Assembly (NCBI RefSeq): GCF_051401765.1
Contig: NC_135071.1
Coordinates: 4,752,961-4,816,960, forward strand
Direction of reading: 5' to 3'
Origin: Calliopsis andreniformis
Lineage: Eukaryota > Arthropoda > Insecta > Hymenoptera > Andrenidae
Length of the DNA: 64,000 nucleotides
The translations under genes were made by a program, and so were the position numbers. Positions 1 to 64,000 of the stretch are shown piece after piece. Numbering within the stretch: position 1 is the stretch's first letter; each line of letters opens with the position of its first letter. The notes beneath the pieces are model-generated. The model did not search any database and was not told the origin of the DNA. It was given only the letters and a program-made list of their open reading frames with translations.

Positions 1-156
1 GAACATAAAGCAAGAAGTTTACCACCATGAAGAACGTATTCAATGATTTGTCTTCCAATTTCGCTATCAACATTTCCACAAACAACAACTAAGGCTGCGT
101 TCTGTATCCATGCATTATGGTGTGCTTCGTCTAAAGATAAGCCGTAAATAGCGTAC
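1..156 (-). CDS. HLCS: Holocarboxylase synthetase (biotin-protein ligase) exon, continues beyond window
   Basis: HLCS attaches biotin to the lysine of carboxylases such as pyruvate, propionyl-CoA and acetyl-CoA carboxylase. Read on the minus strand, this exon starts after an acceptor (TTGTCCAG at 157-164) and gives YAIYGLSLDEAHHNAWIQ, then AALVVVCGNV and a GGKLLALC end. That pattern matches the N-terminal BPL_N region of eukaryotic biotin ligases, where a Gly-Gly-Lys 'LSQGGKVLGL'-type strand occurs. The first base completes a codon begun in the exon at 14408-14542, so the phase agrees. No stop occurs before the window edge. The catalytic domain must lie to the left, outside the window. Identity is recalled from family sequence features; phase agreement is seen directly. 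Confidence 0.8.
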
Positions 157-990
157 CTGGACAAGAAAAGAGAATGTAAACAATACAAAACAATAGAAAA
201 TTGTTCAACAAATTTTTTTCCAAAAATTGGAAAACAAGGAAAAGCATGTTAGAGGTTTTAAATAACAAAGTACAAAAGTACAAACTTTTCCATTTTGCAA
301 TACGACAAAAACGACGAATATTGTCTTCATGTACTCATAAAGTGCACGAACTAGCGGCTAGATATCAAGAGCCATACAATAAAAAACACTCTCAGAATGT
401 GGATGCCAAAAGCGGGATGAAAAGAAAAAAAAGAGGTGACAATGTCACTCATTTTTGTAAGTAACATAACTTTAATTGGCAAATTTTAAGAAAGCTCAGT
501 AGCTTGTACTTTGAAAAGGTGTCTCGACAACTAACCTAGGTGATTCAGGTTTAGTTTTGACAGATCCTAGTAGAATGTCTCCTAAACTTCCGAAAAGACA
601 ACTGACCTTTTAGTTAGGCCTATTTTTGAAGTTCTTTACATATGCTCACGATACCTGACTACTTTCGCCTATAACGTCAGTTACTCAAATTTCCAACTTC
701 CATCAAACGTTACCATTATTAGGAGATTCGATAGAGTCGCGCATCAATTACTTACGGAAAAGAAAAATCAGCGCAAGACGAAGTTTCTTTTCTGCTAGAC
801 TCAAGCAACTGATTTTGAAACACGCAGCTCGTATAGTTGCATGTGCAGTGGTGCGTCAAATTCTCGAAACTCAGGGCAGCACGGGCCTCCTGATTAGGCG
901 CCGCCTGGTGTGTTCAAGCGAAACTAAACTTGTCAGTTTTTTACTCTATTTTATCTCTAACCTGGCAAAAAGCACTGCCAAATCGCACTA
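157..990. other. HLCS intron, no gene seen
   Basis: AT-rich intronic sequence upstream (minus-strand sense) of the exon at 1-156. The short open frame at 201-464 is lysine-rich low-complexity translation without a recognisable domain. I see no repeat shared with the rest of the window here. Confidence 0.5.
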
Positions 991-1288
991 ACGCTTTACG
1001 TCCTTATATAGAAAGGTTTTGAGCTGGAAAAGGGCTCATTCGATAGAGAAAGGTTCAATCTAGTCCGCGCTGGTCATGATTTCGATCAGAACAATCTCTA
1101 AATTATCTAAAAATGCTTAGATTTCATGGCTGTGAATTTGTCGATTTTTGCTTTACTTTGAACATTCATATTACTGAACATCAGCAGAATCTGATTAAAT
1201 CATGACCAACACGGACTAGATTGAACCTTGCTCTATTGAATGAGCCCTTTTCCATGCCAAAATGTTTCAATATAAGGACGTAAAGCGT
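991..1288. repeat. Small inverted repeat (MITE-like)
   Basis: Arms 991-1079 and 1200-1288 are imperfect reverse complements (acgctttacgtccttata against tataaggacgtaaagcgt, and gactagattgaacc in the right arm). Similarity fades outward on both sides to about 960 and 1325. No target duplication or coding capacity was identified, so its class is unknown. Confidence 0.65.
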
Positions 1289-1413
1289 CAGCGCGTAAAC
1301 CACTGTTTTTTCCTAATTTTGACGGTAATCTCACCGCCCTGACATATCTGATCCTAGGCCCTTAAATCAGTATGTGAAATATTGTCTACTTATTCTGGGA
1401 CACCCTCTAAATA

Positions 1414-1645
1414 CAGGGTGTTTCTGAACAGTAAAGCATAATTGTAAGGCGTGTTTCTAGACACCAAAATAAAACGAAAATCAAGAATAACGGCTTCAGG
1501 ATTGAGGCTTTGTTTGTTAGTTATAAGTGTCTAAACATGGGGTGGAAATCACTAGAAACGAGTCCGCGCGAAGGCTTCGGACAGTAACTTTCCGTATGGC
1601 AGGGCAGACCTGACATAAGGAAGGGGAGAGATCAGCTATCGACGG
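1414..1645 (+). repeat. Repeat family copy with CAGGGTGTTTCTGAACAG end
   Basis: Begins after a TA with CAGGGTGTTTCTGAACAG and continues through 'tttgttagttataagtg' and 'ggaaggggagagatc'. The same order of words occurs at 26105-26336 and, as two facing arms, at 57019-57343. This is probably one half of a DNA transposon or foldback family. Just to the left (about 1398-1409) lies GGGACACCCT, which looks like the right end of another TA-flanked element. Confidence 0.55.
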
Positions 1646-1700
1646 CAGAGCTGGCGAATATTTGAAATAGATTAGTAGAAATACTGACTATTGAAATATT
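1646..1700 (+). repeat. Isolated hAT-type terminal repeat
   Basis: CAGAGCTGGCGAATATTTGAAATAG closely resembles the left end of the hAT element at 21498 (CAGAGCTGGGGAAAATAGG followed by TATTTGAAATAGAT). No matching right end is visible nearby, so this is a solitary terminus or deletion relic. Confidence 0.5.
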
Positions 1701-2949
1701 TCCCATAACAAGTACAATTTCGTTACACTATTTTCAATTGTATGTATATATATAAAATTCCATTTTAAAAATACACTGATGATCTCGAAATTTTGTAAAA
1801 AAGTCATGACAATAAATTTTTCTACGTTTACATATGCAGCTTGAAAGTATACACCTTGGTCTTGAGAAGCTTTCCATGTTAGAAAAAATAAAGCACATAT
1901 TTAGATAATCCCATTTAGCTGGTCCACCCTATATATACATTACTTGTACAGGGTGTAAAAAAAGTAATGGTTACGGCTTCTAGGGGTGAAAGTAAACGTC
2001 TGGATCGGTGGACATTTGAAAAAAAAGTTGCCGCAAAATTGTTTGTAACAATGAAAAAAATTGTTAAAGTTTTTTATTGCGTAAATGTGTTCTATGTGTC
2101 TAGTAGAAAAAAAGTCTAAAAGGAATCATGGTCCGGAAATGCACCGTTTAGGCGCTATAACATTGTTAACATATACGGAGGAATGAGCGCGGAGGCGCCA
2201 CTCACACAGAGCCTAGCGCGCGGCTGACGCACACGGGCACGTATGGACCGACTGCGCAGTTCACTGGTGTGCGCTCCACATCGTTCTACACCAGCACGTT
2301 ATACGTAAGAGAAAAACAGACATTTTCGCTAATTTCTTGCTACGCATTCCCGTGACCCCGATACACGCACATTCACGCATACTCGTTTCTTTAATCCTTT
2401 AAAACAACAAGGACGAAATGGTCATAAATATATCGATACACGAAACAGCTGAAATACGTTAACCTTTGGCCACTGAATATGTGGTTCCAAATGCTCCTTC
2501 TTATCCTTTCATGTCAGGAACAAACGCTAATGATTCTTCAACATGTAATACCACTAATATTAAATTATTACTAATAGTTAGAAATGCATTAATTAGTATA
2601 TATTATATGAATCTATAACAGTATGTAACGATATATAACAATATTGCGTGCATTCATAGAGTCTGTATTTGCATTAATAATTGAACCGTGTTTTGCATTG
2701 ATGCCTTAACCTACAAATAACTCGTTTTGGTAAATCGAGCATTTTTTACTAAAATAATCTACTCTAGCAATTTTTTAGTATAATTACGAATATAATTAAT
2801 TTAAATAATTGTTCACATGTAAGGATATAGTAGTTTACAAACAAAATATAACCTACTTCATTTAAAACACAAGAGTAAATTAATTATCTAATTATTATTA
2901 GGTAGGATTTCAGAAGGGTAATACGTATTACATATATCATATAATATAC

Positions 2950-3262
2950 TATAAGCAGCGCTCCCTACCAAATGTACCTGCTCTAGGTCATGTTTTTTTC
3001 TTGCAAAGGATAGTACGAGCCGCTGAGGCGGGCACTGTTGTATGAGCGTTTTCCGTGTGCAGACCTAGTTTTGTGAAGTGAGTGCTTGATGTTAAAAGTG
3101 CTATTTGTTCGATGTCAAGTGAGTGCCTTGTTTTTGCAAATTGTTGACTGGTTGGTTTGTGCGGTGGACTTCGTTCCTCACATTGTGATTCGAATTAAGA
3201 TTGTATTAGGTCATACCCGACTTACTTCTTTTTTTTATAAATTTCTGATTCTGATTCTAAAA
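2950..3262 (+). repeat. 5' LTR of Gypsy element
   Basis: The 313-base direct repeat starts TATAAGCAGCGCTCCC and ends TTCTAAAA; its partner is 7864-9186 once the insertion there is removed. A 4-base target duplication ATAC lies at 2946-2949 and 9187-9190. The ends are not the canonical TG..CA. Confidence 0.8.
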
Positions 3263-3347
3263 TCAGAAGTGAGATAAAGAACTAAAATCTCGCGCATTTA
3301 TGCGAGGAACAGAGTATTTTGTTTACGTTAAGGATTGACTTATTTGT

Positions 3348-4592
3348 GTGTTGAAATGTCTGACGCTCGCACACCTTTGCTTCGTCATGCCTGCTGTCAG
3401 GCAGAACCGCGATCGTGTGCTGATGCAAGTAATCAGTCGCAAGGTTGTTTTCATAAATGTTGTACTTGATGATTCGAGACGTCGTTCGCCTAATATTACG
3501 CGTAATAGCTCGCGGTACAGTCATTCGCGTGGTCATAGTCCGCGCTCACTGTCTAAGCGGGCTCGCGGATCAGACTATCTACTACATGAAGCATTATACT
3601 CAATTCTAGTGAAATTAAATACGATTGAAGGCAACAACTCCAACGTAAACACCGCCGTCTCGAGTGAAGTGAACGGACGAAACTGTCTTGCCAACCCTGC
3701 GGGCACCCACCGTTCGGTAACAAACAACTCCATAGAAACGCAAGTCCGTGGCGCGATAGGTGTTTCAGACGTTCTGACTCACGAAAAACTAAACCCGGGG
3801 TGTATAGCTAACCTCAATGTAGCTTGTCATACACAAGAAACCAACTTTTCCACAAATAACCGCTACTTACCAGCCAGAAATTCCGACGTTACCGACTCAG
3901 CCAAAGTACTTGTGGAAGCCATTAGATCATTGCAGCCAATCCGATGGCAACACTATTTCGTTTCCAACTTTGATCCTTCTATTCATGATATTACGCAATG
4001 ATGTGAGGAAGTAAACCGTGCACAAACCGCGAATAGCTAGAATGACTGTCGGTGTTTGTCGCGAGTGGCTTCGTGTCTTAAGGGTGATGCAGGGGTTTGG
4101 TTGAACGAATGGGTTACAAACGATCGCACGTGGTGCAACTTTAAACTTGAATTCATGCCCTTGTGTCTCCGTAAGCTAGACTATGCTAATATCTTATATG
4201 AGGCAATGAACACCACATCAGATAAGTACTCGACTTACTCGGAATACGCACGTCGAACTTTACTGCGCCTCAGAATAGTTAAAGGTCTCAGTAATGAACT
4301 TATGACCGTGATAGTAATACGTGGCATTGATAATCCCCAAGTGCGAGCAGCGGCTGCTAATGCTGATCTTACATCCGAAACTTTAGTTACATTTCTGTCT
4401 ATATACGCCAAATCTGGTCGTGGGAAACAAGATCAATCTCGCGATTCTCATCCTTTATTTAAAAAGCGTCCATTACAAGACGCACATGGTAAAAATGATT
4501 TAAAATATTTTTCTTGCAACCGGAGAGGGCATAAAGGACGTAATTGTAGAGAAAGTTATCCCAACCCGAATTCCACACCGGTACTAATTTAA
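3348..4592 (+). pseudogene. Gypsy gag, broken
   Basis: The Gag structural protein is readable in one frame apart from TGA at 3999-4001 and TAG at 4038-4040, both at positions where tryptophan is plausible. The natural start is probably the ATG at 3355 in a neighbouring frame (MSDARTPLLRH), which needs a shift near 3460. Early residues are Arg/Ser-rich (SRRRSPNITRNSSRYSHSRG). The middle has a Retrotrans_gag-like helical region (LKGDAGVWLNEWV, then YSEYARRTLLRLR). A zinc-knuckle-like CNRRGHKGRNC follows, with the first Cys apparently replaced. A second knuckle, CTFCKKPGHTEDIC, lies beyond the MITE at about 4984-5025. Confidence 0.75.
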
Positions 4593-4948
4593 CCCTTTGC
4601 ACTCGAAGTTTATTTTGAGTCATATTACCAGCAACTCGAAGCCATTTGAGTGAAAAGATCATATTCACATGTAAGTTCATGATATACGCATTGAAAGAAA
4701 AGTCATCGTTGTATGTTATTATTTTTATTGTATGTTGTTATTGCTGTTATCGAGAGCATAACAATCTGCGAGCCGCGACCGTCATTTGTCACCAACAGCG
4801 AAATATCCTATAACTAATTTTTACGATTTGTTTTTGTTCTCATGTTAAAAACTGAAAATTAATTCCATTGTCTCCGTAGCGGAGCCCTCGAGTTTGAAGA
4901 CAAATTTAAAATGGCTCCGCTCCGGAGCCCTCGAGTGCAAAGGGTTAA
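4589..4948. mobile_element. piggyBac-type MITE (TTAA target site)
   Basis: A 360-base insertion in the Gypsy gag/pol junction is bounded by TTAA on both sides, with terminal repeats CCCTTTGCACTCGA and TCGAGTGCAAAGGG. The Gypsy frame resumes after it. TTAA duplication and CCCTTT ends are typical of piggyBac non-autonomous elements. It has no coding capacity. Confidence 0.85.
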
Positions 4949-7410
4949 ACCCTAATTTGACATCAAGGATTCCAACTTTGACTTGTACATTCTGTAAAAA
5001 GCCCGGACACACAGAAGATATATGTTTTGCCAAAAACCGTTCCGAACTCTGTAACCAGCATAAAATTAATTTATGCGGTGATAGGTCATCTGAAGTTATC
5101 AGAAACAATGACGTGTCTGCTGCTGTTGTTGAGGGTGTGCCAATGGATGTGCTAATTGACAGTGGCGCACTTAATATATCGCTTGTTTCTTCAGATGTGT
5201 TAAAATACCTACCGTGTCATCCAAAACCAACTCACTGTGTTTTGAAAGGTATTAGTGATTGGGAAATAATTGCTTCATCGTATGTGACGGTGACTATTGA
5301 CTTTAGCGAGATCGCTGTCGAGGCAGATCTTGTTGTCGTACCCTCGTCTTGCATGAATACGTCAATTGTTATCGGAACTGATGTACTTAACCGTGATGGT
5401 GTGACCTACATCCGGACAAAAGACAGACAATACTTAACTCATACCCCTTATGCCTTCCCTAAAGTTAATACGGTGCAAATAGACCGCTCATTCGAAATTA
5501 ACACGCCTCTTCAGAGTGAGGAACGTGAGTCTCTAATGGCAGTTATTAATGAGTTTTCGGACTTTTTGATTACGGGTACAGCTTCAACTACCGTCAAGAC
5601 TGGCAAAATGGAAATTAAACTGACTAACCCTACTCCTGTCGTATATCGTCCATACAAACTTTCTTACGAGGAAAAACTTGGAGTTCGTGAAATCATTAAG
5701 GATCTTCTAGACAAGGGCATTATCAGAGAATCTCAGTCTGAATATGCGAGCCTGATCATACTCGTTAAAAAAAAGGATGGAAGCGACAGGATGTGCGTGG
5801 ATTTCAGAGCACTCAATCAGTTGACGATAAAAGGTCGATATCCCCTCCCGCTGATAAATGATCACATTGATAGATTGGGTAACTACAAATATTTCACCAG
5901 TCTTGACATGGCTACAGGTTTTCACCAAATTCCTATCAGCAAGGAGTCGATTCCTCTTACTGGCTTTGTCACGCCGGAGGGCCATTATGAATATTTAAAA
6001 ATGCCGTATGGACTGACCAACTCCCCAATAGTCTATCAAAGAATTATAAATAATACGTTGCGAAGTCTTATTTACGCAGGATGTGTTCTGGTATATGTTG
6101 ATGACGTATTAATTATGAGTTCGACTATATCGAAGGGCATTATTATTATTGCGTGATGTTCTTAAAACACTTACTGAGGCTGGGTTTTCAATAAATCTTC
6201 GAAAATGCGCATTTCTTGCAACGGAAGTCGAGTACCTAGGAAGAATCGTGAGTCAGGGTCAGGTTAGACCGAGCCCTAGTAAAGTAGAAGCTCTAGTAAA
6301 AGCATCTGTTTCCACAAATGTGAGATAAGTAAGGCAATTTCTCGGCCTTGCTGGCTACTTCCGGCGATACATCAAAGACTACTCCTCTAAAACTTCTTGT
6401 ATAGCTCACTCAACCAAGCAGGGAGTAAACTTTAACTGGGGTTCAGAACAAGAAAACTTTTCAGAACAAGAAGAACTTATCCAGCACTTGACCAGCAAGC
6501 CTGTCCTCGCCATCTTTAACCCGAAGCTATCAACAGAAGTCCACACGGTCGCAAGCAGTGCTGGATACGGTGCTATCCTTCTACATACGCACGAAGATAG
6601 TAAAAATCATGTAATTTCTTACTTCAGCAAAGTGACCCAAGGTACTGAGTCGAAGTACCATTCCTATGAACTGGAGACGCTAGCTGTCGTGAAAGCGTTA
6701 GAGCATTTTCGTCATTATCTTCTTGGGCTGCGCTTCAAAATCGTCACGAACTGCAACGCTCTTAAGGCCACTGAACGCAAAAACGATCTCTTAGCGCGTG
6801 TCACTCACTGGTGGATCTACATGCAAGACTTTGACTTTTCTATCAAGTATAGGAAAGGAGTTATGATGCCTCGTGCTGACTATCTCATGCCTCCTAGTCC
6901 GATACGCTTTGGAAGTTACAGCTGGACTTAAACATTACGAAACAAAAGACTACACAAGTCTATGCACTAAATCTGATGATTGGAACTGATGCTACTACAC
7001 CGGTTATACGTGCTCTCATTCATGATATTGTTGTTGAGAACTCCCAACCTAACAAGCAAGCTTGGCGTTAAATTTTTAGAAGTCGAGCAAGTGAGCTCCT
7101 CAAGAAGAACCAGGAACAACAGGACACCACGGTTAACAAACAAAGGCATCCTCCGCGAATATTTAAAGTAGATGATTTTGTATTTGTTATAAAATACTTA
7201 CAGTCCACAGGAAAACTGGATTCTGGTATGCGAGGCCCCTACAGGGTGATAAAAGTATTGCCCAACGGACGCTACGAACTAAAGCTGCTTAGTGGTGGCT
7301 ATGGCAAAACAACCCAAGTAGCGGCACAGTACATGGTACCGTGGAAAGGCGAGCGGTGTCCAGAAACTTGTGCTGTTTTTTTCGAAAGTAAGTTGCTTAT
7401 CTTATTTTGT
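4949..7410 (+). pseudogene. Gypsy pol (PR-RT-RNase H, integrase remnant), broken
   Basis: Polyprotein of the Gypsy element. Visible in order: aspartic protease motif LIDSGA (about 5152-5169); reverse transcriptase from KKKDGSDRMCVDFRALNQ through LDMATGFHQI to the catalytic YVDD (about 6097-6108); RNase H with AGYGAILL and SYELETLAVVKALEHFRHYL (about 6560-6720); then only the integrase C-terminal MRGPYRVIKVLPNGRYELK (7228-7300). Frames break near 6140 and there is a stop at about 6326. The catalytic core of integrase is absent between about 6930 and 7170. Non-functional. Confidence 0.85.
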
Positions 7411-7422
7411 GATAATGTAGCG

Positions 7423-7587
7423 TGTGTCGCTACTCCTAGGCGTTTAGTCGCCTGTAGCATGTGTCGCTACTCCTAGGCGTTAGTCGCCTGTAGCGTGTGT
7501 CGCTACTCCTAGGCGCTATTCGCCTTAGCGTGTGTCACTACTCTCGGGCATTAGTCGCCCGCAACATGCGTCGCTCCACCTGACGCA
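7423..7587 (+). repeat. Tandem 36-38 base repeats, each a stem-loop, in Gypsy 3' region
   Basis: Four tandem units (gtgtcgctactcctaggcg...) are followed by a fifth hairpin. Each folds. Unit 1 is 7429-7458: GCTAC/GTAGC outside, AGGCG/CGCCT inside. Unit 2 is 7466-7494 with the same stems. Unit 3 is 7502-7529: GCTA/TAGC and AGGCG/CGCCT. Unit 4 is 7545-7561: CGGGC/GCCCG. A final one is 7567-7587: TGCGTC/GACGCA. Another candidate is 7737-7765 (GTAGC/GCTAC around CCTG/CAGG). Stems change between units while pairing is kept. The array lies downstream of pol and upstream of the 3' LTR. Confidence 0.8.
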
Positions 7588-7863
7588 AGCTATATCCTTT
7601 GGCACAAAAAGATGTGACGCATAGTGGCTAACTTTCGATATACTTCGGGCCACATCATACTTTGGCCTTGTTTGCGATGTTTTACTTATTTACAGATGAC
7701 GAAACAGACGAGTCCAATGTAGACCGCGTTGCATCAGTAGCTGACCCTGTTACAGGCTCGGCTACGTCTGCAGGTAGATCGAGGTAGCAGTAGCCTATTA
7801 CTAATTTTGACAACTCCACGCTGTAAGATCCCGTCGGGGACGACAAGACATCAGGAGAGGCCG

Positions 7864-9186
7864 TATAAGCAGCGCTCCCTACCAAATGTACCTGCCCTAG
7901 GCCATGTTTTTTTTTTTGCGAAGGATAGGACGAGCCGCTGAGGCGGGCACTGTTGCATGAGCGTTCTCCGTGTACAGACCTACTTTTGTGAAGTGAGTGT
8001 TTGATCTTAAAAGTGCTATTTGTTCGATGTCAAGTAAGTGCCTTATTTTGCAAACTGTTGACTGGTTGGTCGGTGCGGTGTACAGTAATGTTGCGGACGA
8101 GAGCCGCTCTCGGGTCTGGTCGCGACTCTCGTCCGCGACTGGTAGTCGATTCGGCTTCCTTTGCTCTCGGTCGCCGAGATAATTGGTACACGACCGGAGA
8201 AGCAAAAAAAAGGGTCTTGCTCGAGCTCGATGCCCGAAATCAATGACGTCAGAAAAGACAAGGATAGCATTAGGGATTTAATAGGAAAAATTAAAGTTCC
8301 TTATTTGCAAATAGATTTTCACGCAAGTAACACCAATCGATTCCTTGTGCTCTCCCGATAAAAATGATATCAAATACGACATGATTCCTATTATTTATAA
8401 TAAAGATATTTAAATAATAAAGGTTGGAACCCTGCGACGGTTACGGAGAATCGTCAAAGTTACTTTTCTATCAGTTCTTTACGAGCTAAAAATGACATAA
8501 ACAGAATTTATGTATATTATATTTAATCAATGTCGCAAAGAAGATATTAAAAATAAAAATTTCTAAACATTTAAAACGGAACTTATATACATACTTTTTG
8601 TATTACGCTTTCATTTTCTTAATAATTTCAGTCATTAAATAATTAAACACGAAAATATGAGGGAATAATAGGGAGTTAGCCCTACGACGAGAGCCGCGCT
8701 CGTCGAATCGATTACCACTCACGGACGAGAGTCGCGCTCGGGTCTGTTTACGAGCATGACCTTTCGTTCTACAAACCAAGTTTTATGTATCTTTGTTAAA
8801 AATAATCGGAATCATGTCGTGTTTGACATCATTTTAATCGGGAGAGCACAAGGAATCGATTGGTGTTACTTGCGTGAAAATCCGTTTGCGAATAAGAAAC
8901 TTCAATTTTTCCTATTTAAATCCCTAATGCTATCGTTGTTTTTTATGACATCCTTGTTCTCGGGCGTCGAGCTCGAACGCGATGGTTCTAAGAATTGGTT
9001 TCTCGGCGGCACGTATCAAACGAGGTAGTGGGGATAAACCGCGGCTCTCGTCCGTGTAGACGAAACGGCTCTCGTCCGCAACATTACTCTACTTCGTTCC
9101 TCACATTGTGATTCGAATTAAGATTGTATTAGGTCATACTCGACCTATTTCTTTTTTTTTATAAATTTTTGATTCTGATCCTAAAA
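7864..9186 (+). repeat. 3' LTR of Gypsy element, split by an inserted MITE
   Basis: Matches the 5' LTR at 2950-3262 in two pieces, 7864-8082 and 9090-9186, separated by the TA-flanked foldback at 8083-9089. Followed by ATAC, the element's target duplication. Confidence 0.8.
8083..9089. mobile_element. Foldback MITE (TA target) inside the 3' LTR
   Basis: Starts CAGTAATGTTGCGGACGAGAG and ends CTCTCGTCCGCAACATTACTC, with TA at 8081-8082 and 9090-9091. The two arms mirror each other over several hundred bases (for example ggaatcgattggtgttac against gtaacaccaatcgattcc). GACGAGAG/CTCTCGTC recurs several times inside. A 5'-truncated copy lies at 27290-28221. Open frames here are by-products of the palindrome. 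Confidence 0.8.
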
Positions 9187-10011
9187 ATACGCATATTATT
9201 GATATTTGTCTATTTGAAATTGCTAATGATTTAAAGCACAATATAATACAAATAACAGATTGTAATTACACTGAAAATTACATATAGAACATAAGTGCAA
9301 AACGGTTGTTTAATAACCATTGTTCAATAAGACAACTCGTAAAAGTAATTTTAAGCTTCAGAAATTCAAAAAATTCTTAAGTATGTATTCATTAGTAAAT
9401 ATATCATTAATTACTTTCTTTTCAATAATACTGTTATATATCATGAATTACGTTCTCCACAATTTCTTAAATATTCTCTATATATTTCACGAGCTTCTAC
9501 ATAATTACGATTCGCTTCGTCAATAGCACGAAATATTAACCGAATGTTCGTAAAGTTGCAACGAAAATTTCTAAGACATCGCGGCAGGATGGTGGTAAAA
9601 TTATAGGAATTAAGAAATCATTTAAAATAACTATTGTATCAAAGAATAATATTAAAAACAGTGATACCTGATCAAAGATAATCTTTGTATGAAACTGTTC
9701 ACAGCAGTTAAAACACTCTGGCACTTAAAAGTCGCAATAAAAATACACAACACTAGTCATGTAATTGAGAAATATGTTTCTCAGTATCATACGTTCAACA
9801 CTCCCGTTCGAATACCTTTGGCTTACATGGAATCGAAGCAAGTGGTAGAATGGTACTTTGGGAGGAATAGCCAGCTTTGCCGCATCATCGCTTGTTTCAT
9901 GATCTGATTTTTAGCTACTGGAAATTCGTTAGTTTGTCGTGGAACGGAATAGGTGGCGGGGAGGTGGCATTCTGCCTGCTCTGCTTTTTAGATAACCCAG
10001 ACCAAACCCAG
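9187..10011. other. Interior of the outer transposon, no gene recognised
   Basis: Sequence between the Gypsy 3' LTR and the right arm of the 1949-14284 element. Short frames at 9689-9907 (+) and 9536-9724 (-) show no domain I recognise. It may be the remains of internal sequence of the outer transposon. Confidence 0.4.
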
Positions 10012-10252
10012 ACACTATGAATGCACGCAATATTGTTATATATCGTTACACACTGTTATATATTCATATAATATATACTAATTAATGCATTTCTAACTAT
10101 TAGTAAAAAATATAAATGTTCTCAATTAGTGGTATTACATGTTGAAGAATCATTAGCGTTTGTTCCTTACACGAAAGGATAAGAAGGAGCATTTGGAACC
10201 ACACATTCACTGGCCAAAGATTGACGTATTTGCTGTTCCGTGTAGCGATATA

Positions 10253-13200
10253 CAGGGTGTCCCAAACTAAGTGCGGGAGCCGGAAATGGGAGATTCCTGG
10301 GGTGATTTTAAACAACATTTTCCTTTGCAAAAATATCCTCCGAAGCTTTGTTAACGAGTTACTAACGAAAAACCCCGACCAATCAGAGAACACGAATAGC
10401 GAGCGCTCGGCCGACCAGCGACAGGTCACAAGCTACGCGGAGCGTCTGCTACTCACCGTGCTCGAGGTTTGTACAAGAAACTCAAGACCTTTACACGTTA
10501 TTGCCAAATTTCTCCTAAAGTATTCGATGAAAAATTATGAAAAAAATTAGGGACACGCTAACTATCGCGACACATATTGTGGAATTATTTCAGATTTTTA
10601 AATTGTTAGCCAAGTTGTAGAAAAAAAAAAGACAATGTTAGTGTTGATTTCTCATAAACTATTGGACAAAAAATTATGAAAAACATTAGAAACACCTTAG
10701 CTATCGCGATAAATATTTTTGAATTTTTTCAGATTTTTAAATTAATTATCCAAGTTGTAAAAAGTAAAAAACGAGAAGAAAGAATTTTAAAATGCCGATT
10801 TAGTAAAGTAATGCCATACTAAAAAAAAATAAAAAGCAATGTTTTCGTAGTTCCTACGGATTGTACGTTATTTTACCGTGTATCAAAACATTGAAAACTG
10901 TACAATAATATTTATTTCATAATGAAAAAACGAAAATTGGACGTATTAGTTGCTGTAATCGGTAAAAAGTACGGAAACATTGATTTTTAGTTTTTTAATT
11001 GTGACGGACCAAGGCAAAACATGTCTAAATAAATTGAGATTAATAATATGACTCTAGTAATACGAGTAATTACTATCGATAAAACTCACCCATTCGGAGA
11101 GGAATTCACCTGCTGCTTGTACACTTGCTCCATTAGGTCGTTGTGCCGATCCCGATCATGGGGGGATGATGCCCAGGTAGCGCTGATCGCAGGTATCCAA
11201 GACCACAAGAAGACACCTTGCATTTACAACACTACGCGGTCACTAACACTGATCACTTCACTAAACGAGCACTTGACCTTTTAATGACCGACAACTGATT
11301 ATTCTGAAACGTTCTGCGGCATTCCGTAAATAAAAACAAGATATTACACACTTCAGCGACGAAAGTACGATCGATACTGGCGATTTTTTCCGAAGTCTCT
11401 TTCCTCGTAGCCTGGCATTCCTCCAGCACGACTTCTCGGGGTGTAGCTTCGTCAAAATACTCGAATTTGATTTGTGAATTGACACCAACGAGGTTGGATC
11501 TTCCTCGGTTACTTTTTTTAGTGCAGGTGGTAGTCTCTTCTTCGGGTCGAAAAAGTCGCAAGCAAATTCATGGGGAAAAGCGAAGGCCGTAACAAGTGTC
11601 TCGCAGATTTGGCCGTTTATGATCACAGGTATTGCCCTGCAAGTTCGAAGGAGCCATCGGTACCCGAGACTGAAGACCGCAAGAGTCGCGTCGCGTTAAC
11701 CATGGAAGTCCTTTGGATGCATTCGGACGGATGAAATATGGAATTGCCAGTTGTTAAAACGCCAGTTGGGGAAAGCTTCTGAACGTAAAACATTTGGTCA
11801 ACAGATGTCTCGCATAGACAGACAAACTCGTCGATGAGGAGAAAATACGGCAATTGTATTCTTATTCTTTAGTTACCTCAATATCAGAGTCCTGCGACCG
11901 GCATGCATTTTATTACAGCACACACACACAGTGATCATCCGATGTTTGTTTCTTTCTTCCCCAATTTTCGTAAACCTTTTCGACCTATAGGGGAGGCTTA
12001 CCCATGTATTAAAGATTTGACAGATCTTTTACATGCACGTAAATGCATTTAGGTATATGTAAAATCAGGACCTCCTTTGTAAACCACTTAGAAATTACAT
12101 TTAATACACTGGCAATACTTTTTTTCCTTTGGAATATTTCAACGGATATCTGTTTATTTTTTCGATTTTGTTTCATAAAAATATTTTGAAAGGTAGCAGG
12201 GCAAACAATAAGAATAAATGTACGGTCACTACATGTGCAGCGTGATAAAAAGCAAGGCTTGGTCGCAAGACGCAGACATCGAAATAGTTAAAGGGATTCG
12301 AATACAATTGATGTATCTAACCCCCGATGCAGCGACGAATTAGTCTCTGCCAGATATTCGTTGACCAAATGTTTAAGGGCAAAAGAGTTTCCCCAACTCG
12401 CTTTTTAACAACGGGCAATTCCATATTTCATCCGTCCGAATGCCTCGAAAGGACTTCCATGATAAGCGCGACGCGACCCTCGCGGTCTTCGATCTCGGGT
12501 ACGGATGGCTCCTTCGAACTAGGCAAGGCAATACCTGTGATCATAAACGGCCACATCTGCGAGACACTCGTTACGGCCTCCTACGGTAATCCGATATGCC
12601 TTTGCTTTTCCCCATGAATTTGCTTGCGACTTTTTCGACTCGAAGGGGAAACTACCACCTCCACTAAAAAGAGTAACCGAGCAAGATCCAACCTTGTTGG
12701 TGTCAGCTAGCAAATCAAATTCGAGTATTTTGACGAAGCTACACCCCGAGAAATTGTGTTGGAGGGATACGAGGCCACGAGGAAAGAGACTTCGGAAAAA
12801 ATCGCCAGTATCGATCGTAATTTCGCCGCGGAACTGTGTAACATCTTGTTTTTATTTACGGAATTCCGCAGAACGTTTGAAAATAATCGGTTGGCGGTCA
12901 ATAAAAAGTCAAGTGCTCGTTTAGTGAAGTTATCAGTGTTAGTGACCACGAAGTGTTGTAATTTCAAAGTGGCTACTTGTGCTGTTGTACCTGCGATCAA
13001 CGCTACCTGGGCATAATGCCTCAGTGATCGAGATCGGCACAGTGACCCAATGGAGCAAGTGTTGAGGCAGCAGGTGAATTCCTCTCCGAATGGGTGAGTT
13101 TTACCGATAGTAATTACTCGTATTACTAGAGTCATATTATTAATCTCAATTTATTTAAACATGTTTTGTCTTGGTCCGTCATAATTAAAAAACTAAAAAT

Positions 13201-13798
13201 CAATGTTTCCGTACTTTTTACCGATTACAGCAACTAATACGTGCAATTTTCGTTTTTTCATTATGAAAGAAGTATTATTGTACAGTTTTCAATGTTTTGA
13301 TACACAGTAAAATAACGTACAATGCGTAGGAACTACGAAAACATTGCTTTTTATTTTTTTACTATGGCATTACTTTACTAAATCGGCATTTTAAAAATCT
13401 TTCTTCTCGTTTTTTATTTTTCACAACTTGGATAATTAATTTAAAAATCTGAAAGAATTCTATAATATATGTCTTAATTTTTTTCGTGGTCCTAACGTGG
13501 TCCTAATCTTTTTCATAATTTTTCATCCAATAGTTTAGGAGAAATTGAGCATTGACGTAAACATTTTGAGTTTCTTGTACAAGCCTCGAGCACGGTGAAT
13601 AGCAGACGCTCCGCGTAGCTTGTGCCCTGTCGCTGGTCGGCCGAGCGCTCGCTATTCGCGCTCTCTGATTGGTCGGGATTTTTCGTTAATAACTCCTTAA
13701 CAAGGCTTCGGAAGATATTTTTGCAAAGGAAAATGTTGTTTAGAAGCACCCCAGGAATCTCCCATTTCCGGCTCCCGCACTTAGTTTGGGACACCCTG
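10253..13798. mobile_element. Giant palindromic transposon (TA target)
   Basis: Ends CAGGGTGTCCCAAACTAAG and CTTAGTTTGGGACACCCTG, with TA at 10251-10252 and 13799-13800. The arms (about 10253-11870 and 12310-13798) are reverse complements over roughly 1.5 kb with scattered differences, leaving a spacer of about 440 bases. Near each end is a block with a CCAAT box (gaccaatcag; ctgattggtc). Frames at 11253-11626 (-) and 12694-13016 (+) are the same sequence in the two arms; their differences are spread over all codon positions, so I do not call a gene. It interrupts the right arm of the outer element. Confidence 0.85.
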
Positions 13799-14407
13799 TA
13801 TGCATGACCATTTCGTCCTTGTTGTTTTAAAGGATTAAAGAGACGACTATGCGTGAATGTGCGTGTATCGGGGTCACGGGAATGCGTAGCAAGAAAGTGG
13901 CGAAAATGTCTGTTTTTCTCTTACGTATAACGTGCTGGTGTAGAACGATGCGGAGCGCACACCAGTGGACTGCGCAGCCGGTCCATACGTGTCCATACGT
14001 GTGCATCAGCCGCACGCTAGGCTCTGTGTGAGTGGCGCCTCCACGCTCATTCCTGCGTATATGTTAACAATGTTATAGCGCCTAAACGGTGCATTTCCGG
14101 ACCATGGTTCCTTTTAGACTTTTTTTCTACTAGATACATAGAACACATTTACGCAATAAAAAACTTTAACAATTTTTTTCATTGTTATAAACAATTTTGC
14201 GGCAACTTTTTTTTCAAATGGCCACCGATCCAGACGTCTACTTTCACCCCTAGAAGCCGTAACCATTACTTTTTTTACTCCCTGTACATAAATAAAAATT
14301 TTTCAAAGTACACTTGATAAAATCAATTAGACATGTAATATTGTAAAATAAACTACTTTTGCCTGTGCACATCGTATAATATAGTGTACTGAAGAAAATC
14401 AACTTAC

Positions 14408-14542
14408 TTGTCTGTGCCAAGAGATTCCTCTAACACACTCTTCACATTATTGAGGGTGATGATACTATCCGCATATATTAACACATTTGGAGGTTTCTGG
14501 CTTTTACATAATAATTTTGTGATTACATCTTCCATGGCGGTT
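14408..14542 (-). CDS. HLCS: Holocarboxylase synthetase internal exon (start of BPL_N domain)
   Basis: A 135-base exon with acceptor TTTATTTATAG just upstream (14543-14553) and donor GTAAGT at 14402-14407. It encodes AMEDVITKLLCKSQKPPNVL, then IYADSIITLNN and VKSVLEESLGTDK. The 'PPNVLIYADS' start matches the beginning of the eukaryotic biotin ligase N-terminal domain ('PNILVYVGS'-like). It begins with one base completing a codon left by the exon at 36964-37258 and ends with two bases completed by the exon at 1-156. Both junctions are in phase. The internal Met is not needed as a start. Confidence 0.82.
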
Positions 14543-15884
14543 CTATAAATAAAAGTAATAAAAGCTATAAAATTATAGGTCAATGTTACATATCTTACAG
14601 TGAACAAACAAAAGTTTAAACCATATTGTTGAATCACATACATTTATCCCTTGCATAGTATAAAATACATTATTTAACTTCAAAGAGAAAATAATTCTGT
14701 AGTATTTGACATATTCTGTATTATATACATTTCATAATTACTGTAGTATATGAGTACATTAAATTTATTAAGTTTAAATACGTAACATAAACATGTACAC
14801 ACATTACAACTATATGTACGTAAGACGTTAATGTAAATGAAAGTTTTAAAAAGCTTCACATAGAAAATATTATTATATGTTATTACATGTGTAACGTTTC
14901 AAACCACCCAAGTAGGCAGAGCTACGTGGCTCATGTACATACGCAATTTATTACAATATTATTTGGATTTTCTGTCTAAGCTTCCTTATGACTTTTATTC
15001 TAACCTATTTCAGAGTTTTGGTGGCTGCCTTTAAGAAATAATATATCAGGAGTGGTCTAAAAATCCCTCAAGGTATCGCCTCTTGGAACTTGTTGACAGC
15101 TGGGATTCGTCCATTACAGTATACGAACAGCTAACCTCAAAAGGAGCACCAAATACCTTCTTCACCTGTTCGGAACAGTCGTTGCCTGTTACAGGAATGC
15201 TCTTATCCTTAAACGATGACAAATCAGCTACGCCCGATATACTCGTTTTCACAACCTATTGCTCAGAATCTAAGATTAGGAATTCGTGTATCTGACACGT
15301 TAGGGATGTGAGCCCTTAACCTCCAAGAGAGGTTACCTTTGTGTCGCTGAACAGTAGTCGTTGCCTACTAGAGGAACGGTCTTATTATCACCGGACGGGT
15401 AAGTTAGTTACCTCCAAGGTCTTCGTTCTAACGTTACGATTGGCAGGGAATGAATCTGTTCTGTGCCGCTTGTGCGGCTCCTTTTATACTCAAAATTCCA
15501 AGAATACGCCTAGGCAGTGTTTCAAAATTTAGGTTATTTTATTGTATTGTCCCCATTGTTGATATATAATATTATGATTTAAATTAAGTTTTATAATAAC
15601 TTATATTACAAACATGCGAAAATACAATATTAACAGACATTACAGTAACGCGTGATTTAGAATAACAATTTGTAACATTTTATAATTAATTTTAGGAAAA
15701 TAGAAGAAAAGATAGCGTCTATAAGAAGAAGGGATAAAAAGTGAAGTTACGATATAGTAGAAGTGGCAGATAAGGACAGAGAAGAACAGGAAGAAAAATG
15801 AGTCAGTAATAGAAGGAAGAAACAGATAGAATAGAACAAATGAAGATAGAAAAGAATAGATGAGAATAGAATAGAGATGGAGGC
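14543..15884. other. HLCS intron; possible interior of an LTR-type relic
   Basis: No gene. Imperfect internal repetition exists between about 15165-15230 and 15345-15400 (gaacagtcgttgcctgttacaggaatg against gaacagtagtcgttgcctac). From about 15690 to 15884 the plus strand becomes strongly purine-rich (agaaaagaatagatgag). Together with the LTR-like block that follows, this could be the 3' part of a non-coding retroelement. Confidence 0.35.
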
Positions 15885-16043
15885 TGTTGGGGTGTTACTT
15901 ATGGACCCTAAGTAAATAAATAATTAAAAATTTACCGGACTACATAGGTTGGGCCAATTCGGTTAGTTAACATATAAAAAAGGTAATTATGGGACGATGT
16001 CGTGTCCCTGTAAGTCGCGAGCTTGGGGAATTTTACCCCAACA
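15885..16043 (+). repeat. LTR-like block TGTTGGGG...CCCCAACA
   Basis: A 159-base block bounded by an 8-base inverted repeat with TG/CA ends, preceded directly by a purine-rich tract resembling a polypurine tract. This suggests the 3' LTR of an element whose other LTR is missing. No matching second copy or target duplication was found in the window. Confidence 0.4.
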
Positions 16044-16431
16044 TCCCTCCCCTCATGTCGTCCTCCAGTTTGATTCCACAAGATTCATAATAAATCCATT
16101 TCTGACAGTGCACTTAAATAATAAAATGATAAAATAATTCTACTTGAAGATACGATCAAAAGCTAACGTCATTTTTTGCAATTTGTATTGGACAGCCTAT
16201 GCACTTCTGCATTGTTACTTTATAATAAATCTTAAGGGGGCAGACTCCTTGTGTTTTGAGCTGTGTACGTGCGCTCACCCAAGCAAAGAAAGTCATACAC
16301 GTATACGCGATGAGCGAGAGAGACAAACGGTTTCGCAAATTACACTTTACGTCTCGACACTTGCATAAATGAATTTTTCGCGGGTACAGAACCTACGGGT
16401 AGACTTCACTACAGGGTGTTCTGGTCCGTTC
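16044..16431. other. Intronic spacer ahead of Copia
   Basis: No gene recognised. At 16411-16423 there is TACAGGGTGTTCTGG, the start of another CAGGGTGT-ended element; the Copia insertion falls a few bases inside it. Confidence 0.4.
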
Positions 16432-16706
16432 TGTTGGAAAAGACAGTTTTATTTTCTTATAGGCGTGAGGTCTTTCTAGGTTTTTTCATGCTTCAGGCTT
16501 CGTGGGTGTGCGTTATGGCGTAAGTGCAATGTGTAGCCACGTGCTGCGCTCGAGTTATAATTTTGTGCTAAGTTGTTTCTGTATATCTTTAACATGTATT
16601 AAATTGTATTGTTGTTAAACACTCTTAATGAGTACAAAAGGTTTTCTTTGCTACCTGTTCTTAATTGAACTCCACTGCCTTGCAAGACCGGCGGTTTCTT
16701 ACAATA
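16432..16706 (+). repeat. Copia 5' LTR
   Basis: Starts TGTTGGAAAAGACAG and ends TTACAATA. It differs from the 3' LTR (20748-21019) by about six or seven substitutions and one 3-base indel as counted by eye. The flanking 5-base duplication CGTTC lies at 16427-16431 and 21020-21024. Confidence 0.9.
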
Positions 16707-16720
16707 GGTTATGGGCCCAG
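16707..16720 (+). other. Copia primer-binding site
   Basis: GGTTATGGGCCCAG directly follows the 5' LTR. Drosophila copia carries the same kind of site after its LTR, primed by a fragment of initiator tRNA-Met. The match is recalled, not searched. Confidence 0.75.
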
Positions 16721-16778
16721 GTGCGCGTGGAAATCAATAATTTTTTTTGGTTGAGAAAGGTAGTTTTTAAAAATAAAA

Positions 16779-19700
16779 ATGGAAGAGACGGAAGTAAAAT
16801 ACCGTGTTCCGCTGTTTGATGGAACGAATTTTGGAAATTGGAAATTCAGGATGGAAATACTGTTGAACGAGCTGGAATTAACGGATTTTACAAAACGAGA
16901 CTACACGGAAATGGTCATAATTAATTTGAATGACAATGCTGAGGTACAAGCTAGCAATGAAAAACAACTAAAGGATCTTCACAAAAGGGACAGAAAGTGC
17001 TGTTCGCACATTGTACAACGGATTGCCGACAGCCATCTGGAATATGTAAAGGACAAGGCAAGTGCATTTCAAATGTGGAAAACTTTATCTGACACTTTTG
17101 AAAGGAAAAGCATAACTAACCAATTGTTAATCAAGAAGAAACTTTTGTTAACGAAGTTCAACCCAACTAAAGATACGTTAGCAAATCACTATCTTAAGTT
17201 CGACAAATTAATACTGGATCTTCGATCCACCGGTCCAACGGTGGAGGAAACAGATTGAGACAGACAATTGAGACTCTCGCAATGGAAGATTTAACGATTA
17301 GCTTCGTGAAATGTAGACTTCTTGATCAGGAAATAAAACGGTCCGACGTCAATAAGAAGAAACAGTTTGACACGGAAAAGTTTAATGCTTTTAATGTGCA
17401 TTCAAATAAAGCAAAGTATAAAAGGTATGAAACAAACAAGAAGTTTATTTCAAGCGGAGAGAAAAAGTTCGTCTATAAATGTCATAACTGTGGTGAACAA
17501 GGACATACGAGAGCTGACTGCAGGAAGAAGCAGGTTCAAAATGGGCAAAATAATCTTAAGAATACAGCAAACTCAGCTGTGCGTGTATCTAAAACGACCG
17601 AAGACGAAAATCATTCTGCATATTGTTTTACAGCACTGAACGGAAACATGACAGGTTGGCTGTTGGACTCTGGAGCGACTGAACATCTAGTGAGTGAAAA
17701 CGAATACCTGGAAAACGTCAGAAGGCTGAAAACACCAATCAAAATCAGAGCTGCAAAATCTGATGCTATCCTGCTTGCAAAAGAAACTGGTGAACTCAAT
17801 ATTCTAAGCCTAGTAAAGGGCAAAGAAATCAAGATAAAAATTGGAAACGTACTGAGAGTTCCTGGATTAACATATAATCTCTTGTCGGTACGGAAACTGG
17901 AGAAAAACGGTTACCGAATAGTTTTTGAAAATGGAAAAGGAATAATTGAGAAGAACAATGAAATCATTGCCACAGCTAAAATAAACGAGATGGAATTGTA
18001 CGATTTAAAATTCTATTCAGATTCAGCTTTGGCTCTTCTGAGTGCTGGACCTGATGTTTGGCACCAACGACTAGCACATCTAAACTACAACAGTTTGAAA
18101 ACTCTACCCAAATATGTTGAAGGAATGGAAATTTGCAAGAACGGCCAAAATCCGGAAATATGCAGAGTATGTGTCGAAGGGAAGCAAACGAAATTGCCGC
18201 ATGATCAACATCGTACTAGGGCTACACGACCTCTTCAGCTTGTTCACAGTGATATAATGGGACCGATAAGCCCAAATTCACACGATGGTAAGAAATATAT
18301 AATTTCATTCATTGATGACTATACTCATTTCACAGCCATTTATCTCATGGAAAGTAAATCAGATGCTTTCAAATATATAAAGAGGTACACAGCAATGGCC
18401 ACATCACATTTCAATTGCAAACTTAGTAGATTTCGTTGCGATAATGGTAGAGAATATTTATCCAACGATGTCAAAAATTTCTTTCAAGAAAAGGGAATAC
18501 GCTTTGAATCGATTAGGTATACACCTCAACAAAACGGTGTAGCTGAGCGTATGAACAGGAATATTTGTGAAAAGGCCAGATGCTTATTATTAAACAGTAA
18601 GTTTCAAAAGGAATTTTGGTCAGAAGCAGTGTTAACTGCAGTATATTTACTTAACAGAATGCCAACTGCTACACTAGAGGAAGAAGTACCAGCTACCTTG
18701 TGGTACAATGAAAAACCAAAATTTCACAAATTAAAAATTTTTGGTTGTCTGGCGTATCTGCACTTACCTAAGGAATTAGTTGCAGGAAAATTTGATTCCA
18801 GAATTAAAACGTGTTTCATGGTCGGATACTGTGTCAATGGATACAGACTATGGAGTCCTGAAGACAAATGTATAATTTTTGGTAAGGACGTAAAATTTGA
18901 CGAGACACGTTTTGAATTACCAAATAATGACTGGATATCAATAACTCAAACTAATGATGAGGAAGCAGATGAGGAAGTAGATGAAGTGTGTATGGACTCA
19001 TTGGAAAATTATGAATCAGCTGAAGAATTTGGGGAACATGAAGACTCTGGAAAGGAATTATCCGAAGCAGGCGGAGATGAAACGCGTAGGAGCACACGCA
19101 CAAGACAGCAGCCGGCTCGGATGGGTGACTATGTTGCATTGGCTCTCAGTGCAGAAACTTATGTGGACGATATACCAGAGGTGTACGATGATAGCCTTAA
19201 AAGAGATGACAAGGAAGAATGGCTTCGAGCAATTCAAGAAGAGGTAGATGTAATAAAAGAAAACAATACTTGGTCACAATGTGAATTGCCTCAAGGTAAA
19301 AGAGCAATTGATACCAAATGGGTTTTCAGAGTTAAACGCGATGATGCGGAAAATGTTAATAAATATAAGGCTAGACTAGTTGTAAAAGGTTGTGCTCAAA
19401 GAAAAGGCTTTGACTATGAAGAAACGTACGCTCCTGTTGCGCGTTTATCAACTCTGAGAATTCTGCTGGTGATTATTAATCGAGAAAATTTATTAACATA
19501 CCAGTTAGATGTCAAAAATGCTTTTCTGCATGGTAGTTTAGATGAAGAAATCTATGTCAAAATACCAAAGGGCTTTAAAAATGAATCTGATAAGATAGGC
19601 AGGTTAAATAAGTCACTATATAGCTTGAAACAAGCTCCTCGTACCTGGAACTTAACCTTTGACAAGTTCATTAAAGAATTAGATTTTAAGAATGCGAATG

Positions 19701-20698
19701 CAGATAAATGCTTATATGTTTTTAAGGAACAAAGTACAAAAGTATGTATACTTTTATACGTAGACGATATAATTATTGCGGGAAATGATTCTTTCAAAAT
19801 ACAAGAAATCAAAAGACTTTTATTGAATAGATTCAGGATGAAAGATCTAGGCGAATTACACTCATTCTTAGGAATTAAAATAACTAAAAGTAATAACAGA
19901 ATGAAGCTATGTCAAAGTTCGTATTTGAAAAGATTACTTATAAGATTTAACATGTCAGAATGTAAACCGATAGATACACCTATGGAAGTAAACTATAAGG
20001 ATAGTTCTGAGGGTATTAGTTTAAGTGAAAAAGTACCTTATAAGGAGCTGATAGGTTGCTTACTTTATGTAACTCAAACAACTAGATCAGATCTATGCTA
20101 TGCCGTCCATTATTACAGTCGTTATCGATCTGATCCGAAAGAATGTCATTGGAAAGGACTGAAGAGAGTACTGCGATACATAAAGGGTACTATTAACTAT
20201 AATTTAGTTTTTATTAAGACTGAAAGGGATGATGCAAATATGTTAACTGCGTATGCTGATGCAGATTGGGCAAATGGTTCAGACAGAAAGTCTACGACGG
20301 GTTATCTTTATAAACTTTTTGGCAATACTATTTGTTGGACAACTAGAAAGCAGAGTACAGTAGCATTATCTTCTACAGAGGCGGAATTCATATCATTAGC
20401 TACCTGTGTTATGGAATATTTATGGCTCAAAAATCTTTTATGTGAGTTTGAAATAAAATTAAATAAACCTTTGAGAGTTTATGAGGATAATCAGTCGTGT
20501 ATCGCTTCTCTAGTTAAATGGGAATATAAACGTTTAAAGCATGTTGATATTAAATATAACTTTGTCAAGATCTCAGTAATAATAAAGAAATAGAAGTTAA
20601 GTATATAGCGTCTGAAAATCAAACAACTGATATTTTAACGAAGGGCCTGCCCAGAAATAAGTTTGTTAATTTCAGAACAGATTTAGGTATAAGAGAAT
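16779..20698 (+). pseudogene. Copia gag-pol, two frameshifts
   Basis: The ATG at 16779 opens gag (RVPLFDGTNFGNWKFRMEIL) to 17258, where the frame breaks. The next frame (from about 17255) carries the zinc knuckle CHNCGEQGHTRADC, protease LLDSGATEH, integrase HHCC (WHQRLAHLN...CRVCVEG) and DDE parts (VHSDIMGP, RCDNGREYL, PQQNGVAERMNR), reverse transcriptase (AFLHGSLDEEIYVKIPKGF; YVDDIIIAGN) and RNase H (YADADWANGSDRKSTTGY; SSTEAEFISL). A second shift near 20570 gives an early stop at 20593; the usual end (ASENQTTDILTKGLP) continues in another frame to about 20698. Otherwise uninterrupted over 1,100 codons. Confidence 0.92.
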
Positions 20699-20747
20699 AA
20701 TTATATATTTGCGAGTTATACATGTATCTCATAAAACTGAGGCGGAG

Positions 20748-21019
20748 TGTTGGAAAAGACAGTTTTATTTTCTTATAGGCGTGAGGTCTCTCTAGGTTTT
20801 TTCATGCTTCATGCTTCGTGGGTGTGCGTTATGGCGTAAGCGCAATGTGTAGCCACGTGCTGCACTCGAGTTATAATTTTGTGCTAAGTTGTTTCTGTAT
20901 ATCTTTAACATGTATTAAATTGTATTGTTGTTAAACACTCTTAATGAGTACAAAACGTTTTCTTTGCTACCTGTTAATTGAACTCCACTGCCTTGCCAGA
21001 CCGGCGGTTTCTTACAATA
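20748..21019 (+). repeat. Copia 3' LTR
   Basis: Pairs with 16432-16706. Preceded by GAGGCGGAG, a short polypurine tract, and followed by the CGTTC duplication. Confidence 0.9.
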
Positions 21020-21497
21020 CGTTCAAACTCCAATAAACACTATACCTTGAGAAAAATGTAAAATTACAAACTGTAAGCATGAAACAGACGCTGTTGTAAA
21101 CTAGCAAGATGGCTGCCGAAGTGATATTTTTGCAAATATCTCACGATTTAATAGGTTTTTCGCTCATAGCATACCAGACCACCCTTCCTTGAATTAGCAC
21201 AGTATAGCATAATATTCGTTGTGCACCCGTTTTAACAGAAAAATAGTTCAACGATTTGCCGTTAAAAGCGTTGATGGTATATCTTAACCAATTTGGTCAT
21301 ATTACTATCAGCATCGATGAAAATACAGATCAGTCGATAAATGTAATCTAGAATTTGACAGTTGAATGACGTATTCATCAAATACACGAATACAGACGCA
21401 AGAAAGGCTTAGTTGCCAAAACGTATTGAAAGTTTAGTCACGCTGTTGCCACATATATGTATGTACATTTACAATTCTGCTCATCAGGAAAACTCGA
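21020..21497. other. Intron between Copia and hAT, no gene
   Basis: Continuation of the sequence interrupted by Copia. No recognisable coding or repeat unit beyond the target duplication. Confidence 0.4.
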
Positions 21498-21948
21498 CAG
21501 AGCTGGGGAAAATAGGTATTTGAAATAGATACAGGAAATAAATATTTCCATTTCATCAATTAGTAAAGAACATTGGAAATAAAATATTTAACTTGAAAGT
21601 AGTTCATCAGTGAAATAGTATTTCGAACGCATGCTTTAGTTGAAATCGATCGAAATACTACTTTGAAATAGTATTTAGTATTTCTTCTAAAGTATAATGG
21701 AAATGAAATATTTCATACATGAGTTATTTTCACATGTACTGAAGTTATTTTCTATTTTATATTTTCTGTTTCTGTTTTTATTTCTGCGTGGGCGTACAAA
21801 TTTTGACTGTACACACGGAAACTCCTGATTCCTGACAGAACATAGTCTATTTGCAAATCAGTTTTTGAAGTGTGTTGTTTAGAAGTGTGTTGTTTAGAAG
21901 TGTGTTGTTTGTGTGTTTTTGAAGTGAGCTTGTATAATTTGTACTAAA

Positions 21949-24310
21949 ATGAGTGAACCAGACATAGTTGATATTGATGCTGAAAATGTGACTAGTAAAG
22001 TCCCTATCATATTAAATGGAAAATTTTTCACCGTGGTACAAAGCACAAGAAATAATACAACGTCGACTGTTACAGCAAAGTGTACCACATGCCAGAAACA
22101 AATTAAAGGAAGTTTCCGTAGTACTTCTAACTTCTTATTACATTTGAAGTGTGCACATTCAAAAGTATTAGAAGAATATAATGCTTACAAAGATTCGATA
22201 TCCGGATCTAATATTTCAAAGAGACGTAAATGTTCAAGTAGTATCAGTAAATATTGTAGCCGCGAAATCACTTCATCGCCTCAAGAATATGCAAATGGTT
22301 TAATAACAGATTTTATTGTGGGAACCGGCAAACCGTTAAAAACAGTAGAGGAACCAGAATTTATTAAATTAGTTGCAGAATTAAGCAAGTTGAAATTACC
22401 GGTGCATCGTCCAAGCCGAAAAACATTGTGTAAACATATCACAACAAATTTTAAAAAATTATTTGCAAGCATTAAAGCAGAAGTATCAAACATCGATTAT
22501 GTATGTACAACTACAGATATCTGGTCAACGTTTAGACGTAGTTTTCTTGGTGTAACCCTTCATTGGATCAATCTACATAATTTCAGCCGAGAAAGTAGAG
22601 CTCTTGCATGTTGCCGATTTGAAGGCAGTCATAATTATATTGCAATTGCGCAGAAATTAAATGCAGCCCATGAAATGTACGGTTTAAACATAAATAAAAT
22701 AACCTGCACAATTACGGACAATGGCAGTAATTTCCTGAAAGCTTTTAAAGAGTTCAGTTACACGGGTAATGTAACATATGATGAACATGAAGATCTTGAA
22801 GATTTTAATAATGAAGAAATGAATGTTGAATTTCACAACATTCATCAAATTCATAATTCTAATGAAAATGAAACTCTACCCGTCGAGGATTATTATATGC
22901 TGCCTAAGCGCTACCGATGTTGCTCCCACACGCTTAGCCTCATTTGCACTTCAGATGTCAATAAATTTGTAAAAATTAATACAAATTATGCGAAATATCA
23001 TATTCCCGCTATGACCAAATGCTCTAATCTTTGGAATAAAACTAATCGCTCAAACAAAGCTAGCGAGGAATACAAGAAAATTCTTGGTCGAGCCCCGTGT
23101 ACACCATGCATCACAAGATGGAATTCTTATTACGATAGTGTTGCAGAATTATTAAGAGTCAAGGAATCACTCTATAAAATTTGTTCAGGATTTGGAATTT
23201 TTAGAAGAGTACAAGGTACAAATATTTTTATTCATTCAGTGGTAAATATTTAGATTAGGGTAGCCACCTCCGATTTCCATGACCTTGGAATATGTTGTGA
23301 AGATCATCATTCTGAACAACTTTTCCCTATACATATACCAGGGGAATCTAACTCAGACCTATTCTGATCACTCTTTTTAATATTGAAAACTTTCTTTGCG
23401 AATATCTCGAAAATTAAAAGAGATCCCCTGGTATATGTATAGGGAAAAGTTGTTTAGAATGATCACCTTAATAACATATTCCAAGGTCATTGAAATCGGA
23501 GTTGGCTCCCCTAATCTAAATAACTACCCTTTTGATTTATATATGTACAGTCAACTTTTATTACTTTCATTAAATCTATTTTAAATTTTCTGCAGCTGTA
23601 TATGGAACCAATAGCGTATGCCTTGAATATGCTACAGGGAGAAAAACAAGTTTTCTTCGGCGATATTTTGCCATGGATTTTTGCAGTTCAGCATAATTTG
23701 ACATGTATTAATTCACGTCAGAATAATAATGAAGGACTCAAATATTGTGAATCACTAAAGGAACACATATTGAAATGTCTACATGATCGCTTTGGTGACA
23801 TATTGGAACTGAATACTAATGCAGAAGATTATATTATTGCTACAGTAAGCCACCCAAAATGGAAACTTCGTTGGCTACCATACAATTTAAGAGATGCTAA
23901 ATCACAAAGTATCAAAGACAAAATGATACGAATTATGGAAGTCTCAAATAGCACAAATTCATTTGAATGTAGGAGCGATTTTAAACCGTTCATAAACGAA
24001 AAAGAACAACAGTTCTTTGATTTTATGGATAATCCATCAACATCTGTAAATAACAATAATAGTAGGTACTTAACTGAAATGGAATTCCTTCAATACCTTA
24101 ATGAAAGTGACACGTCATCTTGAAAGTTTAAATAAATTTCCAAAGATTAAAAAATTATTTTTACAATATAACACGGGTTTACCGTCCTCTGCTCCTGTGG
24201 AACGTCTATTCAGTTTCGCTGGACTAATATTGTCGCCACGTCGAAATTCTTTGAAGGATTCTGTGTTTGAAAAATGTGTTTTACTTCGAGGGAATTTAAT
24301 AAAGCAGTAA
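21949..24310 (+). pseudogene. hAT transposase with probable intron
   Basis: Starts MSEPDIVDIDAENV. A BED-type zinc finger is seen as CTTCQKQIKG...FLLHLKCAH; the catalytic region includes YVCTTTDIWS and TCTITDNGSNFLKAF; the C-terminal dimerisation part is PSSAPVERLFSFAGLILSPR (about 24180-24240). The first frame runs to 23253. A good donor at 23216 (GTACAA) and an acceptor TTTTCTGCAG ending at 23595 would join it in phase to MEPIAYALNMLQGE; the gap holds the MITE at 23249-23520. Some residues usually found before 'MEPIAYAL' may be missing. A frameshift near 24115 separates the last domain, so the copy is probably inactive. Confidence 0.8.
23249..23520. mobile_element. Palindromic MITE in the hAT transposase intron
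   Basis: Ends TTTAGATTAGGG and CCCTAATCTAAA. The two halves mirror each other (ccctatacatataccaggg against ccctggtatatgtataggg). It falls inside the inferred intron 23216-23595, so splicing could remove it. Confidence 0.8.
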
Positions 24311-25650
24311 TCGTAAAACAAATGTATTTAAATAATTATAATTTCCTTGCTTTTAATGTGCCTTACTTTAGAAAATAGTTATGAATATTTAGAAGTAGGT
24401 AATAAGTGTAAAAACAGAAGCGTCGAATTATTGTATTTTATTTTGTTACTATAATGATATTAAATTTTTAATTTTACATAGCATTTCTTTTACATTATTA
24501 TTACAAATAACTATTTAATTAATATATGTATTATTTTATAAGTAATAGATAATTTTTATTGCATTTGAAACTTTCATTCAATTATAGTACTTGAAAAAAT
24601 ATTAGGTATATATTACTTTTGTAACGTAAAACAGTGTTATAATAATAGTAAAGTAATATAATATTTTCTGGACTTTGATCCGCATAATTGATTTTTCTTA
24701 AGATAATTAATAAAAAAAAACATATCTTAGTCTAATAATGGAACTTCATAAAGGAAAACATATTATAAAAAATTGAAATTTATGTGTGAAAAAAACAGAG
24801 AATCATTCTGCACATGATCCTTCGTTATTTTAAATTGTCTAAAATATCAGTTTTAAAATAGAATTTATTAATTGGTGCAAGTTTGATTTGAGACGATACT
24901 TGTCTCATACTATTTTTTTAATCCGTAGTGTCAACATGTTGTTTATTATTAGTGTATATAAAGCGTGTCAGAACTGCGCCATCCGGTTATTTTTTTATTT
25001 ATTTTTTGGGTTCAGGAGCGCCATCATAAGCCAAAACATTTAGAAAAAACTCGAGATACAATAACAACCATGACTGACATCCTTTCAGAAATAGAAATTA
25101 TGAAGAAAATAAGAAACTTTGGAAAAACAAAACAACTATTGAACCGCTTTTGATGAAACATAGCTATTAATCATCTCAGAAATATACACTTTAAAATACA
25201 AAAAACCGCATCAAACATAGGTGTCAATCTTATAACACCCTTTCAATTTGTGTTCGGGGTTAAAAATGGGATACACTGTGTGCTTTGTCCTCTTTTGTCC
25301 TCCGTTACAGGCATATTATTCGATGCTGATACTCTGTCGTCACATAAGTGCCTCGTGCGGAATGAAACGCGTGCCCAAAGATAGAAAATAGTAAATAGGG
25401 AATGTGAAATAGAAAACAGTTTCAGGTCCTGTGGAAATAACTCAAGTGTGAAATATTTCATTTACGTTAAACTTTAACAGAAATAGTAAATAGTATTTCC
25501 TCAATGAAATAGGCACTGAGTGAAATACTATTTCAAAATAGTATTTCACAAGTTCCACTTCAAGATATTATTTTCAAATAGTATTTCATTGTATAAGTAT
25601 TTCATTTTCACTATTTCCACCTAAACTGTTTCAAATTTTCCTCAGCTCTG

Positions 25651-26104
25651 ACGGATACACAGATCGTGCGCTGAAATGCAAAGCTAGCAGGAGGTTATTC
25701 TTCATATATGCATCCGTAATCTGGCAGCACAGGGTGTCGATGACTGATCTTAGAATACCTTGCCTAGCCAAGCCAAATATTTATTGGTTGTAATAACGAC
25801 ATCATGAAGATATCATTTTAACATATTGATTTTTTTATCTACAAAAAACTACACAAGCTTAACGACTTTTCCATGAATTTGGCGTAATTTTTTTACTTTT
25901 GTGAAGTTTTCTTCTTGGGACAGCCACTTTACAGTAAATGTATATGGCATATTGAGAACAACAACGAACTAACTACTCGGAAAAATATGCGATCTAAGGA
26001 TATGGAGTTTATTTGTAATAAATTAGTGCTACTATTTCAATTTCGGAAAAATGTAGTTCCATCCACTTTTGTATTCAATACCTCATATATACAGAATCTC
26101 TGTA
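25651..26104. other. Intron, no gene seen
   Basis: AT-rich sequence between the hAT right end and the next repeat copy. The small frame 25915-26133 has no recognised domain. Confidence 0.4.
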
Positions 26105-26336
26105 AACTCCAAACAGTGCAGAAAATATTTTAAATGTGATTCTAGACTCCAAAATAAGAAGAAAATTAAGAGTAATGATTTTGTGTTTCAGGCTTCGTTT
26201 GTTAGTTATAAGCGCCTAATGATCTGGTGAAAAAAGCACCAGAAATGAGCCCGCGCGGAGGCCTAATAAAGTGGTGGCCCAAACAACAGTATCGCACTGA
26301 AGTAAGGGAAGGGAGAGATCACTCGCCATAGAACAG
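26105..26336 (+). repeat. Second copy of the 'gttagttataag' repeat family
   Basis: Shares tttgttagttataagcg, gaaatgagcccgcgcggagg and gagagatcactc in the same order with 1414-1645 and 57019-57343. Lacks a clear CAGGG end, so it is a fragment. Confidence 0.55.
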
Positions 26337-29300
26337 CTGATCGGAAAATTTACGACAATCGTCAAGGCTACAGGATCCATATTTCAGTTAAAATTAATGA
26401 ATATCATTGAATAACAATAATCTTGCTAATTGTCTGTAATTCATGAGCCAACTCGAGATACTCACTATGAGACAGAAAATGTTAATATGCCCACCTTTAC
26501 GTAAATTGTCTGTTCCACTTCACAAATCCAAACATCACGATTCTCCCATCTGTGAGTATTGAAACACCATATGAGGGTATCATTTAATAACACTAAACCT
26601 GCCTACTCCTTACAATCTAGGGAGAAAATTAAAACACGTTCTATAGAATTTGGGAGTAGGAAGGGTTAAAGTGGAAAGAAACACCACTACAAGTCTTAGC
26701 GTAGAATTTGAAGGTAAACCGCACATACAACGAGAAACTGAGTTGACGCACGAAGAAAGTTCTTCGATATTTGATATTCAAATTTCGGGCTTCGCTGATT
26801 TCTGTAAACAAAATTAAGCTAACCATATCAGTTAAACTGCGCTCGGCATTTCCGCCTATTGCACTAGTTGCCAGCAATCTTTCTCTCCTGGGCGAGTGTT
26901 ACCAAAAATTGATGTTTAAATAAATGGAATTTGAAATCAATCAACACGTGGATACATTTTAGAAACTAAATATATCCTATTTCATGAAGACATCATACTT
27001 GTATTTTTAAATAACCAACTGCGAATATTTACTTTCTGTTTGTATAAAATAATGTTCACAATCGATTTATGGTGTTAAATTCAATTGACATTTATCTTCA
27101 ATCAAGTGGATTTCACAATTCTTTTTGAACCTTAATAAGCAACTGTCACACTATTATCTCCTGAACGTGTGGCAGTTCTGGGGTGACCCTACAGGTAACT
27201 CTTGAAGGAATTTCGATTTCTTACATCTTTTTCGAACAGTTTCAAAATTAAAGATTTGGCGTTCGTTGTGAAGGCTATTCTTGGCCATAAAAAAACAAGA
27301 ATAGCATTAAGGATTTAAACAGGAAAAATTGAAGTTTCTTTTTCGCAAACAGATTTTCACGCAAGTAACACCAATCGATTCCTTGTGCTCTCCCGATTAA
27401 AATTATGTCAAACACGATATGATTCCGATTATTTTTAACAAAGATACATAAAACTTGGTTTGTAGAAAGAAAGGTCATGCTCACCGCGTTATGTAAACAG
27501 ACCAGGGCGTGGCTCTCGTCCGTGAGTGGTAGTTGATTCGACGAGCGCGGCTCTCGTCCGTAGCATGTTAGAATGCTACGAAAAGTTCTCCGATTCACTA
27601 ACTCCCTATTATTCCCTCATATTTCTGTGTTTAATTATTTAATGACTGAAATTATTAAGAAAAAGAAAGCGCAACACAAAAAGTATATAAGTTCCGTTTT
27701 AAATGTTTAGAAATTTTTATTTTTTTATTTTCAATATATTCTTTCCGACATCGATTAAATATAATATACATAAATTCTGTTAGCCAAATCTTCATTTATT
27801 GTTATTTTTAGCTCGTAAAGAACTGATGGAAAAGTAACTTTGACGATTCTCCGTAACCGTCGCAGGGTTCCAACCTTTATTACTTAAATATCTTTATTAT
27901 AAATAATTGGAATCATGTCGTATTTGATATCATTTTAATCGGGAGAGCACAAGGAATCGATTGGTGTTACTTGCGTGAAAATCCCTTTGCGAATAAGAAA
28001 CTTCAATTTTTCCTATTTAAATCCCTAATGCTATCCTTGTCTTTTATGACGTCATTGATTTCGGTCATCGAGCTCGAGCATCGACGGTCGAACGAGACCC
28101 TTTTCTTTGCTTCTCCGGTCGTGTACCAATTATCTCGGCGACCGAGAGCAAAGAAAGCCGAATCGACTAACAGTCACTCGCTCTCGGGTCTGGTCGCGGC
28201 TCTCGTCCGTAACATTACTGTATTTGTTGTCGATCACGCGCCAACGCGTGAAGCGGTTTTTCTGAGAATAACCGGTCACGCTTCACCGCGTGATGAATCG
28301 ACGTTTAGTTAACATGAACTTTCTGATTGGCTGTTTGGAATGCACCAGGCACCACGAACTGGTGGCCTGCGAACCACGCGCGTCTCATTCCCTTATCTAG
28401 ACATTCCCCAGCCAAGTCGTTAAAGAATGTCTCCAATCATATGTTTTCAATCCATTGGCGTGCAGTGGGCATTCGCGTCTGGTATCCCTGACATGGACCC
28501 ATGAATCATGCAACGTTTGTTTCTGCTGGATCAAAAGTCCAGAATCTCAAACGCCAAACGCTATTTTTTGACAATCTAAATTCACTGCCACGTTGACGTT
28601 AACGTAGTTTCACTTGCACTAAACCTTACAGTGTTTTTCAAAAAGCATTTCATGCTTATTACTTCACATTTCACGTGACGTGGTGTAAAATCCATACTTT
28701 AATGGACAGAGTTAACCGTCCTGCTTCCGTATCCCGCTCTGTCTATAACCTAGTAGAGGAGTAGGGTACAGTATGACTGGTGATTGGGACTCTGCGGATC
28801 TGGGATACACTTTCGTTTCAAATCGGTGACGAAGGTTATCGCATTACCAAAGACAACTCAAGGTGAAGATTAGTGTTATAAACCAATTGTGAACATTATT
28901 TTATGCAAAGAGAAAGTAAAAATTTGCAGTTGGCAACTTAAAAATATCAGTATCACGTCTTCATGGAATAGGATATGATATTTTACTTTTTAAAGTGTAC
29001 CCACATGTTAATTGATTTCAAATTCTGTTTATTTACACATCAATTTTCGGTAACACTCGCTCAGGCAAGCAAAAACTGCTGGCAACTATTGCAATAGGCG
29101 AAAACGTCCAGCACAACTTAACTCATGTAGTTAGTCTAATTTTCTTTATTGAAATCAGTAAAGCCAGAAATTTGAATATCAAACATTGAAGAACTTTATT
29201 CGCGCGTCGATTCGGTTTTCGGAAAACCTAAGCCTTTAGTAAAGCTAAGGGCCTATGGGGGAAGAGCCAGGTATCTAACAACATCAGGTGTTGTCTGAGT

Positions 29301-29856
29301 CCCCGACGAGTTTTTCAAGAAACTGCAACTAGTTTTTCGAAAAACCTTCGCATGGAACGTTTGTGTGAATATTCATCATAGCCGCCGAGTTTTCCTACAA
29401 ACCTAATCGTTTCCCGCAGTATTCCCGTTGTGTGTGCGGTTTTCCTTCAAATTCTATCCCAATACTTCTGGTAATGTATACAGTTTTTTTGTGTGTAGAT
29501 TTGGATCAAAAGATTAATCGGATGGTGTACAAATTAATCCTTTCTAGTCCGAAATTTCATAGGGTGTGTTTAGACTTTCCCTCTATACTCTAAGGAATAA
29601 GCAGATTTAGTGTTATTCGACGATAGCCTTGTATGGTCTTTCAATATTCACGAATAACAGATGTTTGGGTATTTGGAATAGACAATTTACGTAAAGATGG
29701 GTATATTAACATTTTCTGTCTTATAGTGAGCATTTTGAGTTAGCTCATGAATTACAGCCAATAGACAAGATTATTGTTATTCAATGATATTCATTAATTT
29801 TAACTGAATTTTGGATCCTGTAGCCTTGACGATTGACGTAAATTTTTCGATCCCGT
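26337..29856. mobile_element. Large palindromic element with a nested MITE fragment
   Basis: Outer ends are near-complementary (gatcggaaaatttacg at about 26339; cgtaaatttttcgatc at about 29845). Arms of roughly 0.9-1.1 kb match in inverted order: the 'caatcttgtctattg' region, the cttcatgaa/tatcctattt region, and the 'gcctattgca' region. The interior received the fragment at 27290-28221. Part of the right arm (about 29170-29530) has a relative at 54940-55480. No transposase recognised. Confidence 0.75.
27290..28221. mobile_element. Truncated copy of the 8083-9089 foldback MITE
   Basis: Shares long stretches (acacaaggaatcgattggtgttacttgcg type and reverse complement) with 8083-9089 and ends GTCCGTAACATTACTG before TA. 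The opposite end (CAGTAATG) is missing, so it is 5'-truncated in this orientation. Confidence 0.75.
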
Positions 29857-29869
29857 GGCATGATCTCGC

Positions 29870-30510
29870 GATAAGACGTGTAGGCTATCTAACTGATAAG
29901 CAGCCGCAACGACCAGCAAAGACAGAGCGTGCCAGCCGTCCATAACGAGCTATACCGTGCAATAAGCACAACGGCTCCAAAGCACTCTCCTGTATCCACA
30001 CTGTTTGTGAACCTGTAACAGGATCCACTGGACAGGCGCATGCCAACCGGCAGTTTACAGATCCCCGTTTATCCTCTGGTCATTAGCGGAAGCTACTCGG
30101 GGTCACCGACCAGGCGCACGCCGGAAGAAAGCGGGTAGGCGCATGCCACCCCGAACCTGCTCAACCACCGTCTCAGTCTGTTTCCCGAACCACACGCTAT
30201 AAGCGAGTGACAGTCCAGGAGTTTTCGACTCCTCCGACCGATCCAGCTCCAGAAGTCCGCGACTCCAACCAAGCGACCAGCATCAACCGCCGAAGTAGTA
30301 GCTCCGAGATCCACTAGCAGGCGCAGCGGCCCTAGCCGCGCGTTAGGTGACCCGCCAGACCGATCCGCCGGACAAGGCCTCTTAACTATAAGGTGTAGTT
30401 ATAGTACTCAGTTATAATACGTAGTTATAAGATTTAGCTATAATAAATTGTGTTCGTCGTCACACCTTGCCTGGTTCATTCGTTAACGCGAATCTGCACG
30501 TAGTCATACA
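29870..30510 (+). other. GC-rich block, possible solo LTR or non-coding retroelement
   Basis: Composition switches abruptly to GC-rich with short repeated words (aggcgcatgcc, aggcgcacgcc). Toward the right it ends in TATAATAAATTGTGTTC, like a polyadenylation region of an LTR. I found no second copy, no TG/CA ends with a matching duplication, and no convincing open frame. Confidence 0.3.
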
Positions 30511-31029
30511 TATAATAAAATCTATTAGCATTGAAAGCTATACAAGTAATATCTAAACTTATGCTGTGTGTAGCTACGTTTAAACTTATAATTAATTGAA
30601 CCTTTTTAATTAATAGAAAGAGGACAATGGTCCAATTATCACTTCACTGAACTGAGTTGGTAACTATCGAAGTTTACTTATTGACAGAATACTTTTCGTT
30701 TTGATATTACTTATGAGCTCTGATTTACGCTAATAGATAAAGATAGGCCGAGAAGCTGGTTAGAGCCTCAGTCGGTAATCAAGGAACTGGTTAAAACTGC
30801 CACAATGTAGAGGAACCAAGGAGCTGGATAAAGCTGCCTCGGTGTAAAGTGACCCAGGAGCTGACTAAAGCTGCCTCGGTTTAGTTAGGATCAGTGGAGT
30901 GGTCGTATTCTGGGCTAGCTTCAAAATTTTAAACTCTGGCTCTGAGCACTTGCTGTCGTTGAAGACACCGAGTATAAATTCTACTCGGAGATTGCCTCCT
31001 TCCATCAAATGATTACGGGAATTGTTACA

Positions 31030-31290
31030 GGATATTCGTTGTTAATATGTCCCAATGTCTGGCGCATGCGTGTGGTAGTGCTTGTGTAGCCATCCGGAGA
31101 AACTCGTCGTCTGATAGGCCTGTTGTCAGCAAATGCGAAGAAGCACGCCGTAGGATGCTGCTTAGATAAAGTTCCGATGTTGTATATATGAGTAGGTGGA
31201 AGTGTCTTACTACATATGCGCATGCGTGTAGCGCGTTGCTAGCACGATTGTTTCAGTTAGAGGATTGAGGTTAGGATATGGTTTAGGTTA
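31030..31290 (+). repeat. Dispersed repeat shared with 59735-59925
   Basis: gcgaagaagca, gatgttgta, cgcatgcgtgtag, gcgttgct and gaggttaggatatggttt occur in the same order as the reverse complement of 59735-59925. Class unknown. Confidence 0.6.
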
Positions 31291-33080
31291 AAGTTTCTGT
31301 TTAGGATAAAGTTTTAATACTATTAAAAATTTAATGATTACTGAAAAACATTACCGATCTGGTTAATGGTTAGAATTTAATACCGTCGAAATGGTCGCGA
31401 GTCGTTACACAGTAACAACCAAACGCTCCCAGGCACGCATACGTTTTAAGTTTTCGCAGGCAAGTCAATGTTAATTCTGACAATGTCAAAAAATTGCCTG
31501 AAGCATTACAGATTAAATATGATGGTGCGGTGTACTGGATATATTCATCGACAGGAAAGCCTACGGGCTTTTTGCTTTATGTGAAAGGGCATTAAGCCAA
31601 GTTTTGTAAAAATGTTGAGTAAGCCACCAATAAGTTACCTATGGTCCCTGACAACAAAGTGCGAGAAGAGCACCACTGTCTACTGAAACTAACATCAGTG
31701 GCATCAGTGCACGTCACCCAGTCGAACCTTCTCTGGGACAGAGCAGCATTTAGTGCGCATCATCATGGCGTTTTACCATGTTTTACCATCTGCGACCCAG
31801 TCGGCGTCCCGTACAACAAAAAGACCGAGATCGCTGCGTGCGGCAGGATCTCGGCACGCGACGCTTTCCCCACCGTGCCCCGATTAGCTCGCTCGTGTCG
31901 CACGACCTTGGGTCCCATTGAGTCCCCCTGGAACTCTTCTTGCAGCGACGATCCGAGACGCAGTATTAGACGCTGTACTTATGGTCCTCGCTGCCATCGT
32001 CTGCCCACGAGATGGATCCCGTAGCAGCGTCCCTACACCTCTCCGTGTAGGACTTCTTCTCGGAACGCGGAGCGATGTAGCCAACCTCGCGCTCGTTGGC
32101 TGGTTCCCATTCTTCGGTGCATCTTCATGCATCCGCGGTACAGCCCTCTCATCATGCATCCACCCTGAACGGCTCGATGGGCCGAAACAGCCTCCCAGTT
32201 TAAGCGTCACTTCACTCGCCAGGCGGAGTGACACTGAAGCCGCTGGTACCCTGGCCACTTCCCGATTCCGAAGATCCGCCGCAAGAAACTGCTCTGATGG
32301 CTCCGATGTTATTTAACCCCTGTCTCCTGCCAATGCTCTCATCTAGGCTGCCGAAATAACCGAGGTCGCTTGAGCATAAAATAGATGTTAGAAACGCATT
32401 AGACTCTCGATGGTGCACATTAAAGGCCTCTCTTGCCTCAGAAAAAGTTTGGCTTTGTGATTGGCAATCGTGCCACCTCATAATACGTACACGCTTTTCG
32501 CGGTTGTACTACGCGTTCTAGTACAGCTTGTATATAGATTGGTTTTAATTGTTAATAAGAAATTCACATTGGCACGAGATATGCTGCAAAGTGTCATCGT
32601 TTAATTTCTAGATTTACCCTAAGAAATTTCATACAACCCTTTGAGGATCTAACCGAAGAGTTTCCTTTGAACTGTATGTTGGAAAGTGAAAATATTTGTA
32701 TTTTCAAAAACATCGCGCGTGGCTCGATAACGTTTCAGTATCAAGAGTGAGAGAATAAAATTCAGTTTACATTTACCTTTTCTTTTGACTTTCCGAAATT
32801 GCCCATAGTGGCCCCAAGGACCAAGCTTATACATACGCGACTCGTGCGGTGGTGTGTGTAATGGAGAGAGAAATTTTCAATAATTTGGGTGTCATAGATT
32901 TCGATTTATCGATAACCTAGTAAAAAGCAACACCGTGGCATGGGTTTACGCCTTGCGCTTTTGTATGAAAAGATTTGGAGTTGGTAAAAAGTTCATCAAA
33001 AGAAAAAAGTTCAACGCAGCGCATTGAACTCGTGATTTATCGAAATTCTGCTGATATTTAGTAATACAAAATCACTAGGT
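31291..33080. other. Unclassified interior sequence with a GC-rich middle
   Basis: 31620-32480 is GC-rich with overlapping frames on both strands (31641-32024 +; 31884-32258 - and 32212-32481 -), the usual outcome of GC-rich sequence; none shows a domain I recognise. About 32640-32880 resembles 47400-47520 (ctttccgaa, catacg.ctcgt, gtgtgta.tgga in order), another unclassified dispersed repeat. Confidence 0.35.
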
Positions 33081-33100
33081 CCGAAGGTAGGAGGCAATCT

Positions 33101-34672
33101 CTGACAAGGGAACTACCCGAAGTGATAACCTCCGATTTTGATGCAACTTTGTAGGTCGGTAGAGAAGCCAAAAATATTCGGCACCTATTTTTTTATTTCG
33201 GCTATATTCGATGTTAAAGGGGTGAAAACAGCCCCCAAAGTTGGGGGTGGAAAACATATTTGGTCTCCTATCTCGAAAACTATTAGCTATAAGAAAAAAG
33301 TGTAAATTGGGCGATTACGTATTTTTTAGCAACGAATCCATTTGCATAAATAGTTTTTAAAAATACCTATTTGTTTAAACAATATATTGAAAAATGTCAT
33401 ATTTCTGTTAATTTTTCAGGTAAAATGTTAATCGATTTTCTCGCAAATTTATGTGTAGATACTATATATCAAAATACAAGATACGGATATTTTGGAATTA
33501 TGAATTTTTGCCTTATAAATAAAATAATTACATTCACAGTTTATCCGTGTTTTCTGTGGAAACGAGCTCTGAAACGAATTATTCCGGGAAAATTATATAT
33601 TTGTATGATGTTTTCACCATTATGTTGTAATATATGTTGTAAATATTTCATTAAAACGTTAGAAACCAATGCACAGCTGATGATGATCAGCACGAGCGCG
33701 GCGAAAAACTGTTGGCTGAAGCAAAAATTATAAACTTATTTGCACTGCTGTTTACGTTAGCGTGAAAGGTTCCTATTATTTCTTGAAATGTTCAGATTTC
33801 TATCGTCGCTGAACTAATCATGGGGTCGGAGCAAGTAACTGTCATAAAAAGAATAGAAAGCTTAAAGCGTCAGTTATCTGTAACATGCTCAAGACCTTAA
33901 GCCTACAAGTATGAGGGCAATTGGACCATAATCAAAGGCTTTTGTTTGGGCCTAATATCGTTTACGTTTGTAAAAATCTCTGAGGAGGACTGATTTCATT
34001 TTGGGATTTTTCAGTGTGAGCGATGTTATTTCCTAGCTTGTTTATTTCTCATTTATGAAAGTGGAAGGCCCAAATTACCTACTTCAAACATTTTTGACGT
34101 ATAAAAGTATACACTATGAATCCCTTCTTCACATTTCCTTGTTGGACTTCTTTTAATGAACTATTTACAACATATATTACTACATAATGGTGAAAACATC
34201 ATACAAATATATAATTTTCCTAGAATAATTTGTTTCAGGGCTCGTTTCCAAAATGTGAATGTAATTATTTTGTTTATAAGGCAAAAATTCAAAATTCCAA
34301 AATATCCGTATCTTGCATTATGATATATAGTACCTAAACATAAATTTGCGAGAAAATCGATTTATATTTTACCTGAAAAATTAACAAAAATATGACATTT
34401 TTCAATATATTGTTTAAACAAATAGGTATTTTTAAAAACTATTTATGCAGATGGATTCATTGCTGAAAAATACGTAATCGCCCAATTTACACTTTTTTTC
34501 TATACCCAATAGTTTTCGAGATAGGAGACCAAATATGTTTTGGGGGCTGTTTTCACCCCTTTAAAATCGAATATAGCCGAAATAAAAAAATAGGTGCCGA
34601 ATATTTTTGGCTTCTCTACCGACCTATAAAGTTGCATCAAAATCGGAAATTATCACTTCGGGTAGTTCCCTT
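33101..34672. mobile_element. Foldback transposon
   Basis: Ends ACAAGGGAACTACCCGAAGTGATAA and its near mirror TTATCACTTCGGGTAGTTCCCTTGT. Arms of about 560 bases (to about 33665, and from about 34130) are highly complementary. The 120-codon frame at 33371-33733 lies in the palindrome and looks like hydrophobic AT-rich noise. A related end (ACAAGGGAAGTTTGGGAAGTGTTAA) occurs at 45339. Confidence 0.85.
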
Positions 34673-35150
34673 GTGAGTATAAATACGGCGTTGCCAACGG
34701 TAGCAAGCGCTCAGAGATAGAGTTCAAGGTTCTGATGCAAATCTAGAACACAACGAGTCCCACTGATACTAATCAAACCGAGACAGCTTTAACCAGCTCC
34801 TGGGTTTCTTCGATCAAGACAGCTTTAATCAGCTCCTTCGTTACTCTACATTTAGGCAGCCATAGCCAGCTCCTTGATTACCGACCGAGGCATCTTTAAC
34901 CAGCTCCTCGACCTATTGACCTTAATCTACTACTGCTATATGCGTAAATCAAAACTCATAAGTGATCTCAAAATGGAAAGTATTCTGTCAATAATTAAAT
35001 TTTGATAGTTATTAACTCAGTGGAGTGAAATGATAATTTGACCATTGTTCTCTCTCTATTAATTAAAAAGACTCAAATAATTATAAGTTTATAGGTAGCT
35101 AAATACTGCATAAGCTTAGATATTAGTTATATAGCTTTGAGTATCGATTT

Positions 35151-36150
35151 TGGTTACATATTAATATAAGAGGAATCCTAGTCTATGAACTTCATTTCTT
35201 AACCGCACGTCACACAAATTTCAGTCCCTGTTCATGGGTAAGCCGCTCTATCTGCGAACATTCCATGTACGACAAGCTAGGTCGGTACATTACGGTTTAA
35301 CTTTTATAAAGATTTAAAACTCGGAAATACTGGTGGAAGAGAACGTGGATAACACACACAGATGAAGTGTAGACCAAAAAATTGCTGGCAGTCAGCTATT
35401 CAAGAAGGACCTAGTTATCGATAAAGCTGGGACCATTTATAGTAGAAGTTCCATTAAAAGACTTGTGTCTATGAGTATCTTAACACGTGTTAACATGACC
35501 TTTTCAAGCAACCGAATTCTTCAAGTGAACTCTCAATGTGTCGGTCTCTCTGATATGCCCAAGTTACTCTTTGTTTCGAAACATGGTGCTAACACCTCTT
35601 AAAATATTAAAATGTATACATGTTACTTCCTGTACAGTTCCATTTTATAATGCACAAAAATGTGTAAATCGTCAACAAATTGTTTGCAAACTTCTTATCA
35701 TCCTAATAGCGGGTTCACAGTACAGTTGGCGACCAGCTTGCGTTCAGCTCGTGAATTGTGTTCGTAAGTAGTGTAGACATTTTTGCAAACAGCAAATAGT
35801 AAATAACAAGCTTCTCAGCAAAGATCGAATATTATTCACTGGGGAAGCGGTACATCAAAGGGTCTGTTCCCAAGCTCACAGCCTGCAACTATTCGAAAGC
35901 AATTCGTAAGCTGCTCACGAGCTTGAATCTAGACACGCTGCTGTTTTCGTTCGTAAACTGCTTGCTCGCTGCTCGCAAAGTGTTCGCGAACAGTACTCTC
36001 CAGTATGGATTACTTGATTTTTTCACGAGTATCGAGAACAGTATGCGAACTGATACGTGAACAGACGATTTCTAGGAAATTTAATTCTTATACCGTTCGT
36101 GAACGCTGGTGTAGACGCACCTTAAGAATACGACAGGAAGGTAGAACATA
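35151..36150. other. Intron with degraded repeats
   Basis: 35490-35640 shares caagcaaccgaattct, cttaaaatatt and atatgttac-type words with 55500-55720 and 56505-56733. About 35705-36130 is rich in alternating ttcgtgaac/gttcgcgaac words and may be a hAT-like MITE, but I could not fix its ends. Confidence 0.35.
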
Positions 36151-36580
36151 CAGGGAGTCTCAAAACTGGTGGTATAGGTGGTAAGGTGGTCATTCTATAC
36201 AAAAAAAGAAGACGAAATTATACATTAAATTTTTTTAACATTGTGTTTCGTTTTCAACAAAAGTTGAGTTCGAATTATGGTCAGGTGCAAGCATATGGAA
36301 GTACACTTTTGGGTGCTTAAAGGGCACGCAGGGTAAGGGGAACACTCTTGGCCTGACCACTAACTGTCCTTTCGGTAAGCTAGAAGCATTCCTCTTTCCT
36401 CGTTTACTCCTCAAGTATCTGAATCCGTACTTCGGTACACTTGTACTCGCTTAAAATTCAAAGTCAATTTTTCCGAAAACGAAGCACGATATCAAAAAAA
36501 TTTATTTTACATGTTCGCTTATTTCTTTTATGTAGAATCGCCTTTCTATCCACTTGTACCACCAGTTCTGAGACACCCTG
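36151..36580. mobile_element. MITE, TA target, CAGGGTGTCTC ends
   Basis: CAGGGAGTCTCAAAACTGGTGG at the left, CCACCAGTTCTGAGACACCCTG at the right, TA on both sides. Subterminal sequence is also complementary (ttgtgtttcgttttc against gaaaacgaagcac). 430 bases, no coding. Confidence 0.85.
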
Positions 36581-36963
36581 TACAACACCATGTAATTTGG
36601 TACTGTGATATTTCTTTATATCTGTAAGAATCTAATAAATCAAATAAATCTAAGCAGATTGTACATAAAGTCAGTGTAAAGAGTAAATCAAACTTTAACA
36701 TCATTTTTCAAAAGATCAAATTCAAGAACATACAAGGAAGGATTACTGCAGTATGTTGCAATAAGACCAATTTGGTCTTGATTTTTAAGGTTAAGATCAA
36801 GATTGGTTTTGCCAGAACAATAACAAATCACCGATCCATAGATGTAAAGTACTGTCTATGACGGTACTGTCAGTACGGATACTGTCTATCGGATGCCTAT
36901 GCCATATAATTTTGAAACATTCTGTAAAATTTATTGACTTATTTTATGAATATCAATACTTAC

Positions 36964-37258
36964 TTGCTAGTATGGTTGAATGGCGTAACTTTACTCTCTC
37001 TCGTATGATACGAATCTTTTTGCCCAGATAATGTATTTATATTCTTAATATCACTGTCAGAAGTTTGCCTAAACTGTTTAACATTTGGTGTTTCTTCTGA
37101 ATCCAACGTATCAAACAATCCACTACCAGAATATGATACACTTTGATGCTGAATAACATTATCATAAGCGACTTCTGCTTTGTTAGTTAAAGATTGATTT
37201 TCTTGCTCTGGTGTGCTTATGGAAGTTGCTGTAGAATCTTGACTTCTACGTTCAGTTT
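36964..37258 (-). CDS. HLCS: Holocarboxylase synthetase internal exon (N-terminal linker region)
   Basis: A 295-base exon with acceptor TTTGTTTGTTTCAG (37259-37272) and donor GTAAGT at 36958-36963. It encodes a Ser/Thr/Gln-rich, probably disordered stretch (TERRSQDSTATSISTPEQ to KVTPFNHTS). Two bases at the start complete the codon left by the exon at 57739-57924, and two bases at the end are completed by 14408-14542. Assignment to HLCS rests on splice phase, strand and position, since this part of the protein is poorly conserved. Confidence 0.72.
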
Positions 37259-37629
37259 CTGAAACAAACAAAACGTAATTTCCATTGGACTATAAAATAT
37301 AAAATTATCCAAATTTATATATCAGGGGTATGTGATTTATCTTGGAACAACACAAAATATAAATGATACGCACAAATTGCTTTAGACAAAAGTTACATGG
37401 TACCAAGAGGGACATATATGATGTGGATATTTGTTTCATCTTATAAGGGCTTTGAAAAGGTCTATAAAGATCACATTTAAATTTCTAAATAGAAATCTCT
37501 ATTTCTTATTACATATGCTTGCAACTGGCGTTAAAACGATTTCAAAATACTACCAATTTAGTTTGTGCAAAATACACCTGTAAATAATGTTTTAAAAACA
37601 CTTTAATATCAACTACAAGAATATCTGAT
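37259..37629. other. HLCS intron, no gene
   Basis: AT-rich intronic sequence directly upstream (in gene sense) of the exon at 36964-37258. No repeat identified. Confidence 0.4.
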
Positions 37630-38490
37630 GAAGAAACATTCCCAGCAAAGTGACAGGACACGAAATTCGACTTATTATATATCAATGGATTTGCTTTGAC
37701 GAGTATATTAGTAACATATTTTTAACGGAAATGTAATATAATTGAGAAATTTCATCGTAAAGTCTTTAAATTGCTGTCAATATTTTCAGCACGGTAGCCA
37801 TCTTTTTTGTACACGGGAAGCTGCGGCAGTCATCTTTCTTGCATACATATAAAATAAAACAATTTTTCAGATATCTGGAGACTTAAACATGTGGTTCTCA
37901 GACACTTAAAAGTTGTATTATTTTTTTTAAATCTTGGAACAAATCGAATCCAGATCTTTGTTATGGGGAGATACTGTCACGCTCCTCCTTCTCTAAACAA
38001 GCCTAGCCCAGACTAATTGTAATCACCCTTTTAGTTTTAGTCAAAACTAACCGAATTACTAAAATGAATGTTGAACACGGAACACGTTTTGTTTTTGTGT
38101 AGTATAAAAATGAAAATAAAATATTTTGTTTTTTACAAGCGTTCCGACAATGGTGAATTGTTGAAACAATAATCGTAACAAATTCAAATAGAACCGATAG
38201 CGCATCATTAAGTTGTTCGATATATTAATCGAACACTTTACTCCCATCGATAAATGTATCAGACGCTACACTTTAGTATGCAAGAAAGGTGGCTGCTGTA
38301 GGCTTCCGCGCATGCGCACAAGTCATATGTATACAAGAAAGATGACCATCCTGCTGAGAATATTGACAGCAATATGAAGACTTTACGATGAAATTTCTCA
38401 GTTGTAATACATTTCCGCTAAGAGCGTATTCTGTTTCCGTAACATACTTGTCAATGCGGATCGATTGATATATGTGACCTGGTCTATGAA
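37630..38490. mobile_element. Inverted-repeat element
   Basis: About 37640-37860 and 38275-38490 are reverse complements (gaaatttcatcgtaaagtctt against aagactttacgatgaaatttc; ctgtcaatattttcagca against tgctgagaatattgacag). The spacer of about 400 bases has no gene. Ends not resolved. Confidence 0.65.
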
Positions 38491-38624
38491 AAGGGGGCTT
38501 ACGTGCGAAATCAAGTTATCGAGAAAACAGCTGTTAAAGGTAAACAATTCGTTTCGTCAGTTTCTCGTTAGTTGTTCCCTTTTCTCCGCGTTGCCTGGTG
38601 TCTAACTATATTCAAGGACGTCGA

Positions 38625-38953
38625 TGTTAGAAATTTATTGAAATTATGTTCTAACTCTTGAGCGATTATTACAATGATTATAAGCTGACAATGAATTCGT
38701 CAAATCAGGCGGAAGAATTCCATCGATGTTGCTAGTAGCGATGCTCGAGCCAGAAGGGAGGGCCCTACGCGTGGGGTCCCTTTCTGCACGCAGTTTCGGC
38801 TACGTTGCCGAGGTGCGTTGTCTCCCTGGGTTTTTCCCTGGGTTTTCCCCCGGGGTTGCCGCTTGCCCTCGCGGGGTGCATTTCCGCCTCGGTGGTTGCT
38901 TCCGGGGAGTGCCACTCAGGTCGTTTAGGCGGCAATTTTGAAAATTTCTTACA
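38625..38953 (-). repeat. 3' LTR of gag-only retrotransposon
   Basis: A 329-base LTR whose partner at 41297-41625 differs by two substitutions as counted by eye (aggcgGaag/aggcgCaag and ccaTcgatg/ccaCcgatg). Element orientation is minus, so this is the 3' LTR. Target duplication TCGA lies at 38621-38624 and 41626-41629. Confidence 0.92.
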
Positions 38954-39033
38954 TTCGGCCATCCTGACGATACGTCTGTCCTCAGACGCTCTCTCGAAGA
39001 GGGCACGTTCTGCATTGCGACGTCCATCGTCGC

Positions 39034-39351
39034 CCTGATGAGCTGAGCGCTACAACGCTCGCTGCAATGATGAAATCCACCGTAGTCCTGATGAGGTGAG
39101 CGCTACAACGCTCGTTGTAATGATGAAGTCCATCGTAGTCCTGATGAGGTGAGCGCTACAACGCTCGTTGTAGTGATGAAGTCCATCGTAGTCCTGATGA
39201 GGTGAGCGCTACAACGCTCGCTGCAATGGTGAAATCCACCGTAGTCCTGGTGAGGTGAGCGCTACAACGCTCGTGGTAGTGATGAAGTCCATCGTTGCCC
39301 TGATGAGGCGAGCGCTACAAAGCTCGCTGCAGTGGTGAAGCCCAACGATGA
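39034..39351 (-). repeat. Six 53-base tandem repeats, each with stem-loops
   Basis: Units start (CCTG) at 39034, 39087, 39140, 39193, 39246 and 39299, an exact 53-base period. Each contains GAGCG-CTACAA-CGCTC; the sixth has changed but pairs in a shifted register (GCGAGC/GCTCGC). A second stem per unit is GATG/CATC in some copies and GGTG/CACC in another. Frames of 129-135 codons through here are translated repeats, not genes. Confidence 0.9.
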
Positions 39352-39621
39352 CCTGAAGATTGAGCAAACCAATGCTCGCTGAAGACAAGGCACCCTGTGC
39401 CTCGACGAAGTCCAACGATGACCTGAAGATTGAGCAAACCAATGCTCGCTGAAGACAAGGCACCCTGTGCCTCGACGAAGTCCAACGATGACCTGAAGAT
39501 TGAGCAAACCAATGCTCGCTGAAGACAAGGCACCCTGTGCCTCGACGAAGTCCAACGATGACCTGAAGATTGAGCAAACCAATGCTCGCTGAAGACAAGG
39601 CACCCTGTATTCGGTTATTTT
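39352..39621 (-). repeat. Four 70-base tandem repeats with two stem-loops each
   Basis: Units start at 39352, 39422, 39492 and 39562, almost identical. Each has GAGCA-AACCAA-TGCTC and, in the first three, AGGCAC-CCT-GTGCCT (39388-39402, 39458-39472, 39528-39542). The fourth unit diverges after CACCCTGT. Confidence 0.9.
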
Positions 39622-40116
39622 GACCTGACGCCCAGCGTCATTCAAAATAACCTCCGACTGCCTCAACACAACACCCAGTGCTTGTTTCGGTCAATCGTTG
39701 TTCGCTGATTCTGCGATACCCAGTATCACATCGGAATCAACTTGACCTGGGACACCCAGTGTCCACCCTCGGTCCACGACCTAGCGCACCCAGTGCCCAT
39801 CCTCGGCCAACTCATTCATGATCGCTGCGTTCCTCTCCTGCTGCGGCATGGTACCACGGCGCGCTGCCCGTTGTCGCTCTCCCGTACGTCGTTCACTGCG
39901 GTGAGGTACCCCAGGTACCTCGTCGCCTGGTCCTTGACGTATGGTATCGCTCGCCGCAGCTTCCGATCGCCTCGTTAGGGGTAGTCCCAGACTATCCCTC
40001 AGCGATTCTGTTTCTGCGCAAACATAAATAATAGATATAAATAAATATCAACAATAGTCATCGGAATCTCCAGGCCACTGGGCCTGCCAGTTCCCTATGA
40101 ACGTGTCAACGTTCAT
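39613..40116 (-). other. Non-repetitive array of stem-loops with a constant CCA loop
   Basis: Perfect short stems with loop CCA on the plus strand (UGG in the sense RNA): 39613-39652 (TGACGC/GCGTCA, inside an 11-base outer stem GGTTATTTTGA); 39668-39685 (CAC/GTG plus ACAA/TTGT); 39706-39739 (GATAC/GTATC inside TGATTC/GAATCA); 39750-39764 (GGACAC/GTGTCC); 39786-39796 (GCAC/GTGC); 39903-39921 (GAGGTACC/GGTACCTC); 39978-39998 (TAGTC/GACTA). Two more have other loops: 40071-40086 (CAGGCC/GGCCTG) and 40097-40116 (ATGAACGT/ACGTTCAT). Similar ones near the LTR are 38973-38988 and 39017-39033. Stem sequences are unrelated, so this is not duplication. Confidence 0.85.
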
Positions 40117-41090
40117 CTCCCGCCATCGTCGCCTGGTATCGGTGGTGGTGGTTGCCTCCACCGCGAAGGTCCCGCTGCCGACTTCCGTTGTGAGTCTCCC
40201 ATCGGCATTTCTCCAAGATTCCGCATTAGGGAATATAGTTCGTTCACGTCGGTGACTTTGGCTGACCGTATCGAACGGGCTATGGCAGCATCCGGTATGC
40301 CACCGATCACGGCATCAATTAGGTGCTCATCCGGGATCACCAACTCGAGTTTCCGCAGCTTCTCGAGCTTCTGGAAACAATAATCCCCGAGCCGCTGCCC
40401 CGGTTTCGCCCTGTACACCGCAACGTCCTCCAAACGTTGGCTAAAAGACATTACGTTCCGAAATTGCTTCTTCAGCAAACCCCGAATGTCCCGCCAGGCT
40501 GTGGTCACATCCTGGCGTGCGTCGAACCACCTCCTAGCATGTCCTTTTAGCCGCGTCGTAATCAGCCGCATCACGGCGTCATCGCTCCACCCGAATTTTT
40601 CGGCCAGAGCGTCCACTTGTTTGACCCAACGTTCAATGGTTGGGTCCTCCACTTCCGGGTCATAAACCGGTATCAATAGTTCATCTCCCGGTCGAGCGCG
40701 ACAGGGCACTCGCGAAGACGATCGCGACCGTTGTCTGCCCAACTTCTCCACCAATTGTTCCAATCGGTCCAACCGCTGCATGATGGGGTTGGACGCCATG
40801 GGTGGCGTGCGAGCACCCGAATCCGACCGCGAACGTGAGCGTACGCGCGGCGGAGAACGGGAACGTGGACGCCGATGCGGACGCGTAGAAGAACGCGCAC
40901 GTGAACGCGTACGTGAACGCGTACGTGAACGCGACATCGAACGCGCTGTACGGCTTAGCGAGGCCTCTATTAATCGCTCTAAGCGTTCTAAACGAGCGTT
41001 CTGCTCCCGCACACCCTCTTCGATTGTATCCGAAGAGCTGTCGTGTCGCTTTTTCGTCGTTTCGTTATCACGACGAGAGTTACGACCCAT
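40113..41090 (-). CDS. Gag of the gag-only retrotransposon, intact
   Basis: 325 codons from the ATG at 41090 (MGRNSRRDNETTKKRHDSSS). N-terminal heptad-like helix (NARLERLERLIEASL); a strongly Arg/Ser-rich RS-type segment (about residues 50-95, partly encoded by a tandem gtacgtgaacgc repeat at 40898-40925); a second short helix (MQRLDRLEQLVEKLG); then a Retrotrans_gag-like domain (about 140-290: PTIERWVKQVDALAEKFGW, GHARRWFDA, LKKQFRN, DYCFQKLEKLRKLEL). No zinc knuckle and no downstream protease or pol. The stop codon (40113-40115) lies in an 8-base-pair hairpin. Gag would form particles in the cytoplasm with enzymes supplied in trans. Confidence 0.85.
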   Translation of the reverse strand: MGRNSRRDNETTKKRHDSSSDTIEEGVREQNARLERLERLIEASLSRTARSMSRSRTRSRTRSRARSSTRPHRRPRSRSPPRVRSRSRSDSGARTPPMASNPIMQRLDRLEQLVEKLGRQRSRSSSRVPCRARPGDELLIPVYDPEVEDPTIERWVKQVDALAEKFGWSDDAVMRLITTRLKGHARRWFDARQDVTTAWRDIRGLLKKQFRNVMSFSQRLEDVAVYRAKPGQRLGDYCFQKLEKLRKLELVIPDEHLIDAVIGGIPDAAIARSIRSAKVTDVNELYSLMRNLGEMPMGDSQRKSAAGPSRWRQPPPPIPGDDGGR

Positions 41091-41296
41091 CTTGTCACTT
41101 ATTATCACTACTTATACACTATTATATACACAATATGCACAATAGAGTCACTGTCTCTTCCACTATATACACTATATACGCAGCTCACAGCGAAATGGCG
41201 TCTCTATCGCGTCACCGTGAGCGGAATATTTTGTCGGCCGTTCCACACGAAATCCGCGAACGCGGCGCAGCACGTGGCTATGTCCCACTTCTGATA

Positions 41297-41625
41297 TGTT
41301 AGAAATTTATTGAAATTATGTTCTAACTCTTGAGCGATTATTACAATGATTATAAGCTGACAATGAATTCGTCAAATCAGGCGCAAGAATTCCACCGATG
41401 TTGCTAGTAGCGATGCTCGAGCCAGAAGGGAGGGCCCTACGCGTGGGGTCCCTTTCTGCACGCAGTTTCGGCTACGTTGCCGAGGTGCGTTGTCTCCCTG
41501 GGTTTTTCCCTGGGTTTTCCCCCGGGGTTGCCGCTTGCCCTCGCGGGGTGCATTTCCGCCTCGGTGGTTGCTTCCGGGGAGTGCCACTCAGGTCGTTTAG
41601 GCGGCAATTTTGAAAATTTCTTACA
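41297..41625 (-). repeat. 5' LTR of gag-only retrotransposon
   Basis: In minus orientation it reads TGTAAGAAATTTTC...ATTTCTAACA. The leader 41091-41296 lies between it and the gag ATG. See the partner LTR at 38625-38953. Confidence 0.92.
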
Positions 41626-43367
41626 TCGAGTGTTGTTTCTGCTCGGAATATTATCCTAGTTAATCGCGTTAAGTTGCTAATTTCGGATTTCTAAACGAGT
41701 AACACTGAAAAAGTGAGTTTACAAATGTTATCATTGTTATCGTGCCGGCCGTCTTTTTCAGAAAAATTAGTGTTGATGAGGAGTTTAGTGCCATCCACAG
41801 TCAATATTTCCCTGAAAACGATGAAGACAATGACGGGTCCGATGATTATGTTAGTTCGAATGGCGATGATAATGAACTATATTTGTCTTAGGCAGAAGAT
41901 GATATGGAACAAAGTTTCGTTAGGATGGATGTATCTGCTGTCGATGAAGAGGAAGAGGAGCTGGTAACCAAATTTCTCTCAAAAGATTGTTGTAATAACA
42001 AATGCCAAACAATTATACCACGAAAAATGATCGAGAATAGGAGAAACAATTGTTTAGAATTAGCAAAGAATGAACTCGATTTAGTGATACTAAGTCATAT
42101 CGAAGCCGGAATGATATGTAATGAAGAATTAGAAAGTGTTTATTCGAAGCTTGTCGAACGGAAGAAATATGGACAGAGAAAGGATAGAGAAGTTACGAGG
42201 CATAAGATCGATTTTACCTTCTACAACGTATCTGTTTGTCGTTCGCTTTTCCTTTTTGTACATGCATGTGGGAAGAAGCGTTACGAACACTTAGTACATC
42301 ATTTTCAAGCACACGGTACAACAGTACGAGTACATGGACTAGCGAGTAAACCACCTACAAATCCGAAAGCGTTTAAACCGGCTAATATCCAAAAAGCTGT
42401 CAAATTCATCGAGTATACAGCCGATCTATTGGCTCTTCCATTGCCGGGACGACTTCCCAAATTTAAAGACTATCGCGTCATGAAATTACCATCGAACGAG
42501 ACAAAGTCCTCCATTTATCGAAAATACATTGCTTCCCTCAATGATGACGAACCGAAGATGAGTAATCGCAGTTTTCGACGCATATGGGCCAAGTACATAC
42601 CCTACGTTACAGTAATGAAACCGGCGGATGATCTCTGCGATATCTGTCGTGGTAATTAGGTCATTTTTTGCTTATTCTAAGGTTGTGTCAAACGCAGATA
42701 TTGAATTGAGTCTTCTTTTTCAATAGGAAACACGCTATCGATTACGCAAGTCAAAAACGTTCCTGACGTTGAACGTGAAGAGAAGCTGAATCAATTTCTC
42801 AATCATCTCCACAAAACCCGAAATCAATGAACGTACTATCAAAGTTGATGTAGAAATACTGAAGATACGGCAACGGTTCTGTCGTTCAATTTCGCCCAAA
42901 TAGTTCATTACCCTGTTAGTCCACAACAACCTGGTACGACTTACTTCAAGGCAACGAAAAAGTGCGCAGTCTTTAGAATTACAAATGAAAAACAAAAAGT
43001 TCAGGTGAGGATTTCGAACTGTATCGTACGAACTCAAATATCTTGCTTTTATAAAGGACCGAATTGCGTCGTGAGCATCTTGCACTATCACCTGCAAACC
43101 TATAAAGAAATCGAAACTTTGGTTCTTTTCTGCGACAATTGCGTTGGGCAAAATAAAAATAACGTTCTGCTATCGTATCTGCAATGGCGAGTGGCTCGAA
43201 GACTGAACAAAACGATTTTATTCAATTTCCTCCTTACGGGTCATACGAAATTCGCGCCGGATCGTTACTTCGGTATTTTCAAGGCGAAGTACGCCGCATA
43301 GTGATCGATTTCGCGATTTTAGCGGGACAAAACCTATAATTCGAAAAGTGCTATATGCACGCTATTG

Positions 43368-43823
43368 TTATTCGAAGGTCTCAATATCAGATACCATATC
43401 TAAACTATCTAATGAAATTTGTTGCTCTCCAGTGTTTGAAAATTGTGATTTTTGTAAAAGGAACAATACTTCTTCGGGCAAATTTTTCTTTTTCTTTATG
43501 CGCATGCTTCTTAAATTGCTGACAACAGGGTCCGATGAAAACAGTAAATAATTGAAAATATCTGTATTTGTATTGACTCTTGAAAATTTTCTACTATGTC
43601 GTTCTCTTATATTCCTATAGTCTTTATGCCTTGCTTCTTGAACATCCTCGGATAGTTGCCCAATAGGCAATAATAAGGAATCAATTACATCAGCTCCATG
43701 GATTAAAATCTTATGAACGCTAACTGGCATAAAATGCCAACCATAAAGATTTACATACATTTCTATCGTTTCTTTCGCATACTGCCTAAAGCTTTCCGTT
43801 TCTATAGTATATCCGCAAGACAA
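43368..43823 (-). pseudogene. C-terminal fragment of an uncharacterised transposase-like protein
   Basis: About 150 codons with MYVNLYGWHFMPVSVHKILI, LLPIGQLSEDVQEARHKDY and FNYLLFSSDPVVSNL. I recognise this pattern as recurring in insect proteins annotated only as hypothetical; its position between perfect terminal repeats supports a transposon origin. No catalytic residues can be assigned. The natural start is missing, so the frame opens mid-protein. Confidence 0.6.
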
Positions 43824-44215
43824 AGTACTCTTCGCTCTACGCAGAATTCACAAGTCTATAAAATTGACAATTACTTATAAATGCGCACATGGATGTAGTT
43901 GAAACTTTGTACACAGTAAGCCAAGACTTTGTGGCATCGAATAAAAGAGGAATTAAAGTATACCTTTGTATATCTTTGTTCTGATAACCTCGTAAATATT
44001 AGTTTGCTTCTCGTGTGATTCTTAAATATTACACTATAAATAAAACCTAATATATTGTAATTAAAGGTGTCTAATCATGTAATAACGGCTCATAATGTAT
44101 GTAGATACCTTCCTTACTCGAATTCATATACTCAAAGTTTATATTTTTATCCGTAACAGCTAAAAATCAGTCCAAGCATCTACTATATTTGAATATATCT
44201 TACTAAGGCAAATAT

Positions 44216-44483
44216 TTTTTTTTTTTTTTAATTTATTTATTTAAGGTCGCATCGGCTTAAGGAAGTCATTAGCGACCACGTTAGTTATACATTTGCTAGT
44301 GTACAACGTGTGTGTCTTTACAGAGTATATGTGCATACACGATTTGTTTACAGTTAGTCTGAGGTATTGTATAGTAGTGGGTATTTCACTTTTGGGAGCA
44401 AGTAGTTCATAGTTTTTTTAATAGATGGGTTTGTTCCAATAGGTTAGTTATATTTTCTAGGTATTTGTTGTCGTTTAGGCTGA
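44216..44483 (-). mobile_element. 5'-truncated LINE 3' end
   Basis: Flanked by a 15-base duplication TACTAAGGCAAATAT (44201-44215 and 44484-44498). On the minus strand it ends in AAATAAATAAATT plus a run of A, a typical LINE tail. Contains only 3' untranslated sequence. Confidence 0.85.
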
Positions 44484-45338
44484 TACTAAGGCAAATATGC
44501 TATCGCTACAGCGCAAGTTTATCACTATTTTTTTAAGGTTTTGTGGCAATTATATACATTAATATACTGTATTTTGAACTTGTTAGACCCTCAACTACAA
44601 TTATATAATTATACTGTCGTAAAATATTCATATGAAGAAATTGGGTTTTGTCCCGCTAAAATCATAAAACGGGCCACTGTGCGCCGTCAGTAACATTGAC
44701 ACGTATGAAGATTTACTGCAGTGCGTTGTGGAATTGTCACCTGGTGGTTATAATAAAGCTGTATCGGCCGAGAAAGTTGTTTGGTATGAGTGGGACAGCT
44801 ACCTTAAACCATTCTATAAGTCATTGGTTGGCATAACACAATTTCATCACTTTATAATTTGTACGGACTGTATAAAAACGAAGAAATTTGCAGACAGTGA
44901 GAACGTGGAGTCGTTTCATCTTCTTTTAAAACCCTCCGATCGTCAAATGCCAGAAATTATAGAGTCAGTTGGTTTATTTCTGGAGCGTCAGTGGTATATT
45001 TATCAAAATCTTCGCAGCTTAGTTTCGGATATAAGTAAAGCAGATATTGTGGCTCCATTACCAAAACAGGAGTTGATATCGAAGAAACGTGTGGCTGCAT
45101 CATCAAAAAAGCAGTTAGCATCGAAGAAACGTGTGGCTACATCATCAAAAAAGGAGTTGGCATCGAAGAAACGTATGGTTCCATCACTGAAAAAAGAGTT
45201 AGCATCAAAGAAACGAAAGGCGAAGATTAGTGGAGATGTTCACGAACCAGAAGTAGAACAACGTTCATCTTCCTCATAACGAACACGTAAAAAGGTCTCA
45301 AGAAAGACGACGGCGAAGAAAAATACAAAACCTACTTA

Positions 45339-45820
45339 CAAGGGAAGTTTGGGAAGTGTTAATCGCCGATTTTAATGAAACTTTGTACAATTGTTCTAAG
45401 GTCCTACCTAAGAATACACCGCGAAGACAGTTCCAGATCAATCGAGAAAGTTCGATCGGCACGAGATAAAGGGATGCGTCCGCGGCGCGCGAGGTCAGAT
45501 TAACGCGAATTACGAAAACGACACGATCACGGCAAAGTTACGAGTACGATTACGATTACGACCACGCTGTTCTTTGTGACGCTTGTTCTTTTCCTATTCT
45601 TTTTCTGTATCTCTTCTGTCGCGTGTTATATTACTCGTGAATTGTTCAATAAAGGATAGATTTTAACAATTTTATTCCTACAAATATGATATTTGACTTT
45701 TTAAAATCTATCCTCGTAAGAGCAAAGATTAATAATCAGTGGTCGTCTGTTTCGACTTCGTACCGAGAAGGCTCTGATATTTCGTACAGACGTTGAGTGG
45801 ACCATAAAATATAGTCAAAC
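45339..45820. other. Spacer with a foldback-like end and a small palindrome
   Basis: 45339-45390 resembles the terminus of the foldback at 33101 (acaagggaa..., gattttaatgaaactttgta). At 45652-45712 ggatagatttta and taaaatctatcc form a small hairpin. No gene. Confidence 0.4.
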
Positions 45821-46626
45821 AACGTTTGGGTTAAAAGAGACCTGGGTAATAAACATTGAGTCCGTCCGAGTTGAGCAGTCGTAGAATACGGACGTGTTTA
45901 CAAATAGTCCGCGAGTCCGCAAGTGCCTAACGTGACACGCGTAACGTGTATCTCTCTTCGGGGTTTCGTACCTACAGAGACCAGTAAGTAAAATTAAGTG
46001 CAAATGTAACAGTGACTGTAATAAATTGTTTAATTGTGTCACTTCATTGCAACACCACAACCAGTTATAAAAGTGTTGTCCAAAATGACTGCTTTCCAAA
46101 AAAGGATCAAGCGATTGTAATTGAAGCAAAAGATGGATTACAAATTCAAGATTACGCTTTTGCACTAGGAAAACTTACAAGTTCGATGAATATAAGATTC
46201 ATGTCGAGAATTTCAAATGGTAGGATCTGCGTCTTCCTTGCCAGCAAGGAGATTGCAGATGAAATCACAAATAAGTATACCAGTTTTCAAATCAACGACA
46301 CCAATCTAGAGATCTGTCCGCTTATAAGCAAATATAAAAGAATAATTCTCTCCAATGTTTATCCAACAATTCCGCACTCAACAATAGAAGAAATTATTGA
46401 TAATCTAGACATACACAGAGGCTCATCGGTATCATTCTTAAGAGCAGGAATGTCTGAAGAAGGTTACCCACATATTCTCAGTTTTAGACGTCAAATTTAC
46501 ATTCACCCAGATGATCTACATAGACTACCAGAATCTATAAAAATTAAGCACGATAATACAACATATTGGATATATCCCTCATCAGACACACTAAAATGTT
46601 TTCTCTGTAAACAAGAAGACCATATA

Positions 46627-48371
46627 CAGTGACTCACAAAAATATTCGGACACTAAGGTAGGCTTGGCTTTAATGCTATATATCTTAATCAATTATAGGA
46701 GGATTGAATTGCAACTTGTTTTTTTAGATAGAGTACTTATTTCTCTTGCAAATATGTAAAAATTACTAATATATTTTAATACACCTTTATGAGATTAAAT
46801 ATTGACTGAAGTCACATCTATTTTACGTGTTACAAAAATATTCGGACACATACTTTGTATTGTAATATGTTTACTAGCAGTTGCCCGGCAATACTGCTTG
46901 TAAGTAAGAGTGGAAATCAAAACAGAATGTTTGTTTACAAGTGCGTTGTGTTGTGTTCAATGTTCAACAGTCAGTGTTACGAAACAGTTCAGTGTATTAT
47001 CGTAAAAATGAGTCGAAAAAGTAGAAACATTTCGTTTAATCTGCGTCAATTAGTAATTTTCCATTGGGAAAAAAGAAAGTTGTATCGCCAAATCGCTGCA
47101 ATGCTTAATTTAAAGAAAAGCACCTTGGTGGATATCATCAACAGATATAAAAACGAGGACAGGATTGAATCACTTCCGCAAAGTGGACGACCAAAAATAA
47201 TAAATGAAAGAGAAAGTGTAAAACTTGTAAGTATATCATCTTTTACATTCAAGTTACATAAACTCGAAAAGTAATTTTTATTAAACTGATTTAGTTTTGC
47301 AGATAAACCAGAGTTTCCACTCGAAATATTTTACGAGTGACTCGTGCCGCGCAATGCCGCTTGCGGGCGACTTGGACCAAACCACAATAGCGTTTTAGAA
47401 ACGCGAGAGTAAGATTTGACATTTGCCTTCTCTCTCGTCTTTCCGAAGCTATCCGAAGTGATCCGAAGGGCCGAATTCACGTACATACGGCTCGTATAGT
47501 AGTGTGTATAGTGGAGGGGGAATCATAGTGTGGCTCCATCTTGCATTCATTAGGCAGCCACATGTCTGTGGATAATTTTATTTCTGTAAAGAAAACTGTA
47601 ACGGCAGATACCGACCAAGAAATCTCGTAAAGTCACGTGACTACCCTAGGCCCTTAAGCATGGTGGAGGAAACGTTATGGTCTGGAGTAGCATATCAAGC
47701 AGAGGAGTAGGAAAGATACTATGGATAAGAATAAATATTTACAACTTTTAAAAGAAAATTTAATACCAAGTGCAGTCAATATGGGTATTGAAAAAAGTTT
47801 TAAGTTTTACCAAGACAACGATCCAAAACATAAATCTCGGATCGTATAAGAGTTCTTATTATATAAATGTCCGACAGTCCTACACCCTCCTGCTCAATCA
47901 CCAGACCTTAATCCGATTGAGAATCTATGGGATAGTTTGGATAGAAGAATAAGAACAATGCCGATAAGGAATACGGAAGAATTAAAAATGAGACTACGAG
48001 AGGAGTGGGAAAAAACAAGCCTACAATATCTTGAAAAAATCATATCTAATATGCCAAGACGTCTGGGACACGTGATAAAACAAAAAGACTATGCTACTAA
48101 GTACTAAAAGTTAAATTTGTGCACACAAAATATTAATTATATAACACTGTCCGAATATTTTTGTAATTAAAAAAACGTCTGTGATATCATTTAATTCATA
48201 ATATTATACTATTAAGTTCTGTTAAATTAAACATATTATATATATTTCTAAATTACAATAAATACTCTATCGGAAGAAAAATGTTTCAGTTAATTTTCTT
48301 CACAATTACCATAGATATAGGTCATTAAAGTTAAACATACCTTCGTGTCCGAATATTTTTGTGAGACACTG
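46627..48371 (+). mobile_element. Tc1-like transposon inside LINE ORF1
   Basis: Ends CAGTGACTCACAAAAATATTCGGACAC and GTGTCCGAATATTTTTGTGAGACACTG, with TA at 46625-46626 and 48372-48373. It cuts the LINE zinc knuckle exactly at a TA. 1,745 bases, with internal loss of the transposase centre. Confidence 0.9.
47008..48107 (+). pseudogene. Tc1-type transposase, broken
   Basis: The N-terminus MSRKSRNISFNLRQLVIFHW with helix-turn-helix (KLYRQIAAMLNLKKSTLVDI) and GRPKIINERE runs to about 47230. The catalytic centre is mostly replaced by about 400 bases related to 32640-32880. The later parts are readable in shifted frames: GGGNVMVWS-like at about 47660-47700, QDNDPKHKS (about 47812-47838, second catalytic Asp), NPIENLWDSLDRRI (about 47905), ending KQKDYATKY at 48107. 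The first catalytic region is not visible. Inactive. Confidence 0.8.
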
Positions 48372-51300
48372 TAGCTAAAAAGTGCAAGAACGCAGGCAAA
48401 ACAAGTCTAATAACAATCACAAACGAGAATAAGGTAACCAGATAAACAAACACAGCAAGAACACAAAGCCAACGATACTGAACCGTAATTCCGTTAATCA
48501 AAAACTCAACAAATTTAACAGACTTAACCCAGAATTTGTATCCTATAAATAAACCTATAAAACGAGCGAGATCAGACAGGACTGATGAATCAGAAAACCA
48601 AGACTCCATTGACCCCAAAGCAGATAATAACCTTTTATTACAGGAAAGGCAGAGCAAGACGAATCAACCCAAAAAGAAATTAATCAGAGTCTCCACAGGA
48701 AAAAGTTTAGAAGAAATGCTCCAACCAATTAAGGCTATACTACATGAACCAAACAAACTTCTAAATTACGAACAATTTCAGAGTTTCCTAGAAAAAGCCC
48801 ATGGATCTTCCAACACGCAAGAAATAGCCTCAAATTACACTGATGATACTATATCTCTAATTTTCTTTATGAAAAAATTATATCCGCATTTAAATGACCG
48901 AAGATTGAAAAATCGTTTCACTAGAATCATTAAAAAACTGAACAAATCACCTGAACCAAACCTCGATACAACACTCTTCTTCCCATACCCCTCGTCGTGT
49001 GAAGATGAACTAAACTTATAATTCCATCTATACTCGTATATATATACATAATCAAAACTCTAATCATGGACCACAAAATACTTCAATGGAATGTCAACGG
49101 ACTTAAACCACGCCAAGAATTTCTCCAGAAACTTATTAACACACATCAGCCTCTTATTAGGTGTATCCATGAAACCAACTTTAAAGAGAATCAGTACTTC
49201 AATATTAAAAATTATGAAGTAATACATAAAAATAGAACAAACTATTCAATCGCAAGTGGTGGGGTAGCCACCTGTATAAACAACATACATTTCACCGATC
49301 TACAAATTCAAACCGAACTTGAAGCTGTTGCAGCACGCATTACATTACCCTCAACAAAATTAACTATATGTAACGTATACATCCCAAATAGTCACAACCT
49401 TCAAGAAACGGAAATAACGAACCTCATTCAACAATTATCGAACCTATCCTGTTATTAGGAGACTTTAATAATCACTGAACCTTGTGGGACTATGCATACA
49501 CTGATGCAAGAGGCAAAATGATAGAGCGTATAATACAGGAAACCGATCTGATATTACTAAATTCTACCAATCCCACCCACTTCAACGTATCAACGGTTTC
49601 CTCTAGCTCAATTGATTTGGCCTTCTGCAACCCATCACTATTTAATCTTATTAATTGGACAACAACTTCTGACTTGTACAAGTGACCATTTTCCTATTTT
49701 CATTGACCTTCAAAATAATAGTATGCAAGAAACTATTTACAAACCCAGATGGAAATTTAAGAAAGCCAACTGGGATGCATATAAGTCTATTATTGAATCA
49801 AAAACTCAACACCTCACACAACCGCACAATATGAAACCGCAGAACATAGATGAATATCTGCAAAGCCTAGAGCAACTGATAATAGCAACAGCCAATGAAA
49901 CTATTCCTAAAACTTCTGGAACAATGGAAAAAAGAAAGCTACCTTGGTGGAATGACAAGTGCGAAGAGGCAGTAAAAGAGAAAAAACACGCCTTTAATGT
50001 CTATAAGAAACATAAGACCTTTGAGAACAAATGCATCTGCCAAAGAACAAGAGCATTAGCAAGGAAAATACTTAAGACAGCCAAAAGGGAAAGTTGGTTA
50101 GAGTATATTTCTGCTCTCCAAAATCATGTATCTAACGAAGAAAACTGGAGGAAAATCAATGCAATAAATGGTACAAGATGATCTTGCAGTATCACTTTAA
50201 TCTAAAAAACCGACAAAACTATTACATACAACCCACTACAGATAGCCAATAAATTTGCTGCAACTTATGTCAAAAACTCAAGCGACGAAAACTTCAATCC
50301 GAAATTCCGCGCGTATAAACACAATTACGAAAGGAACTGGGAATCTTCAGCGAACTATAAAACAACCCCGGAAATAGATAGACTAAATGAACCAATACAG
50401 TTAGCAGAACTAGAAAAAACACTACAGACTTGTAAAAACTCAAGCCCCGGCCCCGATGAAATCCCAAACATATTCATTAAAAAACTACCGACAGAAGCTC
50501 TAAAATATCTCCTAGAAATATACAACGTGATCTTCACCACTAATGTATTCCCCGCTAATTGGAAAGAGGTCATTCTAGTGACGATTCTCAAGCCAGGAAA
50601 AAATAAGTCCTACACCAAAAGCTATAGGCCAATTTCTCTTACTTGCTGCCTCCGAAAATTACTAGAAAAGATTTTGAATAAAAGATTAAAATGGTATCTA
50701 GAGAAAAACCACCTTATATCACCACACCAAAATGGTTTTAGACAGGATAGATCAACCATAGACAGTTTAGTAACAATAGAATCTAGCGTCTGCAATGCAT
50801 TCTATAATGCATAACATCTAATCGCGATCTGCCTAGACATAGAAAAGGCCTATGATATCGTCTGGCGGGACAGAATTCTAAAAAATCTCTGCAACTTCAA
50901 GGTAATATTTTCAACTTTATTAAACTTTATTAAAAATTTCCCACAAGAAAGATTCATAAGTGTTCGAGTCAAAAATATATTGTCAAAGAAAGTTGAAATA
51001 TCTAACGAAGTTCCTCAAGGAGCAATCTTGAGCGTCACTCTTTCGCGTCACTTTCTCATCGCAATAAATGATATAACAAACTCAGTACCAAGACCAATAA
51101 GGGTAACTATGTTCGCTGACGACGTCACGTTACTAATATCAGGAAGAAATCTCAAAACAACTCAACTTATTACTCAAAAAGCCCGTAACAAGTTACAAAA
51201 ATTTTCAGAAGAAACAGGGTTCAAATTCTCCAAAACCAAGTCAACTTTCATAAATTTCTATTGATCGAAAGTCTACAACAATCAAAATATTAATCTGTTC

Positions 51301-51485
51301 CTGGATAGACAGGAATTGACATCTAGTAGGGAAGTCCGAATTTTAGGATTAACTTTTGATGAAAGATTAACATGGGTACCACATATTAAGAACCTCAAAG
51401 ACACTTGCACAAGAAGATTGGATATCCTCAAAACATTAGCTCTAAGAAATTGGGGTGCAGATCACGAGGTACTTTCTATGACATA

Positions 51486-52973
51486 CAGGGTGTAACAAAC
51501 ATGTTGCAGTTCCTTAAAAGGGGTCATTCAGGGGGTGATTTGAAACAACTTTTTCCTTAACGAAAATGTAAGATGAGGCTTCGTTAACGAGTTATTAACG
51601 AAAAACACCGGCCAATGAGAGCACGAGTTTGCCGCCCGAGCGACTGCGGTAGCGTTGGGTACGCGCTGGGCGCTACGGTTGTACTCCGAACAAGAAAGTT
51701 GGCATGCGTCGAAGAAAATAGCATTAGTATGAAAATATTTGCATAACGTATAAACGAAAAAGCAATTCAACAAAAGAAATGAACGGAGAATTGGAGAATT
51801 AACGTTGAATATAGAAACGTTGAAAGTAGTCTGCGTTAGATTTAAGAAATAATAATCATTAATGAATTAAATGCAATTCATCTGTAGTTTCTAAATCTAT
51901 GTCACTGTGTCACTGTACCGATCCTGGTCATCGACCGTCGAAATGGTTTATGGTAGGGTAGAATTTTTCCAAAGAAGCTCCTTGTACCCCCACGTAGTTT
52001 AAGCACCTCAGACCTTCCTTGTTCGGACACTTCGAGATCATGTTTCCTTCGAAACCAAAGCAATAAAGCCATAAATTACCTAAACGCGTGCCCCTGATCT
52101 CTACTAAGATGGTTAGACTGGTTCTAGCAGCGACAACTCGACACATGGTGCTAACAATTTTTTTCTTATTCTTCGGGGACGGAAAAGACTTTCTCTTCTT
52201 CGCAGACCCTTTTGGATCGATGCACGATGTGTCTGTTTTCTGTCTCGAAGCACTGGATACGTAGGCAATAAAAGAGTGGAGTGAGCGCTTTTGTAAAACT
52301 GCTTGTTGGTGCTCGTTGTGCACTTCTGCAAAGCACATGTTTTCTTGACAGATACTGATTTTTTTCTTTCTCAATCTTGTGGTCGTACTGAAAGTTAACT
52401 CATAATAGAACGATGGGAAACTATGCGAGGGTAGAAGGAGCTTCTTTGAAAAAATTCTACCTTAGCATAAACCATTTCGACGGTCGATGAAGAGGGATCG
52501 GTACAGTGACCCAGTGACACAGGTTTACAAACTACAGGTAAAGTTTGTTCTCCTCTCCCTTTATTTTTTGTTGTATTGCTTTTTCGTTTATACGTTATGC
52601 GAATAAGAAATTTACGTATTCGTGTTTTTACGTTGCACGTAGTTTTCCTCGATTTTAAGCAATTATTCACTTCAAGTGATAAACAAAAAAAGGACTCGGT
52701 GTTATTTATTATGTCGCTTTCAGTTATCATACTAATGCTATTTTCTTCGATGTATGACGACTTTCTTGTTCGGAGTACAACCGAAGCATCTAGCGCGCAC
52801 CCTACGCTACCGCGGTCGTTCGGGCGGCAAACTCGCGCTCTCATTGGCCGGTGTTTTTCGTTAATAACTCGTTAACGAAGCCTCATCCTACATTTTCGCT
52901 AAGGAAAAAGTTGTTTCAAATTACCCCATGAATCACTCTTTTCAAGGAACTGCAACATTTTTGTTACACTCTG
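51486..52973. mobile_element. Foldback transposon inside LINE ORF2
   Basis: CAGGGTGTAACAAACATGTTGCAG at the left, its mirror TGCAACATTTTTGTTACACTCTG at the right, TA on each side. Arms of about 530 bases; centre about 52011-52430. The terminal block (gggggtgatttgaaacaac, ttcgttaacgagttattaacgaaaaac, ccaatgagag) is related to the ends of 10253-13798 although the middles differ. The frame 51928-52374 (-) contains CxxC-like residues but no domain I can name. Confidence 0.85.
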
Positions 52974-53169
52974 TATAAAGCACTTACACGATCCAAAGTA
53001 GACTATGGGTCGATAATTTATAACTCCGCCAGGAAGAGTACCTTGAAAAAACTGGAGGTAATAAATAACGCATATGCTCGAATAATTACTGGAGCCTTCC
53101 GAACAAGCCCAATAACTGGACTCCTCAGTGAAGCAAATTTAACATCTCTTGAAAATCACAGTATATCAC

Positions 53170-53480
53170 TGTAGTATCATAGTTTTAAAAGACCTTAGTT
53201 TTAAGAACAGGAAGAGGGTCGTAAAAGAGAAAGTGTCGATGGACAGAAAACAGATTCAACAGCTGGGCGATGGGCCGATGCGTCGCCGATTGTGCTAAGA
53301 GCGTGATGGGAGGAGAGAAAAGGGCATTGAGGGTTTTTCCTGGCGAAAAAGCAGACAGTGTTGTAAGGAAAGTCGAGAGTGCCGTCGAGAGAAAAAAGAC
53401 CTGTATTTTAACGTGTACAGTATTGTCACCTAATATAATCCTTAATCTTAATAAATATTATTATTATACATAATACTACA
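53170..53480 (+). mobile_element. Solo LTR inside LINE ORF2
   Basis: 311 bases bounded by TGTAGTAT and ATACTACA, with a 4-base duplication TCAC at 53166-53169 and 53481-53484. Contains AATAAATATT near the right end. The LINE reading context continues on both sides. Source element not in the window. Confidence 0.85.
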
Positions 53481-54809
53481 TCACTTACCCTTAAATATGC
53501 ATCAGCTGTGGCCACAAAATCTCTAAGCAACACATATAAGTTGCTGTTCCACAAAAACACGATAATCGAGCCTCAACAGAGATCATACCTCCCAAAAGCG
53601 ATAAATATTCGCTTACGGCACTATTCAAAAAAAATCGAATTAGAAATACCAAAACTGCTAGAAAGAAGACAATACCTCACACCCCCTTGGACACTACCGG
53701 ACCTGAAAGTAATAGATTTGCCAAGACCAAGCGGAGCCTCAGACTTAGGAACAACAAACACTCAAGAAATACTTGCGAGGAAAGTACAAGATCTTAAAGA
53801 CTACACCAGATTATATGCCAAAGCCTCCAAATTCAAAACGGAAACAAGTTGCACTGTCAAGACTCCCACGCAGTACTCGAAATTTGAACTTCCAAAAGAA
53901 TATTCCTTATGTTCGAGGGAAATGTGTGGCATTACAAAAGCTCTAGACTATATCAGTCATTCAGACCAAAACAAATTCATAATAATAGTATTGACTAATT
54001 CAGATACTTCACTCTCTAGTATCACGAAGGAAAACTCTCAACATTCATTAGTACAAAAAATCATTGAAAACTTACACAATTTAAATTCTAAAGAAATTAT
54101 CATTACCAAGATAGCAACACATTTACAATCTGAGATCCTCAGTTCCGATGACGAAGAAGAAACTCATAACAAAATCTGGGAACAACCACAAAGATTTCCA
54201 AACTTACCTTAGACATATCCTTAAAACCAAAAGAAGACGAAACTTGGAAGAACACAACTGCGGCAAATATACGCAAAATTCGTAACAGCTTGTTCGAGAA
54301 AAGCCCAGCACTCAAATTCAATAGGCGAGATCAAGTCACTTTAACAAGATTAAGAATCAGACATACAAATATTATTCATTCACATTTAATAACCAAAAGC
54401 GAACCAACAATGTGTTACAACTGCAACTGTATCATATCAGGCAACCACTTATTTACCTGCACAAACTACGAACCCACAAGATCCAAATTTCGTCTTCCAA
54501 CGGATCCAAGCAAAATTCTGAATGACGAAAAATTATCCAAACAATTTCTATTGTTCTTGAAGGACGTAAATCTATATAACAGAATTTGATAACAACACCA
54601 GGAAGTAATCCCAAAAACCAGAAGCACTTTAAGCATAATTAAAATCCACCGTTATTATGTAGTTATATTTACATTGTACAAGATTCTTTTACACTTGTAT
54701 TCTATACTGTATGGGTAATATCCAATTGTTGTATTTGTGTTTGTATTGTGGTGACTAATAACCTCATGGTGGATGTGACCTTTATAAATAAATAAATAAA
54801 AAAAAAATA

Positions 54810-55490
54810 TTGGGTCTCGAAAATGGTTGGGGAAAGCTGCCGTCGAAGGAACGGTTGAGCAGGACAAAGTTTAACGAGAGACACCCAGTAGTACGGACGT
54901 TATAATATAGTAATATACGTTTTACTACACACGTATTGATTAATTTGAAATTCCGTTTATTTAAACATCAAGAAAATACCTCTACCTCTACTCAATCAAA
55001 AAAAGCAGTCTGCTGACGATTAATGCAATAGGCGTAAATGCCGAATGCGATTTAAGTCATATAATTAGTTGAAATTTGTTTACAGAAATCATTAAAACTA
55101 TGAATTTGAATGTCAAACATTGAAGAACTTTCTTTGCACATCAACTCTGTTTTCGAAAAGCCTAAGCCTTCAATAAAGCTAAGGGACTTTGAGAGAAAAT
55201 CTAGGTATCTAACAACACCAACTGTTATGAGAGGTCCTCCACGAGTTAGTCAAGAAGCCGCAGTTAGTTCTTCGATGAACTTTTGCATTAAACGTTTGTG
55301 CGAATATTCGTGATGTGCGAATATTCGTGACTGACTTTTCCTACAAATCTAATTCTTTTCTCGTGATATTTCTGTTGTGTGTGTGGTCTTCTTCCAAATT
55401 CTACGTCAAGACTTCTAGTAGTGTGTGTACTGCTTTTTCGTGTGTGGATTTAAACCAAAAGATTAATCACTAGATGGATACATTAACTCA
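54810..55490 (+). repeat. Relative of the 26337-29856 palindromic element
   Basis: About 54940-55480 shares aattccgtttatttaaacatca, tgcaataggcg, tcaaacattgaagaacttt, aagcctaagcctt and aggtatctaacaaca in order with 28990-29530. Single arm only. The frame 55110-55313 falls in the shared block; the copy at 29180 has an ATA in place of its ATG and a stop, so I do not call a gene. Confidence 0.6.
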
Positions 55491-56803
55491 TTCTACATTA
55501 ACTTTCTCAAGCAACCGAATTCTCTAGGTTAACGGACTTTTTCATTGTGTTTGTCTCACTGATAACATAGAACATAGTGCTAATTTTAAAGCATTATTAC
55601 TGTAAAACGAAAGCAGATTAGACAGTATGTTATAGGACATTTTATGATTTAATTGGAATTTCCTACCACCCCTTAAAATATTGAAACGTATATATGTTAT
55701 ACCCTGCATAGTTTTTTCAAGTTGATGTTTACAAATACCGACTAATGGTCAAAACCCCAGATTTCATCGTTAACTTTAACGTTAATTTTGTCGGCAATAT
55801 TACAAGAGAAAAATATCAAATCTAAGTTCGATGTTATCTTGTACGTACGTGATGGACGTTAAAATTACGCAGAAACAAATTGTATTTGTTGAAACTATTA
55901 AAGAGGCTCTCCCTATTAGAATGATTTTTCTTACAGTTCCAATTTTTGTGGTGACTGTTAAAATCACTCATTAATTTACTTCCTGTAAAATTCAGCCCTG
56001 GTTATTACAGATCAATGTAAAAAAGCTCAGTGCCAGAGGCTGCATTCAATGGTATAATCTCCGTTGAACACCGTAGATAGACTATCACACTGCTGAGTGG
56101 CCAAAGTAATAAATATATCATATGTACAAATCGACAATACACTGTTCGTGATTCATTTTTATAGTTGTTAAATTTATGTTAAATAAATTCTTAATTCTGT
56201 TCTTTAAAAAGACTCTGTTGATGGCGAATTCTTGTAACTTATAATGTAAAAAATTACCCAAAAGCATTCTTCATACAAATCGTATTTGTAAAACAAAGTG
56301 AGATCCCATTAAAAAAAAACTTTAAAACAGTAAAAAAGTTATCTCGATTCTTTACAAATTGAACAATACACGTGTATAAAAAGGGTGCGAAATCTGTCTT
56401 TCCCTTTAATTTGTAACTTTTTTTTGTATCTAGTTTCTATTAGAGTCTTATTGAAGGATTTGTGTCTATAAAGATCGTAATACGTGTTAAAGGTCTTCCG
56501 AAACCAAGACGACCTTCTCAAGCAATTAGATTCTCTAAGTCAACGGACTCTTTCTATGTGTTGGTCCCACTGACATGCACAAGCCACTCTTCATTTCAGA
56601 ACAGTGTTATCGCTAAAGCATTATTACTGCAAAACGAAAACAGATTCGACACTATGTTATAGGACATTTTGTGATCCAATTGGAGTATACACCTGCCCCT
56701 TGAAATATTGAAATATATACCTGTTACGCCCTGTATATACTTTTAATGGAAGTAAATTTTATGTACAATTTTAAGTACATTATAGTAATTCAGTACAGTA
56801 ATT
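55491..56803 (+). repeat. Two direct copies of a dispersed repeat, with spacer
   Basis: 55500-55720 and 56505-56733 share ttctctaagtcaacggac, ctaaagcattattactg, acgaaa.cagatt and tatgttataggacatttt. A third, shorter relative is 35490-35640. The second copy ends GTTACGCCCTG before TA, suggesting a DNA transposon terminus. The spacer 55721-56504 has no gene. Confidence 0.6.
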
Positions 56804-57018
56804 ATTAACACATTGTTGACCGATCACGAGTTAACTCGTGTTTTCATGGCCGAACGTTGCTGACCGGCCACAAGTAAACTCATGATGCGCTTTTTTTATT
56901 AATTTATTAAATTTGTTACAGTTTATTTATATTGATTTACTTCCACATCCAATTACGAAATAATAGCCAGTGACATGAGATAAATTTTCAGTAAAATTGC
57001 CGGTCAACAATGTGTTAA
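56804..57018. mobile_element. piggyBac-type MITE (TTAA)
   Basis: TTAACACATTGTTGACCG at the left, CGGTCAACAATGTGTTAA at the right. Sequence differs from the MITE at 4589-4948, so it is a separate family. Inner stems gagttaactc and accggccac are also visible. Confidence 0.85.
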
Positions 57019-57343
57019 AAATCTGATGAAAACTACCAGAAATGGGCGCGAACGGAGGCCTCAAGCAGTGGTTATTCGCACAGCAGTGCAGCCTTGACAC
57101 AAAGGAGGGAGAGATCACTCACTATTCAACACCTCCCTTGCATCAAGATTACACTGCAGTGCGGATAACTACTGAATGAAACCTCCGCGCAGGCTCATTT
57201 CTGATCATTTGCATTAGATTTTTAGACGCTTATAACTAACAAATGAAGCGACAAACGCGAAATCATTATTCATGATTTTTGTCTTATTTTAGTGCCTAGA
57301 ATCACCCCTTAAAGTTATGCCGCGCTGTTTAGAAACACTCTGT
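57019..57343. repeat. Palindromic copy of the 'gttagttataag' repeat family
   Basis: Right end CAGAGTGTTTCTAAACAG when read on the minus strand, matching CAGGGTGTTTCTGAACAG at 1414. The centre shows partial mirror symmetry (gatctctccctcc against ggagggagagatc, and ctcatttctg/cagaaatg). Confidence 0.6.
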
Positions 57344-57738
57344 ATATACAGGAAACTGTTGTTCACAGTCTCGTCCTGTATACAGGGTGTCTCTTTTATC
57401 CTGTACATTCATTCCTGCAACCTTAGAAATATTATGATTCGTGTGTTTTTTCTTTTAAGGTCATTTTCTTCCAAGTTTTGAAGGTCGCCGCCATTTTTTA
57501 AATATTAACATCTATTTTTTTATGATGCAGCATTGTAGTGTACATCAAGACAAAAATGACTTATGACACTATGACCTTTTGAACCTTATGATTTTATGAA
57601 CTATGACCCTTACGATCCTATGAACTTATAAACTATGAACACATAAAATTTTACATTTCACACAGATGGTTAAAACCATTAATTCATTATAAACATTGTT
57701 TCTCGATTAAATTAGAATAAAAATTTTGTTATTCTTAC
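57344..57738. other. Intron with the start of another CAGGGTGT element
   Basis: TACAGGGTGTCTCTTTTATCC begins at 57381; no matching right end is visible. A loose repeat of 'ttatgaactatgaccctt' covers about 57545-57640. No gene. Confidence 0.4.
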
Positions 57739-57924
57739 CTAATGTTTCATTCGGTTTTACGCACTGCATAAGTTCCTTCTCAGTGTCCGGTACAGTATTT
57801 TCAGGATATATCACTATGCCTGGAATGTCTTCGATTTCGAGTGACTTATTAGAATCGGATGCCAATTTGGCAGTGTGACTCAATATCCTAAGTTTTTCTA
57901 CGTGTGCTTTCCAGCTTGTCGCAC
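57739..57924 (-). CDS. HLCS: Holocarboxylase synthetase internal exon (N-terminal)
   Basis: A 186-base exon with acceptor CAATTTGTAG just upstream (57925-57934) and donor GTAAG at 57734-57738. It encodes ATSWKAHVEKLRILSHTAKL to TVPDTEKELMQCVKPNETL. It leaves one base to the next exon (36964-37258), which supplies the other two, so the junction is in phase. Two bases at its start belong to a codon begun in an exon that I did not find in the window. Part of the variable N-terminal region of the protein; the HLCS assignment depends on linkage to the downstream BPL_N exons. Confidence 0.72.
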
Positions 57925-59177
57925 CTACAAATTGTTAACAAACCCAATAAAATATTATATTCAAAATCCATTTTAGACAAAACATAATGTCATATCGAAT
58001 GATTCTCTCGTCAGTGGACCCAAATGCAGTGCCGCAAACTAAACACCGAGCAATAACACAATAACTATACAATGTGATCTATAAAAAAATTTCCATTTAA
58101 TTTCACGTATACACGCATATAGCCATTTTCATAAAAATGAAATCTATCACTTATAAACCTCTCGTTAGATCACATATGCAGACATGGAACTATCATTTCA
58201 ATGTTTAGGTGGCGATACTGTTTTCAAATTCACTGGCAAGAGAATCATCCTCTATTTAAATGTAGATAGGAATTATTTTTATTATACGCTAAGCCAGAAA
58301 CAGCAAAAAAATTAATTAACAGAAATCAATCTAGTGAAGATATTATCGTTGAATAACGAAACTGCAGTTAAGATATTGTGTATTAATCATAAGTGTTTAA
58401 TGAAAGTGGTGATTTTCATAGCACTGATATACCAGATGTATCAGAAAATGTGGGATACTTTTGCAGGACAGATTCTACATATGTAGACAATGAAAAAAGT
58501 TCATTTGTACATATGGTCAGAAACTCCTAGTTTTTCAGTTAAACGTTATTTTATTTTGCGTAAGACGCTGGCCTATTTCGTGGCTATGCGGTGTGATATC
58601 TCCTTTAAGATCCTACTACAGATAATTATTCCTGGCTCTTAAATACGTGGCGTGTCTTAAGAGGCTAGATAACTTTACAATACTTGAAAATTAGCGAAAT
58701 TAGCAAACTCTTATTATAGGTAAAATTAAATTTTATAAAAAAATGAAACTCATTTCTTATACAATAACGTTTTAATATTTCCACAATATTCCATAAAAAT
58801 ATATAAAATCATAGTTTCTACAGTTGTTTTTCTGGACGCCATTTTCGGAAACAACATTTGTGGTATCATGAATATTTCTGCTCCTTCTAATCTGGAAATT
58901 AAAACGGAAGTTTTAAATAGAACTAGGTGAATGAAATTAGTATTTGTCGTAGCCGATTTTTAAAATATTGATTGTTAAAAAAATGACAGCGATTCGTAGC
59001 GAAAAGTTTGATTTCGACTTAAAAATCAATCATTTCTGTATATAAAACAACTAATTCATAAATTTAAAAAATTCTATGACATATACTAGATTAGTACACT
59101 TATGTGCTAAAGTAACGTTGTCAGATCGTGTTCCAGTCGAATGTCTCTTTCTATTCTTAGAAGCAAATACGTCTTCT
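57925..59177. other. HLCS intron or 5' region, no gene seen
   Basis: AT-rich, no shared repeats recognised. The exon preceding 57739-57924 must lie here or further right, but I could not identify it. Confidence 0.35.
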
Positions 59178-59336
59178 TCACTGATCTGATGAAACAGATT
59201 CCTTCATCTGCAAGACACCCCATGCTAAATTAATTACTTTTTGCGTATCCTTGTACCAATCTAACGAAGCTTCATGACGATTCAATATTATACAGGCTTG
59301 CATGAATTTGCGAGGTAATTTACAACACTGTTTAAC
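59178..59336 (-). CDS. Possible terminal coding exon, unrecognised
   Basis: After an acceptor-like TTGTGACAG (59337-59345) the minus strand is open for 52 codons to TGA: VKQCCKLPRKFMQACIILNR, then HEASLDWYKDTQKVINLAWG, ending SVSSDQ. The composition looks protein-like, with Trp, Tyr and Cys spread through it, unusual for local AT-rich noise. Nothing in the neighbourhood completes a gene, and I do not recognise the family. It could also be part of an old mobile element, or a donor GTGAAG at 59182-59177 could extend it. Confidence 0.35.
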   Translation of the reverse strand, partial: VKQCCKLPRKFMQACIILNRHEASLDWYKDTQKVINLAWGVLQMKESVSSDQ

Positions 59337-60719
59337 CTGTCACAAATTTGAGTTAAATGAAGCCGAGTTGTTCGCCATTTTTTTGTGCCACACGTGCCTG
59401 CCAAAATCTCTAAAAGGAATCGACATCCTTCTTAACCACCACTAAAATGGTGCTGGCCCCACTGAGAAGGAAAACCGATAGATGCCAAACAAAGGTAGGG
59501 AATAATCCTGAACCTGTGAGAACCCACGACTAAATATTCGAAAATAATTTGATTAAGGCCCCATGAGTAGGATGCACGTCGCATGGAAGAAGCACTATTC
59601 ACGAATTAGAGAATTGTAACAACCGGCGACGATTTTGGCGGTATTAAACACTAAAAAGTAATCATATCGACAATTTTCATTGATATCATTAATAGTATTA
59701 AAAATAAAATAGGTGACAGAATAGATATGTACAACTGGCAGTAACCCTAATCTGAAACCATATCCTAACCTCAATTCCCTAATTCAAACAATTGCGGCAG
59801 CAACGCACTACACGCATGCGTCTAAACAGTAGGACTCTTCCATTCACGCACACGTACAACATCAGGACATCATGCAAGCAATATCCTATGCCATGCTTCT
59901 TCGCACCAGGGGGGCCAAGTGCAGATGTACAGAGTTGAAGTCGCGTTTTAGTTCTCCTCGTATCGGTAGGCGACGCTAGTCTACATCACACACACATTTT
60001 TGCAACCTATCAGTCAGCACTACTCGACATCCCATGTTCGTGAGAGTCAGTAGCTGCCATTTTTTAAATTTCGACGAACTTTACGATTCCACCGTATTTG
60101 CTTCCACAGGTAAGATTCTTAAAATATGTGATTTCTTTTTGTAAGTATGGAATATAATTACATAAATGTGGCATGTGTGGTTGTACAGATCTGTACGTAT
60201 GAAATGTTTATACATGGATGTGCGATGTGTGTTTTACATTTTAAGAAACATATTACATTATTTCTTCTTTTCTTTCCTGCATGCTGTATTTTCTTGCAAA
60301 GATAGAATTCTTAAAATGTATAATCTTTCTGTATTATAAAATATTGTAAAATGCATGTAGCATATGTATTGAAACTGTATTTCGTAGCAAAACAATGCAA
60401 TATCAATTTAGTAGGCGTTATGCAAAGTACACGGCCGTGACAATAAGAAAACAGAAAACAATATCTTCGACAATAAGTAAAACAACGTTCTAGACTCAGC
60501 GATAATATAAAACAAAAGTTCACTCTCTTTTATATAAAAAGGACCACGCCACAGTCATACGCAAGCGCCACACGCGAACCAGCCACGCTTGCCAACATGA
60601 GAACATAAAGAAACAAAATACATAAAATTAGAAAACCAGACTGGACAAAACCTTGATATCCAACAATATGTATCTCAAATTTGTATTTGATTTCGCTATT
60701 GTATTATTTTATATTTTTG
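59337..60719. other. Intergenic or intronic sequence with one dispersed repeat
   Basis: 59735-59925 is the inverted relative of 31030-31290. At about 60056-60110 a short stretch (gctgccattttt ... cttccacag) is followed by GTAAGATTC, a good plus-strand donor, which could mark the first exon of a non-coding transcript. No open frame supports a protein. Confidence 0.35.
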
Positions 60720-61050
60720 CAGCTGGGATAACTCCTTTGGAGGTTAATGGAGAATTTTGAAGGGCACTCAGTTGTCCAATGAACTGAGTAAATTGGTCTA
60801 CTTGTTTCCTTTTTCAGGTATATATTATATAAAGTAAGAAAAGATATAAATAAACATATAAGTTCAGAAGAATTATGTATAGTAAATTATATGTAAGTCT
60901 GTCTGGCACTACAAATAATTTTTATATTTTCCAGATATTGAAATCAACAAATAATCTATGGATTAAAAGGAGGAAGATACTGGAGGACCCTGGGCACTCA
61001 GTTGTTTAATGAACTGAGCACATGGTTCTACTTTTTATTTTTGTCAGGTA
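60720..61050 (+). repeat. Tandem duplicated hairpin segment between splice-like signals
   Basis: Two copies, 230 bases apart, of GGGCACTCAGTTGT..AATGAACTGAG followed by a pyrimidine tract and CAG|GTATA. The hairpins are 60766-60773/60782-60789 (ACTCAGTT/AACTGAGT) and 60997-61003/61012-61018. The stem is identical while the loop differs (GTCCAATG against GTTTAATG). Acceptor-like TTTTTGCAG precedes the first copy and TTTTCCAG the second. Function unknown. Confidence 0.5.
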
Positions 61051-61967
61051 TACAGTATGTCCCACGAAATCTTGGACAGTCGATTATTTGCTAACCTATT
61101 AAAGATACGAAAAAAGTTTTTATATGAAATTGAATGGCAAGAGGGGGCTGATTTATTGGCCGTAACAATTTTTTTGTATCATTATTGTTTACAGAGATAT
61201 GAAAGTTAAGTTTGGTTTTTTAAATGGGATTATATATATTTTTTTTGATCAATAGATAGTACGTTTCAAGACGAATTCAGCAAACATTAATGTATACACC
61301 TTTTTTCAAATAGTTTTTAAGATATTACGCGTAAAAGTTTACTGATCTTCAGTACTCTCGACTACACTTAAAATGCTACGGGTTAAACCGTGCCTCTTGA
61401 CACTGATACGAAGAGACTGCGGTAGAAACGGCAGGCCTAAATTCTACACAATAGTTTTTTTCACAACCGTTACCTTTACGGCATGCGAAAAAATATCGCC
61501 CATGTTTTAATAAAGAAATAAGGCTAACGGATAAAGCTAAAGGACTGTCTACCCCAGTCTCTTCGTATCGGTTTCAAGAGACACGGTTTAACCCGTAGCA
61601 TTTCAAGTGTGGTCGAGAGTCGAGATATCCTACTGTGCTTCCTGGTATCGCAGATTTTCTTGTACCGAAAATCAGTAAACTTTTTTTCGTCATATCTTAA
61701 AAACTATTTGAAAAAAGGGCGTATACATTAATGTTTGCTGAATTCGTCTTGGAACGTACTATTTACTCATCAAACAAAAAATATATAATCCCATTTAAAA
61801 AAGCAAACTTAACTTTCATATCTCTGTAAATAATAATCATAAAAAAAAATTGTTACGGCCAATAAATCAGCCCCCTCTTGCCATTCAATTTCATATAAAA
61901 ACTTTTTTCGTATCTTTAATAGGTTGCCAAATAATCGACTGTCCAGGATTTTGTGGGACATACTGTA
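61051..61967. mobile_element. Foldback transposon
   Basis: Ends TACAGTATGTCCCACGAAAT and its mirror ATTTTGTGGGACATACTGTA. Arms of about 375-415 bases are nearly perfect reverse complements, with a centre of about 125 bases. TA at each end is consistent with a TA target. Frames inside (61809-62012 and others) are palindrome products. Confidence 0.85.
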
Positions 61968-63081
61968 CATATTTGAGCTACAGACTGAGGGTTGTTTGGA
62001 ATAAAGACACAATCTTAGTTTCGATTTCTTTCGAACTGTTCCATTTTTCCAATTCTCAGTTCGGTTCGAAAATCAAGTTCTCGGTTCGGTTCGAAATTCG
62101 AACATTACATTCGGACATCGATCATGATGCCCGAAACGAGCTTCGGTCGAGTAATTTTGAGAATGTTAACATAATAAAATTAGAAAGTACTTAAGAAATT
62201 ATTTAAAGAAAAATTTATATCAAATAAGAAATGGAACATTAATCCATTTACCAACCGCAGAATTAATTTGAAAAAAACCATAATCATGTTCAACTACACG
62301 AATGCGTAATTAGTTCGAAATAACATTCAGCTAACATTTATGATCGCAATAATCACATCACTGCCACATAAATCATAAAATAAACCACCGAGAAAGGGGT
62401 ACAAAATTCTCAGATCGGCAACGGATGCCTCAGTGTTCCCCAGTGCGTTACGAGAACGTAACAGATCAGGAAGATAGAATTAGAAAATTCGCATTATGCT
62501 TGGAAAGGAGGAAAGCCATACAAAGGAGAGCTGTTTGAGCCTCTCGGCCAGGGTTATGCAGTTGGCAGTCAAAATTTTCGATTCCAATCTTAACTCCGGC
62601 TCGAAACGACTGATTGACTCGGGTGAAAGCGGTAACCTACTATTTGTGTCTCACGAGAAATCCAGTGGAAACAATTAAGGGCAATGCTTTCCAGGTTTTC
62701 TCCTACGACATGAATAATATTCACACTCGTAGACAGAAACAGAGGGGTGCAAATTCAAGAGAATTAGCGGGGGCCAAAGTTCGAAGGGGTCTAGGCCTCG
62801 GGCCATGCGTAGGGGCACATAGGAAGTAGGAGCAACCTCGAATTAGCGTGTTCAGCACACGATGACAGGATGATTACGCATTCCTACTAAGTCGCAACTC
62901 CGTCTGAAATGTGGCCAGCCCGCTCGCTTGCTCTTCAACATCTACACACAAGCAGGTGTATCTCTATGAATAGCCATCACGAGAAGCGTGGACCTCTCAT
63001 GGCAAAGAATGTGAAGAAACGATGAATAAATCCAAGTGTCGAACAAGATTGCCTATTGTTTGGTAGTATTGTTTGGTAGTA
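61968..63081. other. Unclassified sequence
   Basis: 62045-62100 has short repeats of tcggttcgaaa. 62480-63000 is less AT-rich with two overlapping short frames (62496-62678, 62614-62829), neither with a domain I recognise. I compared it by memory with rRNA and found no match. Confidence 0.35.
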
Positions 63082-63342
63082 TTAAAAGATAGATAGGAGG
63101 CAAATATGATAGTGGATTATAAGAAACTTAAATATATTGAATCTAAGATTATTTTCATGACTCCATTTTTCCAAGTTCAAGAGAATAATCTGTAACAGAA
63201 TGGTATCACATCCATTTACAATAGCGCAAAAGATTTTTAAGTAATCCGTAAACAGGAGAACCTTGGTCTTAGTAACAACCCTAGAGGTATCGTGGAAAAA
63301 AATTGAATGGCAAAGGTCTAACATGTGGTGCTTGAGAAACAT
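63082..63342 (-). pseudogene. LINE reverse transcriptase fragment
   Basis: The frame contains KVLLFTDYLKIFCAIVNGCD, LLQIILLNLEKWSHENNLRF and NIFKF. These match the catalytic 'LLFADDLKIF' strand and following helix ('LLQ.DL..L..W...N.L..N..K') of Jockey/CR1-type RTs; the FADD motif has become FTDY. Too short for a clade. Dead relic. Confidence 0.65.
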
Positions 63343-63677
63343 TCAAACTAGCTAAAATTCTTTTAAAATACTTATTAAATTTTACTATTTGTGATCTAGT
63401 CATTACAAAACTTGAAATCCAATTCCATTCTTTGAATGAGCGAAAATTTTAAATTAAACCAAATAAATGGTTTACAGATATTTTACAACCAAAAATTTGG
63501 CGCGCTGACGATGCAAACAGTTTATTAGAAAGGAATCGATTAATTCGCGCGTATTTAGGTTACAGAATTGACAGTTTATAATAATAAGAGTTCAGACGTT
63601 TTTGTTCTGAGCAATAACCTATTTTTCCTTAACCTGGACTTTATTTTCTTTAATCTGAATTTTTGCAAAATGAGTTG
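63343..63677. other. Spacer, no gene seen
   Basis: AT-rich sequence between the RT relic and the transposase fragment; probably the decayed upstream part of the latter near its right end. Confidence 0.35.
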
Positions 63678-64000
63678 CCTTTACTCTTGGAAAATATACC
63701 ATTAGCTGTGAGGAATACTATGCTTTTCCAAGAGGATGGTGCACCAGCTTATTTTGGACGAAATGTTCGCGCATTTTTAAATAACACCTACGAAGACCGT
63801 TGAATCGAACGAATAAGGCCAGTGGCTCGGCCACCACGGTCTCCCGACCTCACTCTTTTAGACTTTTTTTTGTGGGGATATGTAAAGCAAAAAGTTTACA
63901 GGGTCAAGATTGAAAATATCCACATATTGCGTGATAGAATACAGAATGCCTTCGATGAAATTAAACTGAAGGCAGCGTGTGCTTGTGTACATGATACGTT
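63678..64000 (+). pseudogene. Tc1/mariner-superfamily transposase fragment, runs off window
   Basis: Reads PLLLENIPLAVRNTMLFQED, GAPAYFGRNVRAFLNN, then TGA at 63801-63803 where relatives have Trp, then ARPPRSPDLTLLDFFLWGYV and KQKVYRVK. The 'QxDGAPAH...FL...W...RPVxWPPRSPDLTPLDFFLWG' pattern is the second half of the DDE domain of insect mariner-type transposases. No start is visible. Confidence 0.8.

What the first reader, a model, noticed from the sequence alone, without database searches (positions are those of the whole stretch)
39613..39998. Series of hairpins with unrelated stems but one constant loop in a gag-only retrotransposon
At least seven perfect short stems (TGACGC/GCGTCA, CAC/GTG, GATAC/GTATC, GGACAC/GTGTCC, GCAC/GTGC, GAGGTACC/GGTACCTC, TAGTC/GACTA) all enclose CCA and all close with C before and G after the loop. 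In the gag-sense RNA each reads C-UGG-G. Because the stems share no sequence, duplication cannot explain them; selection for a stem displaying UGG can. Retroviral nucleocapsids are known to bind exposed G-containing loops, so I infer an array of Gag or partner-nucleocapsid binding sites, possibly a packaging signal of a parasite that borrows enzymes. I know of no described LTR element with such an array.
Basis: partly seen in the sequence, partly recalled or inferred. Interest (0 to 1): 0.88.

Follow-up and report, generated by a model that had tools for sequence, protein, structure and literature searches.

The report
Hairpin array in jumping gene's RNA
An insect jumping gene carries, behind its protein-coding part, a row of small RNA hairpins that show the same loop on different stems, and sister elements carry similar rows with other loops, which looks like a family-specific recognition tag on the RNA.

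Summary
On the gag-sense strand all 7 CUGGG sites of the element cap perfect stems; the neighbouring 70-bp repeats add 3 CAGGG hairpins. Other copies in the same genome change the stems while keeping the pairing, and G-U pairs favour the gag-sense RNA. So this is an RNA feature under selection.

Pol-bearing copies carry the array too, and the window element is an internal deletion whose Gag lost its zinc knuckle. And duplication did contribute (h4/h5; tandem units in relatives).

The most informative result is comparative. A sister family (64-70% identical integrase) has an array in the same place with other loops (R-A-A/C-G, optional U); a third has 31-bp tandem hairpins, mostly with loop AGGGUAAWC. 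Loops are (nearly) constant within a family and differ between families.

Best explanation: a multivalent RNA-identity (packaging) signal read by the family's own Gag; inferred, confidence 0.42. Main rival: CUGGG fits the Smaug recognition loop CNGGN. No binding data exist for either.

The parts
38625..38953 (-). LTR (3' LTR in gag sense), 329 bp
   Evidence: 2 differences in 329 from the other LTR
41297..41625 (-). LTR (5' LTR in gag sense), 329 bp
38621..38624 (.). target-site duplication TCGA (the other copy is 41626-41629)
41282..41296 (-). primer-binding site TATCAGAAGTGGGAC next to the 5' LTR, tRNA-Leu-like
   Evidence: sequence; the match to tRNA-Leu is recalled; PMC3532108 (passages) reports a Leu-tRNA PBS in an ant LTR element
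40113..41090 (-). Gag ORF, 325 aa; capsid-like region, no zinc knuckle; tail derived from the end of pol by internal deletion
39982..39994 (-). hairpin h7 TAGT[CUGGG]ACTA
39903..39921 (-). hairpin h6 GAGGTAC[CUGGG]GTACCTC; the aligned place in L012 reads CUGGA and L009 has the same CUGGA sequence
39786..39796 (-). hairpin h5 GCA[CUGGG]TGC, mismatch further out in this copy; GGGCA/TGCCC in L002-L004, GGGTA/TGCCC in L009, a GGGTA/TACCC unit in L013
39750..39764 (-). hairpin h4 GGACA[CUGGG]TGTCC
39715..39727 (-). hairpin h3 GATA[CUGGG]TATC, extended by U-G in gag sense; U-A in L013
39672..39680 (-). hairpin h2 CA[CUGGG]TG, extended by G-U in gag sense only
39626..39640 (-). hairpin h1 TGACG[CUGGG]CGTCA inside an outer 11-bp stem
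39528..39542 (-). r70 hairpin AGGCA[CAGGG]TGCCT
39458..39472 (-). r70 hairpin AGGCA[CAGGG]TGCCT
39388..39402 (-). r70 hairpin AGGCA[CAGGG]TGCCT
39337..39608 (.). about 4 tandem 70-bp repeats; the last hairpin is broken at the junction
39022..39344 (.). about 6 tandem 53-bp repeats, similar to the 70-bp unit without the CAGGG hairpin

Best explanation
The array is a multivalent, structured identity tag in the 3' untranslated part of the genomic RNA of a Ty3/gypsy-type LTR retrotransposon: many short hairpins that each display the same loop (CUGGG in this family). I think it is most likely read by the family's own Gag (capsid and arginine/serine-rich N-terminal part, nucleocapsid, or both), so that the right RNA is selected into particles; sister families use other loops, which would keep their RNAs apart. 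The gag-only window element, whose own Gag lost the zinc knuckle, would use the tag to be packaged with Gag from relatives. Shown: the hairpins, their non-chance nature, covariation, the favoured RNA strand, presence in pol-bearing copies, loops nearly constant within and different between three sister families, differing Gags.
For: Non-chance. Covariation on all 23 distinct CTGGG 15-mers (70 sites, nine loci, the window among them; the 4 that are not hairpins kept): 80.9% of cells paired against 59.1% shuffled, 24 two-sided cells against 9.1, covariation score 0.659 against 0.261 (each 0 of 500); slid controls at most 54.8%. Strand: in 19 of 23 that are hairpins, 12 G-U and 2 A-C cells in gag sense; family 2, 6 and 2; family 3, 6 and 3. 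Pol-bearing copies carry the array (L009, L012, L014/L015). Family 2 (64-70% integrase identity; L048, L049, L056, L057) has an array after pol with C-[RAMG(U)]-G loops: 27 sites, 15 distinct, 13 hairpins; in L048, stems of 5 or more, 4 seen against mean 0.015 (0 of 1000 shuffles reach it), antisense 0. Family 3 (60%; L050, L051): 31-bp tandem hairpins, 7 of 11 units in L050 with loop AGGGUAAWC. Gags differ: one CCHC knuckle in L014, two CCHC motifs by eye in L061 and L063 (Pfam scores one zf-CCHC in each). In the C2 element (L064/L010) gag N-terminal part and capsid (91-94% nt) and array (92-96%) are close to family 1 while protease to integrase (68-71%) and LTR (no match) are not. Three different gag-only junctions stop 138, 352 and 21 nt short of the first hairpin.
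Against: No binding or packaging data. Known retroviral packaging sites such as the MMTV purine loop and PBS (abstract, PMC8096270) lie near the 5' end (position recalled). Loop CUGGG fits the Smaug consensus. The gag-array association in L064/L010 can be plain recombination with a gag-only RNA that physically joins the two; in that element the zinc-knuckle stretch has no nucleotide match to family 1 (protein 50% over 54 aa) although the array is the same, which speaks against the knuckle as reader; and L013 has a capsid fragment at 67% nt with an array at 93%. Gag-only copies were found by searching with the array, so retention is biased, two of the three junctions share their 5' edge, and an unbiased Gag search did not complete. 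One family-2 copy (L056) has a CAGGG hairpin at the h5-like place. Only three families were compared, from 13 of 99 integrase matches; the family-2 consensus was written after looking; family 3 had no valid chance test (the one run allowed loops up to 8 nt only and gave 4 hairpins against a mean of 2.19), and 4 of its 11 units in L050 deviate. In one search one measure (pairs with a two-sided change, 5 against 3.9) was reached by 107 of 500 shuffles, and rows share descent. A comparable dispersed-signal claim for STNV-1 was not borne out in vivo (PMC6475782 passages).
Confidence: 0.42

Rival explanations
1. An array of Smaug recognition elements: the host RNA-binding protein Smaug (SAM domain) binds CNGGN loops on any stem and represses, destabilises or localises the element's RNA, perhaps tying its expression to the germ line.
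For: All 7 CUGGG and 3 CAGGG loops fit CNGGN; PMC4053848 (section 9 read) gives CNGGN0-3, CUGG better than the other three, pentaloops best. Base 2 is U, A or C (CCGGG in L013) and base 5 is G or A (CUGGA in L009, L012). CNGG-site pairing score after the first step of that paper's method (not on its published scale): 4.30 in the array, maximum 2.54 in 400 shuffles and 1.61 in 302 other 398-nt stretches of the window, both strands; 0 on the antisense strand of the array.
Against: Sister families have no CNGGN site with 4 or more pairs on the sense strand in L048, L049, L050, L051 or L052 (0 of 17, 11, 12, 10 and 18 sites); L056 has one; L053-L055 and L057-L060 were not counted this way. The base before the loop is A in 4 of 7, not the favoured G. 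Variability of C1/G3/G4 is not clearly below that of the free loop positions (5 of 21 columns against 4 of 14, alignment shaky). Smaug usually silences, which does not obviously help the element. The search for the PHAT domain of Smaug in this genome was uninformative: its controls did not ring either.
Confidence: 0.24
2. Another host factor (localisation, export, stability or translation) reads the loops, and families switched factors.
For: 3' UTR position; family-specific loops are compatible; pol-bearing and gag-only copies alike have it.
Against: Repeated wholesale switching of loops in arrays that stay in the same place is easier with a co-evolving element protein (inference); I can name no candidate factor from the loops of families 2 and 3.
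Confidence: 0.19
3. Mutational by-product: tandem duplication and template switching make short palindromes, without selection.
For: Parts are tandem duplicates; the zone is repeat-rich.
Against: Stems differ while pairing and loop persist; G-U over A-C bias in the sense strand; loops nearly constant within and different between families.
Confidence: 0.07
4. A structural 3' end element (RNA dimerisation, protection from decay, or a reverse-transcription pause) in which the stems matter and the loop is incidental.
For: Fold z-score -5.2 on the gag-sense strand and -7.0 on the other.
Against: Loop constancy is the strongest signal; CUGGG is not self-complementary.
Confidence: 0.08

Closest known systems
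Retroviral Gag-binding packaging hairpins (purine loop of MMTV, PMC8096270 abstract; GACG loops of gammaretroviruses and GGAG loop of HIV-1, recalled)
   Same: Short stems displaying unpaired purines, read by the element's own Gag in the known cases; family 2 here even uses GACG and AACG loops
   Different: Many copies, in the 3' untranslated part, stems unrelated in sequence, loop type changes between sister families; binding not shown
Smaug recognition elements (PMC4053848 section 9; PMC9893680 passages)
   Same: CNGGN pentaloop on an unspecific stem, 3' UTR position, several copies
   Different: Seven to ten in one short stretch of a retroelement; sister families have other loops
Dispersed degenerate packaging signals of STNV-1 (PMC6475782 passages)
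   Same: Several stem-loops with a shared loop motif on variable stems
   Different: Here the loop is nearly invariant and clustered in a 3' UTR; in STNV-1 the in vivo role was not confirmed
Non-autonomous LTR elements: plant TR-GAG (recalled) and PbTRIM of ants (PMC3532108 passages)
   Same: LTRs, 4-bp target duplication, Leu-tRNA-type PBS (PbTRIM), missing pol
   Different: PbTRIM has no coding region; the word hairpin does not occur in that paper's text

Membership tests
Gag-only non-autonomous LTR retrotransposon | Two near-identical LTRs, target duplication, gag without pol | tested here: met
Gag-only non-autonomous LTR retrotransposon | PBS complementary to a host tRNA | tested here: inconclusive
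   TATCAGAAGTGGGAC directly follows the LTR; the tRNA-Leu match is recalled
Smaug recognition element | Loop CNGGN on a stem of unspecific sequence | tested here: met
Smaug recognition element | Bound and regulated by a Smaug-family SAM domain | not testable with these tools
   PHAT search uninformative
Smaug recognition element | Loop type kept across sister families with arrays (expected for a conserved host reader; my own criterion, not part of the definition) | tested here: not met
   one exception in L056
Retroelement packaging signal read by own Gag | Structured RNA with unpaired G in the loop, sense strand | tested here: met
Retroelement packaging signal read by own Gag | Loop type differs where Gag differs | tested here: inconclusive
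   fits families 1, 2 and 3; the C2 element keeps the loop with a diverged knuckle and L013 with a diverged capsid fragment
Retroelement packaging signal read by own Gag | Retained in cis by deletion derivatives | tested here: inconclusive
   three junctions all spare the array, but copies were found by the array
Retroelement packaging signal read by own Gag | Selective binding and encapsidation | not testable with these tools
   needs bench work
Retroviral psi | Position in the 5' leader (recalled) | tested here: not met
   array lies between the end of the coding part and the 3' LTR

The most novel reading that the evidence does not exclude
A lineage of insect LTR retrotransposons marks its RNA with a family-specific loop code: arrays of hairpins in the 3' untranslated part whose stems drift while one loop is held nearly constant within a family and replaced in sister families along with Gag, giving each family an orthogonal self-recognition tag that gag-only parasites inherit.
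Probability: 0.36. Interest if true: 0.86.

Novelty: new variant of a known kind. Interest (0 to 1): 0.72.

Why it matters
How LTR retrotransposons tell their own RNA from that of close relatives is, to my knowledge, largely open. Three sister families in one genome with the same array layout but different loops form a ready-made specificity experiment: each Gag can be tested against each hairpin set. In the library I could search, 'Smaug recognition element' with 'retrotransposon' gave 2 papers, with neither term in title or abstract, and 'retrotransposon', 'gag', 'hairpin array' gave none.

Tried and rejected
Rfam at gathering thresholds gave no match in the window, so the CTGATGAG in the 53-bp repeats is not a recognised hammerhead. 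Gag searches of viral contigs and of prokaryote genome contigs confirmed no relative. A protein search with the repeat-zone ORF found nothing. The G-U strand test on the window alone was a near tie (h2, h3, r70 for gag sense; h6, h7 for the other); only the other copies settled it. The CAGGC hairpin at 40077-40091 was dropped because its stem probability is about 0. Loop-core against free-loop divergence did not discriminate (core 5 of 21 columns variable, N2 2 of 7, N5 2 of 7) and its alignment is poor for L012 and L013 around h6 and h7; L009 was left out of it. Family 4 (L052, L054) and more distant elements (L055, L058, L059, L060) showed no constant-loop array by eye; L053 seems to have lost it. 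The PHAT search rang nowhere, controls included. Odds: after checking, I lowered the best explanation from 0.45 to 0.42 because the knuckle of the C2 element has no nucleotide match to family 1 and because family 3 had no valid chance test.

Full report
What is there. The window element is bounded by two 329-bp LTRs (38625-38953 and 41297-41625) that differ at 2 positions, with a TCGA target duplication on both sides. It is read on the minus strand: LTR, a tRNA-Leu-like primer site (the tRNA match is recalled), one Gag ORF (40113-41090), then about 1.16 kb of untranslated sequence to the other LTR. Gag has only a weak Retrotrans_gag match (E 0.018, below cut-off) but clear relatives, including proteins of Anthophora plagiata and Aphidius gifuensis (10 hits among 7994 scored candidates). 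Five of those ten (P0001, P0002, P0004, P0009, P0010) carry CCHC-type motifs after the shared region; the window Gag stops before it. The genome holding the window has 1.02 Gb in 489 contigs and is unnamed.

The hairpins. In gag sense the untranslated part reads: 39982-39994 TAGT[CUGGG]ACTA, 39903-39921 GAGGTAC[CUGGG]GTACCTC, 39786-39796 GCA[CUGGG]TGC, 39750-39764 GGACA[CUGGG]TGTCC, 39715-39727 GATA[CUGGG]TATC, 39672-39680 CA[CUGGG]TG, 39626-39640 TGACG[CUGGG]CGTCA, then three AGGCA[CAGGG]TGCCT in the 70-bp repeats. Chance is excluded by dinucleotide shuffles, by a test that lets any loop win and by a folding score (4.30 against a maximum of 2.54 in 400 shuffles and 1.61 in 302 other stretches of the window). 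The whole array folds better than 100 shuffles on both strands (z -5.2 and -7.0), as expected of palindromes.

Other copies. Two searches found the array at nine places in the genome (the tool calls its counts lower bounds): gag-only copies (window, L016, L017, L011), pol-bearing copies (L014/L015, L009, L012, L064/L010) and a gag fragment (L013). I do not claim that any pol-bearing copy is intact: the frame of L014 is interrupted in the reverse transcriptase and L012 has two overlapping pol frames. L009 has an open integrase frame of 428 aa (H2C2 and rve domains) whose last residues GGDDDGR resemble the end of the window Gag, PGDDGGR; together with the junction this shows that the window element is an internal deletion. 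Across nine loci there are 70 CTGGG sites, 23 distinct 15-mers. On all 23, hairpins or not, the helix has 80.9% paired cells against 59.1% in shuffles, 24 two-sided cells against 9.1 and a covariation score of 0.659 against 0.261 (each 0 of 500; slid controls lower; the count of pairs with a two-sided change, 5 against 3.9, is not unusual). The h5-type hairpin alone shows GGGCA/TGCCC, GGGTA/TGCCC and GGGTA/TACCC, a path through a G-U pair. Among the 19 of 23 that are hairpins, 12 cells are G-U and 2 A-C in gag sense, so the gag-sense RNA is favoured; several of these cells are shared by descent. An h6-like sequence (L009, L012) has loop CUGGA and one unit of L013 CCGGG; decayed loops also exist (L012 h2 ATGGG; L010 h4 GTGGG; L013 h6 CUGAA).

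Sister families. A search with the integrase gave 99 matches, of which I looked downstream of 13, mostly the most similar ones. Four belong to a family with 64-70% integrase identity (L048, L049, L056, L057). Each has an array in the same place with other loops: C-[AACG]-G, C-[GACG]-G, C-[GACGU]-G, C-[AACGU]-G, C-[AAAGU]-G, C-[GAAGU]-G, on stems most of which differ from each other. Of 27 C-RAMG-(U)-G sites in these arrays, 15 distinct, 13 have four or more pairs, the C-G included; in L048 perfect stems of 5 or more pairs with such a loop number 4 against a shuffle mean of 0.015, and none on the antisense strand. This consensus and the zone were chosen after looking. Two more (L050, L051; 60%) have 31-bp tandem hairpins, 11 units in L050, 7 of them with loop AGGGUAAAC or AGGGUAAUC, and varying outer pairs; a shuffle test there allowed loops up to 8 nt only and showed nothing (4 against a mean of 2.19). 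L053 seems to have lost the array; L052, L054, L055, L058, L059 and L060 show none by eye. CNGGN sites with 4 or more pairs on the sense strand are 0 in L048-L052; L056 has one, GGGTG[CAGGG]CACCC, at a place that looks homologous to h5 by flanking sequence (by eye).

Gag. Family 1 (L014) has one CCHC knuckle, families 2 (L061) and 3 (L063) have two CCHC motifs by eye, one zf-CCHC each by Pfam. The C2 element (L064/L010) shares gag N-terminal part and capsid (91-94% nt) and array (92-96%) with family 1 while protease to integrase are 68-71%, and neither the knuckle stretch nor the LTR has a nucleotide match. This fits a partnership of Gag and array, but a double switch with a gag-only RNA would give the same mosaic, the knuckle has diverged, and L013 shows a capsid fragment of 67% with an array of 93%. 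Three different gag-only junctions (window and L016; L011; L017) end 138, 352 and 21 nt before the first hairpin; the first two share their 5' edge, and since these copies were found by the array this is weak. The unbiased Gag search stayed unanswered.

Mechanism. Selection acts on RNA hairpins that present a nearly constant loop, many times over, behind the coding part. Two candidates stand out. Smaug fits the loop: CNGGN, CUGG best, pentaloop best (PMC4053848, section 9). A reader that changes with the family is more natural, and Gag is the obvious one. Retroviral Gag is known to bind unpaired purines in packaging hairpins (PMC8096270 abstract). I therefore prefer a packaging or self-recognition array, at 0.42, with Smaug at 0.24. 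Neither binding nor packaging has been tested.

Novelty. Cis-acting packaging hairpins are a known kind. A repeated array in the 3' untranslated part with a loop that is fixed within and switched between sister families is not named in any listing that I saw (listings with titles and starts of abstracts only, and the library lacks most subscription papers).

Noticed in passing
window 7416-7575: Another hairpin array in 36-bp tandem repeats, GTAGCG[TGTGT]CGCTAC alternating with AGGCG[TTAGT]CGCC and variants such as CGGGC[ATTAGTC]GCCCG, downstream of a decayed Ty3-type gag-pol (about 3348-7400, +): perhaps a further family with its own loops.
   Followed up: partly
window 39022-39608: The 70-bp repeat aligns to the 53-bp repeat plus an inserted CAGGG hairpin; the shared hairpin changes GAGCG/CGCTC to GAGCA/TGCTC with pairing kept.
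   Followed up: partly
L064 and L010 (C2:863600-873500): Mosaic element: gag N-terminal part, capsid and array like family 1, protease to integrase about 70%, LTR and knuckle without nucleotide match; suggests template switching between families.
   Followed up: partly
L017:3730-4848: Gag-only copy with an open 373-codon frame that keeps the zinc knuckle, joined 21 nt before the first hairpin.
   Followed up: partly
L050:127-460, L051:130-400: 31-bp tandem hairpins, mostly with loop AGGGUAAAC or AGGGUAAUC and covarying outer stem, right after pol.
   Followed up: partly
L009:1980-2023: A 44-nt stretch upstream of the array recurs at about 30 other places (matches within query 1-56), some close to integrase matches; nature unknown.
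   Followed up: no
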